NCBI GenBank assembly: GCA_902626585.1
Contig: CACOGA010000001.1
Coordinates: forward strand, 124,001 to 188,000
Source: an uncultured Bacteroidota bacterium
GTDB taxonomy: Bacteria; Bacteroidota; Bacteroidia; Flavobacteriales; Flavobacteriaceae
Direction of reading: 5' to 3'
Length of the DNA stretch: 64,000 nt
Shown here: positions 1 through 64,000 of the stretch, piece after piece
Position numbering within the stretch: the stretch's first letter is position 1
How the letters are laid out: each line of letters starts with the position of its first letter
Translations under genes and position numbers: made by a program
The notes under the pieces: generated by a model
Seen by the model: the letters and a program-made list of their open reading frames with translations, nothing else
The model's database searches: none
What the model was told of the DNA's origin: nothing

Positions 1-1278
1 TTGAGAGGTATTCTTGGGATATCCTTTTTAATATTTACGACTTACTTACTTTCTAATAATAAAAAAGCCATTAATTGGAAAACCGCTGCAACTGGTTTAC
101 TTCTTCAACTAATTTTAGCTGTTGGGGTCTTAAAGATTAGTTGGGTAAAAATGATTTTTGAAAGTGCAGGAAAAGTATTTGTCAAGATTCTTGACTTTAC
201 AATGGAGGGAACAAAGTTTTTATTTGGCGACTTAGTTAGTGCTGATAACTTTGGTAATGTATTTATTTTTTCGATTTTACCAACTGTGATTTTCTTTGCT
301 GCATTAACATCAATTTTGTTCTACCTTGGTATTATACAAAAAGTAGTCAAGGTCATGGCCTTGCTTTTATCTAAGCTGTTAGGTGTTTCTGGCCCAGAAA
401 GTTTGAGTGTCGCTGGAAATATATTTCTTGGTCAAACCGAATCTCCTCTAATGATTAAAGCATACCTTGAAAAAATGTCAAAATCAGAAATTTTACTAGT
501 AATGATTGGAGGAATGGCAACAGTGGCTGGTGGAGTACTTGCTGCTTACATCGGCTTTTTGGGTGGAGAGGATCCTGACCTTAAGGTGTACTATGCAAAA
601 CATCTTTTAACGGCATCAGTAATGGCAGCACCTGGTGCTATTGTTATTTCTAAAATTTTATTTCCTGAGACTGAAAAAATTAATTCAAATGTTGAGGTTT
701 CACAAGAAAAAATAGGCTCAAACTTTTTGGATGCAATTTCAATTGGAACATCTGAAGGTCTAAAATTGGCGGCCAACATAGCTGCAATGCTTTTGGTATT
801 TATTGCCTTTATTGCATTAATTAATTATTTACTAAGTGGATTTGGGAGTATTTTAAATATTAATGAGTGGATTAGCGAAAAAACGGTTTATTCTGAGCTT
901 TCATTGGAGCTAATCTTAGGTTATATTTTTGCCCCAGTTATGTGGTTAATCGGAGTTGCCAAAGATGATATTACTTTAATGGGACAATTACTTGGGATTA
1001 AACTTGCAGCAAGTGAATTTATTGGATATATACAGCTGTCTGATTTGAAAGATGCTACTAATATAATTCATTTAAATTATCAAAAATCAATTATTATAGC
1101 TACATATATGCTGTGTGGTTTTGCAAATTTTGCATCTATTGGAATACAAATCGGAGGAATCGGTGCTCTTGAGCCAAAGCAACGAAAAAATCTTTCAAAA
1201 TTTGGTTTTAAAGCATTGATTGGAGGTACAATTGCCTCCCTACTATCTGCTACAATCGCAGGGATGATTATCGGTTAA
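1..1278 (+). CDS. nupC: Concentrative nucleoside transporter (NupC/CNT family), possibly missing a few N-terminal residues
   Basis: Inner-membrane symporter importing nucleosides with a cation gradient. The 425 residues are almost entirely hydrophobic helices, and the CNT hallmark GQTESP lies at residues 144-149 inside the longer GNIFLGQTESPLMIKAYL block. A second family block (CGFANFASIGIQIGG) lies near residues 372-386. Length fits the family (about 400-430). The reading frame is open to the first base of the window and begins with TTG, so the true start may lie upstream; MRGILGI nevertheless looks like a family N-terminus. The next gene, thyA, begins 70 bases downstream on the same strand, a sensible partner because both serve thymidine/dTMP supply. 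Family assignment is firm; the nucleoside preference cannot be read. Confidence 0.9.
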   Translation: MRGILGISFLIFTTYLLSNNKKAINWKTAATGLLLQLILAVGVLKISWVKMIFESAGKVFVKILDFTMEGTKFLFGDLVSADNFGNVFIFSILPTVIFFAALTSILFYLGIIQKVVKVMALLLSKLLGVSGPESLSVAGNIFLGQTESPLMIKAYLEKMSKSEILLVMIGGMATVAGGVLAAYIGFLGGEDPDLKVYYAKHLLTASVMAAPGAIVISKILFPETEKINSNVEVSQEKIGSNFLDAISIGTSEGLKLAANIAAMLLVFIAFIALINYLLSGFGSILNINEWISEKTVYSELSLELILGYIFAPVMWLIGVAKDDITLMGQLLGIKLAASEFIGYIQLSDLKDATNIIHLNYQKSIIIATYMLCGFANFASIGIQIGGIGALEPKQRKNLSKFGFKALIGGTIASLLSATIAGMIIG

Positions 1279-1348
1279 AAAGTTAATAACTTTTACATTT
1301 CTTAATCATTAAGATTATCACTATTAATTATTTTTACTTATTAAATTT

Positions 1349-2173
1349 ATGAGGCAATATTTAGACTTAGTTAAACATGTTCTGGACTGTGGAGAACTAA
1401 AAGAAGATAGAACTGGAACAGGTACAAAAAGTGTTTTTGGATATCAGATGAGATTTAATCTTTCTGATGGTTTCCCTATGGTAACAACAAAAAAACTACA
1501 TTTAAAATCCATAATTTATGAACTATTATGGTTTTTAAGAGGAGATACCAATATAAAATATCTTAAGGAAAATGGTGTAAATATTTGGAATGCTTGGGCA
1601 AACTCAAACGGAGATCTTGGGCCAGTATATGGATTTCAATGGAGAAATTGGAACAATGATGGAATTGATCAAATATCCAACCTAATAAATGATTTAAAAA
1701 ATAATCCAAGCAGCAGAAGACACTTAATATCAGCTTGGAACCCATCTGTTTTACCGGATACTTCAAAATCTTTTGAAACTAACGTTGCTAACGGTAAGGC
1801 TGCATTACCGCCATGTCATGCTTTTTTTCAATTTAATGTAATTAACGGAAAACTTTCTTGTCAATTATATCAAAGAAGTGCAGATATTTTTTTGGGTGTA
1901 CCATTTAATATTGCTTCATACTCTCTGCTTACAATTATGATAGCCCAGGTTTGTGATTTAAAGCCTGGCGATTTTGTACACACATTTGGAGATGCTCATA
2001 TATACAGTAATCACTTTGATCAAATGAAACTACAACTTTCAAGAAAACCAAGAAAGCTTCCTACCATAAAAGTCAATAAAGAAGTAAAAGATATTTTTGA
2101 TTTCAAATTTGAAGACTTTATTCTTGAAAACTATGACCCTCATCCACACATCAAAGGAAAAGTTGCGGTTTAA
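1349..2173 (+). CDS. thyA: Thymidylate synthase
   Basis: Converts dUMP and methylene-tetrahydrofolate to dTMP and dihydrofolate. The 274-residue protein carries the catalytic cysteine in PPCHAFFQF (Cys156), the [10 protein letters not shown] phosphate-binding stretch (about 123-132), and the dUMP/folate block [17 protein letters not shown] (about 175-191). It is about 10 residues longer than the E. coli enzyme because of an insertion just before the active site (about 136-149), which I recall from Bacteroidota ThyA. The stop is followed after 12 bases by folA, which recycles the dihydrofolate product, so the two are almost certainly co-transcribed. Start ATG follows an AT-rich leader with no clear Shine-Dalgarno, normal for this phylum. 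Confidence 0.97.
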
Positions 2174-2185
2174 TCAATTGCCTTA

Positions 2186-2683
2186 ATGAAAAAAACTATA
2201 ACTATTATCGTTGCTGCTGCTGAAAATGATGCTATTGGAAAAAACAATGACTTGATTTGGAGTTTACCTGACGACCTCAAAAGATTTAAGAGACTAACAT
2301 CTGGCCATTGCATAATAATGGGTAGAAAAACATTTGATTCGTTTCCGGGTCTATTGCCGAACCGAAAGCATATAATTATTTCAACAAAAAATGAAAAATA
2401 CTTTCCGGATGAAGTTAGTGTTGTAAGTAATTTTAAAGATGCATTAATAGAAACTCGTGAAGATGAAAATCCTTTTGTTATTGGGGGTGGTCAGATTTAC
2501 AATCTTGCCATGAAGTACTGCGATAAAATTGAGTTGACCAGGGTTCATGAAGAATTTGATGCCGATACTTTTTTCCCAAAAATTAATGAGAACGAATGGG
2601 AGCTAGCTGAAGAAGAAAAACACGAAAAAGATGAACGTCATAAATATTCATTTACATATAAAACCTATATAAAAATTAAATAA
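2186..2683 (+). CDS. folA: Dihydrofolate reductase
   Basis: Reduces dihydrofolate to tetrahydrofolate with NADPH. The 165-residue chain shows the family order: IGKNNDLIWSLPDDLKRFK near residues 17-35 with the catalytic acid at about Asp30, IIMGRKTFDS (NADPH site) and the FVIGGGQIYNLA loop. It sits 12 bases after thyA, whose product it recycles, and its stop overlaps the fabD start in a TAATG junction (bases 2681-2685), indicating translational coupling. Length is typical for chromosomal FolA. Nothing suggests a drug-resistant variant. Confidence 0.97.
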   Translation: MKKTITIIVAAAENDAIGKNNDLIWSLPDDLKRFKRLTSGHCIIMGRKTFDSFPGLLPNRKHIIISTKNEKYFPDEVSVVSNFKDALIETREDENPFVIGGGQIYNLAMKYCDKIELTRVHEEFDADTFFPKINENEWELAEEEKHEKDERHKYSFTYKTYIKIK

Positions 2684-3576
2684 TGAAAGCATATATATTT
2701 CCAGGTCAAGGATCGCAATTTTCAGGCATGGGTAAAGATCTATTTGAACATTCAAAAATTGCTTATGAACTTTTCAATAGGGCAAATGAAATTTTAGGTT
2801 TCAAAATAAGTGATATAATGTTCAATGGTTCAGCTGAAGACCTAAAACAAACATCGGTTACTCAGCCTGCAATTTTTTTACACTCTGTAATATTAGGAAT
2901 AAGTAAAGAAAGTGAAATCATTCCAGAAATGGTTGCAGGTCATTCATTAGGCGAATTTTCAGCACTTGTTATTAATAAATCTATCTCCTTTGAAGATGGT
3001 TTAAATTTGGTTTCGATTAGAGCTAATGCCATGCAAAAAGCTTGTGAAAATAATCCTGGAACAATGGCAGCTGTTTTAGGCCTAGAAGATAAGCTTGTTG
3101 AAAATATATGTGAAAAAATTGAGGGAATCGTTGTTTCAGCGAATTATAATTGTCCAGGCCAATTGGTTATTTCAGGTGAACTAAAAGCAATCGAATTAGC
3201 ATGTGTAAAATTAAAAGAACTGGGTGCTAGGCGTGCATTGGTTTTACCTGTCGGAGGCGCATTTCACTCCCCCTTAATGGAACAAGCAAAAAAAGAACTC
3301 GAAAATGCTATCAATCAAACTGTTTTTTCTGATCCTATATGCCCAATATATCAAAATGTAACCGGTAAACCATACTCGTCTGAAGTTGAAATCAAAAATA
3401 ATCTAATCTCTCAGCTAACTAGTCCGGTTAAATGGACGCAATCAATACAACAGATGATTAAAGATGGAGCTGATGAGTTTATTGAGATTGGACCTGGAAA
3501 GGTGCTACAAGGTTTGGTAAGGAAAATAAACGGTGATATAAACTCAAGTTCATTAAATTTGGAAAATGTTGGATAA
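2683..3576 (+). CDS. fabD: Malonyl-CoA:ACP transacylase
   Basis: Loads malonyl groups from CoA onto acyl carrier protein for fatty acid synthesis in the cytoplasm. The 297-residue protein has the N-terminal FPGQGSQ loop (residues 6-12), the nucleophile Ser88 in GHSLGEFSAL, and catalytic His195 in GGAFHSPLM; the C-terminal EIGPGKVLQGLV block is also present. Start ATG overlaps the folA stop (TAATG) and its own end overlaps the lspA start by 11 bases, so it is the third gene of a tightly packed thyA-folA-fabD-lspA transcript. Confidence 0.96.
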   Translation: MKAYIFPGQGSQFSGMGKDLFEHSKIAYELFNRANEILGFKISDIMFNGSAEDLKQTSVTQPAIFLHSVILGISKESEIIPEMVAGHSLGEFSALVINKSISFEDGLNLVSIRANAMQKACENNPGTMAAVLGLEDKLVENICEKIEGIVVSANYNCPGQLVISGELKAIELACVKLKELGARRALVLPVGGAFHSPLMEQAKKELENAINQTVFSDPICPIYQNVTGKPYSSEVEIKNNLISQLTSPVKWTQSIQQMIKDGADEFIEIGPGKVLQGLVRKINGDINSSSLNLENVG

Positions 3577-4054
3577 AAGAAAACGTAATTTATTAATTAC
3601 TATAATAGTTTTTTTAAGTATCGCATTCGATCAAATTTCAAAAATTTGGGTTAGGAATAATTTTGAGAGTTATGTTGAAAACAGCATAGTCGGAGATATC
3701 TTTACTCTAATAAAAGTCGAAAATACTGGTGCATTTTTAGGAATGGGTAGTGAACTTTCTGAAACACCAAGAATTTTATTACTAATTGTTTTGCCAATAG
3801 TGGTATTAATTTCAATTACCATATACACATACTTTGATAAATCACTTGACAAGATTTCAATCATTGGTTTTTCTTTAATTATTGGTGGTGGAATCGCCAA
3901 TATTTTTGACCGAATTGTATTTGGATCCGTAACAGACTTTCTTTATTTAAATTTTGGCAGCATATTCAAGACTGGAATATTTAATATAGCTGACGTTTCT
4001 GTAACCACTGGGATGATTTTAATTCTTATTTCTAGTTTTAAAAAAAATTCCTAG
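3566..4054 (+). CDS. lspA: Lipoprotein signal peptidase II
   Basis: Inner-membrane aspartyl protease that removes signal peptides from diacylglyceryl-modified prolipoproteins. The 162-residue protein has four hydrophobic helices and the diagnostic motifs NTGAFLG (about 53-59), NIFDR (about 112-116), and the catalytic aspartates in VTDFL (Asp124) and FNIADV (Asp143). It overlaps the end of fabD by 11 bases. Its TAG stop shares the palindrome CTAG (4051-4054) with the TAG stop of the convergent amidohydrolase, so the two genes overlap by four bases with no terminator between them. Likely substrates within the window are ActE and the DUF255 lipoprotein. Confidence 0.95.
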   Translation: MLDKRKRNLLITIIVFLSIAFDQISKIWVRNNFESYVENSIVGDIFTLIKVENTGAFLGMGSELSETPRILLLIVLPIVVLISITIYTYFDKSLDKISIIGFSLIIGGGIANIFDRIVFGSVTDFLYLNFGSIFKTGIFNIADVSVTTGMILILISSFKKNS

Positions 4055-5322
4055 TTCTTATAAATCTCACCATTTTTCATTACAAATATTACGTTCTCTA
4101 GGGTTCTAATATCATTTTCAGGGTTTGATTTAGTAGCTATGATATCAGCAAAAAATCCGTTTTTTATTTGTCCTATTTTAGAATCCATCGAAAGAATTTT
4201 AGAATTTACAATGGTCGCCGCTTGAAGGCATTCAATAACCGGAATTCCAGCTTCATTCATAAACCTGAACTCTTTTGCATTATTTCCATGTGGGAATACA
4301 CCTGCATCTGAGCCAAAAGCAATATTGACACCAGCCTTATATGCTCTTTCTGTAGTACTTTGAATCTTTGGGCCAATTGCTAAAGCTTTGGGTACTACTA
4401 GTTCATCATAGTAGCCGGGAATTTTTGCATTAGCTGCTACCTCTTTTCCTGCAGTAATTGTAGGAACATAATAAGTTCCATATTCCTTCATTAGTTTCAT
4501 CGACTCATCACTTAATAATGTGCCATGCTCAATTGTAAGAACACCTCCTTTTATAGCTCTTTGAATCCCTTCATCTCCGTGTGCATGTGCTGCAACGGTC
4601 ATATCATAATCCTTTGCAGTTTCACAAATTGCTTTAATTTCTTCAATCGTAAATTGAGGATTTTGTCCATTTTTTGCAATACTCATAACCCCACCAGTCG
4701 CAGTAATTTTAATGACATCAGCCCCGTTTTTATATCTTTCACGAACTGCTTTTCTAGCATCATCAACTCCGTTAATAACCCCATCCTGTGGTCCTGGGTC
4801 TCCTGCTATACTTTTTTTCCATCCATTTGTTGGGTCAGCGTGACCTCCTGTTGTTCCAATCGCCTTTCCAGCAGTAAATATTCTAGGCCCTATGACTTCA
4901 CCCTTATTGATAGCATTTCTCAAAGAAATATTTACACCACTTCCACCCAAATCTCTTACTGTTGTGAAACCAGCCATCAGAGTACGTTTTGCAAATTTTA
5001 TTGAGCTGAAAGCTATTTCTGATTCCTCTGCTGTAAATTCATTTAAATATTTTTCAGGATTATATTCGCTTTCCATATGCACATGTAAATCAATAAATCC
5101 AGGCATTACGGTTGAATCTTTTAAATCAATAATGATATTATCACTGTCTGGAATTTCAAAGCCCTTTTTTACACCCTTAATTTCAGTACCTGAAACAATG
5201 ATTGTCATCTTATCTAACATCTTTCCCTCTTTTGAGTCGAACATTTTTCCGGCGTGAATGTAGTAGTCTTGTGCGCTCAGTGTTAAAGTGAATAATGAGA
5301 TTAAAAACAATAATTTTTTCAT
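4051..5322 (-). CDS. Secreted metal-dependent amidohydrolase (imidazolonepropionase/prolidase-like)
   Basis: Exported zinc-dependent hydrolase of the amidohydrolase superfamily. I place the start at the ATG at 5322, which gives a clean signal peptide (MKKLLFLISLFTLTLSAQ); a TTG 21 bases upstream lies inside a probable -7 element. The TIM-barrel metal site is visible: HVH (about residues 80-82), the KITATGG strand with a likely carboxylated lysine, AHAHG, EHGTL, and GSDAG near the C-terminus. Similar Bacteroidota proteins are annotated as prolidases or imidazolonepropionase-related enzymes, but the substrate (perhaps a dipeptide or cyclic amide) cannot be read. It is transcribed alone, divergent from kdtA, and its stop overlaps that of lspA. 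Confidence 0.85.
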   Translation of the reverse strand: MKKLLFLISLFTLTLSAQDYYIHAGKMFDSKEGKMLDKMTIIVSGTEIKGVKKGFEIPDSDNIIIDLKDSTVMPGFIDLHVHMESEYNPEKYLNEFTAEESEIAFSSIKFAKRTLMAGFTTVRDLGGSGVNISLRNAINKGEVIGPRIFTAGKAIGTTGGHADPTNGWKKSIAGDPGPQDGVINGVDDARKAVRERYKNGADVIKITATGGVMSIAKNGQNPQFTIEEIKAICETAKDYDMTVAAHAHGDEGIQRAIKGGVLTIEHGTLLSDESMKLMKEYGTYYVPTITAGKEVAANAKIPGYYDELVVPKALAIGPKIQSTTERAYKAGVNIAFGSDAGVFPHGNNAKEFRFMNEAGIPVIECLQAATIVNSKILSMDSKIGQIKNGFFADIIATKSNPENDIRTLENVIFVMKNGEIYKN

Positions 5323-5367
5323 AATGATATTGATTTGGGACAAACTAATATAATATTAATTTTTGGT

Positions 5368-5375
5368 TACTTTTG
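5368..5375 (+). promoter_or_regulatory. -7 promoter element upstream of waaA
   Basis: TACTTTTG is a perfect match to the Bacteroidota -7 consensus TAnnTTTG. It overlaps the only plausible TTG start codon of waaA, so one of the two is probably not used as drawn. A weaker alternative (TAATTTTT, about 5356-5363) would leave room for the TTG start. Confidence 0.4.
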
Positions 5376-6596
5376 TTTAAAATTTATAATATTAATTCTC
5401 TCATAGTTAAAATATTCGAAGTTGCAATAAACCTTCTCGCCCCTTTTTCAAAAAAAATTGAGAAGGGAGTTTTAGGCAGGAAGATGAGTTTTGAAAAATT
5501 AAAATCCTCGTTTAATAAAGCTGATAGTATCATACATATTCATTGTGCATCTCACGGCGAATATTTAATGTCAGAAAAATTAATTAAGAATCTAAAAGAG
5601 AAATTCAATAATCATAAATTCTTACTATCATTTATTTCACCTTCTGGTTATGAAAATACTAATACAAACTTATTCGATTGTGTCATTTACCTCCCTATTG
5701 AATCAGATAAAAATTGTATTAAGTTTTATGAAATAATTTCTCCAAAAGCTACATTTTTTATCAAGAACGAAGTTTGGCCAAATTTTATCAAACATGCAAA
5801 AATTAATGGATCAAAAGTTTACTCAATAGGCAGCAGTTTTAAGTTAAATTATTTAAAAAAAATATTTAAAATAAATTCAGCGATAAAAGCATTTGATTTG
5901 ATATTTGTGGTAAATGAAAATTCAAAAAAAATAGTTGAGAAAATAGGAAATAAAAATGTAATTGTTTGTGGGGATTTAAGATTTGATTCTGTTATTGAAA
6001 AATTAGACAATAAAACAGCTAATCTTGTAGACAGCTTTATCGGAAATAATAATTGTATTGTATTTGGAAGTACATGGGAAGAAGATGAAGATTTAATAAT
6101 TAAATTTATTAACGATTGCGATGGAAAAAATAAATATATCATTGCCCCACATGAAATGGGTGAAAATCCTGAAAGAATTAAAAAACATTTAGGAGATAAG
6201 TCACTATTATTTTCAAAAATAAAGTCGATTAAAAATTTGAAAGAATCTTCATGTTTAATTATCGATAATATCGGAATATTAGCTTCACTATACTCATATT
6301 GCACAATTGCTTATGTCGGAGGTGGAATGGGAAAAAGGGGGCTACATAACACACTGGAGCCAGCTTACTTTTCAAAACCAATAATAATAGGCAAAAACTA
6401 CAATGGTTTTGAGGAGGCCGAAAAGATGATAAAGAATGGAAGTATGATTAGTATTTCGGATTACAAGGAGTTTAAAAACACTATAGATTCGATTATTTCG
6501 GATAGAAACATAAGACAAGAAATGTCAAAAAAATGCACTAAATATTTTAACCAAAATAAAGGAGCAGTGAAATTAATTTTAGCTCATCTCCATTAG
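5373..6596 (+). CDS. waaA: 3-deoxy-D-manno-octulosonic acid (Kdo) transferase
   Basis: Glycosyltransferase family 30 enzyme attaching Kdo to lipid A precursor at the inner membrane. The 407-residue protein has a hydrophobic N-terminal anchor, the HCASHGEYLMSEKLI block (acceptor site), NEVWPNF, and the C-terminal donor-binding stretch AYVGGGMGKRGLHNTLEPAYFSKPIIIG. The start is uncertain: no ATG or GTG occurs before residue 38, and the TTG used here lies inside a perfect -7 promoter box (TACTTTTG, 5368-5375). The protein aligns from about this point with my memory of flavobacterial homologues, so either another promoter is used or translation begins at a rare codon such as ATT at 5382. Asn/Lys-rich with AAA/AAT codons, like the rest of the window. 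Confidence 0.9.
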   Translation: MFKIYNINSLIVKIFEVAINLLAPFSKKIEKGVLGRKMSFEKLKSSFNKADSIIHIHCASHGEYLMSEKLIKNLKEKFNNHKFLLSFISPSGYENTNTNLFDCVIYLPIESDKNCIKFYEIISPKATFFIKNEVWPNFIKHAKINGSKVYSIGSSFKLNYLKKIFKINSAIKAFDLIFVVNENSKKIVEKIGNKNVIVCGDLRFDSVIEKLDNKTANLVDSFIGNNNCIVFGSTWEEDEDLIIKFINDCDGKNKYIIAPHEMGENPERIKKHLGDKSLLFSKIKSIKNLKESSCLIIDNIGILASLYSYCTIAYVGGGMGKRGLHNTLEPAYFSKPIIIGKNYNGFEEAEKMIKNGSMISISDYKEFKNTIDSIISDRNIRQEMSKKCTKYFNQNKGAVKLILAHLH

Positions 6597-6681
6597 CTTA
6601 TTAATTTTATTTTGAAAAATTAATAATATTATTGAATTACAAAATCAACTAACAAATTTTTTAAAAAGTTAAGTACTAAAA

Positions 6682-6706
6682 AAGGGAGTAAAAATATTAC
6701 TCCCTT
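6682..6706 (-). terminator. Hairpin terminator, minus-strand direction
   Basis: A 10-bp perfect stem (AAGGGAGTAA, 6682-6691, with TTACTCCCTT, 6697-6706) and a 5-base loop. Only the minus strand has a following T-run (6683-6678), so it would end minus-strand transcripts, namely read-through from the Trp-leader attenuator at 6766-6796. In the plus direction it lies 85 bases after waaA without a U-tract. Confidence 0.7.
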
Positions 6707-6765
6707 AATTAAATATAAATAAACAAACTAAAACTAATTACTAACTATATAATTTAAAATGTTAC

Positions 6766-6796
6766 AAAAAAAAAAGCTTATCGTGATGATAAGCTT
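6766..6796 (-). terminator. Attenuator terminator of the orphan Trp leader
   Basis: A perfect 9-bp stem (6774-6782 with 6788-6796) and 5-base loop, followed on the minus strand by a run of ten T (6775-6766). It is the terminator half of a tryptophan attenuator: the alternative pairing uses bases 6820-6829 (end of the leader peptide gene) against 6781-6791, with A6787 bulged out, and would destroy this stem. On the plus strand a run of six T also follows the stem, so it may stop waaA transcripts as well. Confidence 0.8.
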
Positions 6797-6823
6797 TTTT
6801 CAAATTAAAATATAGCGACTACC

Positions 6824-6880
6824 TCACGAAATGAATATTTCATGTTTCCACCACCACATATTTAATTGTAATTTTTTCAT
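6824..6880 (-). CDS. Trp-rich leader peptide of an orphan attenuator
   Basis: An 18-codon frame, ATG to TGA, encoding MKKLQLNMWWWKHEIFIS, with three consecutive TGG codons at positions 9-11. The stop lies inside the strand that forms both the protector hairpin and the antiterminator, as expected for a regulatory leader. A -7 box (TATATTTA, 6893-6886) ends five bases before ATG, so the mRNA probably begins at or next to the start codon. Three adjacent Trp codons are very unlikely by chance in such AT-rich DNA. No trp biosynthesis gene is adjacent, which is the odd feature. The peptide itself may have no function, or may act in trans as described for the trpL peptide of Sinorhizobium. Confidence 0.75.
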   Translation of the reverse strand: MKKLQLNMWWWKHEIFIS

Positions 6881-6885
6881 TGATG

Positions 6886-6893
6886 TAAATATA
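6886..6893 (-). promoter_or_regulatory. -7 promoter element of the Trp leader
   Basis: TATATTTA matches TAnnTTTG in 7 of 8 positions on the minus strand and ends five bases before the leader ATG. The -33 TTG is not evident in the AT-rich upstream DNA. Confidence 0.5.
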
Positions 6894-6997
6894 ATAATCT
6901 ATTTATTTAAATTAATAATGAATTGAAAAAAAATTTTAATTTTTTTATAATAAATTACCGAGTTAAATAGTCGACATTTGCAGCTAGAACGATTTTA

Positions 6998-8707
6998 ATG
7001 TCTGCATTTAAAGAAATTGGTGTTAATAATGATTTATGTAAAGCCATAAAAGAAATGAGCTTTGTTAACCCTACAGAGGTTCAAGAACAATCTATTCCAT
7101 TTTTATTAACCGACACTAGAGATCTTATCTCACTTGCTCAAACAGGTACAGGTAAAACTGCAGCTTTTGGGTTACCAATAATCCAGAAAACTCAATTAAA
7201 AGATAATTATGTACAATCTATAATATTGTGTCCAACAAGGGAACTTTGCATCCAAATTTGTAAAGATTTGGAAACTTACTCAAAATATGTTTCAGGAATT
7301 AAAATTTTATCTGTTTACGGAGGAGCTAATATTGAAACACAAATTAAATCATTAAAAAAAGGAGTTCATATTATAGTTGGAACACCTGGAAGAACCAAAG
7401 ATTTAATTAACAGGCGAGTTTTAAAATTAGAATTGGTTAATAAAGTAGTACTCGATGAAGCAGATGAAATGCTAAGTATGGGCTTTAAGGATGATTTAGA
7501 CTTTATATTGGAAAGAACAAAAACCAACAGACAGACAATGCTTTTTTCAGCTACGATGTCTAAAGAGGTGAAAAGTATTGCAAAAAGATACATGAAAGAT
7601 GCAAGGGAAATAAGTGTATCAAAAATTAATTCAGGAGCTAAAAACATAGAACATCATATATATAATGTAAGTTCTAGAAATAAGTACGAAGCGCTAAAAA
7701 GAATTGCTGACTTCAATCCCAATATATATGGAATTGTTTTTTGTAGAACTAAAAGACACACAAAAGAAATCGCAAATAAATTTATGGCTGAAGGGTATAA
7801 TGCAGATGCAATTCACGGTGATTTATCTCAAAGCCAGAGGGATGAAGTTATGCAAAGATTCAGAAACAAATCATTAGAAATTCTAATTGCGACTGACGTT
7901 GCAGCTCGTGGCTTAGATGTAGATGATATTACTCATGTAATTAATTATTCTCTTCCTGATGATCCTGAGGTTTATATCCATAGGAGTGGAAGAACAGGAA
8001 GAGCTGGAAAAAGTGGAATTTCAATTGCAATTTCTAATGACAGTGAAAAAAGAAAAATAAAATCGATTGAAAAGAAAGGTGGTATAAAATTCTATAATAA
8101 AGAAGTCCCAACGGGGATTGAAATTTGTTCAAACCAACTATATAAACTGATTGATAAAATCGAAAATGTCGAAGTTGATGAAAAGCAGATTAAGCCATTC
8201 CTAGATGATATTTATAAAAGACTTGAATGGCTTGATCGTGATGAGTTAATTAAAAGATTTGTATCAGCTGAATTTAACAGATTTTTAAATTATTATAAAG
8301 AGTCAAATAAATTACAATCAAAAAGGAGCAGAAAATCTGACAAAAAAAGAGGAAATGGTAAATCACTAGCAGGATTTTCGATTAACATTGGAAGAAAACA
8401 TAGAGCAACTCCGATTGATATTATTTCAATTATTAACAGAGCTTTAAAATCTAATGATATTGAAATTGGTAAAATCGAACTAAACAGATATCAAACTTTT
8501 TTTGAGATTGACAAAGATTTCGCTGATAAATTAAAGTCCAACATTAAAAAAATTGATTTTAGAGGAAATGAAATTATTTTAGGAAGTTCTATTGATTTTG
8601 AAGAAATGCCATTCAGAAATGGTAATGATAGAAAAAAATCAAGAAGGAAAATTAGTTCCAAAAAAAGATCAAAGAAAAAGAAAAAGAAAAAATCTAGATT
8701 TAAATAA
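6998..8707 (+). CDS. DEAD-box ATP-dependent RNA helicase (DeaD/CsdA-like) with DbpA-type RNA-binding domain
   Basis: Cytoplasmic RNA helicase, probably for ribosome assembly or mRNA turnover. Motifs in order: Q motif near residues 24-32, motif I AQTGTGKT (47-54), PTREL (80s), motif II DEAD (153-156), motif III SAT (184-186) and motif VI HRSGRTGRAG (about 329-338). A linker leads to a DbpA-type RNA-binding domain (about 455-525) and a strongly basic tail of Lys/Arg repeats (about 545-569) made of AAA/AAG codons. Monocistronic: about 400 bases separate it from waaA, and a strong bidirectional hairpin follows. A CATTTG sequence about 20 bases before ATG may be part of its -7 box. The basic tail may anchor it to RNA. 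Confidence 0.93.
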   Translation: MSAFKEIGVNNDLCKAIKEMSFVNPTEVQEQSIPFLLTDTRDLISLAQTGTGKTAAFGLPIIQKTQLKDNYVQSIILCPTRELCIQICKDLETYSKYVSGIKILSVYGGANIETQIKSLKKGVHIIVGTPGRTKDLINRRVLKLELVNKVVLDEADEMLSMGFKDDLDFILERTKTNRQTMLFSATMSKEVKSIAKRYMKDAREISVSKINSGAKNIEHHIYNVSSRNKYEALKRIADFNPNIYGIVFCRTKRHTKEIANKFMAEGYNADAIHGDLSQSQRDEVMQRFRNKSLEILIATDVAARGLDVDDITHVINYSLPDDPEVYIHRSGRTGRAGKSGISIAISNDSEKRKIKSIEKKGGIKFYNKEVPTGIEICSNQLYKLIDKIENVEVDEKQIKPFLDDIYKRLEWLDRDELIKRFVSAEFNRFLNYYKESNKLQSKRSRKSDKKRGNGKSLAGFSINIGRKHRATPIDIISIINRALKSNDIEIGKIELNRYQTFFEIDKDFADKLKSNIKKIDFRGNEIILGSSIDFEEMPFRNGNDRKKSRRKISSKKRSKKKKKKKSRFK

Positions 8708-8715
8708 AATAAAAA

Positions 8716-8740
8716 CCCTCATCAAGTTGATGAGGGTTTT
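8716..8740. terminator. Bidirectional terminator between helicase and tRNA genes
   Basis: Perfect 8-bp stem CCCTCATC (8716-8723) with GATGAGGG (8729-8736), loop AAGTT, flanked by A-runs on the left and T-runs on the right. It therefore has a U-tract in both directions and can end both the helicase mRNA (+) and the tRNA transcript (-). It is the only convergent junction in the window with a real terminator. Confidence 0.85.
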
Positions 8741-8741
8741 G

Positions 8742-8827
8742 TACTGAAGGCGGGACTTGAACCCGCACGGATATTACTATCCATTGGATTTTAAGTCCAA
8801 CGTGTCTACCAATTCCACCACTTCAGC
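8742..8827 (-). tRNA. tRNA-Leu (anticodon UAA)
   Basis: On the minus strand the sequence folds as a class II tRNA of 86 nucleotides: acceptor GCTGAAG with CTTCAGT (the first pair is a G-U), D-arm GGTAGACA, anticodon loop CTTAAAA with TAA, a long variable arm, and T-arm GCGGGTTCAAGTCCCGC. The long variable arm and anticodon fix it as leucine. No CCA is encoded. It lies 14 bases after tRNA-Gly on the same strand and is probably processed from the same transcript. Confidence 0.95.
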
Positions 8828-8841
8828 AAATATTTTAATGG

Positions 8842-8913
8842 AGCGAAAGACGGGATTTGAACCCGCGACCCTCACCTTGGCAAGGTGATGCTCTACCCCT
8901 GAGCTACTTTCGC
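8842..8913 (-). tRNA. tRNA-Gly (anticodon GCC)
   Basis: A 72-nucleotide class I tRNA on the minus strand: acceptor GCGAAAG with CTTTCGC, D-arm GCTCAGGGGTAGAGC, anticodon stem-loop CACCTTGCCAAGGTG with anticodon GCC, and T-arm GCGGGTTCAAATCCCGT. No CCA is encoded. First gene of a two-tRNA transcript ending at the terminator near 8716. Confidence 0.96.
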
Positions 8914-8947
8914 ATTTTTAAAGAACAAGCACCTTTAAGTGCGGAAG

Positions 8948-8955
8948 CAAATTTA
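8948..8955 (-). promoter_or_regulatory. -7 promoter element of the tRNA-Gly/tRNA-Leu transcript
   Basis: TAAATTTG, a perfect TAnnTTTG match on the minus strand, 34 bases before the 5' end of tRNA-Gly. The bases between them contain a small inverted repeat (GCAC...GTGC) that would be in the tRNA leader. It also lies just beyond the 3' end of the GH97 gene, from which read-through is possible. Confidence 0.55.
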
Positions 8956-8978
8956 AGATAAATTTTCAAATATGAAAC

Positions 8979-11129
<2,151 letters not shown>

Positions 11130-11164
11130 TTAGTTTTTTTGTAAGATGTTAAAAATAAAAAAAA

Positions 11165-13753
11165 TTACGAATTCTTTATTTTTCTTTTTAGCTCATTTAG
11201 TTTTAAAAGAGCTTCGATAGGAGTTAATTCGTCAAGATTTAAGCCATCTAACTCTTTCTTTAATTCTTCCAATAAGGGATCATTTACATTAAAAAATTGT
11301 AATTGTGGAGATATTTTATTGACTACTAATTCTTTTGAGGATCGAGTGTGTTCAAGCTGCTTTAACATATCATTTGCTTTTTCTAAAACATCTTTAGGCA
11401 TTCCTGCCATTTTAGCAACATGAATTCCAAAGCTGTGTTCACTATTGCCCGGAACTAATTTTCTCATAAATAATATCTGATTTTTTTCTTCTTTTATTGA
11501 GACATTAAAATTTTTGATTCTTTCAAATGAATCTGCCATTTGATTTAATTCGTGATAATGAGTTGCGAATAAAGTTTTGGGTTTAGACTTGTGTTCATGT
11601 AAATACTCGGAAATCGCCCAAGCAATTGAAATACCATCATATGTGCTTGTTCCTCTTCCGATTTCATCTAGTAGTATCAAACTCCTTTCAGAAATATTAT
11701 TTAAAATAAGAGCAGTCTCGTTCATCTCAACCATGAATGTTGACTCCCCCATACTAATATTATCAGAAGCCCCCACTCGAGTAAAGATTTTATCGATTAT
11801 ACCCATCTTTAGTTTTTCAGCAGGAACAAAACATCCAATCTGTGCGAGTAAGCAAATAATTGCTGTTTGTCTCAGAATTGCTGATTTACCAGACATGTTG
11901 GGACCAGTAATCATAATGATTTGTTGTTGTTCACTGTTTAAAGTAATGCTATTGGGGATATAGGGCTTATCAATGGGTAACTGAGATTCAATGACAGGGT
12001 GCTTTCCATTAATAATCTCGATGTCTAAAGAATCATCAATTTCTGGTCTCACATAATTTTTTGAAATTGAAAGATTAGAGAATGAAGTAAGACAGTCTAG
12101 TTGCGCAATGATTAACGAATTATTTTGAATTTCTAGAATGTGAGATTGACAAAAGTCTAATAGATCATCAAATATCTTAATTTCCAATTCCATAATTCTC
12201 TGTTCAGCACCAAGGATTTTAGTCTCATAGTCTTTCAATTCTTCAGTAATATATCTTTCTGCATTAACTAAAGTTTGTTTTCTAATCCAACTTTCTGGCA
12301 CTTTATCTTTGTGAGTATTTCTTACCTCAATATAATATCCAAATACATTGTTAGATGAAATTTTTAAAGAAGGAATTTTCGTAATTTCTGATTGCTCTTT
12401 GAGCATGTCTTCAAGAAAGTCTTTGGTATTTTTAGATAAACTTCTTAGTTCTTTTAATTCATCAGAAAAGTTGGAAGAAATCGAATTTCCTTTATTAATG
12501 TTAACAGGAGGGTTTTCAGAAAGTGTTGAGTCGATCTTTTGGATGAATTGTTCACAATTACTAAGAGATTTTATCAATTTGTTTAAGTCCTTACACTCTG
12601 TTTTTTTTAATTTATTTTTTAGAGGTTTAATAATTTTTAAAGAACTATTTAAATTAAATAATTCTCTAGGCATGATTCTTTTCGTTGCCACTTTTGAAAC
12701 TAGTCTTTCAATATCGCTTAAGGTTGATAGCATTTCGCAAACTAAATTTCTATCTGATTCCGACGAAATAAAATATTCAACAATATTATGCCTTTTAAAA
12801 ATCAAGCTCTTGTCTGTAGACGGTAATGCTAACCATCTTTTTAATAATCTACCACCCATTGGGGAAATGGTATTATCAATAACATCAATTAAACATTTTC
12901 CTTCCAACGTGTTAGGATAAAATATTTCCAGGTTTCTCATAGTGAACTTGTCCAGCCAAACATGACCCTCAATTGGTATTCGGTTAATGGATGTTATATG
13001 ATTCAATTTGTGATGTTGGGTCTCACTTAAATAGTGTAAAATACCAGCTGACGATATAACACCCTCTTTTAAATCCTTAATTCCAAACCCGTTAACTGAG
13101 TTGGTTTTGAATTGTTTTTGGATTAGCTCAATTGCAAAGTCAGAATTATAAACCCACTCATCTAAAAAAAATAGGTTGTGAAATTCGCCAAATATTTCCT
13201 TGAAAATATTCTTTTGCTGCTTGGCTAGTAATATTTCACTTGGGTTGAAGTTTGCTAATAATTTGGAAATATATTCTGAATCACCCTCTGATAATAAAAA
13301 TTCGCCTGTGGAAATATCTAAAAATGAAATTCCAATATTATTACTGAAATGTACAGATGCTAAAAAATTATTTGTCTTTGGCAGTAATACTCCATCAACA
13401 GATGCTAAACCTGGTGTTACTAACTCTGTGACTCCTCTCTTAACTATTTTTTTTGTCTTTTTTGGATCCTCTAACTGATCGCAAATTGCTACACGAAGAC
13501 CTGCTTTCACCAGCTTTGGTAAATATAAATTAAGTGAATGATGAGGGAATCCAGCAAGTTCTGTTTCACTTTGACTTCCCGCCCCTCTTTTGGTTAAAAT
13601 AATATCTAAAATTTTAGAGGCTTGGATTGCATCTTCACCAAAAGTTTCATAAAAGTCACCAACCCTAAAAAGAAGCAAAGCATCAGGGTACTTTGTCTTA
13701 ATAGCATTGTATTGCTGCATTAACGGCGTAATTTTTTTTGTGTCTTTTTTCAA
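11165..13753 (-). CDS. mutS: DNA mismatch repair protein MutS
   Basis: Recognises mismatches and starts methyl-independent repair with MutL. The 862-residue protein has the mismatch-reading Phe-x-Glu in VGDFYETFGEDA (Phe34, Glu36), connector, lever and clamp domains, and the C-terminal ABC-type ATPase with Walker A GPNMSGKSA, STFMVEM, Walker B LILLDEIGRGTSTYDG and the FATHYHEL switch. The tail NELKRKIKN is typical. Length agrees with the family. It is transcribed away from the trmH-like gene; the 93 bases between them hold no obvious consensus promoter. Confidence 0.97.
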   Translation of the reverse strand: MKKDTKKITPLMQQYNAIKTKYPDALLLFRVGDFYETFGEDAIQASKILDIILTKRGAGSQSETELAGFPHHSLNLYLPKLVKAGLRVAICDQLEDPKKTKKIVKRGVTELVTPGLASVDGVLLPKTNNFLASVHFSNNIGISFLDISTGEFLLSEGDSEYISKLLANFNPSEILLAKQQKNIFKEIFGEFHNLFFLDEWVYNSDFAIELIQKQFKTNSVNGFGIKDLKEGVISSAGILHYLSETQHHKLNHITSINRIPIEGHVWLDKFTMRNLEIFYPNTLEGKCLIDVIDNTISPMGGRLLKRWLALPSTDKSLIFKRHNIVEYFISSESDRNLVCEMLSTLSDIERLVSKVATKRIMPRELFNLNSSLKIIKPLKNKLKKTECKDLNKLIKSLSNCEQFIQKIDSTLSENPPVNINKGNSISSNFSDELKELRSLSKNTKDFLEDMLKEQSEITKIPSLKISSNNVFGYYIEVRNTHKDKVPESWIRKQTLVNAERYITEELKDYETKILGAEQRIMELEIKIFDDLLDFCQSHILEIQNNSLIIAQLDCLTSFSNLSISKNYVRPEIDDSLDIEIINGKHPVIESQLPIDKPYIPNSITLNSEQQQIIMITGPNMSGKSAILRQTAIICLLAQIGCFVPAEKLKMGIIDKIFTRVGASDNISMGESTFMVEMNETALILNNISERSLILLDEIGRGTSTYDGISIAWAISEYLHEHKSKPKTLFATHYHELNQMADSFERIKNFNVSIKEEKNQILFMRKLVPGNSEHSFGIHVAKMAGMPKDVLEKANDMLKQLEHTRSSKELVVNKISPQLQFFNVNDPLLEELKKELDGLNLDELTPIEALLKLNELKRKIKNS

Positions 13754-13846
13754 TTGGATAAGTTAAATACTATTTTTACCACTACGTATTTACTAATGTA
13801 ATTATTATTTAGTTGTTTAAAAAACAATTATGTGAAGTTAGGCTGA

Positions 13847-14380
13847 ATGAAAAAATTAAAAAATAGTGAATTAAATAGAATATCAATTGAGGAATTTAAA
13901 AACTCATCCAAAACCCCAATTAAAGTAATATTGGATAACATAAGAAGTGCACATAATGTTGGAAGTATATTTCGAACTTGTGATGCTTTTCTAATAGATG
14001 AAATAATTCTTTGTGGCATTACCGCAAGTCCCCCAAATAAAGAAATTAGAAAAACTGCATTAGGTAGTACGGATTCGGTAAAGTGGAGTTATTTTGAAAA
14101 TAGTAAGGAAGCCATACAGGAATTAAAAAAAGAAAAATTTCAAATAATTTCTATTGAGCAGGCTGATAAATCTACCAGACTTGAGGATTTTAATGTTAAT
14201 TCAAAAAAAAAGTATGCTCTGATTTTTGGAAATGAAATAAAAGGGGTTAACCAAAAATTAATTGATATGAGCGATGTTGTTGTTGAAATACCACAGTTTG
14301 GAACCAAACATTCGTTTAATGTTTCAGTTTCAGTTGGAATCGTTATTTGGGATTTTTTCTCTAAAATAAAAGCTAATTGA
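13847..14380 (+). CDS. SpoU-family RNA 2'-O-methyltransferase (TrmH-like)
   Basis: SAM-dependent ribose methyltransferase for tRNA or rRNA. The 177-residue protein has the three SPOUT motifs: ILDNIRSAHNVGSIFRTCDA (motif 1, with the catalytic Arg), LIFGNEIKGVNQ (motif 2) and the C-terminal HSFNVSVSVGIVIWDF (motif 3, forming the deep knot that binds SAM). It lacks the extra N-terminal domain of rRNA G2251 enzymes, so a tRNA Gm18-like role is possible; the target cannot be settled by reading. It ends with an 8-base overlap with the convergent folK-dNK gene. Confidence 0.9.
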   Translation: MKKLKNSELNRISIEEFKNSSKTPIKVILDNIRSAHNVGSIFRTCDAFLIDEIILCGITASPPNKEIRKTALGSTDSVKWSYFENSKEAIQELKKEKFQIISIEQADKSTRLEDFNVNSKKKYALIFGNEIKGVNQKLIDMSDVVVEIPQFGTKHSFNVSVSVGIVIWDFFSKIKAN

Positions 14381-15497
14381 TTCCATTTATAATAGAAAGA
14401 TAATCCAGTCTGTTCATTACAAAATCCATTTCAGAAACGTCCACAAATTTGACATTCAGATCAGGTCTAGATTTAAAAAATTCGGAATAACTTTGATTTA
14501 TTTTTCTTAAATAATCTTCCGAAATTGTTGATTCATAATCTCTTCCTCTTTTTTGAATATTAATTTTTAAATTTTCAATAGTTTGATTTAAAAAAATAAT
14601 TAAATCTGGCTTAACAATACTCTTATATAATGAATAGAATAGCTTTCTATATAAATTATATTCGTCTGAATTAAGATTGATTTTTGAAAAAATCAATGAC
14701 TTGTGTATATCATAGTCACTTATGATATTTTGACTAAAGAAATTTAATTGCGATAAATCCTCACTTGTTTGCTGGTACCTGTCAGCTAAAAAGGACATTT
14801 CAAGTTTGAAGGCATAGTCTTTGGGTTTTTCATAAAATTTAGCTAAAAAAGGATTATCAATAAACCTCTCAAGCATCAATTTTGTATTGAAGTCACTGGA
14901 AATTAATTTGGATAAGCTTGTTTTTCCAGAACCAATATTTCCTTCGATTGCAATGTAATTGTATTTGCTTATTGAAAGGTAATGTGATGGGTTTTTTAGT
15001 GATAAGTCTTTTTTTTGAATTTTTTGATTCAATTTGGAAGAGCTATAAATTTCCCTTAAAGAAACTTTACTTATTGGGTGGATCAAATTTGGTTCAATTT
15101 CTAATAAGGGTTCCAGAACAAATCTTCTTTTACACATTTCTATGTGTGGAATTGTAAGTTGTTCAGAATTAATTACAACTTCTTCAACTAATAAAATATC
15201 AATATCAATAATCCTTGAAATATATTTTTTTTCTTTACCTCTATCTCTGCCTAAAAGCTTTTCAATTTCTAACAACTCATTCATAATCTTATGGGGTGTA
15301 TTATAGGAATTAAATGACGCGCAAACGTTAAAAAAATCTTCCCCTTTGAATCCAACCGATACGGTCTCATAAACTGAAGAAATTGAAAGAATAGAGTTTA
15401 TTCTAGAATGAATCAAATCGATTGAAGATTGAATATTTTTTAATCTATCACCAATATTAGATCCGATAGAAATATGATATTTTTTGTGAAAATCCAT
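14373..15497 (-). CDS. Fusion of HPPK (FolK) and deoxynucleoside kinase
   Basis: A 374-residue two-domain protein. Residues 1 to about 155 are 6-hydroxymethyl-7,8-dihydropterin pyrophosphokinase: YHISIGSNIGDRL, SVYETVSVGFKGEDFFN, the RDRGKEKKYISRIIDIDILL catalytic block and IPHIEMCKRRFVLEPL. After a 20-residue linker a dNK domain follows with the P-loop GNIGSGKTS (about 186-194), ERFIDNPFLAKFYEKP, SFLADRYQQ and the RGRDYE lid. One chain thus serves folate synthesis and deoxynucleoside salvage. I start at ATG 15497, since the TTG 21 bases upstream lies in a promoter-like sequence. I recall this fusion from other Flavobacteria. The gene overlaps trmH by 8 bases at the 3' end and is divergent from the queuosine transporter. 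Confidence 0.92.
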   Translation of the reverse strand: MDFHKKYHISIGSNIGDRLKNIQSSIDLIHSRINSILSISSVYETVSVGFKGEDFFNVCASFNSYNTPHKIMNELLEIEKLLGRDRGKEKKYISRIIDIDILLVEEVVINSEQLTIPHIEMCKRRFVLEPLLEIEPNLIHPISKVSLREIYSSSKLNQKIQKKDLSLKNPSHYLSISKYNYIAIEGNIGSGKTSLSKLISSDFNTKLMLERFIDNPFLAKFYEKPKDYAFKLEMSFLADRYQQTSEDLSQLNFFSQNIISDYDIHKSLIFSKINLNSDEYNLYRKLFYSLYKSIVKPDLIIFLNQTIENLKINIQKRGRDYESTISEDYLRKINQSYSEFFKSRPDLNVKFVDVSEMDFVMNRLDYLSIINGIN

Positions 15498-15533
15498 AAG
15501 CAAGAACAAATTAGTCAAAAGAAATTGATTTAC

Positions 15534-15541
15534 TATATTTG
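15534..15541 (+). promoter_or_regulatory. -7 promoter element of the queuosine-precursor transporter gene
   Basis: TATATTTG is a perfect TAnnTTTG box ending 15 bases before ATG 15557. It contains the TTG that could be taken for a start codon at 15539, which argues for the ATG instead. A minus-strand CTAATTTG immediately upstream may serve the divergent folK-dNK gene. Confidence 0.6.
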
Positions 15542-15556
15542 AGCAAAGACAAATTT

Positions 15557-16261
15557 ATGGATCCCAAAAAAAAAATATTAGCCCAAAAACTTTATTTGAT
15601 TTTGGCATCTCTTTTTATTACATCTTTAGTAGTATCTAATTTAATTTTTCAAAAATTTTTTTATTGGCATCCAATTAATATTGAAATATTTGGAGAAAAA
15701 CTTTTTTACTTATCGGTGGGTATTCTTCCTTACCCTATAACATTTCTAATAACTGATCTGATCAGCGAGATTTATGGCAAGAAGAAGGCTAATCAAGTGG
15801 TTACTGTTGGGATTTTTGCCGCGGTTTTTTCAACCTTAATAATTTATGTTGCAGATTCAGTTCCCGCAATGGAAAATTCACCTGTCGACGATTTCTTATT
15901 CACAAAGGTGTTTGGAAGTACAATAATTGCGGTTCTTTCTAGCATGCTCAGCTATCTATTTGCACAATATATTGATATTCATATATATCATTTTTGGAAA
16001 AACCTAACAAAGGGTAAAATGCTTTGGTTAAGAAATAATTTTTCAACTTTTTTCTCACAATTTGTTGATACATTTACAATTCTTTTCTTGTTGTGTATAA
16101 CTAATGTGTTGAGCTGGGATCAATTTTTAGGATTATTAATTTCAGGTTTTCTTTTTAAAATTTTAGTCGCACTAATTGATACACCATTTTTATATTTAGG
16201 GGTCTATCTATTCAGAAATAAATTTAATTTAGAAATTAACGAAGAAGTTAATATTGATTAA
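15557..16261 (+). CDS. Queuosine precursor transporter (YhhQ/QPTR family)
   Basis: Inner-membrane permease of the VUT/YhhQ family that imports the queuosine precursors preQ0 or preQ1. The 234 residues form about six hydrophobic helices; PYPITFLITDLISEIYGKKKANQVV is the diagnostic block, and NNFSTFFSQFVDTFTILFL is a second conserved region. Start is ATG 15557 because a -7 box overlaps the upstream TTG. The last four bases, TTAA (16258-16261), hold both its own stop and the stop of the convergent DUF2797 gene. Together with queG at 55306 it indicates that the organism makes or salvages queuosine. Confidence 0.88.
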   Translation: MDPKKKILAQKLYLILASLFITSLVVSNLIFQKFFYWHPINIEIFGEKLFYLSVGILPYPITFLITDLISEIYGKKKANQVVTVGIFAAVFSTLIIYVADSVPAMENSPVDDFLFTKVFGSTIIAVLSSMLSYLFAQYIDIHIYHFWKNLTKGKMLWLRNNFSTFFSQFVDTFTILFLLCITNVLSWDQFLGLLISGFLFKILVALIDTPFLYLGVYLFRNKFNLEINEEVNID

Positions 16262-17055
16262 GATTCAATTCTTATCATGAATATATGGCCTTCATGTGCC
16301 CTGTAATTAAGCACACTATCGTCTTCAAATATTAAATACTGCCCTTTTATTCCAACTAATTTTCCTGAGTAATCTGAGTCTTTTTTAAGTTTTATCGAAT
16401 TAGGTTTTAAAGGATATTTTTTAACAGGAAAATTGATATTGAATACTTTACTGTTTTCATTAAAATAATGTAATAGATTACTCGGTATATATGTTCTCGC
16501 TTGCTCTTTAAAGCTTAATAGATTAGTATTATCCCTTTCATTCTTTAACATTTTTCTCCAATTCGTCTTATCACTCATATACTTCTTTAACGCAACTTCA
16601 GCAGTTCCAGCTAAAAATCTATTTGGAGTTTCTATAATTTCAATTGCTTCATGAGCCCCTTGGTCAATCCATCGATGAGGCACTTGTGTTTTTCGTGTGA
16701 TACCAACTTTTACCGAACCAGTATTTGATAAATAGACGATATGGGGTTGAAGTTGAATTTTCTTCTCATAATCAAGATCGCGATCAGCTATGTTTAGATG
16801 AGCCTTACTTAATTCAGGCTTTATAATCCAATCTCCTGCTAGTGGGCTTTCAAAAAAGCATCTTTTACAAAAACCCTGTCTAAAAATTTCGCCATCATTT
16901 GAGCAAGAAAGACAACTATATCCAACGCATTTAATCGTAAGTGATTTTTCTAAAAACTGATTTAGATGAATATAACTATTATCAAATTCAATAAAATAAT
17001 TGACCTCTGAGGAAAACTCTGTAGTCATTTTTTTTACCACTCCTTCAAAATGCAT
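16258..17055 (-). CDS. DUF2797 family protein
   Basis: A 265-residue cytoplasmic protein of unknown function. The N-terminal half has cysteine pairs (GYSCLSC at about residues 45-51, and GFCKRCF at about 62-68) that look like a zinc knuckle. The centre (HIVYLSNTGSVKVGITRKTQVPHRWIDQGA in pieces, about residues 105-134) recalls the GIY-YIG nuclease fold, with VYL and a VGIT-x-R stretch; catalysis is unproven. I recognise the family from other Bacteroidota but know no assigned role. It is divergent from the GH3 gene, with a 41-base spacer holding a palindromic -7 box, and shares a TTAA stop overlap with the queuosine transporter. Confidence 0.8.
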   Translation of the reverse strand: MHFEGVVKKMTTEFSSEVNYFIEFDNSYIHLNQFLEKSLTIKCVGYSCLSCSNDGEIFRQGFCKRCFFESPLAGDWIIKPELSKAHLNIADRDLDYEKKIQLQPHIVYLSNTGSVKVGITRKTQVPHRWIDQGAHEAIEIIETPNRFLAGTAEVALKKYMSDKTNWRKMLKNERDNTNLLSFKEQARTYIPSNLLHYFNENSKVFNINFPVKKYPLKPNSIKLKKDSDYSGKLVGIKGQYLIFEDDSVLNYRAHEGHIFMIRIES

Positions 17056-17064
17056 AAAATTTTA

Positions 17065-17072
17065 TAAATTTA
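17065..17072. promoter_or_regulatory. Palindromic -7-like element between divergent genes
   Basis: TAAATTTA is its own reverse complement and matches TAnnTTTG in 7 of 8 positions on each strand. It lies 24 bases before the GH3-family ATG (+) and 9 bases before the DUF2797 ATG (-), so a single core could serve both directions. Confidence 0.35.
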
Positions 17073-17096
17073 AATGAAGGTAAATTACAAAAAAAG

Positions 17097-18611
17097 ATGC
17101 CAATTCCATTAATTAATTCAATTGCTTCCTGGTTTCTTAAAAAAAGAATGCATCAAATTGAGCTTTTCTTAAAATATCCAAATGAAGTACAAAACGACAT
17201 ACTTTTAAAACTTGTGAATTCAGCAAAAGGCACTTACATCGGAGAAAAGTTTGATTTTAAATCTATTACAAATTATAAAACCTTTTCGGAAAGATTACCT
17301 GTATTTAACTATGAGCAATTTTCTGAAAAAATTGAGTTAGCAAGGAAGGGAGAAAGCAATATTTTTTGGCCCTCAAAAATAAAGTGGTTTGCTAAATCTA
17401 GTGGTACAACTAATGCAAAAAGTAAATTCATACCGGTAAGCGATGAATCTTTAGAAGATTGTCACTATGCAGCAGGTAAGGATTTATTGTGTATGTACTT
17501 AAATAATAATCCAAATTCTCAACTCTTTACCGGAAAGAGTCTCAGGCTTGGTGGAAGTAAAAGTCCATATGAAATGAATGGTACATTTTATGGAGATTTG
17601 TCCGCAATTCTCATTGATAATATGCCATTTTGGGCTGAATTTAGTAGCACCCCAAGTAATAAAACTTCGTTAATGGATGATTGGAATTATAAAATTGAAG
17701 CGATAATTAATGAAACTCTCAACGAAAATGTAACAAGTCTAGCAGGAGTACCTTCTTGGATGCTTGTTCTCTTAAATAAGATTCTAAAAAAAAGTAATAA
17801 AGAACACATTTCAGAAATTTGGCCAAATTTAGAAGTATATTTTCATGGTGGTGTTAGTTTTAAGCCGTACTTAAATCAGTATGAAAAAATTATTAATAAA
17901 AAATCAATGCATTATTACGAAATTTATAATGCATCAGAGGGATTTTTTGCTATTCAATATGAAAATAATTCTGATGAACTCTTATTAATGCTTGATTACG
18001 GAATATTCTATGAATTTATACCAATGCATACATATGGTACAAAAGATGAAAAGGTCATTCCTTTAAATGAAGTTGAAAAAGATTTAAATTATGCGATATT
18101 AATTACAACTAATGCTGGATTATGGAGATATAAAATTGGTGACACTGTTAAATTCACATGCCTAGATCCTTATAAAATTATTGTCACTGGAAGAACAAAA
18201 CATTTTATTAACGTTTTCGGAGAAGAAGTAATTATTGAAAATACCGACAATGTAATTAATAAATTATCCTCAAAATATAATTTAGAAATTATCGACTACA
18301 CTGTTGCTCCTATTTTTATGAAAAAAAATAAAAAAGGTGCTCATCAATGGTTTATTGAATTTAAAAATATTCCTTCTGAAAAAATTAATCTTTCTGAAAT
18401 TATTGATAATGAATTAAAATCAGAAAACTCTGATTATGACGCTAAGAGATACAATGATTTTACACTAGAAAGACCAGAAATTATAATCTCAAAAAAAGGA
18501 GTTTTTCTTAAGTGGTTAGAATTGAATAATAAAATGGGGGGGCAAAACAAAATCCCAAGACTTTCTAATGAAAGAAAATTCATAGAAAGCTTAATAAGAT
18601 TAAATAATTAA
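17097..18611 (+). CDS. GH3 auxin-responsive-promoter family acyl-adenylating protein
   Basis: A 504-residue member of the GH3 branch of the ANL adenylating enzymes, which join carboxylates to amino acids or thiols through an acyl-adenylate. Visible marks: [18 protein letters not shown], the ATP-binding P-loop (about residues 98-115), [14 protein letters not shown] (about 280-293, the adenine-binding strand), and [10 protein letters not shown] with the downstream [15 protein letters not shown] hinge (about 345-380). Bacterial members are common in Bacteroidota but their substrate is not established. The name refers to plant homologues and does not imply auxin signalling. Its TAA stop shares TTAA (18608-18611) with the clpX stop. 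Confidence 0.88.
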
Positions 18612-19834
18612 GAAGCTGCTTTTAATTTTTCTAAACTTGTTCGAGATAACTGTTGCTCAGCGTATTTTTTATTAACAATTAATTTTTTGACCTCACCACC
18701 TGGAAGATTAAACATTGCATCATTAAGAATTTCCTCACAAAGTGATCTAAGCCCTCTTGCCCCTAAATTATAGTTAATTGCTTTATCAACAATAAAGTCT
18801 AGGGCATCTTTTTTAAACTCTAAAATAATATCATCCATCTGAAATAGTTTGACATATTGCTTTATCAATGCATTTTTTGGCTCAGTAAGTATACTTAAGA
18901 GAGCATCTTTATTTAACGGATTCATGTAAGTAACAACTGGAAGTCTACCAATTATTTCTGGAATCAAACCGAAATCTTTAAGATCTTTAGGGTTAATGTG
19001 TTTCAAAATATTATGCTTAGATACAGAACCTTTTCCAGTACTTTTGTAACCAATTACATTTAAATTTAATCTTCTTGAAATGTGTCTTTCAATTCCGTCA
19101 AATGCACCACCGGCTATAAAAAGTATCTTTTCAGTATTAATCTCAATGAAATTTTGATCTGGATGCTTTCTACCACCCTTTGGCGGCACATTAACAGTGG
19201 TTCCTTCTAAGAGTTTAAGTAATGCCTGCTGTACGCCTTCGCCTGAGACATCTCTTGTTATCGAGGGGTTATCACTTTTTCTTGCAATTTTATCAATCTC
19301 ATCTATAAATACAATTCCCTTTTCAGCCTTCTCGATATTATAGTCTGCAGATTGCAAAAGCTTAGTTAGAATACCTTCAACATCTTCACCTACATAACCA
19401 GCCTCAGTTAGAACTGTCGCATCAACAATAGCTAAAGGAACGTCTAACATCTTCGCAATCGTCTTAGCGATCAAAGTCTTTCCTGTTCCTGTCTTACCTA
19501 CCATTATTATATTACTTTTTTCGATCTCTACTTCATTTTCAGTCTCCTGACTGATTCTCTTATAATGGTTATATACTGAAACAGATATAACTTTTTTAGT
19601 GTAATCTTGACCAACTATATAATCATCTAAAAATAATTTTATCTGTTGAGGTTTTAAAAGTTCTAACTCAGATTTTTGCTCAATATTTTCCTTTTTATTG
19701 CTTTCCTGTAAGATAATTCCGTTAGCTTGTTCTATGCACAAATCACAAATATGTGCGTCAATACCAGCTATTAGTAATCTAGTTTCAGCTTTTTTCTTGC
19801 CACAAAATGAACATTGTAAATCAGACTTACTCAT
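18608..19834 (-). CDS. clpX: ATP-dependent protease ATP-binding subunit ClpX
   Basis: AAA+ unfoldase that feeds tagged substrates to ClpP. The 408-residue protein begins with the zinc-binding domain (Cys8, Cys11, Cys30, Cys33), then Walker A GKTGTGKT (about 112-119), the pore loop GYVGED, Walker [12 protein letters not shown], and the sensor 2 LGARGLRS. It starts 5 bases after clpP, so the two are co-expressed in the order tig-clpP-clpX. The gene ends in a four-base palindromic overlap with the convergent GH3 gene. Confidence 0.98.
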
Positions 19835-19839
19835 TTAGT

Positions 19840-20514
19840 CTAGCTTTTGGTTAGGATTTCATCAATCATCCCATATTCAAGAGCTTTGTCAGCTTTCATC
19901 CAATAGTCCCTATCACTGTCTGCATAGACTTTTTCATATTTTTGTCCCGTATGTTTACTTATAATTTTGTAAAGCTCTTCTTTAAGTGACAAAATCTCCT
20001 TTGTTGTTATTTCAATATCACTTGCCTGACCTTGAGCACCACCTAGAGGTTGATGTATCATAACCCTTGAGTGAGTGAGTCCGCTTCTTTTTCCCTTTTC
20101 CCCAGCACATAGAAGAACAGCACCCATAGAAGCAGCCATTCCAGTACAAATTGTAGCTACATCGGGTTTAATAAGCTGCATAGTGTCATAAATACCCAAT
20201 CCTGCGTATACACTTCCGCCCGGTGAATTAATATATATTTGAATGTCCTTGGAGGAGTCTGTGCTCTCCAAAAATAATAACTGAGCTTGAATTATATTAG
20301 CAACCTGATCATTTATTGCAGTACCCATAAAAATGATTCTATCCATCATTAGTCTAGAAAAAACATCAAAAATTGCTATGTTCATTTGTCTTTCTTCAAT
20401 TATATTAGGGGTCAAACCTTTTGGGAACATACTGCTTACAATTTCATTGTAGTATGTACTACTAATACCCTGGTCCTTAATCGCAAATTTTTTAAACTCT
20501 TTTCCGAAATCCAT
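19840..20514 (-). CDS. clpP: ATP-dependent Clp protease proteolytic subunit
   Basis: Serine protease forming the tetradecameric ClpP barrel. The catalytic triad is visible: Ser129 in GMAASMGA, His154 in MIHQPLGG, and Asp199 in YADSDRD. NSPGGSVYAGLGIYD marks the substrate loop. At 224 residues it has the usual length plus an N-terminal extension of about 30 residues that may be a propeptide. It lies between tig and clpX on one strand, the classical gene order. Confidence 0.98.
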   Translation of the reverse strand: MDFGKEFKKFAIKDQGISSTYYNEIVSSMFPKGLTPNIIEERQMNIAIFDVFSRLMMDRIIFMGTAINDQVANIIQAQLLFLESTDSSKDIQIYINSPGGSVYAGLGIYDTMQLIKPDVATICTGMAASMGAVLLCAGEKGKRSGLTHSRVMIHQPLGGAQGQASDIEITTKEILSLKEELYKIISKHTGQKYEKVYADSDRDYWMKADKALEYGMIDEILTKS

Positions 20515-20546
20515 GATTTAAATTTTATTATTTATAAATATAAGAA

Positions 20547-21869
20547 TTAAGATGGATATGCCTCCTTAATGTATTCGTCATAGCTAACCTTTTTTAATTT
20601 ATAATTAAATTTTTCTTTGAAAAAGTTTAGCATACGGGTGTTTGTCAATTGTTCTGTTAATCTTTTAATTTCATCTTTGTTACTCATGACCCTTGCAACG
20701 ATTGCTTCAACTTCTTTTTCCTCCGGAATAGATTGTCCATATTGTAACATTTGATTTTTTATTAGATCTTTTGTGAAAGATTTTAGATCTTCAAAATTTA
20801 CCTGTAAATTATTATCGATAATAATTTTACTTTCAATTAACTGATATTTCATACCCTTTACAGACTTTTCATACTCGGATTTGGCTTCTTCTGCTGTGAT
20901 TTTATTTTTAGAATTTAGTTTCATCCATTTAATTAAAAATTCTGAAGGTAAGTTAATTTTGGTTGAATCAATCAGGTATTCAATTGTATCATTCATTAGT
21001 TTTTGGTCAACTTGACTTTGAAATTGTTTGACGAAATCTTCAGAGAGTCTATTCTTCATTTCTGTAACATTTTTTACGGAATTCTTCCCGAAAACTTTAT
21101 CGAATAAATCCTGGTCAAGTTCAGCCATCACTCTTTCATTTATTTCCTCAATTTTGATAACCATGTCATTTTTTAATTTTTTCGCCCTATCTAATTCAAC
21201 TTTTAAATTTCTGGAAAGCTCATAATCCTCTTTAAAAATCTTTAAGGAATTTTCCCTTAACTCGTCTCCAACTTTTAATCCTAAAATCTTTTTTAAAAAT
21301 GCAGGTTTTAAACTCTCAGATTTAAACATACTAGAATTGTTTATTTCATCAGACTCGGAAACAAAGTTTGCGGTAACCTCTGAACTTTTTTCAACCTTTG
21401 ACTTTGAAACTAATTTTCCGTATTGTGATTGTATATTTTTGATCTGACTATCAACCATTTTTTTATCGGCTTTCACCTCATATTTAATAATAGGTTTTTT
21501 TGGCTTTAAGTTAATCTTGAATTCTGGGGTATAGCCTATTTCAAAATCAAAATTAATTGATTCAGCATTCCAATCAATATCATTTTCAACAACGGGAATT
21601 GGACCTCCTAAAATATCTAGCTTTTCTTCTTGTATATATTTTTTCAATTCGGAATCCAATAATTTATTAATTTCATCAACCTTAACGGCATTACCATATT
21701 GCTTTTTTATAAGTCCCATAGGTACAAAACCTTTTCTAAAACCTGGAATACTTGCTGTTTTTGTATATCTTTTTAATACATCATTGACATTTTGTTCATA
21801 GTCCTTTTTATAAATTTCAATTGAAATGGTTCCGGAAAGCTTATTCTTTTTATTTAATGATATTTTCAT
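20547..21869 (-). CDS. tig: Trigger factor
   Basis: Ribosome-bound chaperone that receives nascent chains at the exit tunnel. The N-terminal ribosome-docking signature GFRKGFVP is at residues 43-50. The middle prolyl-isomerase region is weakly conserved, as in other Bacteroidota, followed by the long helical C-terminal domain rich in Lys/Glu. At 440 residues it is full length. It is followed by clpP after 32 bases. A TACTTTCG box 20 bases upstream of ATG probably drives tig-clpP-clpX. Confidence 0.93.
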   Translation of the reverse strand: MKISLNKKNKLSGTISIEIYKKDYEQNVNDVLKRYTKTASIPGFRKGFVPMGLIKKQYGNAVKVDEINKLLDSELKKYIQEEKLDILGGPIPVVENDIDWNAESINFDFEIGYTPEFKINLKPKKPIIKYEVKADKKMVDSQIKNIQSQYGKLVSKSKVEKSSEVTANFVSESDEINNSSMFKSESLKPAFLKKILGLKVGDELRENSLKIFKEDYELSRNLKVELDRAKKLKNDMVIKIEEINERVMAELDQDLFDKVFGKNSVKNVTEMKNRLSEDFVKQFQSQVDQKLMNDTIEYLIDSTKINLPSEFLIKWMKLNSKNKITAEEAKSEYEKSVKGMKYQLIESKIIIDNNLQVNFEDLKSFTKDLIKNQMLQYGQSIPEEKEVEAIVARVMSNKDEIKRLTEQLTNTRMLNFFKEKFNYKLKKVSYDEYIKEAYPS

Positions 21870-21888
21870 TTATGATAAAATTGGTCTG

Positions 21889-21896
21889 CGAAAGTA
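21889..21896 (-). promoter_or_regulatory. -7 promoter element of tig-clpP-clpX
   Basis: TACTTTCG (7 of 8 matches to TAnnTTTG) on the minus strand, ending 19 bases before the tig ATG. A TTAG lies 17 bases upstream in the -33 position. It sits in the 67-base gap after the alpha/beta hydrolase gene. Confidence 0.45.
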
Positions 21897-21936
21897 CAGT
21901 TTTTTTTAAAGGTCTAAAAGGAAAAATAGCTAATTA

Positions 21937-22701
21937 TCAGATTGTACTTAATAATACTGACAAAAAATCATTTGGATTGTCAACATGCAACCAATGCCCA
22001 GCATTTGGTATAATATAAAACTTTGAATTTGGAAAAAGTATATTTATTGATTCTTTATCAGATTCATTGATGTATTCTGAATTTTCACCCTTTATAAAAA
22101 TAACATCCGCATTAAACTGATTATCAGATTCTATTTTTTTACCGATATTTCCGATATTTTTAGAAAGGGATCTTAAATTAAATCTAAAGCTCAATTTTCC
22201 ATCGTTAGTTCTGTAAATATTTTTCATCAGAAAATTTCTTAAATCCTTTTGCTTGATTGATTCTTTAAGCTTATCATCAACCGAGTTTCTGGTATTGTAA
22301 ATGCTTAAGTCAATTTCTTTGAGTGAGTCAATAATCGCTTGATGTAGGACCGGGTATTCTCTTGGTGAAGTATCTAAAACAATTAGTTTTTGGATTAACT
22401 CTGGATATTTTAAAGAAAATCTCATCGCCGTCTTTCCTCCCATTGAATGACCAATCAAAATTGGATTAATCACATTATAATATTCAATATAATTAAATAA
22501 ATCCTCACACATTAACTCATAATCAAATTTTTCAGAATGGAAGCTTCTTCCATGATTTCTTTGATCAATTAAATGAATCGTAAATCCAATATCATTCAAT
22601 TTTCTGGAAACGGAAATCCAATTGTCACCAGAACCCAAAAAGCCGTGTAAAATTAATATATGCTTATTTGAATCCCCTATTATTTTTGAATGAAGAAGCA
22701 T
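21937..22701 (-). CDS. Alpha/beta-hydrolase (YbfF-like esterase)
   Basis: A 254-residue cytoplasmic hydrolase of the alpha/beta fold. The nucleophile elbow GHSMGGKTA places Ser86 as catalytic; HGFLGSGDNW (about 19-28) forms the oxyanion region, DQRNHGRS (about 46-53) is the strand-4 signature, and AGHWLHVDNP near the C-terminus supplies the catalytic histidine. This is the YbfF/acyl-esterase pattern; the physiological substrate is not known. It starts 3 bases after the end of pdxJ and is probably co-transcribed with it. Confidence 0.88.
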   Translation of the reverse strand: MLLHSKIIGDSNKHILILHGFLGSGDNWISVSRKLNDIGFTIHLIDQRNHGRSFHSEKFDYELMCEDLFNYIEYYNVINPILIGHSMGGKTAMRFSLKYPELIQKLIVLDTSPREYPVLHQAIIDSLKEIDLSIYNTRNSVDDKLKESIKQKDLRNFLMKNIYRTNDGKLSFRFNLRSLSKNIGNIGKKIESDNQFNADVIFIKGENSEYINESDKESINILFPNSKFYIIPNAGHWLHVDNPNDFLSVLLSTI

Positions 22702-22704
22702 AAG

Positions 22705-23418
22705 TTAGGACAAAAATTCAAGGTATTTTTTGATAGTATTTTCTAAACCGTGATATAGACTTTCAGAGATTAGTGCATGACCAATAGAAACCTCTAGTAA
22801 ATTTGAAATATTTTCTTTAAAATATTTTATGTTTTTTAATGAAAGATCATGACCAGCATTAATCCCGATACCAGCTCTGCCAATTTCTTTTGCACAATCA
22901 CTGTAATCTTTAATTATACTAAAATTGTCGTTCGAAAATTCTCTCGCATAATCTTCAGTATATAATTCAACTCTATCAGGATTAATCTCACAAACGGAGT
23001 CTACAAACTTCAATTTTGGATCTAAAAAAATAGATGTTCTGATTCCATATGACTTAAACTCATTCACAACCTCTTGCAACATGCTTTTATGTACAATAGT
23101 ATCCCATCCTGAATTTGATGTAATAGCATCGATAGCATCTGGCACTAGAGTTACTTGGGTGGGTTTAATATTTGTTACCAACTTAACAAATTTATCAATC
23201 GGATTTCCCTCAATATTAAATTCGGTGCTTACAACCTCTTTTAAGTTATATACATCTTCATATTTGATATGTCTTTCATCTGGCCTTGGATGGACTGTTA
23301 TACCGTCAGCTCCATAATGTTGAATGTTAACAGCAAAATCACAAACGTCTGGGTAATTTCCCCCCCTAGAATTTCTTAATGTTGCAATTTTGTTAATGTT
23401 TACGCTTAACTTAGTCAT
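22705..23418 (-). CDS. pdxJ: Pyridoxine 5'-phosphate synthase
   Basis: Condenses 1-deoxyxylulose 5-phosphate with 3-amino-2-oxopropyl phosphate in the DXP-dependent vitamin B6 pathway. The 237 residues show LSVNINKIATLRNSRGG, ADGITVHPRPDERHI, TLVPD, ELYTEDYA and GINAGHDLSLKN, all conserved PdxJ blocks. I start at ATG 23418 because it gives the family N-terminus MTKLSVNINK. It is divergent from nadK, and the alpha/beta hydrolase gene follows after 3 bases. Confidence 0.96.
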   Translation of the reverse strand: MTKLSVNINKIATLRNSRGGNYPDVCDFAVNIQHYGADGITVHPRPDERHIKYEDVYNLKEVVSTEFNIEGNPIDKFVKLVTNIKPTQVTLVPDAIDAITSNSGWDTIVHKSMLQEVVNEFKSYGIRTSIFLDPKLKFVDSVCEINPDRVELYTEDYAREFSNDNFSIIKDYSDCAKEIGRAGIGINAGHDLSLKNIKYFKENISNLLEVSIGHALISESLYHGLENTIKKYLEFLS

Positions 23419-23445
23419 TAAAAATTTAATGTAAAATATTTTATG

Positions 23446-23453
23446 CAAAACTA
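23446..23453 (-). promoter_or_regulatory. -7 promoter element of pdxJ
   Basis: TAGTTTTG on the minus strand is a perfect TAnnTTTG match, 27 bases before the pdxJ ATG. The divergent nadK may use TAATTTTA (23491-23498) on the plus strand, which would leave about 9 bases before its TTG start. Confidence 0.5.
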
Positions 23454-23507
23454 ATTTATTTTTACTTAATTTTGATTTTTTGATACCCCTTAATTTTAGA
23501 AGAAATT

Positions 23508-24377
23508 TTGAGATTTGCTCTATTTACAAAATTAGATCCTGAAGAAAATAACGAGCATATATTTTCTGTATTTAATAGCCTAAAAAAAAATAATATTGAT
23601 TTTGATATTGACTCTGAATCGTATAAACTGATTTCAAAAAAATTTGATGATATTTCGAATTTTAATTTTAATCCGATTAAGAAACTGACAAATGAATATG
23701 ATTATGTTGTTTCTATTGGTGGTGACGGAACCATTCTTAGATCTGCCAACGAAATTGGCAAATTATCTATTCCCATAATTGGTTTAAACAGAGGTAGACT
23801 TGGATTTCTAGCTAATTCAGCAATAGAAAATTTTGAATCCATTTTAGAAAAACTGAAAGAATCAATGTTTAAAATTTCTGAGAGAACAATTATTCAGGTT
23901 GAATTTGAAGGTAACAAAGAAAGTGCATTAAACGAAATTTCTGTTTCGAGAAAAAATACAACATCACTTATTACAATTGATACTAAATTAAATGACCAAT
24001 ATTTAAATACATATTGGGCAGATGGATTGATCATATCTACTCCGACTGGTTCAACAGGTTATTCTTTGAGTTGTGGTGGACCGATAATCATGCCTGATAG
24101 TAAAAATCTTGTACTAACCCCCATTGCTCCTCACAACCTTAATGCAAGACCATTAGTCATTTCTGATGAAAAGAAAATTGAAATTTCTATTAATGGAAGG
24201 GAAAATGAATATTTTGTTTCAGCTGATTCAAAAATATTCTCTGTAAATATTAATTCAAAAATATATATTTCGAAAGCACCTCACTTTTTAAAAATGGTTG
24301 AATTTGAGGATGATAGTTACATTAATACACTTAGAGAAAAATTAATGTGGGGTAAAGATAAAAGAACAGAACAATAA
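23508..24377 (+). CDS. nadK: NAD kinase
   Basis: Phosphorylates NAD to NADP. The 289-residue protein has the catalytic GGDGT at residues 71-75 in VVSIGGDGTILRSANE, NRGRLGFL, the NEISVSR stretch (usually NE...R in NAD binding), and the glycine-rich TPTGSTGYSLSCGGPI. Start codon is TTG; no ATG or GTG is available at the family N-terminus, and MRFALF aligns well with it. First gene of a long operon: DUF6089, uppS, bamA and two ompH genes follow with small gaps or overlaps, an arrangement I recall from other Flavobacteriia. Confidence 0.95.
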   Translation: MRFALFTKLDPEENNEHIFSVFNSLKKNNIDFDIDSESYKLISKKFDDISNFNFNPIKKLTNEYDYVVSIGGDGTILRSANEIGKLSIPIIGLNRGRLGFLANSAIENFESILEKLKESMFKISERTIIQVEFEGNKESALNEISVSRKNTTSLITIDTKLNDQYLNTYWADGLIISTPTGSTGYSLSCGGPIIMPDSKNLVLTPIAPHNLNARPLVISDEKKIEISINGRENEYFVSADSKIFSVNINSKIYISKAPHFLKMVEFEDDSYINTLREKLMWGKDKRTEQ

Positions 24378-24396
24378 TTTTTTCTGATTATAGTTT

Positions 24397-25107
24397 ATGT
24401 TTAAAACAAAAACATTGAATATCAGGTCTTATAAAATAATCATCATAATTCTTTTTACCCAGTTATCCTTTTCTCAGATATATGAGGCTGGAGTCATATA
24501 TGGAAAATCAAATTTTATAGGAGATGTTGGAAATACTGTTTTTATTAACCCTCAAGAGGATCTATTTGGAGCAGTTTTTAAATGGAACAGAAGTCCTAGA
24601 CACTCTTATAGAATTTCTTATATCAGAACAAAGCTTTCCCCTGATGATTTAAAATCAGATGATCCAAGAAGACTAGAGAGGGGTTATCATTTCGAAACTC
24701 CGTTAAGCGAGCTCTCGATTGGAATGGAATTTAATTTTTTTGAATTTGATCTACACGATTTTGATGTACTATTTTCACCCTACATCTATTCAGGTATTTC
24801 ATATACAAACTTTGATGAACAGCTTCTGATCAATGGAAACCTGTCAAATTCAAAAAAAAAACAGTCTACATATTCAATTCCGATGGTCGTTGGACTGAAG
24901 CATAGACTGTTCGAAAGCCTAATTTTGTCATTTGAAATAGGTGCCAGATATGCATTGACCGATAAAATTGACGGTAATAGTATATCGATGGATGATTTAA
25001 GTTATAACTTTGGAAATATTAACAACAATGATTGGTATATGTTTTCTAACTTTAGCTTAACATATACTTTTGGCAGAAATCCATGCTATTGTAACATTGG
25101 AAAATGA
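24397..25107 (+). CDS. DUF6089 family outer-membrane beta-barrel protein
   Basis: A 236-residue secreted protein with an N-terminal hydrophobic segment ending in SFSQ. The body is alternating hydrophobic/polar strands rich in aromatic residues (YEAGVIYGKSNFIGDVG near residue 29, SPYIYSGISY, SFEIGARYALTDKIDG, SNFSLTYTFGRN), as in an eight-stranded outer-membrane barrel. The NPCYC near the C-terminus is unusual. Function is unknown, but its constant position between nadK and uppS-bamA in Bacteroidota suggests a role in envelope biogenesis. Its stop overlaps the uppS start (ATGA). Confidence 0.8.
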   Translation: MFKTKTLNIRSYKIIIIILFTQLSFSQIYEAGVIYGKSNFIGDVGNTVFINPQEDLFGAVFKWNRSPRHSYRISYIRTKLSPDDLKSDDPRRLERGYHFETPLSELSIGMEFNFFEFDLHDFDVLFSPYIYSGISYTNFDEQLLINGNLSNSKKKQSTYSIPMVVGLKHRLFESLILSFEIGARYALTDKIDGNSISMDDLSYNFGNINNNDWYMFSNFSLTYTFGRNPCYCNIGK

Positions 25108-25841
25108 GTTTAAAAAAAATTGATAAAAATAAAATACCTCAACATATAGCCGTCATTATGGACGGAAATGGTAGGTGGGCAAAGAAAAGAGGTATGAAAA
25201 GAGAGAAGGGGCATCGAGCTGGCCGAAAATCTGTAAAAAAAATTGTGGAGTCATGTATTGAACTGGGTATAAAAAATTTAACGCTATATGCCTTTTCTAC
25301 CGAAAATTGGAATAGACCCAAATTAGAAATTGATTTCTTAATGCAACTACTATTTTTATCCTTAAAAGATGAGTTAAAAAGCTTAAATAAAAACAATATT
25401 AGGTTTGAAACAATTGGAAATCTTGGCATGCTCCCCAAAAAAATAAGCACTTATTTACAGAAGGTTAAAAATGAAACTAGAAAAAATTCAAAATTAACTT
25501 TGACCTTAGCTTTAAGTTATGGTAGTAGAAGTGAAATAGTTGATGTCGTCAGAGAAATATCAGATAAAGTTAAAAATAATATAATTTCTTCAAAAAATAT
25601 TGACGAAACCGTTATAAATAACCATCTTTACACCCGTAATTTGCCAGATGTTGACTTACTGATTAGAACAAGTGGTGAAAAAAGAATAAGTAATTTTTTA
25701 CTTTGGCAAATTGCTTACTCTGAGCTATATTTTACTAAAAAATTATGGCCAGACTTTAGAAAAAAAGATTTATATAGGGCTATTATTAGTTATCAAAATA
25801 GAGAAAGAAGATTTGGAAAAACCAGTGAACAAATTAAATAA
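25104..25841 (+). CDS. uppS: Isoprenyl transferase (undecaprenyl diphosphate synthase)
   Basis: Makes the C55 lipid carrier for peptidoglycan and LPS by adding isopentenyl units to farnesyl diphosphate. The 245-residue cytoplasmic protein shows HIAVIMDGNGRWA (catalytic Asp20), GHRAG, LTLYAFSTENWNRP, RTSGEKRISNFLLWQIAYSEL and the final block RRFGK. ATG overlaps the DUF6089 stop; the end overlaps the probable bamA start by 17 bases. Confidence 0.97.
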   Translation: MSLKKIDKNKIPQHIAVIMDGNGRWAKKRGMKREKGHRAGRKSVKKIVESCIELGIKNLTLYAFSTENWNRPKLEIDFLMQLLFLSLKDELKSLNKNNIRFETIGNLGMLPKKISTYLQKVKNETRKNSKLTLTLALSYGSRSEIVDVVREISDKVKNNIISSKNIDETVINNHLYTRNLPDVDLLIRTSGEKRISNFLLWQIAYSELYFTKKLWPDFRKKDLYRAIISYQNRERRFGKTSEQIK

Positions 25842-28413
25842 TTTAAAAAGCCTACATAAAAACTTGATATATGTGGTCAATTTAATACTGATCAGTTCTA
25901 CATTTTTATTTTCTAGTTTACTGTCATCACAAACAGGTGTTGAAAGATATACTATTGGCAAAATTGAAGTTACTGGAAACACCTCCTTTAGCCCTATTAC
26001 AATTGTTACCTTCTCCGGCCTAAGGGAAGGAGATGCGATAAGTGTTCCTGGGGAGAAGCTAAGCAATGCAATTAAAAAACTTTGGGGCTCAGATCTTTTT
26101 AGTTCTGTTGATATATATAAAACTAATGTTCAAGACGGCATAATAGATCTCGAAATTGAATTATATGACTTACCGGAATTAACTGAGTTAACAGTAACTG
26201 GCATAAAAAAAAGAAAGATTGATGAGGTAATTAAGGAAAATAAACTTCAAACTGGAGTGAAAGTAACTGAAAATCTAATCACTACAACAAAAAACTATTT
26301 AGAAAATAAATACAAAAAAAAGGGTTTCCTAAATGCTAAAGTATTCATAAAAACAGAAGAAGTTTTAGATTCTACCAAAAAATCTAAAGTTAAAATGACA
26401 TTAGACATAATTAAAGGAAATAAAATTAAAATTAACGAAATAAATTTCAATGGAATTAATGAACTAAAGGCAAAAACTCTTGAAAAAGCAATGAAAAATA
26501 CTAAGAGAAAAAAATTCTACAGAATTTTCAAGAGATCAAAGTATGTTCCAGATAATTTTAAAGAAGATCTATCAAGTTTAGTTGACAAATATAAAGAGAA
26601 TGGTTTCAGAGATGCGCGAATTGTTTCAGATACAATACTTAACAATGATGATAAACAGATCGATGTATCAATCTCACTGATTGAGGGTTCTAAATACAGA
26701 TTTGGTAAAATTGAGTATTTAGGTAATAGTGTTTATACAGATCAACAACTTAATCAAATACTAAAAATCAAAGAAGGTGATACTTATAACGGGGTCGAAT
26801 TAGAAAAAAGGATTGCTGACAGGTCAGATCCTGATGCAGATGATTTGAGCAATCTATACCAAAATAATGGCTATCTATTTTCATCAATAACACCTGTTGA
26901 AGTTAACGCAGATGGGAATATTATCGATCTTGAGATCAGAATTAACGAAGGTAAACCTGCATACTTTAACAAGATTTCTGTTGTTGGGAATAATAAGACT
27001 AATGACCATGTCATATACCGTGAAATAAGGACTAGACCAGGACAATTATACAGTAAAGCAAACGTATTTAGATCTCTGAGAGAATTAGGTCAATTAGGGT
27101 TTTTTGATCCTCAGTTAATTTCACCCGATTTTAAAAATATTAATCCAACCTTTGGTACTGTTGACCTAGAGTACACACTTGTTGAAACCGGATCAAGCCA
27201 AATTGAACTTCAGGGAGGCTATGGTGGTGGTGGATTTATCGGAACAATAGGGCTTTCATTTAATAACTTCTCCATCAAAAATATTTTCAAAAAAGAGGCA
27301 TATACCCCTATTCCGATGGGTGATGGTCAACGACTAGCTTTGAGACTACAGGCTAGTAGATTTTATACGGTTAACAGCTTCAATTTTACAGAGCCTTGGC
27401 TTGGAGGTAAAAGGCCTGTACAATTTTCTGTCCAACTATCCCAAACCAAACAATTTATGTTTAATCCCTACAATTATACAGCAGATAAATCAAGATATTT
27501 CAATATTTCTGGACTTTCTGTAGGTTTAGCAAAAAGGTTAACCGTTCCTGACGATTATTTTACCCTATCTCAATTCATAGGCTTTCAGTACTATGATCTG
27601 AATGAATATAACACTGGGTTGTTTACTTTTGGTAATGGGTCATCTAATAATTTATCTTACACAGTTGCCTTGAGCAGAAATAATACGTATACAGATCCAA
27701 TTTATCCAACTGGTGGATCAAATTTCACTCTTTCTGCAAAATTGACTTTTCCTTATTCGGCATTTAATGATGTTGATTATAAAGCTTTGAAAGATGAAAG
27801 AGATGAATTAGTGGAAGAATTGGGGGTAGATCCAGCAAACACATCAGCTGGTGATAGAATCGCTGAAATTGATCAAGAAAGATATAAATGGCTTGAGTTT
27901 TATAAAATTAAATTCAGAGGAGAATGGTTTACTGCTCTTACCAAAAAGCTGGTTCTACGTCCAGCCTTCGAATTTGGTTTCCTAGGAGCATATAATAATG
28001 ATCGGGGTGTAATTCCTTTTGAAAGGTTTTTTCTGGGAGGTGATGGAATGGGAATGTATAATCTTGATGGCAGAGAGAATATTCCTCTAAGGGGTTATCC
28101 AAATCAATCATTATCAGCTCAAGATGGAGGCTCAATCTACAATAAATATTCACTGGAATTAAGATACCCAATTAGTTTGGGTGAACAGGCTAAAATATTT
28201 GCACTAACATTTATTGAAGGTGGTTCATCATATAATAGTTTTAGGGATTTTGACCCGTTTCTACTTAAAAGATCTGCCGGAATTGGTGTTCGATTATTTA
28301 TGCCACAATTTGGTCTATTAGGTATAGACTTTGGCCATGGATTTGATCCACTGCCAAACCAATCCTCAAAACATGGTTGGGAAACACATTTTATTTTTGG
28401 CCAAAACTTTTAA
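25825..28413 (+). CDS. bamA: Outer membrane protein assembly factor BamA
   Basis: Inserts beta-barrel proteins into the outer membrane. I choose GTG 25825, giving an 862-residue precursor with a signal segment (LIYVVNLILISSTFLFSSLLSSQTG). The open frame extends 114 bases further upstream inside uppS, but that part looks like out-of-frame uppS sequence. Five POTRA repeats follow (about residues 30-400; YTIGKIEVTGNTSF opens the first), then a 16-strand barrel with the conserved lid-loop motif (RGYPNQ) and a C-terminal strand ending in phenylalanine (FIFGQNF). An internal charged segment (KALKDERDELVEELGV, about 655-670) is a loop insertion in the barrel. Two ompH/skp chaperone genes follow, as expected. 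Confidence 0.94.
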   Translation: MNKLNNLKSLHKNLIYVVNLILISSTFLFSSLLSSQTGVERYTIGKIEVTGNTSFSPITIVTFSGLREGDAISVPGEKLSNAIKKLWGSDLFSSVDIYKTNVQDGIIDLEIELYDLPELTELTVTGIKKRKIDEVIKENKLQTGVKVTENLITTTKNYLENKYKKKGFLNAKVFIKTEEVLDSTKKSKVKMTLDIIKGNKIKINEINFNGINELKAKTLEKAMKNTKRKKFYRIFKRSKYVPDNFKEDLSSLVDKYKENGFRDARIVSDTILNNDDKQIDVSISLIEGSKYRFGKIEYLGNSVYTDQQLNQILKIKEGDTYNGVELEKRIADRSDPDADDLSNLYQNNGYLFSSITPVEVNADGNIIDLEIRINEGKPAYFNKISVVGNNKTNDHVIYREIRTRPGQLYSKANVFRSLRELGQLGFFDPQLISPDFKNINPTFGTVDLEYTLVETGSSQIELQGGYGGGGFIGTIGLSFNNFSIKNIFKKEAYTPIPMGDGQRLALRLQASRFYTVNSFNFTEPWLGGKRPVQFSVQLSQTKQFMFNPYNYTADKSRYFNISGLSVGLAKRLTVPDDYFTLSQFIGFQYYDLNEYNTGLFTFGNGSSNNLSYTVALSRNNTYTDPIYPTGGSNFTLSAKLTFPYSAFNDVDYKALKDERDELVEELGVDPANTSAGDRIAEIDQERYKWLEFYKIKFRGEWFTALTKKLVLRPAFEFGFLGAYNNDRGVIPFERFFLGGDGMGMYNLDGRENIPLRGYPNQSLSAQDGGSIYNKYSLELRYPISLGEQAKIFALTFIEGGSSYNSFRDFDPFLLKRSAGIGVRLFMPQFGLLGIDFGHGFDPLPNQSSKHGWETHFIFGQNF

Positions 28414-28449
28414 TAAAATATTTGAACTATTTTTACGTTCTAATTTATC

Positions 28450-29181
28450 ATGAAAAAAATATATTTTTTTGCTTTGCTGTTTTTATCGACTTGCTTTGTT
28501 AATGCACAAAGAAACGTTAAAATTGGTTACATTGATACGGAGTATATCCTTGAAAATCTTCCAGAATATAATCAGGTTTCAGAGAGATTAGAGGAAAAGG
28601 CTGCAGGCTGGAAAAATGAAATTGAAGACAGATCAAGAAAAATTCAACAAAAGAAAGATGCCCTAAACTCAGAAAGAATATTATTAACAAATGAGATGAT
28701 TGATGAAATTGAAGAAGAAATATCCCTTGATGAAGAAGAACTTAGCGAATATCAACAAAAAAGATTTGGTCCGCGAGGAGATTTAATTATACAAAAACAA
28801 CAATTGATTCAACCTATTCAGGACCAAATATTTAACGCTATCAAGGAATTGGCAAAATCTAGAAATTATGATTTTATTTTTGATAAATCAGCCGATATCG
28901 TAATGCTTTATTCAGATAGAAGATTTGATGTGAGTGATCAGATACTAAGAACCATTTCCAGAGCTAATAACAGAAGAAAAATTGACTCTAGAAAAGATAA
29001 AAGAGAAATCGAAAAAGAAAGCCTGATTGATGAATCAGATTTGATTACGGAAACAGAAAAAATTGAAAGAAACAACGATAGAGATGAAAAAAATGATGAG
29101 CCTAAGAAAAAACTATCGGTTAAAGAGCTTCTCGAGCAAAGAAAACAAAAAAATAGTAATAAAAGAAAAGTAAAAGATTAG
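28450..29181 (+). CDS. OmpH/Skp family periplasmic chaperone, long form with charged tail
   Basis: A 243-residue Skp-like protein with signal peptide MKKIYFFALLFLSTCFVNAQ and mature start VKIGYIDTEYILENLPEYNQV, typical of OmpH. Residues about 40-130 form the long coiled-coil tentacles rich in Glu/Lys. From about residue 170 there is a highly charged extension (repeated Arg/Lys/Asp/Glu, including SRKDKREIEKESLIDES) absent from classical Skp (about 160 residues). It lies between bamA and a second, normal-length ompH. Probable role: holding unfolded outer-membrane proteins for BamA. Confidence 0.88.
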   Translation: MKKIYFFALLFLSTCFVNAQRNVKIGYIDTEYILENLPEYNQVSERLEEKAAGWKNEIEDRSRKIQQKKDALNSERILLTNEMIDEIEEEISLDEEELSEYQQKRFGPRGDLIIQKQQLIQPIQDQIFNAIKELAKSRNYDFIFDKSADIVMLYSDRRFDVSDQILRTISRANNRRKIDSRKDKREIEKESLIDESDLITETEKIERNNDRDEKNDEPKKKLSVKELLEQRKQKNSNKRKVKD

Positions 29182-29189
29182 TACCTTTA
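29182..29189 (+). promoter_or_regulatory. Possible internal -7 promoter element before the second ompH
   Basis: TACCTTTA matches TAnnTTTG in 7 of 8 positions and begins directly after the stop of the first ompH, 34 bases before the next ATG. It could give separate expression of the second chaperone. Confidence 0.35.
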
Positions 29190-29223
29190 CTAACATTAAA
29201 ATTTAAAACACAAAATATTAATT

Positions 29224-29727
29224 ATGAAGAAGATTAAAATATCATTGGTAATTTTACTTTTTGCATTAAGTTTTTCAACATTTGCACAATCCAAAGTTGC
29301 TCATATTAATACGACTGAGCTAGTTGCATCAATGCCAGAAATGAATGATGCTAAAGCTGAGCTAGAGAAACTTGCAAAAACATATGAGACTGATATTCAG
29401 ACAATGGCTGCTGAACTTCAAAGTAAGGTAAAACAATATGACACTGAAGCTGCAGCTCAGACTGATGAAGAAAATGCTAAAAGACTTCAAGAGGTACAGG
29501 GAATGGAGCAAAGTATAAGACAATATCAAGCACAAGCTCAACAAGAATTACAGAAAAAGGAGTTTGATCTTTTAAAACCAATTACAGAAAAAGCTCAGAC
29601 TGCAATTAACAAAGTTGCTGGGATAATGGGATTTGATTACGTTTTAGACTCAACTCAAGGTCAAGGAGTTATTGTTGCAAATGGAACAGACTTGATGGAA
29701 GAGGTTAAAAAAGAGCTTGGATTCTAG
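29224..29727 (+). CDS. OmpH/Skp family periplasmic chaperone
   Basis: A 167-residue protein of classical Skp size: signal peptide ending in TFAQ (about residue 21), SKVAHINTTELVASMPEMNDA, a coiled-coil centre rich in Ala/Glu/Gln (about 40-115), and the end GFDYVLDSTQGQGVIVANGTDLMEEVKKELG. Chaperone for unfolded outer-membrane proteins, paired with BamA upstream. Its codon choice (more Ala, Gln, Glu) is less AT-extreme than its neighbours, in line with high expression. A strong terminator follows. Confidence 0.92.
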   Translation: MKKIKISLVILLFALSFSTFAQSKVAHINTTELVASMPEMNDAKAELEKLAKTYETDIQTMAAELQSKVKQYDTEAAAQTDEENAKRLQEVQGMEQSIRQYQAQAQQELQKKEFDLLKPITEKAQTAINKVAGIMGFDYVLDSTQGQGVIVANGTDLMEEVKKELGF

Positions 29728-29748
29728 AAATAATTCATTAAAATATCA

Positions 29749-29779
29749 AAGCTGTCTATATTAGGCAGCTTTTTTTTTA
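29749..29779 (+). terminator. Terminator of the nadK-bamA-ompH operon
   Basis: AAGCTGTC (29749-29756) pairs with GGCAGCTT (29764-29771) around a 7-base loop, followed by a run of T to about 29778. It lies 21 bases after the second ompH and nine bases before murI. Confidence 0.8.
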
Positions 29780-29787
29780 CAAAATAT

Positions 29788-30564
29788 ATGAAAAGTCCGA
29801 TTGGTATATTTGACTCAGGAATTGGAGGTCTTTCAATTTTAGAAAAATTAAAAGAAAAATTACCCCATGAAAATTTTATATATCTAGCCGATAATCTGAA
29901 TTGTCCATATGGTAATAAAACGAAAGAAGAAATATTTTTTCTTAGTCATAAAAATTGTAAAAAATTAATCGAATTCAACTGCAAAATTATAGTTATAGCA
30001 TGTAATACAGCTACAACTAATAGTATTAAAAAAATTAGAGAAATCATTTCAATTCCAATAATAGGAATTGAACCTGCGATCAAACCTGCGATCAACTATA
30101 CTAAAACAAAAAACATTGGAATTTTAGCAACAGAAAATACCTTAACCAGTAAACTTTTTTTTAAAACACTAAGTGAAAATAAAATTGATAATATTAATAT
30201 TCATGAAAAAATTGGCTATCAGTTAGTAAACATGATTGAAGAGGGTTTACATTCAAAAAGCAAAATTTTAAAAATTTTAAAATCATATTTAAACCCAATG
30301 ATAAATGAGAATATTGATTGTCTTCTTTTGGGTTGTACTCATTATAATCATGTAATAGAGATGATTAAAGAACTTCTACCAAATGATATCAAAATATTGG
30401 ATACAATAGACGCAGTCAATAGACAGGTTTTAAATCAACTTAAATCTCATGATATTTTAAATATATCTACAAAAAACAGATATATAAAGGTTTTCTATAA
30501 CGGAAGCAAGTTGTCTAAAAACTTCTTGAAAGAAAGTTATGATTTAAATTATCTTAAATTTTAG
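29788..30564 (+). CDS. murI: Glutamate racemase
   Basis: Makes D-glutamate for peptidoglycan. The 258-residue cytoplasmic enzyme has FDSGIGGLS (Asp9), the first catalytic cysteine in ACNTATTNS (Cys72) and the second in LLGCTHYNH (Cys183). Length is normal. It lies just after the operon terminator, so it may rely on leaky read-through or a promoter in that hairpin region; no clear -7 box is visible. The stop is one base from that of the convergent PorP/SprF gene. Confidence 0.95.
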   Translation: MKSPIGIFDSGIGGLSILEKLKEKLPHENFIYLADNLNCPYGNKTKEEIFFLSHKNCKKLIEFNCKIIVIACNTATTNSIKKIREIISIPIIGIEPAIKPAINYTKTKNIGILATENTLTSKLFFKTLSENKIDNINIHEKIGYQLVNMIEEGLHSKSKILKILKSYLNPMINENIDCLLLGCTHYNHVIEMIKELLPNDIKILDTIDAVNRQVLNQLKSHDILNISTKNRYIKVFYNGSKLSKNFLKESYDLNYLKF

Positions 30565-30565
30565 A

Positions 30566-31588
30566 TTATTTGAGCCATGGGCATTCACAATCATATCTCT
30601 GCTTGCGACATCCAAAATTAAAACCTAGGGTAATTTGATGATATCCTCCATTATCAAAAACAACAGAATTAGATTGGTATGAATAAGTGTATGCGAAAAC
30701 AAAACCATCAAATTGTAATCCAACTAGCGGAGTAATATATTGAAGTTTCTGTGTTTTAATTTGATCTTGTGAATTAAGGTACTCAGCGCCATCAAAACTA
30801 TTTCTATAAGAAAGACCTGCCCATAGCCTACCAAAATCAGTTTCTCTGTATACTTTAAAGTTAATATCAGCAAACGTTTCCTTAGTAGCATCTTTATGGG
30901 CAAACATTAATGAAGGTTCAAAATTCCAATTATTTGAGGAATCAGAAAATAAGTACCCTGTTGAAAATAGATAAGTTCTAAGGTTATTATAACTTAAGCC
31001 TTGCTCATTAAAATTAATACCATCGTTATTCAATAGGTTCTTAATTGATGCATGAGCATAAAAATCTAAGTACTGATAAGAAAATCCAAAATCAATATTA
31101 AAGTCAGTTGCACTTTGTTCAAAACCAGAGATTAAAGGGTCAAATCCACCTGCTAAAAAAGCAGATTCATCAAGTTTATACTGAATCATACCAGCACTTA
31201 AACCGAATGATAACATATCTAAATCTAACTCACTTCTTGAAAACATAATGTGATGAGCATATGTTACATAAGCTCCAGACTGTGAATGATATCCATTTTG
31301 ATCTTTAAATGCTATTGTACCAAGTGCAGACCTAGAATCTCCAATTCTACCATTAATACTGACCGTTTGCAAATTAGGAGCTTCACTTTGATCCATCCAC
31401 TGCTTTCTTCCTGTAAAACGAACTTTTGTACAATTTGCTGCTCCCGCCATCGAAGGGAACAAAAGATAATAATTGTCTGTCAAATAATCTGAATAAATAG
31501 GGAGTCCCTCTTGAGAATAAGATTTTGTATTAAAAATTAGAAATACAAGGAATGATAAGATTATTATATTAGCCCTCATTTTGTTCAT
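30566..31588 (-). CDS. Type IX secretion PorP/SprF family outer-membrane protein
   Basis: A 340-residue outer-membrane barrel protein of the PorP/SprF family, which anchors type IX secretion or gliding adhesins. I start at ATG 31588, giving a signal peptide (MNKMRANIIILSFLVFLIF...YSQ); a longer open frame upstream has no signal and crosses the promoter. The family opening GLPIYSDYLTDNYYLLFPSMAGAANC and R-x-QWMDQSEAPNLQTVSINGR are clear, followed by alternating barrel strands and a C-terminal HQITLGFNFGC. No large adhesin gene (such as sprB) is adjacent, so this is a stand-alone paralogue. Confidence 0.88.
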   Translation of the reverse strand: MNKMRANIIILSFLVFLIFNTKSYSQEGLPIYSDYLTDNYYLLFPSMAGAANCTKVRFTGRKQWMDQSEAPNLQTVSINGRIGDSRSALGTIAFKDQNGYHSQSGAYVTYAHHIMFSRSELDLDMLSFGLSAGMIQYKLDESAFLAGGFDPLISGFEQSATDFNIDFGFSYQYLDFYAHASIKNLLNNDGINFNEQGLSYNNLRTYLFSTGYLFSDSSNNWNFEPSLMFAHKDATKETFADINFKVYRETDFGRLWAGLSYRNSFDGAEYLNSQDQIKTQKLQYITPLVGLQFDGFVFAYTYSYQSNSVVFDNGGYHQITLGFNFGCRKQRYDCECPWLK

Positions 31589-31630
31589 ATTAAAGGAATC
31601 AATAACTATACCGTTAAGGAGTAAGTCGCT

Positions 31631-31638
31631 CAAATATA
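31631..31638 (-). promoter_or_regulatory. -7 promoter element of the PorP/SprF gene
   Basis: TATATTTG on the minus strand, a perfect match, 42 bases before ATG 31588. A TTG lies about 24 bases upstream in roughly the -33 position. Confidence 0.6.
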
Positions 31639-31693
31639 TAAATTTTAATAGACATATCTTATCAATTATTTTAGTAAAGACTCTATATTTATC

Positions 31694-31701
31694 TACTTTT
31701 G
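31694..31701 (+). promoter_or_regulatory. -7 promoter element of the NFU gene
   Basis: TACTTTTG, a perfect TAnnTTTG match, ends 13 bases before ATG 31715 (an in-frame ATG also occurs at 31721). TTAG stands 19 bases upstream in the -33 position. Divergent from the PorP promoter. Confidence 0.6.
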
Positions 31702-31714
31702 CAGAGAAATATCT

Positions 31715-32590
31715 ATGAAAATGAATTATACTGTTAAAATCGAGAGGACTCAGAATAAGTTTATAAATAAGTTCGAAGTTAATGAGTTTATCACGAATCA
31801 TGAGAGTTTTGAATATAATAATATTGATGAAGCCAAAAATTCAAAGCTAGCTCAAGAATTATTTTATTTACCTTTTGTAAAAAAGGTATATGTAACCTCT
31901 TCTTTTATTTCAATTGAAAGATTTAATATAGTTGAATGGGAAGATGTCGAGGACGAAGTCAAAAGATTAATAGAAAATTATCTAAATAGCGGAAGGAAAG
32001 TTATTAATGAAGTTGAAAAAAGTAAAACTAATCCAATCTCAATTTATACCGAAAGTACTCCGAACCCATCAGTTTTAAAATTTGTTTCAAATAAATTAAT
32101 TGTTGAAGATAGTTTTGAATATAATAATATTGAAGAAGCCCAGGAAATGGATTTCGCAAAGAAACTATTTGAATTCTCTTACATTAAAAGTATTTATATT
32201 TCAAAAAATTTTATTTCAATAACCAAGTATGATGTGAAAAATTGGGATGAGATTTCTTTAGAATTAAGAAATTTTATCAAAAGCTATTTAGAAAATAACA
32301 AAATAATCACAAGCAATACTAAAATTGAAGTCAATCAAACTGATTTAGATGTTACATCAAAACAAATAGTATCAATACTTGATGAATATATTCGGCCAGC
32401 AGTTGCGTCTGACGGAGGAAATATTTTATTTGATTCTTATGATCCACAAAAAAAATTGGTAAAAGTAATACTTCAGGGAGCATGTAGTGGATGTCCTTCA
32501 TCCACAATAACACTAAAAAATGGTATTGAAAATATGCTAAAAGAAATGCTTTCAGAAAAAGTCAATTCCGTTGAGGCAATAAACGGATAA
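31715..32590 (+). CDS. NFU-type iron-sulfur scaffold protein with duplicated N-terminal domain
   Basis: Iron-sulfur cluster carrier. The 291 residues hold two copies of the Nfu N-terminal domain (about 31-92 and 132-193), each with S-FEYNNI-EA, a -YV/YIS-x-FISI- strand and a -W-x-x-I/V- helix, then the C-terminal NifU domain with the cluster-binding Cys257 and Cys260 in GACSGCPSS. Only the second copy keeps the ESTPNPSVLKF opening; the first is degenerate there. I recall the same double-headed layout from other flavobacterial NFU proteins. Cytoplasmic. The DUF255 gene follows after 28 bases with its own promoter. Confidence 0.92.
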   Translation: MKMNYTVKIERTQNKFINKFEVNEFITNHESFEYNNIDEAKNSKLAQELFYLPFVKKVYVTSSFISIERFNIVEWEDVEDEVKRLIENYLNSGRKVINEVEKSKTNPISIYTESTPNPSVLKFVSNKLIVEDSFEYNNIEEAQEMDFAKKLFEFSYIKSIYISKNFISITKYDVKNWDEISLELRNFIKSYLENNKIITSNTKIEVNQTDLDVTSKQIVSILDEYIRPAVASDGGNILFDSYDPQKKLVKVILQGACSGCPSSTITLKNGIENMLKEMLSEKVNSVEAING

Positions 32591-32605
32591 AATCTAATCA
32601 TTTTG

Positions 32606-32613
32606 TACTTTTG
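32606..32613 (+). promoter_or_regulatory. -7 promoter element of the DUF255 gene
   Basis: TACTTTTG, a perfect match, ending five bases before ATG 32619. Transcription would begin at or next to the start codon, predicting a leaderless mRNA. Confidence 0.55.
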
Positions 32614-32618
32614 ATTGG

Positions 32619-34709
32619 ATGACTAAAAATTTATTAAAAATATTTATTACAGTTTTTATTTTAATTTCATGTGATGACAATATGAATAAAGGAAATAATT
32701 TAAAAAATGAAACCAGTCCGTACCTACTTCAGCACGTAGAAAATCCTGTTAACTGGAATCCTTGGGATAAAAAATATTTAGATAAAGCTAAAAAAGAGAA
32801 TAAACTTGTTATCATTAGTATCGGATATGCATCCTGTCATTGGTGTCACGTTATGGAAAGGGAAAGCTTTCAAGATTCAACTGTTGCAAAGCTTATGAAT
32901 GACAAATTTATTTCAATAAAAGTAGACAGGGAAGAAAGACCTGATATTGATCAAGTTTACATGAATGCTATTCAACTAATTACTGGAAGTGGTGGTTGGC
33001 CACTTAATGTTATAACACTTCCTGATGGTAGGCCTATTTGGGGGGGGACATATTTTTCAAAGGGACAGTGGATTTCAGCCCTAAAACAAATTTCTGAAAT
33101 ATATGAGACTGAACCAGAAAAATTTATTTCATATGCGAATAGAGTTCAGGAAGGGATAAATACACTTAATGATGTAGTTATGCAAACAGATAGCTTTGAA
33201 AATATCGATATTAATAAGTACTCGAAACTATTGCTCAAAAATATTGATGAAGAGTTTGGTGGATTCAATGGTGCACCAAAATTTATGATGCCAAATAATC
33301 TGAATTTTTTGTTAAGATATAGTGTTCAAGAAAAACAAGAAAAATCAAAAGATAAAATTTTAAGTACACTAGATAAAATGGCATATGGTGGAATATTTGA
33401 TCATGTTGAAGGTGGTTTTTCTAGATATTCTGTTGATGAAAGATGGCATATACCACATTTTGAAAAAATGTTGTACGACAATGGTCAATTAATGAGTCTG
33501 TATTCTGTGGGCTACAAAATTTCTGATAAAGATTTATATAAAGACGTGGTGTACAAAATTCATGAATATATTGATTCTGAAATGAAAGATATTTCTGGAG
33601 GATATTATTCATCATTGGACGCTGATAGTAAGTTGGATGACGGGACTTATGCCGAAGGTGAATATTACTCTTGGGAAAAAGAAGAGCTTGAAAGAATAAT
33701 CGGAGAAAACTTTGACTTATTTTCTGAATATTATAATGTAAATGATAATGGTTTTTGGGAAGAAGAAAATAAATATGTTCTAATCAGATCAATTTCTGAT
33801 ATCGAATTCATTAATAAAAATAAACTAGACTCAGCTACATTTCAAAAAATTAAATCAGAATGGATATATAAACTTAAACTAGCAAAAATAGATAAGAAAA
33901 AACCTAGTCTTGATTACAAAATAATAACTTCATGGAATGGTCTAATGATAAGTGGATATGTTGATGCATATAAATCTTTTAACGATGAGATATTTAAAAA
34001 TGAAGCAATTAATGCTGGTGAATTCATATTCAAAAATTTGATAAAAAAAGACGGTGGATTACACCATAATTTTGTAAACGGGAAAAGTAAAATAAATGGA
34101 TATCTAGAAGACTATGCAACTGTGATTCAAGCTAGTCTTGACTTGTACGAGGTTACATTAAATCAAAAATGGATTGAGAGAGCATTAAATTTATCTGAAT
34201 ATGTTCTAAGTAATTTCTCTGGAGTTGAGTCAGAACTGTTTTACTTCACTTCTTCTCAGGATGAAGATTTAATTTCAAGATCTGTTGAGTTTAGAGATAA
34301 TGTTATACCCTCTAGTAATTCCATAATGGCAAAAAATTTATTTAGACTTTATCATTATTTTGATAAGCAAGAATACTATGAAAAAGCTCAAAATATGAGC
34401 TTATCGGTTACAGCTGAGTTTGAGACTTACCCTAGTGGATATACAAATTGGTTTGATTTAATTTACAATTTTAAATCAAATTATTATGAGATAGCTGTAG
34501 TTGGCGAGAATTCAATTAAACAAGTTGAAGAAATAAACAAAAAATATATACCCAACAAATTAATAATTGGTTCAAAATCAGAAAACAACCTACCCCTATT
34601 AAAAAACAGATACGTAGAAGGAAAAACGCTAATATATGTTTGTGTTAATAAGGCATGTAAAATGCCAACCGAAGACCTAGATGAAGCATTATCGTTGGTT
34701 AAGTATTAA
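32619..34709 (+). CDS. DUF255 thioredoxin-domain lipoprotein (YyaL/SSP411 family)
   Basis: A 696-residue protein with a lipoprotein signal (MTKNLLKIFITVFILISC, lipobox ILISC, Cys18), so it is probably anchored in the envelope. The N-terminal thioredoxin-like domain has the motif CHWCHVM (Cys73, Cys76) in the family signature YASCHWCHVMERESFQD. A large (alpha/alpha) barrel like that of glycoside hydrolases follows (about 210-600), with HFEKMLYDNGQL and DADSKLDDGTYAEGEYYSW. The family function is unsettled: some members are called thymidylate kinase or N-acylglucosamine epimerase-like without proof. Its end overlaps the convergent tsaB by 11 bases. Confidence 0.87.
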   Translation: MTKNLLKIFITVFILISCDDNMNKGNNLKNETSPYLLQHVENPVNWNPWDKKYLDKAKKENKLVIISIGYASCHWCHVMERESFQDSTVAKLMNDKFISIKVDREERPDIDQVYMNAIQLITGSGGWPLNVITLPDGRPIWGGTYFSKGQWISALKQISEIYETEPEKFISYANRVQEGINTLNDVVMQTDSFENIDINKYSKLLLKNIDEEFGGFNGAPKFMMPNNLNFLLRYSVQEKQEKSKDKILSTLDKMAYGGIFDHVEGGFSRYSVDERWHIPHFEKMLYDNGQLMSLYSVGYKISDKDLYKDVVYKIHEYIDSEMKDISGGYYSSLDADSKLDDGTYAEGEYYSWEKEELERIIGENFDLFSEYYNVNDNGFWEEENKYVLIRSISDIEFINKNKLDSATFQKIKSEWIYKLKLAKIDKKKPSLDYKIITSWNGLMISGYVDAYKSFNDEIFKNEAINAGEFIFKNLIKKDGGLHHNFVNGKSKINGYLEDYATVIQASLDLYEVTLNQKWIERALNLSEYVLSNFSGVESELFYFTSSQDEDLISRSVEFRDNVIPSSNSIMAKNLFRLYHYFDKQEYYEKAQNMSLSVTAEFETYPSGYTNWFDLIYNFKSNYYEIAVVGENSIKQVEEINKKYIPNKLIIGSKSENNLPLLKNRYVEGKTLIYVCVNKACKMPTEDLDEALSLVKY

Positions 34710-35382
34710 TCTTTTTTCCTCCAAACTCTTTTAAGTATTTTGGTTGAAATTCAGCAATATCTACAAATTCTTTTTGATTAAACTTTGAAAAAGAGAGCAA
34801 TCCCATCTCATTGGCAGAAGGTAATATGTAATCAGAAAAAATAATATTTTCATGATGTAAAAACTTCTTTATTTTTTCATTACAGTTTCCAACAAAATTA
34901 ACATATGAAGACTGAAAGTAAATACTAAAAGAGTCTTTATTTAATACTAGACAATCTGTTTTACTAACTTTTATTGGAATCCCACTCTCATCAGGTTGGA
35001 AAATTGAAAAGTAGATCTCATCTCTTCTTGCATCCATGGCTGGTATTATAAGGCCTTCTGAAAACTGTATCTTCCTAGCTAAGTTTTGCATTGTATCAAT
35101 TGAAATTAGAGGAATATTTAATGCAATACAAATTCCTTTTGCAGCTGATACCCCAATTCTTAATCCGGTATATGAGCCTGGCCCCTCAGAAATGGCAACT
35201 GCGGATAAGTCTTTTACAGATAATTGTGTTTCATTTAGGATTTCTTCAATAAAAGTATGAAGCGATTTTGAGTGAGAGTATTCATCATAGCTCTGCTCCC
35301 TCAGTCCAATTATTTTTTCATTTTTAGAAATAGAGACTGAACAGTTTTTGCTCGAAGTTTCGATATTTAGGATTACAGACAC
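34699..35382 (-). CDS. tsaB: tRNA threonylcarbamoyladenosine biosynthesis protein TsaB
   Basis: Partner of TsaD in t6A37 modification of ANN-decoding tRNAs. The 227-residue protein has the ASKHA-fold opening ILNIETSSKNCSVSI, the YSHSKSLHTFIEEIL helix, and ISEGPGSYTGLRIGVSAAKGI, diagnostic for TsaB. It lies 3 bases after tolC at the end of the efflux operon, and overlaps the DUF255 gene on the other strand by 11 bases. Confidence 0.94.
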   Translation of the reverse strand: MSVILNIETSSKNCSVSISKNEKIIGLREQSYDEYSHSKSLHTFIEEILNETQLSVKDLSAVAISEGPGSYTGLRIGVSAAKGICIALNIPLISIDTMQNLARKIQFSEGLIIPAMDARRDEIYFSIFQPDESGIPIKVSKTDCLVLNKDSFSIYFQSSYVNFVGNCNEKIKKFLHHENIIFSDYILPSANEMGLLSFSKFNQKEFVDIAEFQPKYLKEFGGKKINT

Positions 35383-35385
35383 AAA

Positions 35386-36705
35386 TTATCTTTTACCTAG
35401 GTAGAAATCTAAGACTTTTGTTTTAAAAATAAAATCATATTTAGCATTAATCAATGAAGACCTCGCATTTAATAGTCTAATTCTTGATTGCTCCAAATCA
35501 AATGAGTTTAAAGATCCTAAACTGAATCTTTGCTGAGAATTTTCAAATGCAGTTTGTTGAGATCTTAAAGATAATTCAGCAGCTTCAAAAGCCCTAAGTG
35601 CAGCCTTTGCATCTGTAAAAGCTCTTTTTATCGTTGACTCAAGGTTTACCTTTACTTGATCTAATGCAAGATTACTGGTTTCCTCTTGTATCTTAGATTT
35701 TTTAACCTGTGCTTTTGTTTGATTTCTATTAAAAATAGGTATTGAAACATTCATATTTATTGAATGACCCTTATTGTCATTCAGCTGCTCTAAAAACTGA
35801 TCATCCTCAGTGAGATTAGAAAAATTAGCTGAGGCACTAAAACCATAGCCCATCGATACGTTTGGTAAATATGCACTTTTTGAAATCTTTGTTCCCAATT
35901 TAGCTAATTCAATATCGCTTTCTGCAACCTTAATTTCATTCCTGTTTTGCATAGCATAATTAAGAATTGGAGTTATATCATCGTACATTAAATTCGCTGA
36001 GGGGGTGTCAATCTCAATAACTTCAACATCGAAATCATCATAAGATAATTGTAATAGTTGAGCTAAAGTTAATAATGCTAATTCATGATTATTTTCTGCA
36101 ATAGTCAAATTTTGGATGTCCCTGGCATAAGTTGCTTGGGTTTCAATTAACGTTGACATAGGCTCAGAGCCAGAATCAACTAAGATTTTTACCTGGTTAA
36201 CCTGAAATTCAGAAAAATCAACTTGAGATTTTGCCAATTCTAAATTTTCCTTATTAAATAAAACATTTAAATATGTATTAGCCACATTTAATGAAATATC
36301 ATCTTTTAACCTATCCAACTCAAATTGATTTCTCTCCAAGCTAAGTTTACTCTGATTTAGTAAATTAATATTTCTGAAGCCATTAAATATACTCTGAGAT
36401 AACCCAATCCCCAACGATGTAGAGTAGAATTCCCTGTCTCTAAATTCCCCTGGAAATACCTCAATATTTCCAAGACTTGCCCCTCCACTTATACTGGAAC
36501 TAACAGCAGGTAAGAAATTACCTTTTGCACTAATAATATCTTGTTCAGAAGACAATAAACTGTTTTTGGCTTGAAGTATAGTAATATTATTTTCTACAGC
36601 ATGATTAACACATTCTTCAAGTGTCCATAAATTATTCTGAGCAAAAGATAAACTAGTGACCAAAATAAAAAACTTTAAAATTTTAATTTTTTTCATAATT
36701 ATCAT
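35386..36705 (-). CDS. TolC family outer-membrane efflux protein
   Basis: Outer-membrane channel of a tripartite exporter. The 439-residue protein has a signal peptide (MKKIKILKFFILVTSLSFAQ; the ATG at 36696 inside the frame may be the real start) and the duplicated OEP helical repeats: LWTLEECVNHAVENNITILQAK opens the first (about 27-48) and SAYLPNVSMGYGF the second (about 290). It sits 6 bases downstream of the HlyD-type adaptor and completes the MacA-MacB-TolC-like set on this strand. Confidence 0.92.
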   Translation of the reverse strand: MIIMKKIKILKFFILVTSLSFAQNNLWTLEECVNHAVENNITILQAKNSLLSSEQDIISAKGNFLPAVSSSISGGASLGNIEVFPGEFRDREFYSTSLGIGLSQSIFNGFRNINLLNQSKLSLERNQFELDRLKDDISLNVANTYLNVLFNKENLELAKSQVDFSEFQVNQVKILVDSGSEPMSTLIETQATYARDIQNLTIAENNHELALLTLAQLLQLSYDDFDVEVIEIDTPSANLMYDDITPILNYAMQNRNEIKVAESDIELAKLGTKISKSAYLPNVSMGYGFSASANFSNLTEDDQFLEQLNDNKGHSINMNVSIPIFNRNQTKAQVKKSKIQEETSNLALDQVKVNLESTIKRAFTDAKAALRAFEAAELSLRSQQTAFENSQQRFSLGSLNSFDLEQSRIRLLNARSSLINAKYDFIFKTKVLDFYLGKR

Positions 36706-36711
36706 TGAAAT

Positions 36712-37863
36712 TTAGTCTTCAAATTCTCTTGAATTTTCATCTTGTCTTCTTCTTGATTCCTCAGGATCTTCATCCTCAACAGAATTCCAAACTTTAATTT
36801 TATCCTCCTCTTTTACACCCTTTAGGATTTCAACATTTATCCCGTCTGAAATTCCCACTTCAACGTCTCTACTAACAAATGTGCCATCTTTTTTCAATAT
36901 TTCTACAAAAGGCTTATCAGTAATTCTGTTAAATTGTAATAAAGATTCATTTATACATAAAATATTTTCCTTTTGACCGATTGACATTATCGCATTTGCA
37001 CTGTATCCTGCTCTAACATTCACACTTTGGGGAATACTCACATCAGCTTTTATTTTAAACTGGACTGCACCACCCAATTCAATTCCCTTTGGAGCTACAA
37101 AAGTTAACTTAGCTTTAAATTCTTCTTTTTCAAGAGCACCAAGAATTACCTTAATATCAGACCCCTCCGCAAGCTTTGAAACCTCAGTTTCGTCAACTTG
37201 CCCTTCAAAAATCATTTTTGTCATGTCAGCAACAGTAGCTATGGTAGTACCTGGGCTAAATGTACTGGTTTCTGTAATTGGGCTACCTTCCCTAATTGGA
37301 ATTTCCAATATAGTACCCGAAATTTGAGATAAAACATTGGTATTAGCAGTACTTCCACCTGTTAAGGTTCCTTGCTTAATAATTTTAAAATCATTTTCAG
37401 CTTGCATTAATGATTCTTGGTTTTGTTCCATAGATAATTGACTGTTTTCAAAATCTTGTTTGGAGATTACCCCTTTTTCATATAATTTTTTGCTCCTGTC
37501 AAACAATTTTTTTGCATTATTATATGATAATTTTGCTGAATTTATTCTACTATTTGCACTTAACAATGCTTGTTCATTTGGAACAACTCTTATGTTTGCA
37601 ATTAAGTCACCTCTCATAACTATATCACCCTCTTCAACAAAAATCTTATCTATAATGCCGCTTACCTGAGGTTTCAACTCGATTTCATCTTCAGGATTTA
37701 GCTTTCCTGTTGCAACTACTTCCTTTTTAATTGATGTGTAAAATGGTTGCTCGGTTTCATAATCAATTATAGAAGCAGAATTGGCTTGTCTAAAGTAATT
37801 TAATACGTATAGTAATGATCCTACCAGTAGGATTATAACAATATACTTAACTTGATTTTTCAT
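36712..37863 (-). CDS. MacA-like periplasmic adaptor (membrane fusion protein)
   Basis: Links the ABC permeases to TolC. The 383-residue protein has one N-terminal membrane helix (YIVIILLVGSLLYVLNYF), the lipoyl-like half with ELKPQVSGIIDKIFVEEGDIVMRGD, a coiled-coil hairpin (about 95-150), the second lipoyl half, beta-barrel and membrane-proximal domains, and a very acidic/Arg tail (DPEESRRRQDENSREFED). It begins 19 bases after the second permease. MacA/HlyD type; the substrate cannot be told. Confidence 0.92.
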   Translation of the reverse strand: MKNQVKYIVIILLVGSLLYVLNYFRQANSASIIDYETEQPFYTSIKKEVVATGKLNPEDEIELKPQVSGIIDKIFVEEGDIVMRGDLIANIRVVPNEQALLSANSRINSAKLSYNNAKKLFDRSKKLYEKGVISKQDFENSQLSMEQNQESLMQAENDFKIIKQGTLTGGSTANTNVLSQISGTILEIPIREGSPITETSTFSPGTTIATVADMTKMIFEGQVDETEVSKLAEGSDIKVILGALEKEEFKAKLTFVAPKGIELGGAVQFKIKADVSIPQSVNVRAGYSANAIMSIGQKENILCINESLLQFNRITDKPFVEILKKDGTFVSRDVEVGISDGINVEILKGVKEEDKIKVWNSVEDEDPEESRRRQDENSREFED

Positions 37864-37882
37864 TTGTTTAAATTTTATATAA

Positions 37883-39121
37883 TTATTCTTCTCTCAATGC
37901 ATCTATAGGTTTAATATTTGTTGCTCTATTTGCTGGAATCAGTCCTATCAGTGAACCAAATACAACTAAAATAATTACAGAAATAAATACAATAAATATA
38001 GGTACTGAAGCATTAATCAATACCGAATCAGGTCCATGACCAAAAGCATAATCCATAGCGATTAAAATCCAACCTCCAGTTATGATCCCTAATATTCCTG
38101 CAATCAGAGTTAGAAAAATTGATTCCAAAACTATTTGTCTTTTAATTTCAAAGGGGGTTGCTCCAATCGCTCGTCTAATACCAATTTCTTTGGTTCTCTC
38201 TTTGACTGTAATAAGTAGTATATTTCCGATTGCAAATACACCAGCTATTAACGTAGCTATTCCAACAAACCATGTTAGGAATTGCATTCCCATTAGGAAA
38301 CCTTCAAAACGTTCAAAAAGTTCACCTAGATTAAAACTACCAAAAGCACGATTATCTTCTGGGTGAACATAATTTAAATTTTTAAGTACGAGTTTTACAT
38401 CTTTCTCAATCTGTCTAATATCAAATCCTTTTTCCCCTGTTACTGTAATCCATCCTATATTATCTCCTTGATTGTAAACATTTTGAAATGTAGAAAATGG
38501 TATATGCAATTCACCTCCAAAATCAAAATCTCCTGACTCAAATACTCCTACAACCTTATGATTTATATCATTTATTTTAATAAAATCTCCAATAGCATTC
38601 TCATCAGCATCAAATAGCTGTTTGAAGACTTCATCAGAAATTACAACAACTTTTTTACTGTCATCTATATCAGATTGATTTATAAATCTACCCGCAATCA
38701 AGTCCTTTTTTTGGATTTTATCTAATAACGGAAAATCACCAGACAATGTAAAGTAAGCATACTGGACTCCACGAACAACTCTGGCATCTCTTGCATTTCT
38801 GGGAAGTAGAAATTTAATTCCCTTTACCTGATTTTTTATTTTTTCTAATTGTGAAAATTTAAGTCTTGGAGAGCGACCTTTTTGATAGCCCTTAAATGCT
38901 TTACTGGTCGACTGGCCCCATATGAAAACACTGTTTGTAGCGTAATCTCCAAATTGAACACTGAATTTATTTTCAATCCCTTTTGCTGAGCCTAATAAAC
39001 CTATCAATAAAAGAATACCCCACCAAACACCAATCATGGTTATCACTGTTCTTAGCTTATTTTTGGTTAAACTTTCCTTAAGTTCTTGCCATGTATCAAT
39101 ATCAAATAAAAATTTAAACAT
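37883..39121 (-). CDS. MacB-type ABC transporter permease (second copy)
   Basis: A 412-residue permease with the MacB_PCD/FtsX layout: helix 1 at about residues 28-45, a periplasmic domain (about 50-280) with GRFINQSDIDDSKKVVVIS, then three C-terminal helices with TVKERTKEIGIRRAIGATPFEIKRQIVLES, the coupling helix contacting the ATPase, and the tail RATNIKPIDALREE. It is a paralogue of the next gene upstream, and one ATPase serves both, suggesting a heterodimeric exporter (often for antimicrobial peptides, lipids or lipoproteins). Confidence 0.92.
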   Translation of the reverse strand: MFKFLFDIDTWQELKESLTKNKLRTVITMIGVWWGILLLIGLLGSAKGIENKFSVQFGDYATNSVFIWGQSTSKAFKGYQKGRSPRLKFSQLEKIKNQVKGIKFLLPRNARDARVVRGVQYAYFTLSGDFPLLDKIQKKDLIAGRFINQSDIDDSKKVVVISDEVFKQLFDADENAIGDFIKINDINHKVVGVFESGDFDFGGELHIPFSTFQNVYNQGDNIGWITVTGEKGFDIRQIEKDVKLVLKNLNYVHPEDNRAFGSFNLGELFERFEGFLMGMQFLTWFVGIATLIAGVFAIGNILLITVKERTKEIGIRRAIGATPFEIKRQIVLESIFLTLIAGILGIITGGWILIAMDYAFGHGPDSVLINASVPIFIVFISVIILVVFGSLIGLIPANRATNIKPIDALREE

Positions 39122-39122
39122 A

Positions 39123-40355
39123 TTATTCGTCTCTTAATGCTACAATTGGTTTGATACTTGCTGCTCTTTTGGCAGGAATATAACCTGCGATGGCGCCTGC
39201 TATAACCAGAGTTATAGTTGCTGCTATCACAAGTGATGAACTAACCCCAGGGTCATAAATCCAATAATCTCTTAAATCAAAACTATTAAGTAAAGTGCCT
39301 CCTAATAATAGCCCGAAATATCCAGAAATTGCCGTAACAAATATTGATTCCAAAATAATTAGTATAATAATTGAATTTGGTGGTGCACCAAGGGCTTTTC
39401 TTATTCCTATTTCTTTTGTTCTCTCTTTCACAATAAATATCATAATATTACTAATACCAACAACACCTGCAACTAAAGTACCCATACCAATAATTAAAAC
39501 TAATATTGCAAGTATTGCATTAAATTGTGTTATCTCCTGATTTTCACGCGCTCTATTTCTGGCCCTTACTGCAGATTGATCATTATCAGCAACAAAGAAT
39601 ATATCTTTTATTCTATCAACAATATTATTACCAAAAGCAATTGCCTCTTGTTCTGAAAGACTCTTGTTGTATGTTAAATTAATCTGATCTATATAATCAT
39701 TATTACCATATATTTTTTGAGCTGTTGAAATTGGCATATATATAATTCTTGCCTCATTGCTATCTGATCCTTCTGACCTTTCAACGAATACTCCAACTAT
39801 CTTAAATTTAATTTTATCTAGGTCCAAATATTTGCCTACTGGGTTTGTGTTTGGGAATAAATCCTCAACTACAAGATTACCAATTACGATATTCTTAGTA
39901 TTATTCTTTATATCTAATGAATTAATAAATCTACCTTCTTTTATTTCAGATTTCTCTATAAATTGATGATCAGGGTTTACGGCCCTTACCGTATAATTAC
40001 TTTTTTCGTTTGCAAAACTAGCAGTAACATTTTTATAAACTCTTGCAGTAATAAACTCTATATCTTGATTAAATTCCTCACTTATGGTTTGGTATAATTC
40101 ATTATCAAATTGAATTCTTCTTCCTGTTTGATATCCTTCTACAGCTTTTGATGTACGGCCGGAGTATATGAATATTGAATTATTTGCATCTCCGGCAAAC
40201 TCATTTTCAAATGCATTCTGAAAACCGTTAGCGATTCCAAATAAAATTGTGAATAACATAATAGCAAAAGCAACTGTAAATCCGGAAAGAATTGTTCTTA
40301 GCTTATTTTTATTTAAACTTTGAAATATTTCTCTAAATAAACCGAAATCAATCAT
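39123..40355 (-). CDS. MacB-type ABC transporter permease (first copy)
   Basis: A 410-residue MacB/FtsX-type permease with the same layout as the downstream copy: N-terminal helix (TILSGFTVAFAIMLFTILFGI), periplasmic domain with GRFINSLDIKNNTKNIVIG, and C-terminal helices with IVKERTKEIGIRKALGAPPNSI and RAASIKPIVALRDE. It overlaps the ATPase gene by one base at the start and is one base from the second permease. The pair are diverged paralogues, probably forming a heterodimer. Confidence 0.92.
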   Translation of the reverse strand: MIDFGLFREIFQSLNKNKLRTILSGFTVAFAIMLFTILFGIANGFQNAFENEFAGDANNSIFIYSGRTSKAVEGYQTGRRIQFDNELYQTISEEFNQDIEFITARVYKNVTASFANEKSNYTVRAVNPDHQFIEKSEIKEGRFINSLDIKNNTKNIVIGNLVVEDLFPNTNPVGKYLDLDKIKFKIVGVFVERSEGSDSNEARIIYMPISTAQKIYGNNDYIDQINLTYNKSLSEQEAIAFGNNIVDRIKDIFFVADNDQSAVRARNRARENQEITQFNAILAILVLIIGMGTLVAGVVGISNIMIFIVKERTKEIGIRKALGAPPNSIIILIILESIFVTAISGYFGLLLGGTLLNSFDLRDYWIYDPGVSSSLVIAATITLVIAGAIAGYIPAKRAASIKPIVALRDE

Positions 40356-41047
40356 TACTTCAATCTATTTTGTTTGATTTTTTTATCTTCCATGATAACA
40401 CCATCTTTTAATCTAACGATTCTTTTACACATTAATGAAATATCTTCTTCATGTGTAACAATTAATATCGTTTTTCCTTCATCATTTAATTGTTGTAGAA
40501 ATTGCATAATTTCCTGAGATGTACCAGAATCTAATGCTCCTGTAGGCTCGTCAGCCAATAATAATTTTGGTTCTGCTGCTAGTGCTCTGGCGATTGCAAC
40601 TCGCTGTTTTTGGCCCCCTGAAAGTTCATTTGGCAAGTGAGTTGACCAATCGGAAAGTCCAACTTTTTCTAAGTGAAACATGGCTTTTTCTTGTCTTTCT
40701 TTTCTTTTCAGTCCTTGATAATAAAGAGGTAAGGCTACGTTTTCGAGAGCATTCTTAAAGTTTATCAAATTAAATGACTGAAAAACAAAACCTAAAAATT
40801 TATTTCTGTATTGTGCAGCCTTCTTTTCATTCAAGTCCTTTATTTCAATTCCATCCAGAGTATATTCACCCGAATCCAGCTCATCAAGAATTCCAATAAT
40901 GTTTAAAAGTGTAGATTTTCCTGATCCTGAGGACCCCATGATAGCTACCATCTCACCTTTTTCAACATTTAGATTAATTCCTTTTAAAACGTGGAGACTT
41001 GACTCTCCCATTTTATATGATTTATGAAGGTTACTTATCTTTAGCAT
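40355..41047 (-). CDS. ABC transporter ATP-binding protein (MacB/LolD type)
   Basis: ATPase of the exporter. The 230 residues (start ATG 41047, giving MLKISNLHKSYKMG) contain Walker A GSSGSGKSTLLN, Q-loop FVFQSFNLI, signature LSGGQKQRVAIARAL, Walker B LLLADEPTGALD and the switch VTHEED. First gene of the operon with two permeases, adaptor, TolC and tsaB. A possible -7 (AACCTTTG, 7 of 8) lies at 41071-41078. Confidence 0.94.
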   Translation of the reverse strand: MLKISNLHKSYKMGESSLHVLKGINLNVEKGEMVAIMGSSGSGKSTLLNIIGILDELDSGEYTLDGIEIKDLNEKKAAQYRNKFLGFVFQSFNLINFKNALENVALPLYYQGLKRKERQEKAMFHLEKVGLSDWSTHLPNELSGGQKQRVAIARALAAEPKLLLADEPTGALDSGTSQEIMQFLQQLNDEGKTILIVTHEEDISLMCKRIVRLKDGVIMEDKKIKQNRLK

Positions 41048-41160
41048 TATGTTTTCTAAATTTCTAGCTACAAAGGTTAACAAAAAGAAGTGTAATTCCT
41101 GTTAATTAGTTGTTAAAAGGGAATATAGGTTTGTTAACGTTATTTTTGAGGTATGGTTGT

Positions 41161-41370
41161 TTATTTTTTGAATTTCTTATAAACAAAAAATATCATAAAA
41201 AAAACAATTAAATAGGGTAGAAAAGCTAAATACATTATTCCATTATTAATTCCCTCTGCCATACCCTCATTTTCACTGCTTTCCAGAACTGCCCTACACA
41301 TAGCACATTGAGAATAACTAAGGTTAAAAGTTAAAAAACTAAAAATTATAAATGATATGATTTTATTCAT
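41161..41370 (-). CDS. Small membrane protein with CxxC motif at the end of the cytochrome oxidase assembly cluster
   Basis: A 69-residue protein: signal peptide or helix (MNKIISFIIFSFLTFNLSYS), then QCAMCRAVLESSENE with a Cys-x-x-Cys-Arg motif that would face the periplasm, and a C-terminal helix (about 45-64) followed by basic residues. Start is ATG 41370; a longer frame upstream would overlap the DUF420 gene. It begins 5 bases after DUF420. The CxxC could bind copper or haem or act in thiol exchange, which would suit oxidase assembly; I know of no assigned function. Confidence 0.7.
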   Translation of the reverse strand: MNKIISFIIFSFLTFNLSYSQCAMCRAVLESSENEGMAEGINNGIMYLAFLPYLIVFFMIFFVYKKFKK

Positions 41371-41375
41371 AGTGG

Positions 41376-41963
41376 TCAAACATAATACGGTGATATCATT
41401 ATATAAACTATCACTCCGGTTACTGCAACATATAACCATATAGGAAACGTAATCTTAGCAATTTTTCTGTGTCCTTCAAAATCGGTAGTAATAGCTCTTA
41501 TGTATGAAAAAAGGACAAAAGGGATTACGGTTATAGAAAGTAAAATATGAGATATTAAAATAAAGTAATAAATATATTTTATGATTCCCTCACCTCCAAA
41601 TGATGTTGGATCACTGGTAATGTGGTATGCGATGTACATAACTAAAAAACAGAGTGATAGAGCAATACAAATTTTAACTAAATTTTCGTGAATAAGTCTT
41701 TTACCCTTTTTAATGAAGTATACAGCAGTTACTAAAATAATTGCAGTAATTCCGTTAATTGTAGCATATATAGGGGGCAAAAATGTAAGAGGTTTAGCCA
41801 TTGGTAAATCTTCGATTAAAATTATCGGAACAAAATTTGGAGACCTTAAGTCAAAGACTAACTTATCTGCATCCCACTTCAAAAATAAAAGAATTGCTAC
41901 GACAACAGGAACCAAAATCGAGACTACAACCGTAAGCCTATTATAAATTAACAACTTATTCAT
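41376..41963 (-). CDS. DUF420 family membrane protein
   Basis: A 195-residue inner-membrane protein with five or six hydrophobic helices (residues about 9-28, 52-80, 90-112, 125-150, 170-192). FLPPIYATINGITAIIL, HENLVKICIALSLCFLVMYIAYH and GHRKIAKITFPIWLYVAVTGVIVYIM are the conserved DUF420 blocks with histidines that may face the metal site. DUF420 genes travel with caa3/cbb3-type oxidase and SCO genes and are thought to help oxidase assembly, without a known mechanism. It overlaps the end of the SCO1 gene by 8 bases. Confidence 0.85.
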   Translation of the reverse strand: MNKLLIYNRLTVVVSILVPVVVAILLFLKWDADKLVFDLRSPNFVPIILIEDLPMAKPLTFLPPIYATINGITAIILVTAVYFIKKGKRLIHENLVKICIALSLCFLVMYIAYHITSDPTSFGGEGIIKYIYYFILISHILLSITVIPFVLFSYIRAITTDFEGHRKIAKITFPIWLYVAVTGVIVYIMISPYYV

Positions 41964-42699
41964 TTAATAATTTTAGTAAATCTTCTTTTAAAACAGTAAT
42001 CTCTTCCGCCTCACCATTTAAGTCTAGCTTTTCTTTGAAATTAACCGAACCTTTGTAATAAATCTTTGGGTTTCCAAATTCATCTTGCCTGCATCTAATA
42101 TATCCCTCTTTATCAACAAGTGCAAAATATCCTGAATGCTCAAATCCGTCAATAAAATCTGAGCTCGCTGCAGTGTAAAGATTAAATCCATCATTTGCAA
42201 GCTCATAAATTTCATCAGCTTCACCAGTCATAAGATTCCAATTAGGATTTTCAATTCCATTATCCTTGGCATATTTTCTTAGTATGTTTACTGTATCATA
42301 TTCAGGGTTAATAGAAAATGATGCAATACCAAAATTTGGAAATGTTGTGAAGCTATTTTGAATGTGAACGAGATTGGTATTCATTATTGGACATATGGTT
42401 GTACAGGTAGTGAAAAAGAATTCAACAATATAAACCTTACCAAGATAAAATTCATTAGAAATAAGTTCTCCATTTTGATTGACAAATTTAAAACCAGGTA
42501 CTTTTTTTCTTTCATCATTAATAATTAGGTACGGAAGTGATTCAATATTTTTTTCAAAATTATCAAGCTTTAAACTTCTACTTTCGCTTCTTGAAACGTC
42601 ATTATTTACTAACCTATCAATAATTCTGGGAACAAAAACCAAACCAAAAACAATCACTAATATTATTGTAAAAATATTTTTCTTATTCTTCATTACCAT
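41956..42699 (-). CDS. SCO1/SenC family copper chaperone
   Basis: Periplasmic thioredoxin-fold protein that delivers copper to the CuA site of cytochrome oxidase subunit II. The 247 residues include an N-terminal membrane anchor (about 7-24), the copper-binding CxxxC in FFFTTCTTICPIMN, and the third ligand histidine in GFEHSGYFALVDKEG. The partner CoxB at 59132 has a full CuA motif. It overlaps the preceding SCO-like gene by 17 bases. Confidence 0.93.
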   Translation of the reverse strand: MVMKNKKNIFTIILVIVFGLVFVPRIIDRLVNNDVSRSESRSLKLDNFEKNIESLPYLIINDERKKVPGFKFVNQNGELISNEFYLGKVYIVEFFFTTCTTICPIMNTNLVHIQNSFTTFPNFGIASFSINPEYDTVNILRKYAKDNGIENPNWNLMTGEADEIYELANDGFNLYTAASSDFIDGFEHSGYFALVDKEGYIRCRQDEFGNPKIYYKGSVNFKEKLDLNGEAEEITVLKEDLLKLLNE

Positions 42700-43399
42700 C
42701 CAAATTACTTATTCGTCTTATATTAGAATTAAAGTTACCTTTTCTTTTTTGTCTGTATTCTGTGAATAAAATTCTAATATCATCATTCATTTTCTTCTTG
42801 ATTTCTGAGACTATCACAGAATTATAGGAATACAAACCAAATTTATCGATATTATTTTCAACTTGATCATCATTCCTGTCATCAATTCTGCCTCGTTGGT
42901 TTCTTTGCTTATCAATAATAAAAACCTGAGAAGTATAGTTTATAGAATCTAATTTTTTTGAAGTCCTAAGGGATTTATAAACTTGACTTATTTTTTTATC
43001 ACTGGCAGTAGCAAAAAACCAATATTTTAATTCATCTGACTTTAACAGCTCTTTTTTTACATCCATTAACAATTTTTCTGAACCTGATGAAGCTATAGAA
43101 ATAATTTGAAACTTTTTAAAGCCTTTAAATTTATCATATACCAACTCTTTTAAATTTAGGGCACCAGTTATATATTTGGTTGGATTATCTCCTAAAAAAT
43201 TTACAATAGTAATATTTTCTTCAAAAGTTGTTTCATTATCATCTATGAAATTTAAAAAATCTATTTCAACTATATCTTCATTAACAATATCCAATGTATT
43301 ATAATTATGTGTTGAAGGATATAAGAATAACAAAAATATTACTGGTAATAAAAAAAGTATTCCCAGAATGAACCATTTTCTGTAAAAAGTATTAATCAC
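42683..43399 (-). CDS. Membrane-anchored SCO-like protein lacking CxxxC
   Basis: A protein of about 239 residues with one N-terminal helix (FILGILFLLPVIFLLFLYP). The rest resembles a thioredoxin/SCO fold in order (ENITIVNFLGDN strand, FQIISIASSGSE, YTSQVFIIDKQRNQRGRIDDR, and a final helix), but the copper-binding cysteines are missing. I start at GTG 43399, 13 bases after the end of the subunit IV gene; no ATG is available at a sensible place. It sits directly upstream of SCO1, with which it overlaps, so a role in oxidase assembly is inferred from position and fold. I do not recognise a named family. Confidence 0.65.
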   Translation of the reverse strand: MINTFYRKWFILGILFLLPVIFLLFLYPSTHNYNTLDIVNEDIVEIDFLNFIDDNETTFEENITIVNFLGDNPTKYITGALNLKELVYDKFKGFKKFQIISIASSGSEKLLMDVKKELLKSDELKYWFFATASDKKISQVYKSLRTSKKLDSINYTSQVFIIDKQRNQRGRIDDRNDDQVENNIDKFGLYSYNSVIVSEIKKKMNDDIRILFTEYRQKRKGNFNSNIRRISNLDGNEE

Positions 43400-43412
43400 A
43401 ATTTGAAGATAA

Positions 43413-43802
43413 TTAAAAATCAGTTTTAATATAATTTGATGTATCGCTAAACTCATCAAAAATATAGCCACCTTCTTGTATTAAAATAAAAGTAAGATAA
43501 AGAATAAGGAAAACAGCAGTCCAGACCACAACCCTTCTCAAAATAGAAGTTTCATCTCGCATGTGCATAAAATCCCATGTAATATAATATGCTTTTACTA
43601 TGGTTAAAATTATAAATATCCAATTTAGCAATTTTAAGTTTAAAAAATATTCGTTCAAAATAGCCGGCTTGTAAATACCTAATACTACCTCTACTAAAGT
43701 CACAACTGATAATAGGATTAGTACACCAATTATCTTTTGCGTATTAGATTTAAATTTAATTAAACCTCTAAAAATCTCTAACTTGTGTGCGTGCTCAGCC
43801 AT
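43413..43802 (-). CDS. Cytochrome c oxidase subunit IV (caa3-type, prokaryotic)
   Basis: A 129-residue inner-membrane protein with three helices (about 22-42, 53-74, 87-108). Conserved features are AEHAHKLEIFRGLIKFKSNTQKIIGVL at the start and YITWDFMHMRDETSILRR in the loop before the last helix. Small accessory subunit stabilising the oxidase. It lies 4 bases after the larger subunit III gene. Confidence 0.85.
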   Translation of the reverse strand: MAEHAHKLEIFRGLIKFKSNTQKIIGVLILLSVVTLVEVVLGIYKPAILNEYFLNLKLLNWIFIILTIVKAYYITWDFMHMRDETSILRRVVVWTAVFLILYLTFILIQEGGYIFDEFSDTSNYIKTDF

Positions 43803-43806
43803 GATA

Positions 43807-44787
43807 CTATACTAAATAGAAAAACGTAAAAACAAAAACCCAAACTAAATCCACAAAGTGCCAATAAAGACCAACCTTTTCAACCATTTCATAACTTTTT
43901 CTTTTTTCATATGTTCCTATTATAACATTAAAGAAGATTATGATATTTAAAACTATTCCAGAAAATACATGAAAACCGTGAAAGCCGGTTATGAAGAAGA
44001 AGAAATTGGCAAATAAAGGCGCACCATACTCATTCTCGATTAAATTTGCACCATTAACAACTGAAACACCGGTTGTCTTTAAGATATTTAAAGATTCTTC
44101 TCGAGATAGCACTGTTTTGTGACCTTTGTCATCTAAAATTTGTGTTCTGATAACAATATTAGGAGAAGCCTCCATTCCAGCGATTACTTCTTCAACAGAG
44201 TATAATGGAAGTGTTCCTTCGTCTCTGTACCAAATTCCATTGTATTTTTCATGTTGATTTCTTGAATCTGCATAAACAAATGCAAAATCAGTTACCGAAA
44301 CTCTCTTGGAGGTTTCCATATCTAAAAATTGTAAAATATTTCCACCTTTTGTCTTTACTGCACCGTAATCACCTTTTATAAAAGTAGCCCATTCCCACGC
44401 CTGTGAACCAACAAAAATTATACCTCCAATTATTGTTAAAAACATGTAAAAAGTAACTTTAGATTTATTCATTTTATGACCTGCATCAACAGCTAATACC
44501 ATAGTGACAGAGGACATAATTAGAACAAAGGTCATAAAGGCAACATAAATCATCGGTAACTCTTGACCATGCATGAAGGGAACGTGAGTAAAGACTTCGT
44601 CTGCTATAGGCCAAGAATTTGCGTATTTAAACCTGGCAAAGCCATAAGAAACAATAAATCCAGAAAATGTTAGTGCATCCGATACAATGAAAAACCACAT
44701 CATCATTTTACCGTATGAAGCATTAAGAGGCTTGTTACCACCTCCCCAAACTTTTTCATTTGAGGTTGTATTTACTGCTGTTCCCAT
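43807..44787 (-). CDS. Cytochrome c oxidase subunit III, long form
   Basis: A 326-residue heme-copper oxidase subunit III. Helices at about residues 30-52, 75-100, 115-135, 255-285 and 300-326; family blocks include MMMWFFIVSDALTFSGF, SQAWEWATFI and GFHGFHVFSG. A soluble segment of about 110 residues (about 140-250) is inserted between helices, which I recall from other Bacteroidota subunit III proteins. It stands next to a second, short subunit III, so the oxidase may have two such subunits or a split one. Transcribed after ctaB and the short copy. Confidence 0.9.
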   Translation of the reverse strand: MGTAVNTTSNEKVWGGGNKPLNASYGKMMMWFFIVSDALTFSGFIVSYGFARFKYANSWPIADEVFTHVPFMHGQELPMIYVAFMTFVLIMSSVTMVLAVDAGHKMNKSKVTFYMFLTIIGGIIFVGSQAWEWATFIKGDYGAVKTKGGNILQFLDMETSKRVSVTDFAFVYADSRNQHEKYNGIWYRDEGTLPLYSVEEVIAGMEASPNIVIRTQILDDKGHKTVLSREESLNILKTTGVSVVNGANLIENEYGAPLFANFFFFITGFHGFHVFSGIVLNIIIFFNVIIGTYEKRKSYEMVEKVGLYWHFVDLVWVFVFTFFYLV

Positions 44788-44818
44788 AGTTTAATTTAGA
44801 GGTACAAAAATAATTATT

Positions 44819-45388
44819 TTAACCGAAGAAAACCAAAAATATGAATAGGTAAATCCACAAAATATCTACAAAATGCCAAAATATTGATGCCAGTTCAAAA
44901 CCGGTAACATTATTCTTGTGATAGGCCCCCTTAAGGTTTTTGATAAAAACAACAATTAGAGCGATCAATCCAACAATCACGTGCAATACATGTACAAAAG
45001 CTATCAAGAAAATAAAAGAACTATTAATAGTACTTGTTGGGCCTGTAAAGTGATATCCATTACTCATTATTTGATTAAAACCTACAAACTGAAAAATAAT
45101 AAAAAGTACCCCCAAAATAATTGTACTTAAAATAAGTCCTGAAACAATATTTTTTTCATTTCTCATTAAAGGTTTTCTGGCAAAAATTAAAGATATACTA
45201 CTGCCTATAATCAAAAATAAACTCAAATAGAAGGCTTCTGGTATATCAAAATTATCTACCCAATCTTCTCTGTTTTTACTAACTATGAAGGCACTTGTAA
45301 GTCCAGCAAAAGTCATTATTAATGAACCAATGCCAAACCAAAGCATCATCTTCAAAGCTCTATTTTTTTTATTTTCTAATGAAGTCAT
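44819..45388 (-). CDS. Cytochrome c oxidase subunit III, short form
   Basis: A 189-residue membrane protein of the subunit III family, with five helices. LKMMLWFGIGSLIMTFAGLTSAFIVS opens it, and VHVLHVIVGLIALIVV plus ASIFWHFVDILWIYLFIFLVFFG are the family marks. It starts 2 bases after ctaB and is followed by the long copy. Together they supply subunit III functions (proton uptake and stability of subunit I) to CoxA/CoxB encoded at 57343-60217. Confidence 0.9.
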   Translation of the reverse strand: MTSLENKKNRALKMMLWFGIGSLIMTFAGLTSAFIVSKNREDWVDNFDIPEAFYLSLFLIIGSSISLIFARKPLMRNEKNIVSGLILSTIILGVLFIIFQFVGFNQIMSNGYHFTGPTSTINSSFIFLIAFVHVLHVIVGLIALIVVFIKNLKGAYHKNNVTGFELASIFWHFVDILWIYLFIFLVFFG

Positions 45389-45390
45389 GA

Positions 45391-46260
45391 TTAGAAGATT
45401 TTATCAAATAAAAACGTCAGTTGAACCAACGTTAAATAAATAACGCTTGTTAACATTAGTTTATTTGCGTTTTCATTTTTACCATCTAAAAAAAGGATGT
45501 AGGCTCTGTGTACTAAAATTGCTCCTAGAATTATTACAGAACAAACACCCGCTAAACTTAATTTTAGTTCTCCCGTTATTCCAAAATAAGGCACGATTGT
45601 AATCAAAACTGCCCAAATAGAATAAAACAAAATTTGTGCCGATGTAGACTTGTCTTTCTTTCCGGTTGGTAACATTTTAAAACCAGCTTTTTCATAATCA
45701 CTGCTTTGGGCCCAACCGATAGACCAAAAATGTGGAAATTGCCAAAAGAATTGCATCAAAAATAAGGTTAAAGCTTCAATTCCTATATCATTGGTAGCGG
45801 CTACCCACCCAATCATAAAAGGAAAAGCACCAGGGATTGCACCGATAAAAACTGCTATAGGACTTATCAATTTCATTGGTGTATATATGGATGTATATAT
45901 GAATATTGAAAGAGCTGCAAGAATTGCAACTTTTATATTGATGAGATACATAAAAATTAGTCCAAGCAGTGCAGTAGTGATGGCTAGAAATAGCGCAAAT
46001 CTTGTACTAATTTCATTTTTTGGTAAAGGGCGGTTTTGAGTTCTTTTCATTGATTTGTCTAAATCCTTCTCTATTATCTGATTAAATATGTTAGATGAAC
46101 TTACTATAAGAATTCCGCCGGTAGTCAAATAAAAAAGCTGAGTGTAGTCAATCTCATTTGAAGCAAGAAAATAGCTAATAAACGAAGAAAATACTACGCT
46201 TAATGTCAATCTTATCTTTGTAAGCTCTTTTATAATGTGTATTGAATTATATGTAGACAA
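45391..46260 (-). CDS. ctaB: Protoheme IX farnesyltransferase (heme O synthase)
   Basis: Adds a farnesyl group to haem b to give haem O, the precursor of haem A in the oxidase. The 289-residue UbiA-family membrane protein has eight or nine helices and the diphosphate-binding motif NQIIEKDLDKSMKRTQNRPLP (in pieces, about residues 60-80). The start is TTG, preceded by AGGAG only two bases upstream, one of very few Shine-Dalgarno-like sequences in the window. A perfect -7 box stands 20 bases before. First gene of the oxidase assembly operon. Confidence 0.94.
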   Translation of the reverse strand: MSTYNSIHIIKELTKIRLTLSVVFSSFISYFLASNEIDYTQLFYLTTGGILIVSSSNIFNQIIEKDLDKSMKRTQNRPLPKNEISTRFALFLAITTALLGLIFMYLINIKVAILAALSIFIYTSIYTPMKLISPIAVFIGAIPGAFPFMIGWVAATNDIGIEALTLFLMQFFWQFPHFWSIGWAQSSDYEKAGFKMLPTGKKDKSTSAQILFYSIWAVLITIVPYFGITGELKLSLAGVCSVIILGAILVHRAYILFLDGKNENANKLMLTSVIYLTLVQLTFLFDKIF

Positions 46261-46280
46261 GTCTCCTTTTAAATAAGTTG

Positions 46281-46288
46281 CAAATATA
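46281..46288 (-). promoter_or_regulatory. -7 promoter element of the ctaB-oxidase assembly operon
   Basis: TATATTTG, a perfect match on the minus strand, 20 bases before the TTG start of ctaB. It lies in the 70-base gap after tonB. Confidence 0.6.
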
Positions 46289-46330
46289 AGATTTATAAAA
46301 CCTTAAATAGTTTAAAATGAATAAAAAGAT

Positions 46331-47041
46331 TTAATCCTGAACTTGGAATATTATCGGAAGTGAGTATGGAACAATTACTGCTTTACCTCTTTGTTTACCA
46401 GGCTGCATTTTTGGTAGTAAGCCAATTACTCTGATGGCTTCTTTTTCTAGTCTGGGATGTGGAGCTCTGGCTCTTACTCCAGTAACATTTCCGATTTTAT
46501 CGACTTTAAATATCACAGAAATTCTTTGCCTTCCGGTCAAACCTAAGTCACCAGCTAGATCTGTATTAAATTTTCTCTGAACAAATTTTGAAATTTTTTC
46601 AGACATACATTTTCTTCTCTTTTCATTATTCCCTCTTTCACATCCCGGGAAAACAGGAACATTCTCAATGACAGCAAAAGGAACTTCAACATCCTCCTCT
46701 ACCTCCTCAATTTCAATATCTTCAATTTCAAGCTCTTCATCAGACTCAGTAGACTCAATTATAGTTTCTTCAACTTCCTCCTCATCCTCAACAATTTCGA
46801 TAACTTCTGGTGCTGGAGGCGGGGGTGGTGGAGGCGGTGGGGGTTTTACCTGCTCAGTAATCGGGACCTCTTCCTCATCCAAAGCATCCATATTAACCCT
46901 ATCAATATTCATGGCATCCTTATCATAAACCTTGTAGTTAATGGTTCCATATGACATGAACATCATTAAGGCAAGGCCCACTGCAAAGTAGAGTGAACTA
47001 TTTCTTCCGATATCAGCTTTAGGATTTTTTTTGCTTTGCAT
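46331..47041 (-). CDS. Energy transducer TonB
   Basis: Transmits the proton-motive force from ExbB/ExbD to outer-membrane receptors. The 236-residue protein has one N-terminal helix (about 15-33), a periplasmic spacer with ten consecutive prolines (about residues 67-76) and a long acidic stretch of Glu/Asp/Val/Ile (about 80-120), then the C-terminal TonB domain (FVQRKFNTDLAGDLGL, QRISVIFKVDKIGNVTGVRARAPHPRLEKEA). A Cys pair (FPGCERGNNEKRRKC, about 130-145) before the domain is typical of Bacteroidota TonB. Transcribed alone. Confidence 0.92.
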   Translation of the reverse strand: MQSKKNPKADIGRNSSLYFAVGLALMMFMSYGTINYKVYDKDAMNIDRVNMDALDEEEVPITEQVKPPPPPPPPPPAPEVIEIVEDEEEVEETIIESTESDEELEIEDIEIEEVEEDVEVPFAVIENVPVFPGCERGNNEKRRKCMSEKISKFVQRKFNTDLAGDLGLTGRQRISVIFKVDKIGNVTGVRARAPHPRLEKEAIRVIGLLPKMQPGKQRGKAVIVPYSLPIIFQVQD

Positions 47042-47120
47042 TAGGAATATTAATTAAGCTAAAATAACCAATAATTTATAAAAAAAACAAGTTTTTTAGT
47101 TTTTCGATATTTTGATTTGA

Positions 47121-47501
47121 CTATTCCCCAATTAAGTCTTTATACTGTTCGGAATTTAACAATTCATTTAGGTCGTCTATGTCATTAACTTTTAATCGTA
47201 TCATCCATCCTTTTGTATATGGATCAGAATTAACATCTTCTGGGGTTTCCTCTAATGAATCATTAAACTCTAAAATCTCACCCGAAACAGGTAAAAATAA
47301 ATCCGAAACTGTTTTTACAGCTTCCACAGTCCCAAAGACATCATCTGCCTCTAAAGTCTCGCCTACAGTTTCAACTTCAACATAAACTATGTCCCCTAAT
47401 TCTCTTTGTGCAAAATCTGTAATTCCAACGGTTGCAACATCACCATCAATAGAGATCCATTCATGGTCCTTTGTGTATTTTAAATCTTTTGGTATGTTCA
47501 T
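47121..47501 (-). CDS. gcvH: Glycine cleavage system H protein
   Basis: Lipoyl-carrying shuttle of the glycine cleavage complex. The 126 residues contain the lipoylation site Lys63 in GTVEAVKTVSDL and the family opening YTKDHEWISIDGDVATVGITDFAQ. It follows sprA by 12 bases, so it is read from the ruvA-sprA transcript; gcvT and gcvP are not in the window. Confidence 0.97.
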   Translation of the reverse strand: MNIPKDLKYTKDHEWISIDGDVATVGITDFAQRELGDIVYVEVETVGETLEADDVFGTVEAVKTVSDLFLPVSGEILEFNDSLEETPEDVNSDPYTKGWMIRLKVNDIDDLNELLNSEQYKDLIGE

Positions 47502-47513
47502 TTTAACAATTAT

Positions 47514-50500
47514 TTAATTTCCAAAATTATATCTCATAGTAAACCCTGCTCTAATCGTTGTCTGAGGAAATGCTGTCGAAATTGCATATTCAGAAAACGA
47601 ATAATCAAAATAAAAAATTCCCGTTAAATTCTGACTAAATGCATAATCTGCAGAATACTTTAAATTTAATATAGTTTGACCAGAGGTTACCTGGTTATTA
47701 TCCAAATCCAAATATCGAACAATTGTTTTATTATTCCTAACGGAAAAGTCAGCTTTCATATTTAGATCACTCTTAATTAATTGTCTCGAACCACCAAGTC
47801 TTGACCTAATTTGAAGATCTTTTACTCTGTAGCCTAAGCCCAATATATATTCATAGCCCTGAATTTCTGTGAGAAGGTTATTATCAAAACTAAGTGAAAG
47901 CAGTCTGTCTTTTCGAATTTCGGTTTGCAACTTTAATGAATTCTTCATTTCAACATCAATTTTAACGAGTGGGCTAAATTGCTCCATTAAATTTATATTA
48001 CTAAATAAGGTTTTATTTTTATAGTTATCTGACTGATCAAAAACATCAGTATTTTGAGAAGTATAAACAAGGTTAAAATCGGGCTGAACATAGTCAAGAT
48101 TTGATCTAAACTGATTAATGGTATACATTGAGTTATATCCATGAGATATTGAAAATCTCTTGAAGTTTTTTCTAAACCAATCCATTTTCATAAATCCTGA
48201 GTATTTTACGCTCCAATTTGGAATTGGAATATCTCTGAAGGCTCCTAGTTGAACTTTATTTGCATCTACTCCAGAGTACGCAGAAAGGAATGATGGTAAT
48301 AAAACAGATTGACTGGTCTTTCCAAATCCGAGTGGGAAACCAGCTAAATCGCCATTTTCAAAATTGTTTGGATTAGAAAAATCTACACCCTCACGCATTG
48401 CAAGCCTTCTTGCGATAACTAATCTATTTGATTTAAAAGTTTCAAAAACTTCAGAGCTGAATTCATCACTTTTTGAAAAAGCAGTCTTAATCAAAATTGT
48501 TGAAATATTAAAATTACCAATCGAGTTTTGAATAAATGGGTTATATAAATCACTTAACCCATCATTATCATTATCAATCGTATTAAATGACTCTGTCAAA
48601 TTTTCTGCGTAAGTTCTACCACCGGTTAAATCAATTTTTAAATCATTAAGAGGTACCAAATTTGCCGAGAAAGTAAGGTTAGTGTTGCTGGTGCTTGAAA
48701 ACTGCTGATTAAATTCTGGGAAAACTGTAAGCCAACCATTTCTGGCAGCTAAATATCTAATATCTTTTTGACTTCCAAAAACGTATCCGAAAGTTGGTGT
48801 AAATGAGCCAATAAACCCAGGTGTATCCAAAAATCCAGGTAAAAATGTACCATTATTTTCTGAATAATTAATTTGAATCCTTTTAACAGTGGTGATTAAG
48901 TCAACCAATGATTTCAAAATCGGATTGGTTTTTTTATTGCCATCATTTTGTGAAAACCCTCTCACGGCCTTTGAATCAGAACCTCTGTTAAATTTAGTTA
49001 ATCCCAAATATCTGTAAAATTTCTGCATATCCAAGACTGAATTTATGTTGTGAGTATTTGCATTAGATATCGAATTTCCTAAGTCATATGTTTGACCATC
49101 AAGTGTTAGATTACCAAATAAATCTGAACCTTTTTGCCATTGAAAATCGCCCGTGTAAGAGTAGCTGGTTTTTATAAAATTAAAAGTTGGTATTTTATTA
49201 AGTGGTATATCATAATTAATCGCAACTTGCTGAGCCTGCCTGTTGGGATCACCAATATCTAGAAATTTATCCCAAACATCAAGTTCAGGGTCTTGCATTC
49301 CGTTAATTTGATTATCTATAAAATAATTTCTTACAATATTATTATTGCCCAAATTATAGTTTAGGGTTAAATTTTCTGAAATAGGGTAATTTATTGCCAA
49401 CTGAAAATCAAAAGAATAGTTTCTTCTAAATAGTTCTTGAATTCCAATATTATCTTGTGTTAAATCAACTTCTCTAAATTTTTGCTTATTAAACTGTCTA
49501 ATATAATCAGTGTTTATACTAATGCTTGACGGTAATAGATTAAAATTGAAATCTTTTAATATTTTTAAGTATTTACTATTAAAAATAGAGTCTTTCTTTT
49601 TAAGCGGTTCTAGTTTAATGGTATTAAAATTAAAGTTATAATTAACTCCTGCTCTAACATTTTGGTCAAGCATGTTTTCAATTTCATAATCTCTGTGATT
49701 TACCTCGTTATAAGAATAATTAAAAGTAAGGTTCTCTAAGTCATAAAATCTAGGGGTTTTTTCATCATTAGTCCTTTGTTTATTTACGCCAATTAAGTTT
49801 ATACTTTTTCTTTTTGTATAATCCTCAGACTGTCTCAAAATAGCATCTTTGTCTTGCTGAGATTCTGCCTGATCAATCCTTGAAGAAAGTGTGATATCTC
49901 TATACTGCTGATCAAATTCCGGTGTTATATACTCCTCACCTTGACCATAATTTAAGGGAATATTTAATCCCCATTTTTCTGGGAAGAGCTGCCCCATATT
50001 TATATTAGAAATAATATCATATTGTTTTTTATCCACTTTATCTCTTTCACTTGGTCCCTGCTCAATATTTCCAAAACCACTGGTACTTTGTCTAGCAGTT
50101 GCGGAAATATTCATAAAATCAGCAATATTTGTATCAACAGCTAATGTAGCAGCCCATCCCCCTTCATTATCCATATCTGAAAGTCTCAATTCATTAAACC
50201 AAACCTCAGCGCAAACGTCCATATTATCCTGACTAGGGTTTTTTACACCAATCATCAGGGTTCTAATATCACCAAAATTTGGATTTCCTTTTATAGAAAT
50301 TCTTTGCTCACCAACATCTAAGGGGGAAAATTCAGCAACAGGTTCATCAGTCACATCCTCGTTAATTACATCATAGAAAACTGGCTGATCAGATCCTAAT
50401 GTACCATTAAGAATTGAAAGAGATTTTATAGTTTCTAAGGCGTTAATCGGTAAATCAATCTCGTTAATGATTGGCCAAACCGATTGAGCATTTAATGAGC

Positions 50501-53500
50501 CTGAAGGGGATTCTTGTAATGGGATTTCAATTTGATAATAATTTTCAGACAAATCATTTCCTAATCTAACAAATCCAATTATATCCCCGTCGGTAAAGCC
50601 TGGGGATGCTCCATCCTCGGCATGTAGAAACATTCTTATCCTGTTAAACTGCCTCATATCTACGCTGATATTTTTATAGACACCTCTAGAATCTTCAGGC
50701 TCCAATTCACAAACATTTAAAACCAGGGATTGTTCATTCTGTCTTACTATAGTATTATTATTATTAAATTGTTCTCTTTCAACCCCGGGAGGAGAAACAT
50801 AACTTTCTTCATTTTCTTGAATACCAATAATTCCAACAGAAAAATCGGTTGTATCGTTATTATTATCAATTTCTTCATCAAGACTAAGTTGATATTTTCT
50901 CCAGTCGCTTCTAACTAGTTCTAGAGTTCCAAACCTGAAAATGGTGTTTTGAGTAAATTCTGTTAAATACATCCTCATAAATCTTATTGATCTAAAATCA
51001 GAAATCCCTCCAATTGAACGAGTAGGTTCATTGATAGGTATTCTAAATTGATACCACCTTACAAGTTCAGATGTTCCGTTAGGTAAATTCACATTTTTTT
51101 CCTTCCTATCAATTATGTATGGGTTATTTAAGTTTGATAAAGAATTTGGGGATATTTCTAATTCATATTCAAAATAGCTGTCAATAGTATTCATTGTATT
51201 ATCTCTATTGATATCCTCTACATCTGGAAATGTTGATGAACCTCTATCTGTATTAGAGATTGTTTCTGGCGAATTACCGTCCAAACCGTTGTAATCCATG
51301 TATCTTTCAAAAATACTTCCGGTTTTATTTAGAAAATAGTTATAGTTGTCATTAGCTGGATCAGATAAGTCAGCAAAGGCAGTGAAAACGGCTGCCTCCT
51401 CATTATCATCATATCCATCGATTCCAACATCCTGATTTATTCTTGCATCTCCTACCGATGAGAAAGCATAAACTAAGGATTGATTTTGAGGGACAACTGT
51501 TCCCCAGGAAGTTGTTGGTAAAAGGCTAATATCACCATCCTCTGGTAAACCATTTTCGTATTGCTTCCTTCCGTCCTTGATAATATCCTCCGAAATATTA
51601 CCTAAGTTAAAAGTAAGTTTACCTCCAGAGTTTTGATTTCCTTCTAAAAAAGGATCCATTAACCAAAATTCTAAATATTCGACATTAGACTGTTCAAAAT
51701 CAGTGGTATTAATAAGTCTTGTTATACCAGCCCATGAATCATTAATATTATCTATTATTCCGTCTGAGACCGAAGGATCCATATTATATGGTCCACGTAA
51801 ATTTGGATAATAATTTAAATCCAATGAGTTAATCACAGTGGTTTGACCCTGAACCAAATCAATTTGAGGAAAAATTTCATCTATAAAAATTCTTCTTGAA
51901 TACAAGTTTGATAAATCTTCGTTTGAGATATCTGAAGGTCTCTGGCTGCTGTAAAAAATTGGGTCAATTGAGTACCAGTTAAGTAATGCTCTGTCAAAAC
52001 CATTTTGTATTCCATTATTATCCTCGTCTCCCTCAGGATATATATTTCCAAGATTTTTTGGTCGACTCGAAATGGACCATGATTGAGGAGCTAGTAAGTC
52101 TATAACATTTTGAGTTCCTTCAAAATCATCAATATAAGATGTTGCTTCTCCATTAAAATTATTTCCCTTTGGAGCACCAGGTAATAAATATGCAAATTCA
52201 CCTCTAAGCGAAAAATTTGAAGGCACCTCCGTTTCAATAGTTGGTAACTTATTGACTAATCTGGTTAAAAGTGGGATTTCTTTTGAGAAATTTCCGTCAA
52301 ATCCAACCATTGTGTTATTAATAGGTTCAGTACCGAAATTTGCCTTTTGAGTTAGGGGTCTCTCATGTAAATTTAAGAGTGTACCTGAAACAATAAAATC
52401 ATTACTAAATTGATGCTCAATATTAACACCCGAGAATCTTTTCGTTTGTTGTCCAAATAATGCATTATTTTCAACACTTACATTGATCGGTATGTTTGAG
52501 GCTTGTAATCCAGCATCTAAAATTTGAACTGTACCTAATTGATAATTCACAGTATAGTCAACGCCTTCGACAAGAACTCTTCCTCCGGCAGTAACTGTTA
52601 CAGATCCTCGTGGTACATTATATGCTCCGATAGGAATTCCTCCTCCTGAAGATGATTTGTACTTACCCTTGACAAGAAACTTATTTTTCTCAGCAGCTTG
52701 CTCAGCTGCAGTCTTAGTTGAATTGTATAGTGTATGATACACATATTTTTTTTGATTTAAATTATAATCATTCTCATTATTTTGATCCCCATCATAATCT
52801 TCGGAAAAATCTAATCTGAGGGATTCAAATAAGAATTCACCAAAAGGCTCAACTTTTGTAAATATTATTTTACCAGTTTGTTGAACAACAGTTATTTCCG
52901 GAACAAAATCGAAGAAGCCATCTCCTGTTGTTTGTGGATCATTATTATAGTTTAATCTATCAAAATTAAAGAAACTAAGTAGCGGTTGTTCCTGTATTGG
53001 TATACCTACATTTGTTGCTGGAAAAGGTGTCCCCTCAACTGGAGTTATATAATTTAATTCTGAAGATTCTTTATAAAATATATTTAATTTAAAATCTTCT
53101 CTTTCAAGTTGAAATGCCCCTGTATTGTAGATATTCTTCATCATTAAATCCCACATTGGTTGATCGACACTAGTTACCGTACTTTTTAATAGCTTTAGTA
53201 TAAGATTATTTGAGTTTACAATCTGATTATTATTTTCAAAAGAAACTTCAGTGGCTTGAACACCATCATTTGCAAATTCACCAACCTGAAAAACCTGATC
53301 CCCTACGGTATACTGAAATGCTACAGCAAGAATTTCGTCATTATCTAGTTTTTGAGTTAAAGAAATATATCCAAGCTGAGGATGAATTTGGTAATCGATA
53401 TTTTCTCTAAGTTTTTGTGCATTCTCCAATTTACCATAGTCAATCCCTTCACTGACGTTTGGAACAAGAATACCGTTCTGAACCGATGCTATATCCCTAA

Positions 53501-54650
53501 CCGAATTTGTTAGTTGTGAGCCTGAACCTCCAATTGCCGTTGGATCATAAGCATTATTTGAATTATCAGGATACGAATTTGGAGGAGATAAAACATTTAC
53601 CGAGGATGATATATTTTCTGTTTCACCTAAATCTTGAAAAGCCAAAATATTTCTTACATCCTCTATTTGATTATTTCTATTCGTAACCCAAACCTCGGCT
53701 CTGGTAATTTGAATATTCGAGTTTATGTAAGGATAATTTTCTAATGATTCATCATAATTATTTCGGAAAAAGTGACCCAAAAAAAAGTGTCTGTTTTCAT
53801 CATAGTCTAGTGCTCTAAATTCAAATTCTTGAACTGTTCCTCCACCCTCTGAAACTACAGATCTTGACTCTGATTTTTGTTCAGAAAAAATGGCCTTTAT
53901 TCTTGTTTTGCCAAACTTTAGTTCGGTTTTAACCCCAAAAAGACTTTGAGCACCCGAAATTAAAGAACTATTCAATGGCATACTAACATTACCAACTTCA
54001 ATTTTTTGAATTATATCATCCTCCGTTGGTTCATATTCTAGCTTTAATAAGTTTTGGAAATCAAATGAAGATTGGGTGTCAAAATTTGCATTGACTTGAA
54101 CTCTTGTTCCTACTTTACCAACTAAACTTAATCCAATTCTCTGGTCAAAATCAAATGTTAAATTACTTCTATTTCGGGGGGAGAAAGCAGGATTATCTTG
54201 CTTCGTATATAAAACTCCTAAATCAACTTCTAGTGAACCCTGAGGAACAACTTGAATTGAATTTCCCCCAAATATTGATTCAAATAATTGTGAATTAACA
54301 TAAATCTCAGGGATTAAATTTCTTTGATCCTCCTCGGTTCCGTCTTTTTTACCCTCTGCTGCATCAATTTTAGACTTGTAATAATTTTTTAAATCCTCTT
54401 TGAGTATAAGTTGCTGATACTCCTCGGGGGTTAATATTATCGGGTAGCTTATGTCATATTCTCCAACAGAAACGTTGAAATAATATAAATCACTTGAAGC
54501 ATCGTACTCATAATTTTCTATAAAACTAGATGGATTAGGAATATCAATTTCCCCTAAATCTGGCTGCGCATCTTGAGCGATAATATTGTTAACGTAAAAA
54601 AACGCAGTCAGCGAAAAGAAAAAAAATCTAAGATTCAAACCGAATAGCAT
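47514..54650 (-). CDS. sprA: Type IX secretion translocon protein SprA
   Basis: Giant outer-membrane beta-barrel that is the export channel of the type IX secretion system, needed for gliding adhesins. The 2378-residue precursor (about 2400 in Flavobacterium johnsoniae) starts with a signal peptide (FFFFSLTAFFYVNNIIAQ). The body has repeated barrel strands, for example SLVGKVGTRVQVNANFDTQSSFDFQNLLKLEY and GVKTELKFGKTRIKAIFSEQKSE in the N-terminal region, plug and cap regions in the middle, and the C-terminal strand TTIRAGFTMRYNFGN. It is the largest gene in the window, intact, and lies between ruvA (8 bases upstream) and gcvH (12 bases downstream). Confidence 0.97.
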   Translation of the reverse strand: MLFGLNLRFFFFSLTAFFYVNNIIAQDAQPDLGEIDIPNPSSFIENYEYDASSDLYYFNVSVGEYDISYPIILTPEEYQQLILKEDLKNYYKSKIDAAEGKKDGTEEDQRNLIPEIYVNSQLFESIFGGNSIQVVPQGSLEVDLGVLYTKQDNPAFSPRNRSNLTFDFDQRIGLSLVGKVGTRVQVNANFDTQSSFDFQNLLKLEYEPTEDDIIQKIEVGNVSMPLNSSLISGAQSLFGVKTELKFGKTRIKAIFSEQKSESRSVVSEGGGTVQEFEFRALDYDENRHFFLGHFFRNNYDESLENYPYINSNIQITRAEVWVTNRNNQIEDVRNILAFQDLGETENISSSVNVLSPPNSYPDNSNNAYDPTAIGGSGSQLTNSVRDIASVQNGILVPNVSEGIDYGKLENAQKLRENIDYQIHPQLGYISLTQKLDNDEILAVAFQYTVGDQVFQVGEFANDGVQATEVSFENNNQIVNSNNLILKLLKSTVTSVDQPMWDLMMKNIYNTGAFQLEREDFKLNIFYKESSELNYITPVEGTPFPATNVGIPIQEQPLLSFFNFDRLNYNNDPQTTGDGFFDFVPEITVVQQTGKIIFTKVEPFGEFLFESLRLDFSEDYDGDQNNENDYNLNQKKYVYHTLYNSTKTAAEQAAEKNKFLVKGKYKSSSGGGIPIGAYNVPRGSVTVTAGGRVLVEGVDYTVNYQLGTVQILDAGLQASNIPINVSVENNALFGQQTKRFSGVNIEHQFSNDFIVSGTLLNLHERPLTQKANFGTEPINNTMVGFDGNFSKEIPLLTRLVNKLPTIETEVPSNFSLRGEFAYLLPGAPKGNNFNGEATSYIDDFEGTQNVIDLLAPQSWSISSRPKNLGNIYPEGDEDNNGIQNGFDRALLNWYSIDPIFYSSQRPSDISNEDLSNLYSRRIFIDEIFPQIDLVQGQTTVINSLDLNYYPNLRGPYNMDPSVSDGIIDNINDSWAGITRLINTTDFEQSNVEYLEFWLMDPFLEGNQNSGGKLTFNLGNISEDIIKDGRKQYENGLPEDGDISLLPTTSWGTVVPQNQSLVYAFSSVGDARINQDVGIDGYDDNEEAAVFTAFADLSDPANDNYNYFLNKTGSIFERYMDYNGLDGNSPETISNTDRGSSTFPDVEDINRDNTMNTIDSYFEYELEISPNSLSNLNNPYIIDRKEKNVNLPNGTSELVRWYQFRIPINEPTRSIGGISDFRSIRFMRMYLTEFTQNTIFRFGTLELVRSDWRKYQLSLDEEIDNNNDTTDFSVGIIGIQENEESYVSPPGVEREQFNNNNTIVRQNEQSLVLNVCELEPEDSRGVYKNISVDMRQFNRIRMFLHAEDGASPGFTDGDIIGFVRLGNDLSENYYQIEIPLQESPSGSLNAQSVWPIINEIDLPINALETIKSLSILNGTLGSDQPVFYDVINEDVTDEPVAEFSPLDVGEQRISIKGNPNFGDIRTLMIGVKNPSQDNMDVCAEVWFNELRLSDMDNEGGWAATLAVDTNIADFMNISATARQSTSGFGNIEQGPSERDKVDKKQYDIISNINMGQLFPEKWGLNIPLNYGQGEEYITPEFDQQYRDITLSSRIDQAESQQDKDAILRQSEDYTKRKSINLIGVNKQRTNDEKTPRFYDLENLTFNYSYNEVNHRDYEIENMLDQNVRAGVNYNFNFNTIKLEPLKKKDSIFNSKYLKILKDFNFNLLPSSISINTDYIRQFNKQKFREVDLTQDNIGIQELFRRNYSFDFQLAINYPISENLTLNYNLGNNNIVRNYFIDNQINGMQDPELDVWDKFLDIGDPNRQAQQVAINYDIPLNKIPTFNFIKTSYSYTGDFQWQKGSDLFGNLTLDGQTYDLGNSISNANTHNINSVLDMQKFYRYLGLTKFNRGSDSKAVRGFSQNDGNKKTNPILKSLVDLITTVKRIQINYSENNGTFLPGFLDTPGFIGSFTPTFGYVFGSQKDIRYLAARNGWLTVFPEFNQQFSSTSNTNLTFSANLVPLNDLKIDLTGGRTYAENLTESFNTIDNDNDGLSDLYNPFIQNSIGNFNISTILIKTAFSKSDEFSSEVFETFKSNRLVIARRLAMREGVDFSNPNNFENGDLAGFPLGFGKTSQSVLLPSFLSAYSGVDANKVQLGAFRDIPIPNWSVKYSGFMKMDWFRKNFKRFSISHGYNSMYTINQFRSNLDYVQPDFNLVYTSQNTDVFDQSDNYKNKTLFSNINLMEQFSPLVKIDVEMKNSLKLQTEIRKDRLLSLSFDNNLLTEIQGYEYILGLGYRVKDLQIRSRLGGSRQLIKSDLNMKADFSVRNNKTIVRYLDLDNNQVTSGQTILNLKYSADYAFSQNLTGIFYFDYSFSEYAISTAFPQTTIRAGFTMRYNFGN

Positions 54651-54658
54651 TAAATAAA

Positions 54659-55240
54659 TTAAATATTTTTCAAAGTCTCCTTGATTATTTCCTCTACAGT
54701 AATATCTAAATTATCCTTGATTATTTTATCAACTAATCTTTCTGCAGATTTCTTATTAATACCTAAAACTTCTAAAGCAGATAACGCTTCTTCTCTTGTG
54801 GTATTGTTTGAATCAACAAAAGCTTCATCAATATCATATATTTTTAGTACTTTATCTCTTAATTCAATTATTAATCTTTGAGCAGTTTTGCTTCCAATTC
54901 CTTTGACTGACTGAACTATTGAAACATTATTTGATGATATGGCATCTATAACCTGTTCAGGAGTTAGAGATGAAAGCATTGTTCTAGCTGTGCTAGTACC
55001 GACACCGCTAACAGAAATTAAGAGTCTAAAAATTTCCCTTTCTTTCAAAGTATAAAAGCCATAAAGTGAATGAGAGTCCTCTTTGATTTGAAGATGAGTA
55101 AATAACTTAATGTTTTCTTGATCAGGAATTTGAGAAAATGTAGTTAAAGAAATATTTATCCAATATCCAATTCCGTTGGTCTCAATAACAACATTTGTTG
55201 GGGATTTTTCTGATAATCTTCCTTTGATATGAGTAATCAT
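54659..55240 (-). CDS. ruvA: Holliday junction branch migration protein RuvA
   Basis: Tetramer that holds Holliday junctions for RuvB. The 193 residues show domain I (MITHIKGRLSEKSPTNVVIE, GYWINIS), the first helix-hairpin-helix with LLISVSGVGTSTARTMLS, the second with VKGIGSKTAQRLIIELRDK, and the C-terminal domain III (ALSALEVLGINKKSAERLVDKI). ruvB lies 1 kb away, separated by queG and on the same strand. sprA follows after 8 bases. Confidence 0.96.
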   Translation of the reverse strand: MITHIKGRLSEKSPTNVVIETNGIGYWINISLTTFSQIPDQENIKLFTHLQIKEDSHSLYGFYTLKEREIFRLLISVSGVGTSTARTMLSSLTPEQVIDAISSNNVSIVQSVKGIGSKTAQRLIIELRDKVLKIYDIDEAFVDSNNTTREEALSALEVLGINKKSAERLVDKIIKDNLDITVEEIIKETLKNI

Positions 55241-55305
55241 TTGATATTTACTTATTAAATTATTTGATAAAGCAAATTAGTGTAAATTATCTAAAAAATT
55301 CAGCT

Positions 55306-56244
55306 TTATTTTCTTTTTATAAACTCAATATTTCTTTTGATTCCCTTGAAACCAGCTCTTTTTAAAGGTGAGTTTTTAAATACCTTATTAAAAGTTTCTT
55401 TAGTCATTTCTATCCAATCATTTTTACTAATTGATAAAAATTCATCTTTAGGGTTAAATAATGGCTCATTATGTGATTTTGAAAATTTATTCCATGGGCA
55501 AACGTCCTGACAGGTATCACATCCAAAGACCCAATTATCATATGTATCCTTTGCATAATCTGGAATATTATTTTTTAATTCAATCGTATAATAGGAAATA
55601 CATTTACTTCCGTCAACAATATAGGGTTCAACAATTGCGCCTGTAGGGCAAGCATCAATACATCGAGTACAGGTGCCACAATGATCAGTTGTAATATGAT
55701 CATAATCTAACTCAATATCTACTATAATTTCACACAGAAAAAAAAAAGAACCAACATTCTTTGAAATCAGACTTGAATTTTTTCCAATCCAGCCAAGCCC
55801 ACTCTTTTTTGCCCAGGCTCTCTCTAAAATTGGTGCAGAGTCCACAAAAACTCTTCCGTTAATGTTACCTGTTTTTTCTTTAATAATCTCTAAAAGCCTT
55901 CTCAACTTTTCTTTTAAAACAAAATGATAATCCATTCCATAGGCATATTTTGAGATTTTAAATGAATCGTCTTTTTGTAACTTGTCTGAATAGTAGTTAT
56001 ATGTGAGAGATATTACACTTTTAGCGCCATCGACGATTTTTCTTGGATCAAGTCTCATATCAAAATTTCTCTCCATATAAGACATTTCTCCATTCATATT
56101 ATCATTAAGCCATCTTTCAAGTTTTGGAGCCTCATCCTCCAAAAATTCAGCCTTACTTACTCCACAAGAAATAAACCCTAAATCTTTTGATTGAGATTTA
56201 ACATAATTTGTCAAATCCTCTTTATTTAAGCTAACAGTATTCAT
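55306..56244 (-). CDS. queG: Epoxyqueuosine reductase
   Basis: Cobalamin-dependent iron-sulfur enzyme for the last step of queuosine synthesis in tRNA. The 312 residues have the catalytic acid Asp135 in [15 protein letters not shown], and two [4Fe-4S] cluster motifs: Cys189/192/195/199 ([12 protein letters not shown]) and Cys242/245/249 ([12 protein letters not shown]). The C-terminal HEAT-like extension of longer QueG proteins is missing, as in many Bacteroidota. It starts 8 bases after ruvB. The queuosine-precursor transporter at 15557 belongs to the same pathway. Confidence 0.95.
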
Positions 56245-56252
56245 TAAAAAAA

Positions 56253-57275
56253 TTAAAAAAGCCCCTTTTGGGATGATTTTATTTCTCTATTTAAATGTTT
56301 AAAGGCCAATTCAGTTGCTTCACGACCTCTAGGTGTTCTCATTATGAAACCCTGTTGAATTAAAAATGGTTCATAAACTTCTTCAATTGTTTCAGGATTT
56401 TCACTAACTGCAGTGGCCAAAGTGGTTATTCCGACAGGGCCTCCATTAAACTTATCAATAATTGTAGAAAGTATTTTATTATCCATTTCATCAAGTCCGC
56501 TAATATCAACATTTAATGCTTTCAAACTTGATTTAGTAATATTAATTTCAATTTTACCATTACCCTTAATTTGTGCAAAATCTCGCACCCTTCTTAAAAG
56601 AGAGTTAGCTATTCTTGGTGTACCTCTACTTCTGCCAGCTATCTCAATTGCAGCTTCCATTGAGATACTTACGTCTAATATCTTTGCACTCCTTTGAACT
56701 ATGGTTGAGAGTAATTTAGAATCGTAATATTTTAATCTGTTGGTTATACCAAATCTAGCCCGCATTGGAGCTGTAAGTAAACCTGATCTAGTTGTTGCTC
56801 CAACAAGGGTAAAAGGATTTAAATTAATTTCAACAGACCTTGCATTTGGCCCAGACTCTATCATAATATCGATTTTGTAGTCCTCCATTGCTGAGTAAAG
56901 ATACTCTTCCACTATTGGGCTTAATCTGTGAATTTCATCAATAAATAAAACATCTCTTTCTTGAAGATTGGTAAGTAACCCAGCTAAATCAGCAGGTTTA
57001 TCTAATACGGGCCCTGAGGTAACTTTAATTTCGACATCTAATTCTTTTGCTAAAATATTAGCAAGAGTGGTTTTTCCTAGGCCAGGTGGACCATGAAAAA
57101 GGGTGTGATCTAAGGCCTCATTTCTTTGATTTGCAGCCTCAACAAATATTTTAAGATTATTAATTACATGTTCTTGACCTGAAAAATCATCAAAAGAAAT
57201 TGGTCTTAAATTATTTTCAAATTCTCTTTCATTTTCTGAAAGATTTTCTGTGGATGGATCAAGATTTTCGTTCAT
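56253..57275 (-). CDS. ruvB: Holliday junction branch migration ATPase RuvB
   Basis: AAA+ motor that pumps DNA through the RuvA-held junction. The 340 residues contain Walker [10 protein letters not shown] (62-70), Walker [12 protein letters not shown], sensor 1 [12 protein letters not shown], sensor 2 [12 protein letters not shown], and the winged-helix C-terminus with [21 protein letters not shown] perfect -7 box ends only four bases before ATG, so its mRNA is predicted to be leaderless. queG follows after 8 bases. Confidence 0.97.
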
Positions 57276-57279
57276 ATTA

Positions 57280-57287
57280 CAAAGATA
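57280..57287 (-). promoter_or_regulatory. -7 promoter element of ruvB-queG
   Basis: TATCTTTG on the minus strand is a perfect TAnnTTTG match with only four bases to the ATG at 57275. Its -33 region would lie inside the coxA terminator hairpin just upstream. Confidence 0.6.
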
Positions 57288-57290
57288 AAG

Positions 57291-57320
57291 AAAAAGCCTT
57301 TCTAAATTAGAAAGGCTTTT
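57291..57320 (-). terminator. Terminator of the act-cox operon
   Basis: A 12-bp perfect stem (57292-57303 with 57309-57320), 5-base loop, with a T-rich tail on the minus strand. It stands 22 bases after the coxA stop and ends the actC-actD-actE-actF-coxB-coxA transcript before ruvB. Confidence 0.85.
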
Positions 57321-57342
57321 TCTTTATTATGAAATGTCTTAA

Positions 57343-59127
57343 TTAATATTCTTCCTCACCTTTTCTTAGTGGAATATGCTGAGGGACATAATCTTCCTTA
57401 TACCCAGGCTTACTGTAGTCATAAGGCCATCTGTGAACTTCTGGAATCTTACCTTGCCAATTTCCGTGAATGTGTTTTTGTGAAGCTGTCCACTCCAGTG
57501 TTGTAGACTTCCATGGATTCTGAGGAGCTTTTTTACCATAAAATAGGCTGTACATAAAATTATACAAAAACACTAATTGAACTGCAGCACCTAATATTGC
57601 AAACATTGTGATAATTTGATTGGTATCTGCTAAGTCGTCAAAAAGAGGGAAATTAGAATTAGTATAATACCTTCTTGGCAGTCCAGCCATTCCGATAAAG
57701 TGCATTGGAAAAAATACTCCATATGCTGAAATTGCAGTAACCCAGAAATGTACATATCCAAGATTTTTATTCATCATTTTACCAAATAGCATGGGATACC
57801 AATGATAAATCCCAGCTAACATACCGTAAAGAGCAGAAATTCCCATAACTAAATGAAAATGAGCAACTACAAAGTAAGTATCATGAACATTAATATCGAG
57901 CGCACTATCTCCAAGAATAATTCCCGTTAGTCCTCCTGTGATAAAAGTAGATACAAACCCAATAGCAAATAACATCGGTGGATTGAATTGAATATTTCCT
58001 TTCCATAGAGTTGTGATATAATTAAATGCTTTTACAGCTGACGGAATTGCAATTAGCAAGGTTGTAAAAGTGAAAACAGAGCCTAAAAATGGATTCATTC
58101 CAGTAACAAACATATGATGTCCCCATACAATTGTAGATAAGAATGCGATAGCTAAAATAGAAATAATCATTGCCTTATAACCAAAGATTGGCTTCCTGGC
58201 ATGAGTAGCTATTACTTCCGATGCTATCCCAAGTGCAGGCAATAATACAATATATACTTCGGGGTGACCTAAAAACCAAAACAGATGCTCAAATAAAACA
58301 GGAGAACCGCCTTGATAATGTAAGACTTCACCTTGAATAAAAATATCTGAAAGGAAAAAGGATGTTCCAAAACTTCTATCCATAATTAATAATAAGGCAG
58401 CAGATAGAAGTACAGGAAATGAAATAGTTCCGATAATTGCAGTAACGAAAAAGGCCCAAATTGTTAAGGGCATTCTTGTGAGCGACATGCCTTTAGTTCT
58501 TAAGTTTAGTACCGTGACAATATAATTTAATGAACCCAGTAAAGAGGATGCAATAAAAAATGCCATTGACACTAGCCATAAAGTCATTCCTAGTCCTGAG
58601 CCAGGTTGTGCCATTTCTAAAGCACTTAGTGGTGGATAAATTGTCCATCCTGCTGCTGCAGGTCCTGCCTCAACAAAAATTGAAATAACCATAAGAACAA
58701 CGGAAATAAAAAATATCCAAAAAGCCAACATGTTTAGAAATCCAGAGGCCATATCACGTGCACCTAATTGTAGTGGAATAAGTAGATTACTAAATGTTCC
58801 ACTTAGCCCAGCAGTAAGAACAAAAAACACCATAATAGTTCCATGCATGGTTACAAGTGCTAAATAAATATCAGCATCCATAACTCCTTCAGGTGCCCAC
58901 TTGCCTAACAAGAAATCGAATATTATATTAGGCTGTTCAGGCCATGCAATTTGCATTCTCATCAATATTGACATCAAAATTCCAATAATCCCCATAAAAA
59001 ATACACCTGTAAATAGGTATTGCTTTGCAATCATTTTGTGATCCTGACTAAAAACATATTTAGTTATAAATGTTTCCTTATGGTGATGTGGATGGTGGTC
59101 TTTTTCAAATTCTATATATTCTGCCAT
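57343..59127 (-). CDS. coxA: Cytochrome c oxidase subunit I
   Basis: Catalytic subunit with haem a and the haem a3-CuB centre, reducing oxygen to water and pumping protons. The 594-residue protein (ATG 59127; a TTG upstream is less likely) has twelve helices. HPEVYIVLLP contains the CuB His with the cross-linked Tyr, GHHMFVTGM the CuB His pair, and HDTYFVVAHFHLVMG the haem ligands. The first residues include a His cluster (DHHPHHHKE). It is 4 bases from coxB in the actC-coxA operon and is followed by a strong terminator. Confidence 0.97.
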   Translation of the reverse strand: MAEYIEFEKDHHPHHHKETFITKYVFSQDHKMIAKQYLFTGVFFMGIIGILMSILMRMQIAWPEQPNIIFDFLLGKWAPEGVMDADIYLALVTMHGTIMVFFVLTAGLSGTFSNLLIPLQLGARDMASGFLNMLAFWIFFISVVLMVISIFVEAGPAAAGWTIYPPLSALEMAQPGSGLGMTLWLVSMAFFIASSLLGSLNYIVTVLNLRTKGMSLTRMPLTIWAFFVTAIIGTISFPVLLSAALLLIMDRSFGTSFFLSDIFIQGEVLHYQGGSPVLFEHLFWFLGHPEVYIVLLPALGIASEVIATHARKPIFGYKAMIISILAIAFLSTIVWGHHMFVTGMNPFLGSVFTFTTLLIAIPSAVKAFNYITTLWKGNIQFNPPMLFAIGFVSTFITGGLTGIILGDSALDINVHDTYFVVAHFHLVMGISALYGMLAGIYHWYPMLFGKMMNKNLGYVHFWVTAISAYGVFFPMHFIGMAGLPRRYYTNSNFPLFDDLADTNQIITMFAILGAAVQLVFLYNFMYSLFYGKKAPQNPWKSTTLEWTASQKHIHGNWQGKIPEVHRWPYDYSKPGYKEDYVPQHIPLRKGEEEY

Positions 59128-59131
59128 AATT

Positions 59132-60217
59132 TTAATTTTGAACAATTAAAGAGTTTTTAAATATTGTTTGTTGATTATACCAATCATCAAATTCTTGCTG
59201 GGTCTCAACAATAATTTTCATTTGCATATTATAGTGAGACTTACCACAAATTTTATTACATAAGAGTAAATAATCAAATTCGTATGGGTCCAAGGGCTCT
59301 TCTCCTTTAGCAATTAAGTCTTCACTTTTGTCCTCACGAATATTATTGATATTAATTACTTTATCAATCATCGATGGATTTTGTCTCATCTCTTCGGTCG
59401 TCACTGTGGGAGTAAAAGTAAACTTTGTTACCATGCCGGGAACACAATTCATTTGTGCTCTAAAATGCGGCATGTAAGCTGAGTGGATAACATCTTGAGA
59501 TCTCATGACGAATAAAACTGGTCTGTCAACTGGGAGGTGTAGCTCAGTGGTTATTACATCATCCTCAGCATTTGGATCATTTTCGTCAACTCCTAGTATG
59601 TTGGCCCTATCAATATCAATAAGTCTTACATTTGATTTCCCTAAAACATTATCTTTTCCAGCGTATCTTGCCTTCCAATTAAATTGCTGTGCATATAATT
59701 CAACAACCATAGGATCATTATTTTTTTGCATATTCATTACATCAGACCATGTCAGAAGTCCAAATGTGATAAAGACAGTAAGTACAATTGCTGGAATAGT
59801 GGTCCACAATAGCTCTAATTTATGGTTATCGGTATAAAATAAAGCCTTAGATTTTTTATTCCCTTTGTACTTATAAGCAAAGAAGTAGAGTAGGAATTGG
59901 GTAATAATTTGCACAATAAATATTAATACCAATGTCCAAATCATCAAAGAATCAATTTTTTGTCCATGTTCAGAAGCTGCATTTGAAATCAATGGGAATT
60001 TTCCATAACTCACCAATGAAAAAATTGTAATAGCATAGATGAAAGCCAGAAATGCTAGCATCAATTTTGCTTGAGTTGTATTATCCTTATCACTGGCAAT
60101 TTGAGAATCGTCTATTTTTATACCCGAAAGAGCTCTGGATAAATCAAATATTTTAATCATTTGCCAAATGGCAATAGTTATAAATATTAATATTAGTACG
60201 ATAAATAAGGTTATCAT
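59132..60217 (-). CDS. coxB: Cytochrome c oxidase subunit II
   Basis: Receives electrons from cytochrome c through its CuA centre. The 361-residue protein has an N-terminal helix (about 2-18), two further helices (about 53-73 and 92-116), the aromatic stretch near WTTIPAIVLTVFITFGLLTW, and the CuA motif Cys-x3-Cys-x3-His-x2-Met in LCNKICGKSHYNMQMKI; the upstream His ligand is in DVIHSAYMPHF. An insertion around 180-215 (DENDPNAEDDVITTE) and another near 275-300 make it longer than the usual 250-300. Copper insertion is expected from the SCO1 protein at 41956. Confidence 0.95.
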   Translation of the reverse strand: MITLFIVLILIFITIAIWQMIKIFDLSRALSGIKIDDSQIASDKDNTTQAKLMLAFLAFIYAITIFSLVSYGKFPLISNAASEHGQKIDSLMIWTLVLIFIVQIITQFLLYFFAYKYKGNKKSKALFYTDNHKLELLWTTIPAIVLTVFITFGLLTWSDVMNMQKNNDPMVVELYAQQFNWKARYAGKDNVLGKSNVRLIDIDRANILGVDENDPNAEDDVITTELHLPVDRPVLFVMRSQDVIHSAYMPHFRAQMNCVPGMVTKFTFTPTVTTEEMRQNPSMIDKVININNIREDKSEDLIAKGEEPLDPYEFDYLLLCNKICGKSHYNMQMKIIVETQQEFDDWYNQQTIFKNSLIVQN

Positions 60218-60232
60218 GTTATCTCATTAAAA

Positions 60233-61612
60233 TTAATAATGGAAGTTTTCACTTTCCTTAATCATTGGGTTTCGTTTTGCTAGTAATTCTTCTTTTGATA
60301 ACGAATAAAAAACAAGCAGCAAAAATAAGCCTAAAAATATTAATATGGAACTAAATTCTGCAATTCCAAATCCATATCTATCAATTACTGTAGCCGGCAT
60401 TATCATCATGTAAACATCCATGTAATGTCCAATTAATATTATCACACCTGCCATGATGATAAATATGGGAACTCTCTTATAATCACTATTCATTAATACT
60501 AAAAATGGGAAAATAAAATTCAAACAGAACATAGTAAAGAATGGAATAGGATACATTTCAATTCTTGTCACAAAATATGTGACTTCTTCAGGGATGTTTG
60601 CATACCAAATTAGCATGAACTGAGAAAACCACAAATAAGCCCAAAAAACACTAAATCCGAACATGAATTTTGCTAAATCATGTAAATGACTATCATTTAC
60701 ATAACTCATAAGACCTTTACTGTTTAGATAAATGGTAATTAATGCAATAACTGTTATCCCACTGACAGCCATACTGGCAAAGACATACCATCCAAATAAA
60801 GTACTAAACCAATGAGGATCTACACTCATAATCCAATCCCATGACATCATGGACTCCGTGTACATAAAGAAAACTAGAAATCCTGCAGATATCTGGAAAT
60901 TTCTTTTGAAATTCTTATTATCTTTTGCTTTATCTTGAGCCAAAGAAAGTTTTCTTGAAAAATATCTATATAATGACCAACCGCCAATGTATATTAAACC
61001 CCTGATGATAAAAGAATTCTTATTAAGCCAGCTTTCTTTTCCTTGTATGATTTTGTCATGAGCAACAACCTCTGGATCCATCCAAATAAAAATATGTTTA
61101 TCTCCTATAATTGCAATTATTAAAACAATTAAAGCTCCCGGAAGCAAATAATAAGTGATTGCTTCCATAACCCTAAATAGTACTGGAGACCATCCAGCTT
61201 GTGATGCGTACTGAATAGCATAAAAAGCCAAAACACCTAAAGATATCATCATGAAGAAGAAGGCAGCAACATATAGTGCTGCATATGGACGATTGTGAAT
61301 TTGGTGTAAAACATGTTCTGCATGTTCATCTTCATGTCCGTGAGCATCATGTCCGTGAGCATCGTTCCCGTGAGTCAAAGCGTCTGAATGAGGCTCAAGG
61401 TGATGAACACCTTCATTATGATGTTTTTCATTTTGGTAATTCATTGAATGACTATCACCTGCATGTGAGCCATGATGAGATTCTTCAGCTAAAAGTTGCT
61501 TAACCTCCTCAATTGTTAAATGTGATTTTGAATATGAATAGAACCAGCCTAACGAGCCTAAAATTATTAGAGCCAATGAGAAAACTTTAAATCTGTTTGA
61601 AAAGGTGTACAT
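60233..61612 (-). CDS. actF: Alternative complex III subunit ActF (quinone-binding)
   Basis: Integral membrane subunit of alternative complex III, which oxidises menaquinol and passes electrons to cytochrome c or straight to the oxidase. The 459 residues hold about ten helices with MYTESMMSWDWIMSVDPHWFSTLFGWYVFA (in pieces, about 250-280) as the diagnostic stretch. Between helix 1 and helix 2 is an unusual His-rich loop (about residues 40-105) with HGHDAHGHEDEHAEH, coded by a 15-base tandem repeat. The loop may bind metal. It lies between actE and coxB. Confidence 0.92.
   Translation of the reverse strand: MYTFSNRFKVFSLALIILGSLGWFYSYSKSHLTIEEVKQLLAEESHHGSHAGDSHSMNYQNEKHHNEGVHHLEPHSDALTHGNDAHGHDAHGHEDEHAEHVLHQIHNRPYAALYVAAFFFMMISLGVLAFYAIQYASQAGWSPVLFRVMEAITYYLLPGALIVLIIAIIGDKHIFIWMDPEVVAHDKIIQGKESWLNKNSFIIRGLIYIGGWSLYRYFSRKLSLAQDKAKDNKNFKRNFQISAGFLVFFMYTESMMSWDWIMSVDPHWFSTLFGWYVFASMAVSGITVIALITIYLNSKGLMSYVNDSHLHDLAKFMFGFSVFWAYLWFSQFMLIWYANIPEEVTYFVTRIEMYPIPFFTMFCLNFIFPFLVLMNSDYKRVPIFIIMAGVIILIGHYMDVYMMIMPATVIDRYGFGIAEFSSILIFLGLFLLLVFYSLSKEELLAKRNPMIKESENFHY
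61334..61378 (-). repeat. 15-base tandem repeat coding the His-rich loop of ActF
   Basis: Two identical 15-base units (61334-61348 and 61349-61363) and a degenerate third (to about 61378), in frame, coding His-Gly-His-Asp-Ala units. It is internal to actF and keeps the frame. Confidence 0.75.
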
Positions 61613-61620
61613 ATATAATT

Positions 61621-62178
61621 CTATTTACTTAAATCTGATTTTAATTTCATTACATAAGATGTTACCATCCATCTTTCTTTTTCATTTAGCTGATTCGCAT
61701 ATGAACCCATGGTATTTTTACCATAATAGATAACGTGATAAGTACTTCCTGGAGTGATTGCTCTACCTATATCTGCATAACTGGGTATACCTAAAATCTT
61801 TTCCCTTTTTACAAGAATTCCTTGTCCGGCTCCTTTGGCTCCATGACACACACCGCAATAGACCGTGTAAAGTTCCTTTGCCTTTAGCATATCATCTTCA
61901 TTCAGTTCATAAGGATTATTCAGCTCTATTTTTGCTAAGTCATATCCTTCGTTTGTATCCTCATATTCATACAATGAATAGCCTCTTGGTATCGTTCCTT
62001 TTACAGGTAATCTAGCTGATAAACTGTCGGCAAATAAATTATTTTCCGTATACGCCTCATAACTTAAAGATTCATACATATTAGGCATATATTCAAAATT
62101 CGGATCACCTTTATCACCCCAGCATGACTGAAGTAATAAAAGCGAAATCATTAAAATTTTTAATCCGAATCTATTCAT
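61621..62178 (-). CDS. actE: Alternative complex III subunit ActE, monohaem cytochrome c lipoprotein
   Basis: Lipid-anchored c-type cytochrome of alternative complex III. The 185 residues have a lipoprotein signal (Cys19 in LLLLQSC), a single haem site CGVCH (Cys108, Cys111, His112) and a likely axial Met in KNTMGSYA. Probable electron outlet towards the CoxB CuA site. Overlaps the end of actD by 8 bases and is followed by actF after 8 bases. Confidence 0.92.
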   Translation of the reverse strand: MNRFGLKILMISLLLLQSCWGDKGDPNFEYMPNMYESLSYEAYTENNLFADSLSARLPVKGTIPRGYSLYEYEDTNEGYDLAKIELNNPYELNEDDMLKAKELYTVYCGVCHGAKGAGQGILVKREKILGIPSYADIGRAITPGSTYHVIYYGKNTMGSYANQLNEKERWMVTSYVMKLKSDLSK

Positions 62179-62713
62179 TATTATTTACTTTGTCTTTAAC
62201 TTCATTAATTTCAACTGCTCCAGACTCCCTTAATAACTTTTTCAATGCACCCTCTGGCTTATTGGTATGAATTTCTACTAAAAAATGATCATCAGTAGTT
62301 CTGGGATCTGGATTCTCAGCTTCCTTAAGCGGCCACATTTTACTTCTAAGATAAAAGGTGATGACCATTAAATGTGCTGCATGAAATACCGTCATCTCAA
62401 ACATGATTGGCACAAATGCGGGCATATTTTCCAGGTAACTAAAGCTTGGCTTTCCACCAATATTTTGAGGCCAATCAACTATCATTATATAATTCATCAT
62501 TAGTGTTGCAACAGTTATCCCGATACATCCGTATATAAACGCTGCAATTGCAATTCTGGTAGGTTCTAAACCCATAACTTTATCCAATCCGTGAACCGGA
62601 AAAGGGGTATATATCTCTTCAATATCATAATGATTATCTTTAATTTTTTTCACGGCTGACAACAAGATATCATCATCATTATATAAAGCATGAAATATTT
62701 TTTCTGATCCCAT
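62171..62713 (-). CDS. actD: Alternative complex III subunit ActD (DUF3341)
   Basis: Membrane subunit with two helices (about 54-78 and 100-120) and a soluble N-terminal domain beginning with HALYNDDDILLSAVKKIKDNHYDIEEIYTPFPVHGLD (in pieces), the DUF3341 signature. The C-terminal part has DDHFLVEI. It is coded directly after actC (1 base gap) and overlaps actE. Confidence 0.92.
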   Translation of the reverse strand: MGSEKIFHALYNDDDILLSAVKKIKDNHYDIEEIYTPFPVHGLDKVMGLEPTRIAIAAFIYGCIGITVATLMMNYIMIVDWPQNIGGKPSFSYLENMPAFVPIMFEMTVFHAAHLMVITFYLRSKMWPLKEAENPDPRTTDDHFLVEIHTNKPEGALKKLLRESGAVEINEVKDKVNNNE

Positions 62714-62714
62714 A

Positions 62715-64000
62715 TTAGCTATTATTTAAAATTTTTGAGGTTCTTGAATCAGCTCCAGTTCCTACTAATGACTTTCCACTATCTCTCAGCTTCTTATATT
62801 TTTCTCCAGAGCTTTTTAGTATTGTTTTTACTTCAGCTTGTGCAATAACAGGAAAGGTTCTTGCATATAATAAAAACAACACGAAAAAGAATCCAATAGT
62901 ACCAATGAATATACTTATATCAATAAATGTTGGAGAGAACATCGTCCAAGAGGATGGTAAATAATCTCTATGCAAAGAGGTAACGATGATTACAAATCTT
63001 TCAAACCACATTCCTATATTAACAACTATTGAAATGAAAAAAGAGAACATTATACTGGTTCTCAATTTTTTAAACCACATAAATTGAGGTGAAAATACAT
63101 TACAACTCATCATTGCCCAGTAAGACCAAGCATAAGGACCGGTAGCTCTATTTAAAAACGCATATTGTTCGTATTCAACACCTGAATACCATGCGATAAA
63201 CAACTCCGTTATGTAAGCAACACCAACAATAGAGCCCGTAATCATTATGACAATATTCATCAACTCAATATGCTGAAGTGTTATATATGCTTCCATATTA
63301 CAAACTTTTCTCATTATGATCAACAGAGTGTTAACCATCGCAAATCCAGAAAAAATTGCACCAGCAACAAAGTATGGTGGAAATATAGTTGTGTGCCAGC
63401 CTGGAATAACAGATGTTGCAAAATCGAATGATACAATTGTATGCACTGAAAGCACAAGTGGAGTTGCTAAGCCAGCAAGAACAAGAGATACTTCTTCAAA
63501 TCTTTGCCAGTCTTTTGCACGGCCTGACCAGCCAAAACTTAATATACTATAAATTCTCTTTTGAAAAGGTTTTACTGCTCTATCTCTGATCATTGCAAAG
63601 TCTGGTAATAAACCCGTCCACCAAAAAACAAGAGAAACAGAAAGGTAGGTTGATATAGCAAAAACATCCCAAAGTAACGGGGAATTAAAATTAACCCATA
63701 ATGAGCCAAATCCATTAGGAATTGGAAGCATCCAGTATGCCAACCATGGTCTCCCCATGTGTATTATAGGAAATAAGCCAGCTTGAATAACGGAAAATAT
63801 TGTCATGGCTTCAGCTGATCTATTAATGGCCATTCTCCATTTTTGTCTAAATAAGAGCAATACGGCTGAGATCAGAGTTCCAGCATGGCCAATTCCAACC
63901 CACCATACAAAATTTGTAATGTCCCAGGCCCATCCAACGGTCTTGTTTAAACCCCAAACACCAATACCTGTTGAGACTGTATAAATAATACAACCAAGAC
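62715..64000 (-). CDS. actC: Alternative complex III subunit ActC (NrfD-like), N-terminus outside the window
   Basis: NrfD/PsrC-type membrane subunit that binds menaquinone. The open frame runs through the window edge: translation upstream of 63860 continues in frame with [34 protein letters not shown], the conserved start region of ActC, so the gene is cut here and lacks its first residues. Visible blocks are [40 protein letters not shown] and [22 protein letters not shown]. About 428 residues are inside the window. It starts the actC-actD-actE-actF-coxB-coxA series; actA and actB are expected beyond the right edge. Confidence 0.95.

Follow-up and report, generated by a model that had tools for sequence, protein, structure and literature searches.

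The window analysed here, a stretch of 64,000 nucleotides from the genome (G000) of an uncultured flavobacterium, carries on its minus strand an element which, judging from its sequence, is the Flavobacteriaceae trp leader, i.e. a tryptophan attenuator with no trp gene behind it. We consider it fairly probable that this orphan leader is a slowly decaying relic of a trp attenuator whose controlled Trp genes have been deleted, and that it marks a locus of loss and regain.

The leader lies between two genes of the plus strand, a waaA/kdtA-like transferase gene (5373-6596), convergent with the leader, and a DEAD-box RNA helicase gene (6998-8707), divergent from it. On the minus strand, a probable Bacteroidota -7 promoter element, TATATTTA (6886-6893; consensus TAnnTTTG), precedes a trpL-like leader ORF of 18 codons plus TGA (6824-6880, MKKLQLNMWWWKHEIFIS), in which three tandem TGG codons occupy positions 6848-6856. 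Given the position of the -7 element, 6893-6886, transcription would begin at or just before the ATG, and the RNA may be leaderless. Folding and alignment define a protector hairpin 1:2 (6825-6844, arms 6844-6837 and 6832-6825), the pairing across copies defines an antiterminator 2:3 (6781-6829, arms 6829-6820 and 6791-6781, A6787 bulged), and an intrinsic terminator 3:4 follows (6766-6800; hairpin 6796-6774 and a run of ten T at 6775-6766). The stop codon of the leader sits inside the 5' arm of the antiterminator. For all these elements, coordinates included, the initial annotation agrees with the sequence, and the second terminator that it had noticed behind the leader was placed by a terminator scan at 6706-6682 (whole feature 6676-6706), where block comparison also sets the end of the conserved block.

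The predicted fold of the 120-nt leader has an energy of -31.6 kcal/mol, compared with -16.05 +/- 2.85 for shuffled sequences (z = -5.5), and none of 200 shuffles was as good. No second copy of the leader was found elsewhere in the window genome in a search allowing up to one mismatch. The only known RNA families that cmscan reported in the window were two tRNAs, and the window leader did not reach the gathering threshold of Rfam Trp_leader (RF00513). A phage origin was considered and rejected, with zero matches among 50,697 phage records. Behind the leader, an TTAGTTTTAGTTTGTTTA-like element is followed by a G/C hairpin (window 6765-6676; L025 about 4850-4930); this pair is kept not only behind orphan leaders but also, where the operon is present, between leader and trpE.

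The genus to which the window belongs consists of uncultured marine Flavobacteriaceae, known largely from single-cell and metagenome assemblies that are 56-87% complete. Searching its genomes for the leader, a check that the initial annotation had proposed for related genomes, recovered it in most of them, with 77-100% identity and mostly at the same site. All 18 aligned genus copies keep the 18-codon ORF, its frame, the three TGG codons, the terminator and the antiterminator pairing; the TGG run has therefore not been lost in these relatives. In the antiterminator, 95.5% of the alignment cells are paired, compared with 19-49% after sliding; the pairing is kept in G002 through a register shift, and in G003/G012 through a double change from G-C to A-U, which is a compensatory change of the kind sought in relatives. 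The protector is weak in G008 and in several orphans. The -7 element TATATTTA is present in every genus copy but that of G012, which reads TATCTTTA, while other Flavobacteriaceae read TATATTTG at this position.

A covariance model built from the 18 genus copies matched in 171 of 199 Flavobacteriaceae genomes at E <= 0.01, weak matches among these not being trusted. Among the 80 matches inspected, 77 adjoin trpE, one adjoins trpB2, one is the window itself and one is a weak match at an aspartokinase-like gene; the best 20 comprise 18 by trpE, the one by trpB2 and the window, and 59 of the next 60 are by trpE. The exception, L157, was examined as a possible gene-free leader and rejected, as it lacks a Trp ORF, although its terminator is similar, and, by our own reading, precedes an aspartokinase-like start. 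These 80 matches include no gene-free orphan leader from another genus; orphans were seen only in the genus of the window. Across the family, the leader peptides carry WW or WWW. Because the matches adjoin trp genes family-wide, the window element descends from trp attenuators, and this comparison strongly backs the original attenuator reading.

Within the genus, the leader precedes trpEGDCFBA in nine species, mostly in the same gap beside the helicase gene, and a stand-alone trpB2 in one (G020), and it stands alone in seven genomes, namely G000 (the window), G001, G002, G003, G004, G011 and G012. The locus is flanked by the helicase gene on one side and, on the other, by waaA or its neighbour, a dehydrogenase gene; in G007, G010 and G019, leader and operon occur in a related setting with the helicase gene not adjacent, and G009, G014, G016 and G018 are uninformative, the locus being missing or broken in the assembly. 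No trpB, TrpE or trpD was found in the seven leader-only genomes, whose assemblies are incomplete. This includes the genome of the window (86.6% complete), where the sole match in the search for TrpE is a weak one to a paralogue and where the initial annotation had already noted that no trp gene lies behind the leader. Tryptophan auxotrophy of the leader-only genomes is graded as probable rather than proven, owing to this incompleteness. A replacement SNF-type amino-acid transporter was found in none of the 21 genomes.

Given assemblies of this type and completeness, it might be argued that the trp genes behind the leader were simply lost in assembly, or that a duplicate leader found in G017 (see below) was misassembled. 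However, in all seven genomes helicase gene, leader and flanking gene follow one another without a break within contigs, the junctions are of three kinds, and trp genes are found nowhere else in them. An artefact is therefore very improbable, G017 alone being more vulnerable to it.

Some further arrangements were observed around the locus. The stand-alone trpB2 of G020 (L027:5120-6598), next to which no trpA, trpE or trpD was found, lies behind the Trp attenuator and apparently serves indole salvage under Trp attenuation. A trpB2 gene lies behind the same leader also in another genus (G201); L074, from another genus, shows the leader-trpB2 order of G020, and in L060-L062 WW-rich ORFs precede trpB2. 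G006 contains two near-identical trp operons on two contigs of one bin (L023, L024), maybe a strain mixture (6% contamination). A PQQ-type dehydrogenase gene is present between leader and waaA in L037 (5069-6412), L038 (5153-6490) and L033 (3581-4918), the copy tested (L037) carrying a T9SS sorting tail; its absence from the window genome indicates a second gain or loss at the locus.

The arrangement in G020 also offers an explanation for the sequence behind the window leader. In G020, the T run of the leader is followed by ...GTTAACATTTAAAATG, where trpB2 starts, and the gene ends with ...CCAATTATATAGTTAATAATTAG. The window reads ...GTAACATTTTAAATTATATAGTTAGTAATTAG, that is, the sequences that precede and end trpB2 in G020 are joined and the gene between them is missing. 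Because this junction (GTAACATTTTAAATTATATAG, 6745-6765, minus strand) fuses the upstream bases of trpB2 to its last codons, a deletion scar is the best reading of the orphan; over a short match of about 20 nt, this scar points to the loss of a stand-alone trpB2 behind the leader. The C-terminal motifs of TrpB2 from other genera, LNTPLIP and LNTPEIP, are similar to the LNTPII of G020, which indicates that the gene end in G020 is native. The junction of the window (scar A) is common to G001, G004, G011 and the second leader copy of G017; G003/G012 and G002 have junctions that differ from it, which suggests at least two, and probably three, losses of trp genes at this locus. The order of events that we infer is operon, then trpB2, then nothing. 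The initial annotation had envisaged a relic of a moved trp operon: relic is close to what we find, while the genes appear not to have moved but to have been lost at this very spot, with a scar that points to stand-alone trpB2.

The locus has also been subject to transfer. Identity at four-fold sites of trpE is 85% between G017 and G005 and 89% between G008 and G013, as against 56% and 38%, respectively, for rpoB; such agreement, far above that of rpoB, indicates that operons moved between species. G017 carries in tandem a leader, the trp operon and a second, scarred leader, so that an orphan leader remains behind trpA. Its first leader combines resident, G004-like sequence upstream with donor, G005-like sequence downstream, and the donor trpA end is joined to what lies upstream of the resident leader through a short AATTAAAAT-like stretch common to both. 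The hybrid leader at one junction and the short common sequence at the other suggest that the orphan leader was the homology anchor for the regain. In this one assembly, G017 looks like a genome that reacquired the operon at its orphan leader, which would have provided the homologous junction.

In addition, leader segments recombine, as indicated by the window leader, which matches the operon leader of G005 at every position over 127 nt (100% identity) while the four-fold sites, which are saturated, agree at only 43-45%, and by the mosaic of G011, where a leader of G002/G003 type is joined to scar A. In the rpoB tree, the scar-A orphans G000, G011, G004 and G017 group with the operon-bearing G008 and G016, and G001 falls outside this group with weak support; this fits an old loss followed by later regains, or the spread of an orphan allele. 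The tree of the helicase gene (window 6998-8707 and relatives) conflicts with that of rpoB, G006 for example grouping with G003/G012/G020, which implies recombination across the whole locus.

The question is then whether the orphan leader is retained by selection. All eight orphan copies keep ATG, 18 codons, three TGG codons, stop and terminator. Both switch helices are weaker on average in these eight copies than in the ten gene-bearing ones (one-sided Mann-Whitney, p 0.010 for the protector and 0.005 for the antiterminator), p values that are indicative only, as the copies are related and not independent. Conversely, substitutions avoid the functional columns, which make up 49% of the alignment: three of 17 substitutions fall in them in scar A orphans (p 0.008) and none of seven in scar B orphans (p 0.009), unlike the prediction of pure neutral drift. 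Although silent sites are saturated between G000, G004 and G001 (37-47%), the block that runs from the promoter to the second terminator retains 89-96% identity among these genomes; just past that terminator, similarity falls to 54-67%. Type-B leaders (G002, G003, G011, G012) were seen here as orphans only. The constraint pattern in orphans resembles that in operon leaders, and could be explained by recombination with operon-bearing relatives.

The initial annotation had offered a Trp-sensing small RNA as its other reading. A Trp-sensitive small RNA and/or leader peptide acting in trans, like rnTrpL/peTrpL, and kept by selection after the loss of the cis genes, would account for the intact ORF, Trp codons and terminator of all eight orphan copies, for the substitution bias in orphans sharing a scar, for the double change in G003/G012 that keeps the antiterminator, and for a conserved block that stops at the second terminator; it would also fit the persistence of this block in seven genomes without the genes, and an attenuator RNA and peptide acting in trans have a precedent (PMC7298713). 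The weaker switch helices of the orphans, however, speak against such an element, as does the lack of any orphan outside the genus among the 80 matches inspected, and recombination with operon-bearing relatives could keep leaders intact without any function. We regard it as possible, though doubtful. The fuller proposal, rather unlikely in our estimate, is that in Trp-auxotrophic marine flavobacteria the orphan leader is selected as a free-standing Trp-sensing RNA of two lengths or as a Trp-rich peptide in trans, and serves also as a re-entry site for transferred trp operons. Alternatively, mainly the terminators might be conserved, the hairpins acting as (bidirectional) terminators that separate the helicase promoter from waaA, with an ORF persisting only because the loss is recent. 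The terminator columns are indeed unchanged within the scar A and scar B groups, and the first hairpin carries a T run also on the plus strand; nevertheless, this leaves the ATG, the TGG codons and the antiterminator complementarity of every orphan unexplained, and we consider it quite unlikely.

The relic interpretation is given no higher weight because selection and recombination are inseparable with the present data. It would imply that the Trp genes behind the attenuator were deleted and the leader was left behind, probably still transcribed. With charged Trp-tRNA, a short RNA of about 115 nt would end at the first terminator, while a ribosome stalled at the Trp codons would give a longer RNA of about 205 nt, ending at the second. 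Neither length would control a downstream gene here, which would make the switch a slowly decaying relic whose similarity between species is kept partly through recombination. The weaker switch helices of the orphans and the exchange of leader segments between species fit such a relic.

The locus thus presents, among close relatives, successive stages of one amino-acid pathway: a full operon, a single salvage gene, a bare regulator and a regained operon. The open-access literature, of which our coverage was incomplete, yielded no earlier account of the Flavobacteriaceae leader or of trp attenuators without genes. Like the ribosome-mediated trp attenuators represented by enterobacterial trpL and Rfam Trp_leader, the window leader has a tandem-Trp ORF, a protector, an antiterminator and a terminator, and in enterobacterial trpL, too, the stop codon lies within the switching arms. 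The short ORF with consecutive Trp codons is predicted in 18 of 18 genus copies, and the hairpins are mutually exclusive, the position of the Trp codons being suited to blocking arm 1; trp biosynthesis genes directly downstream, the defining feature of such attenuators, are in contrast lacking in the window but present behind homologues at the locus and family-wide. The Rfam Trp_leader model misses this leader at its cut-off, and the present comparison therefore defines a Flavobacteriaceae trp leader that Rfam thresholds overlook. Stand-alone trpB2 (TIGR01415), which follows the leader in G020 and G201, is absent from the window, where its proposed trace is the scar of about 20 nt.

In natural transformation, DNA can integrate with one homologous and one microhomologous junction. 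The junctions of G017, a single genome, resemble such an integration: the first leader is a hybrid, and the trpA end shows a short stretch of common sequence. The locus suggests that the place where a lost operon re-enters can be marked by a leftover regulatory leader. In Sinorhizobium, experiments have shown that the attenuator products rnTrpL and peTrpL act in trans, the attenuator RNA being able to exist as a free small RNA whose 5' end carries a small ORF (PMC7298713), an organization to which the leaderless start proposed for the window would correspond. That attenuator, however, still precedes and controls trpE(G) in cis (PMC7298713), whereas the window leader has no genes behind it. Nature provides in this locus a test of whether the RNA of an attenuator can outlive its genes through action in trans.
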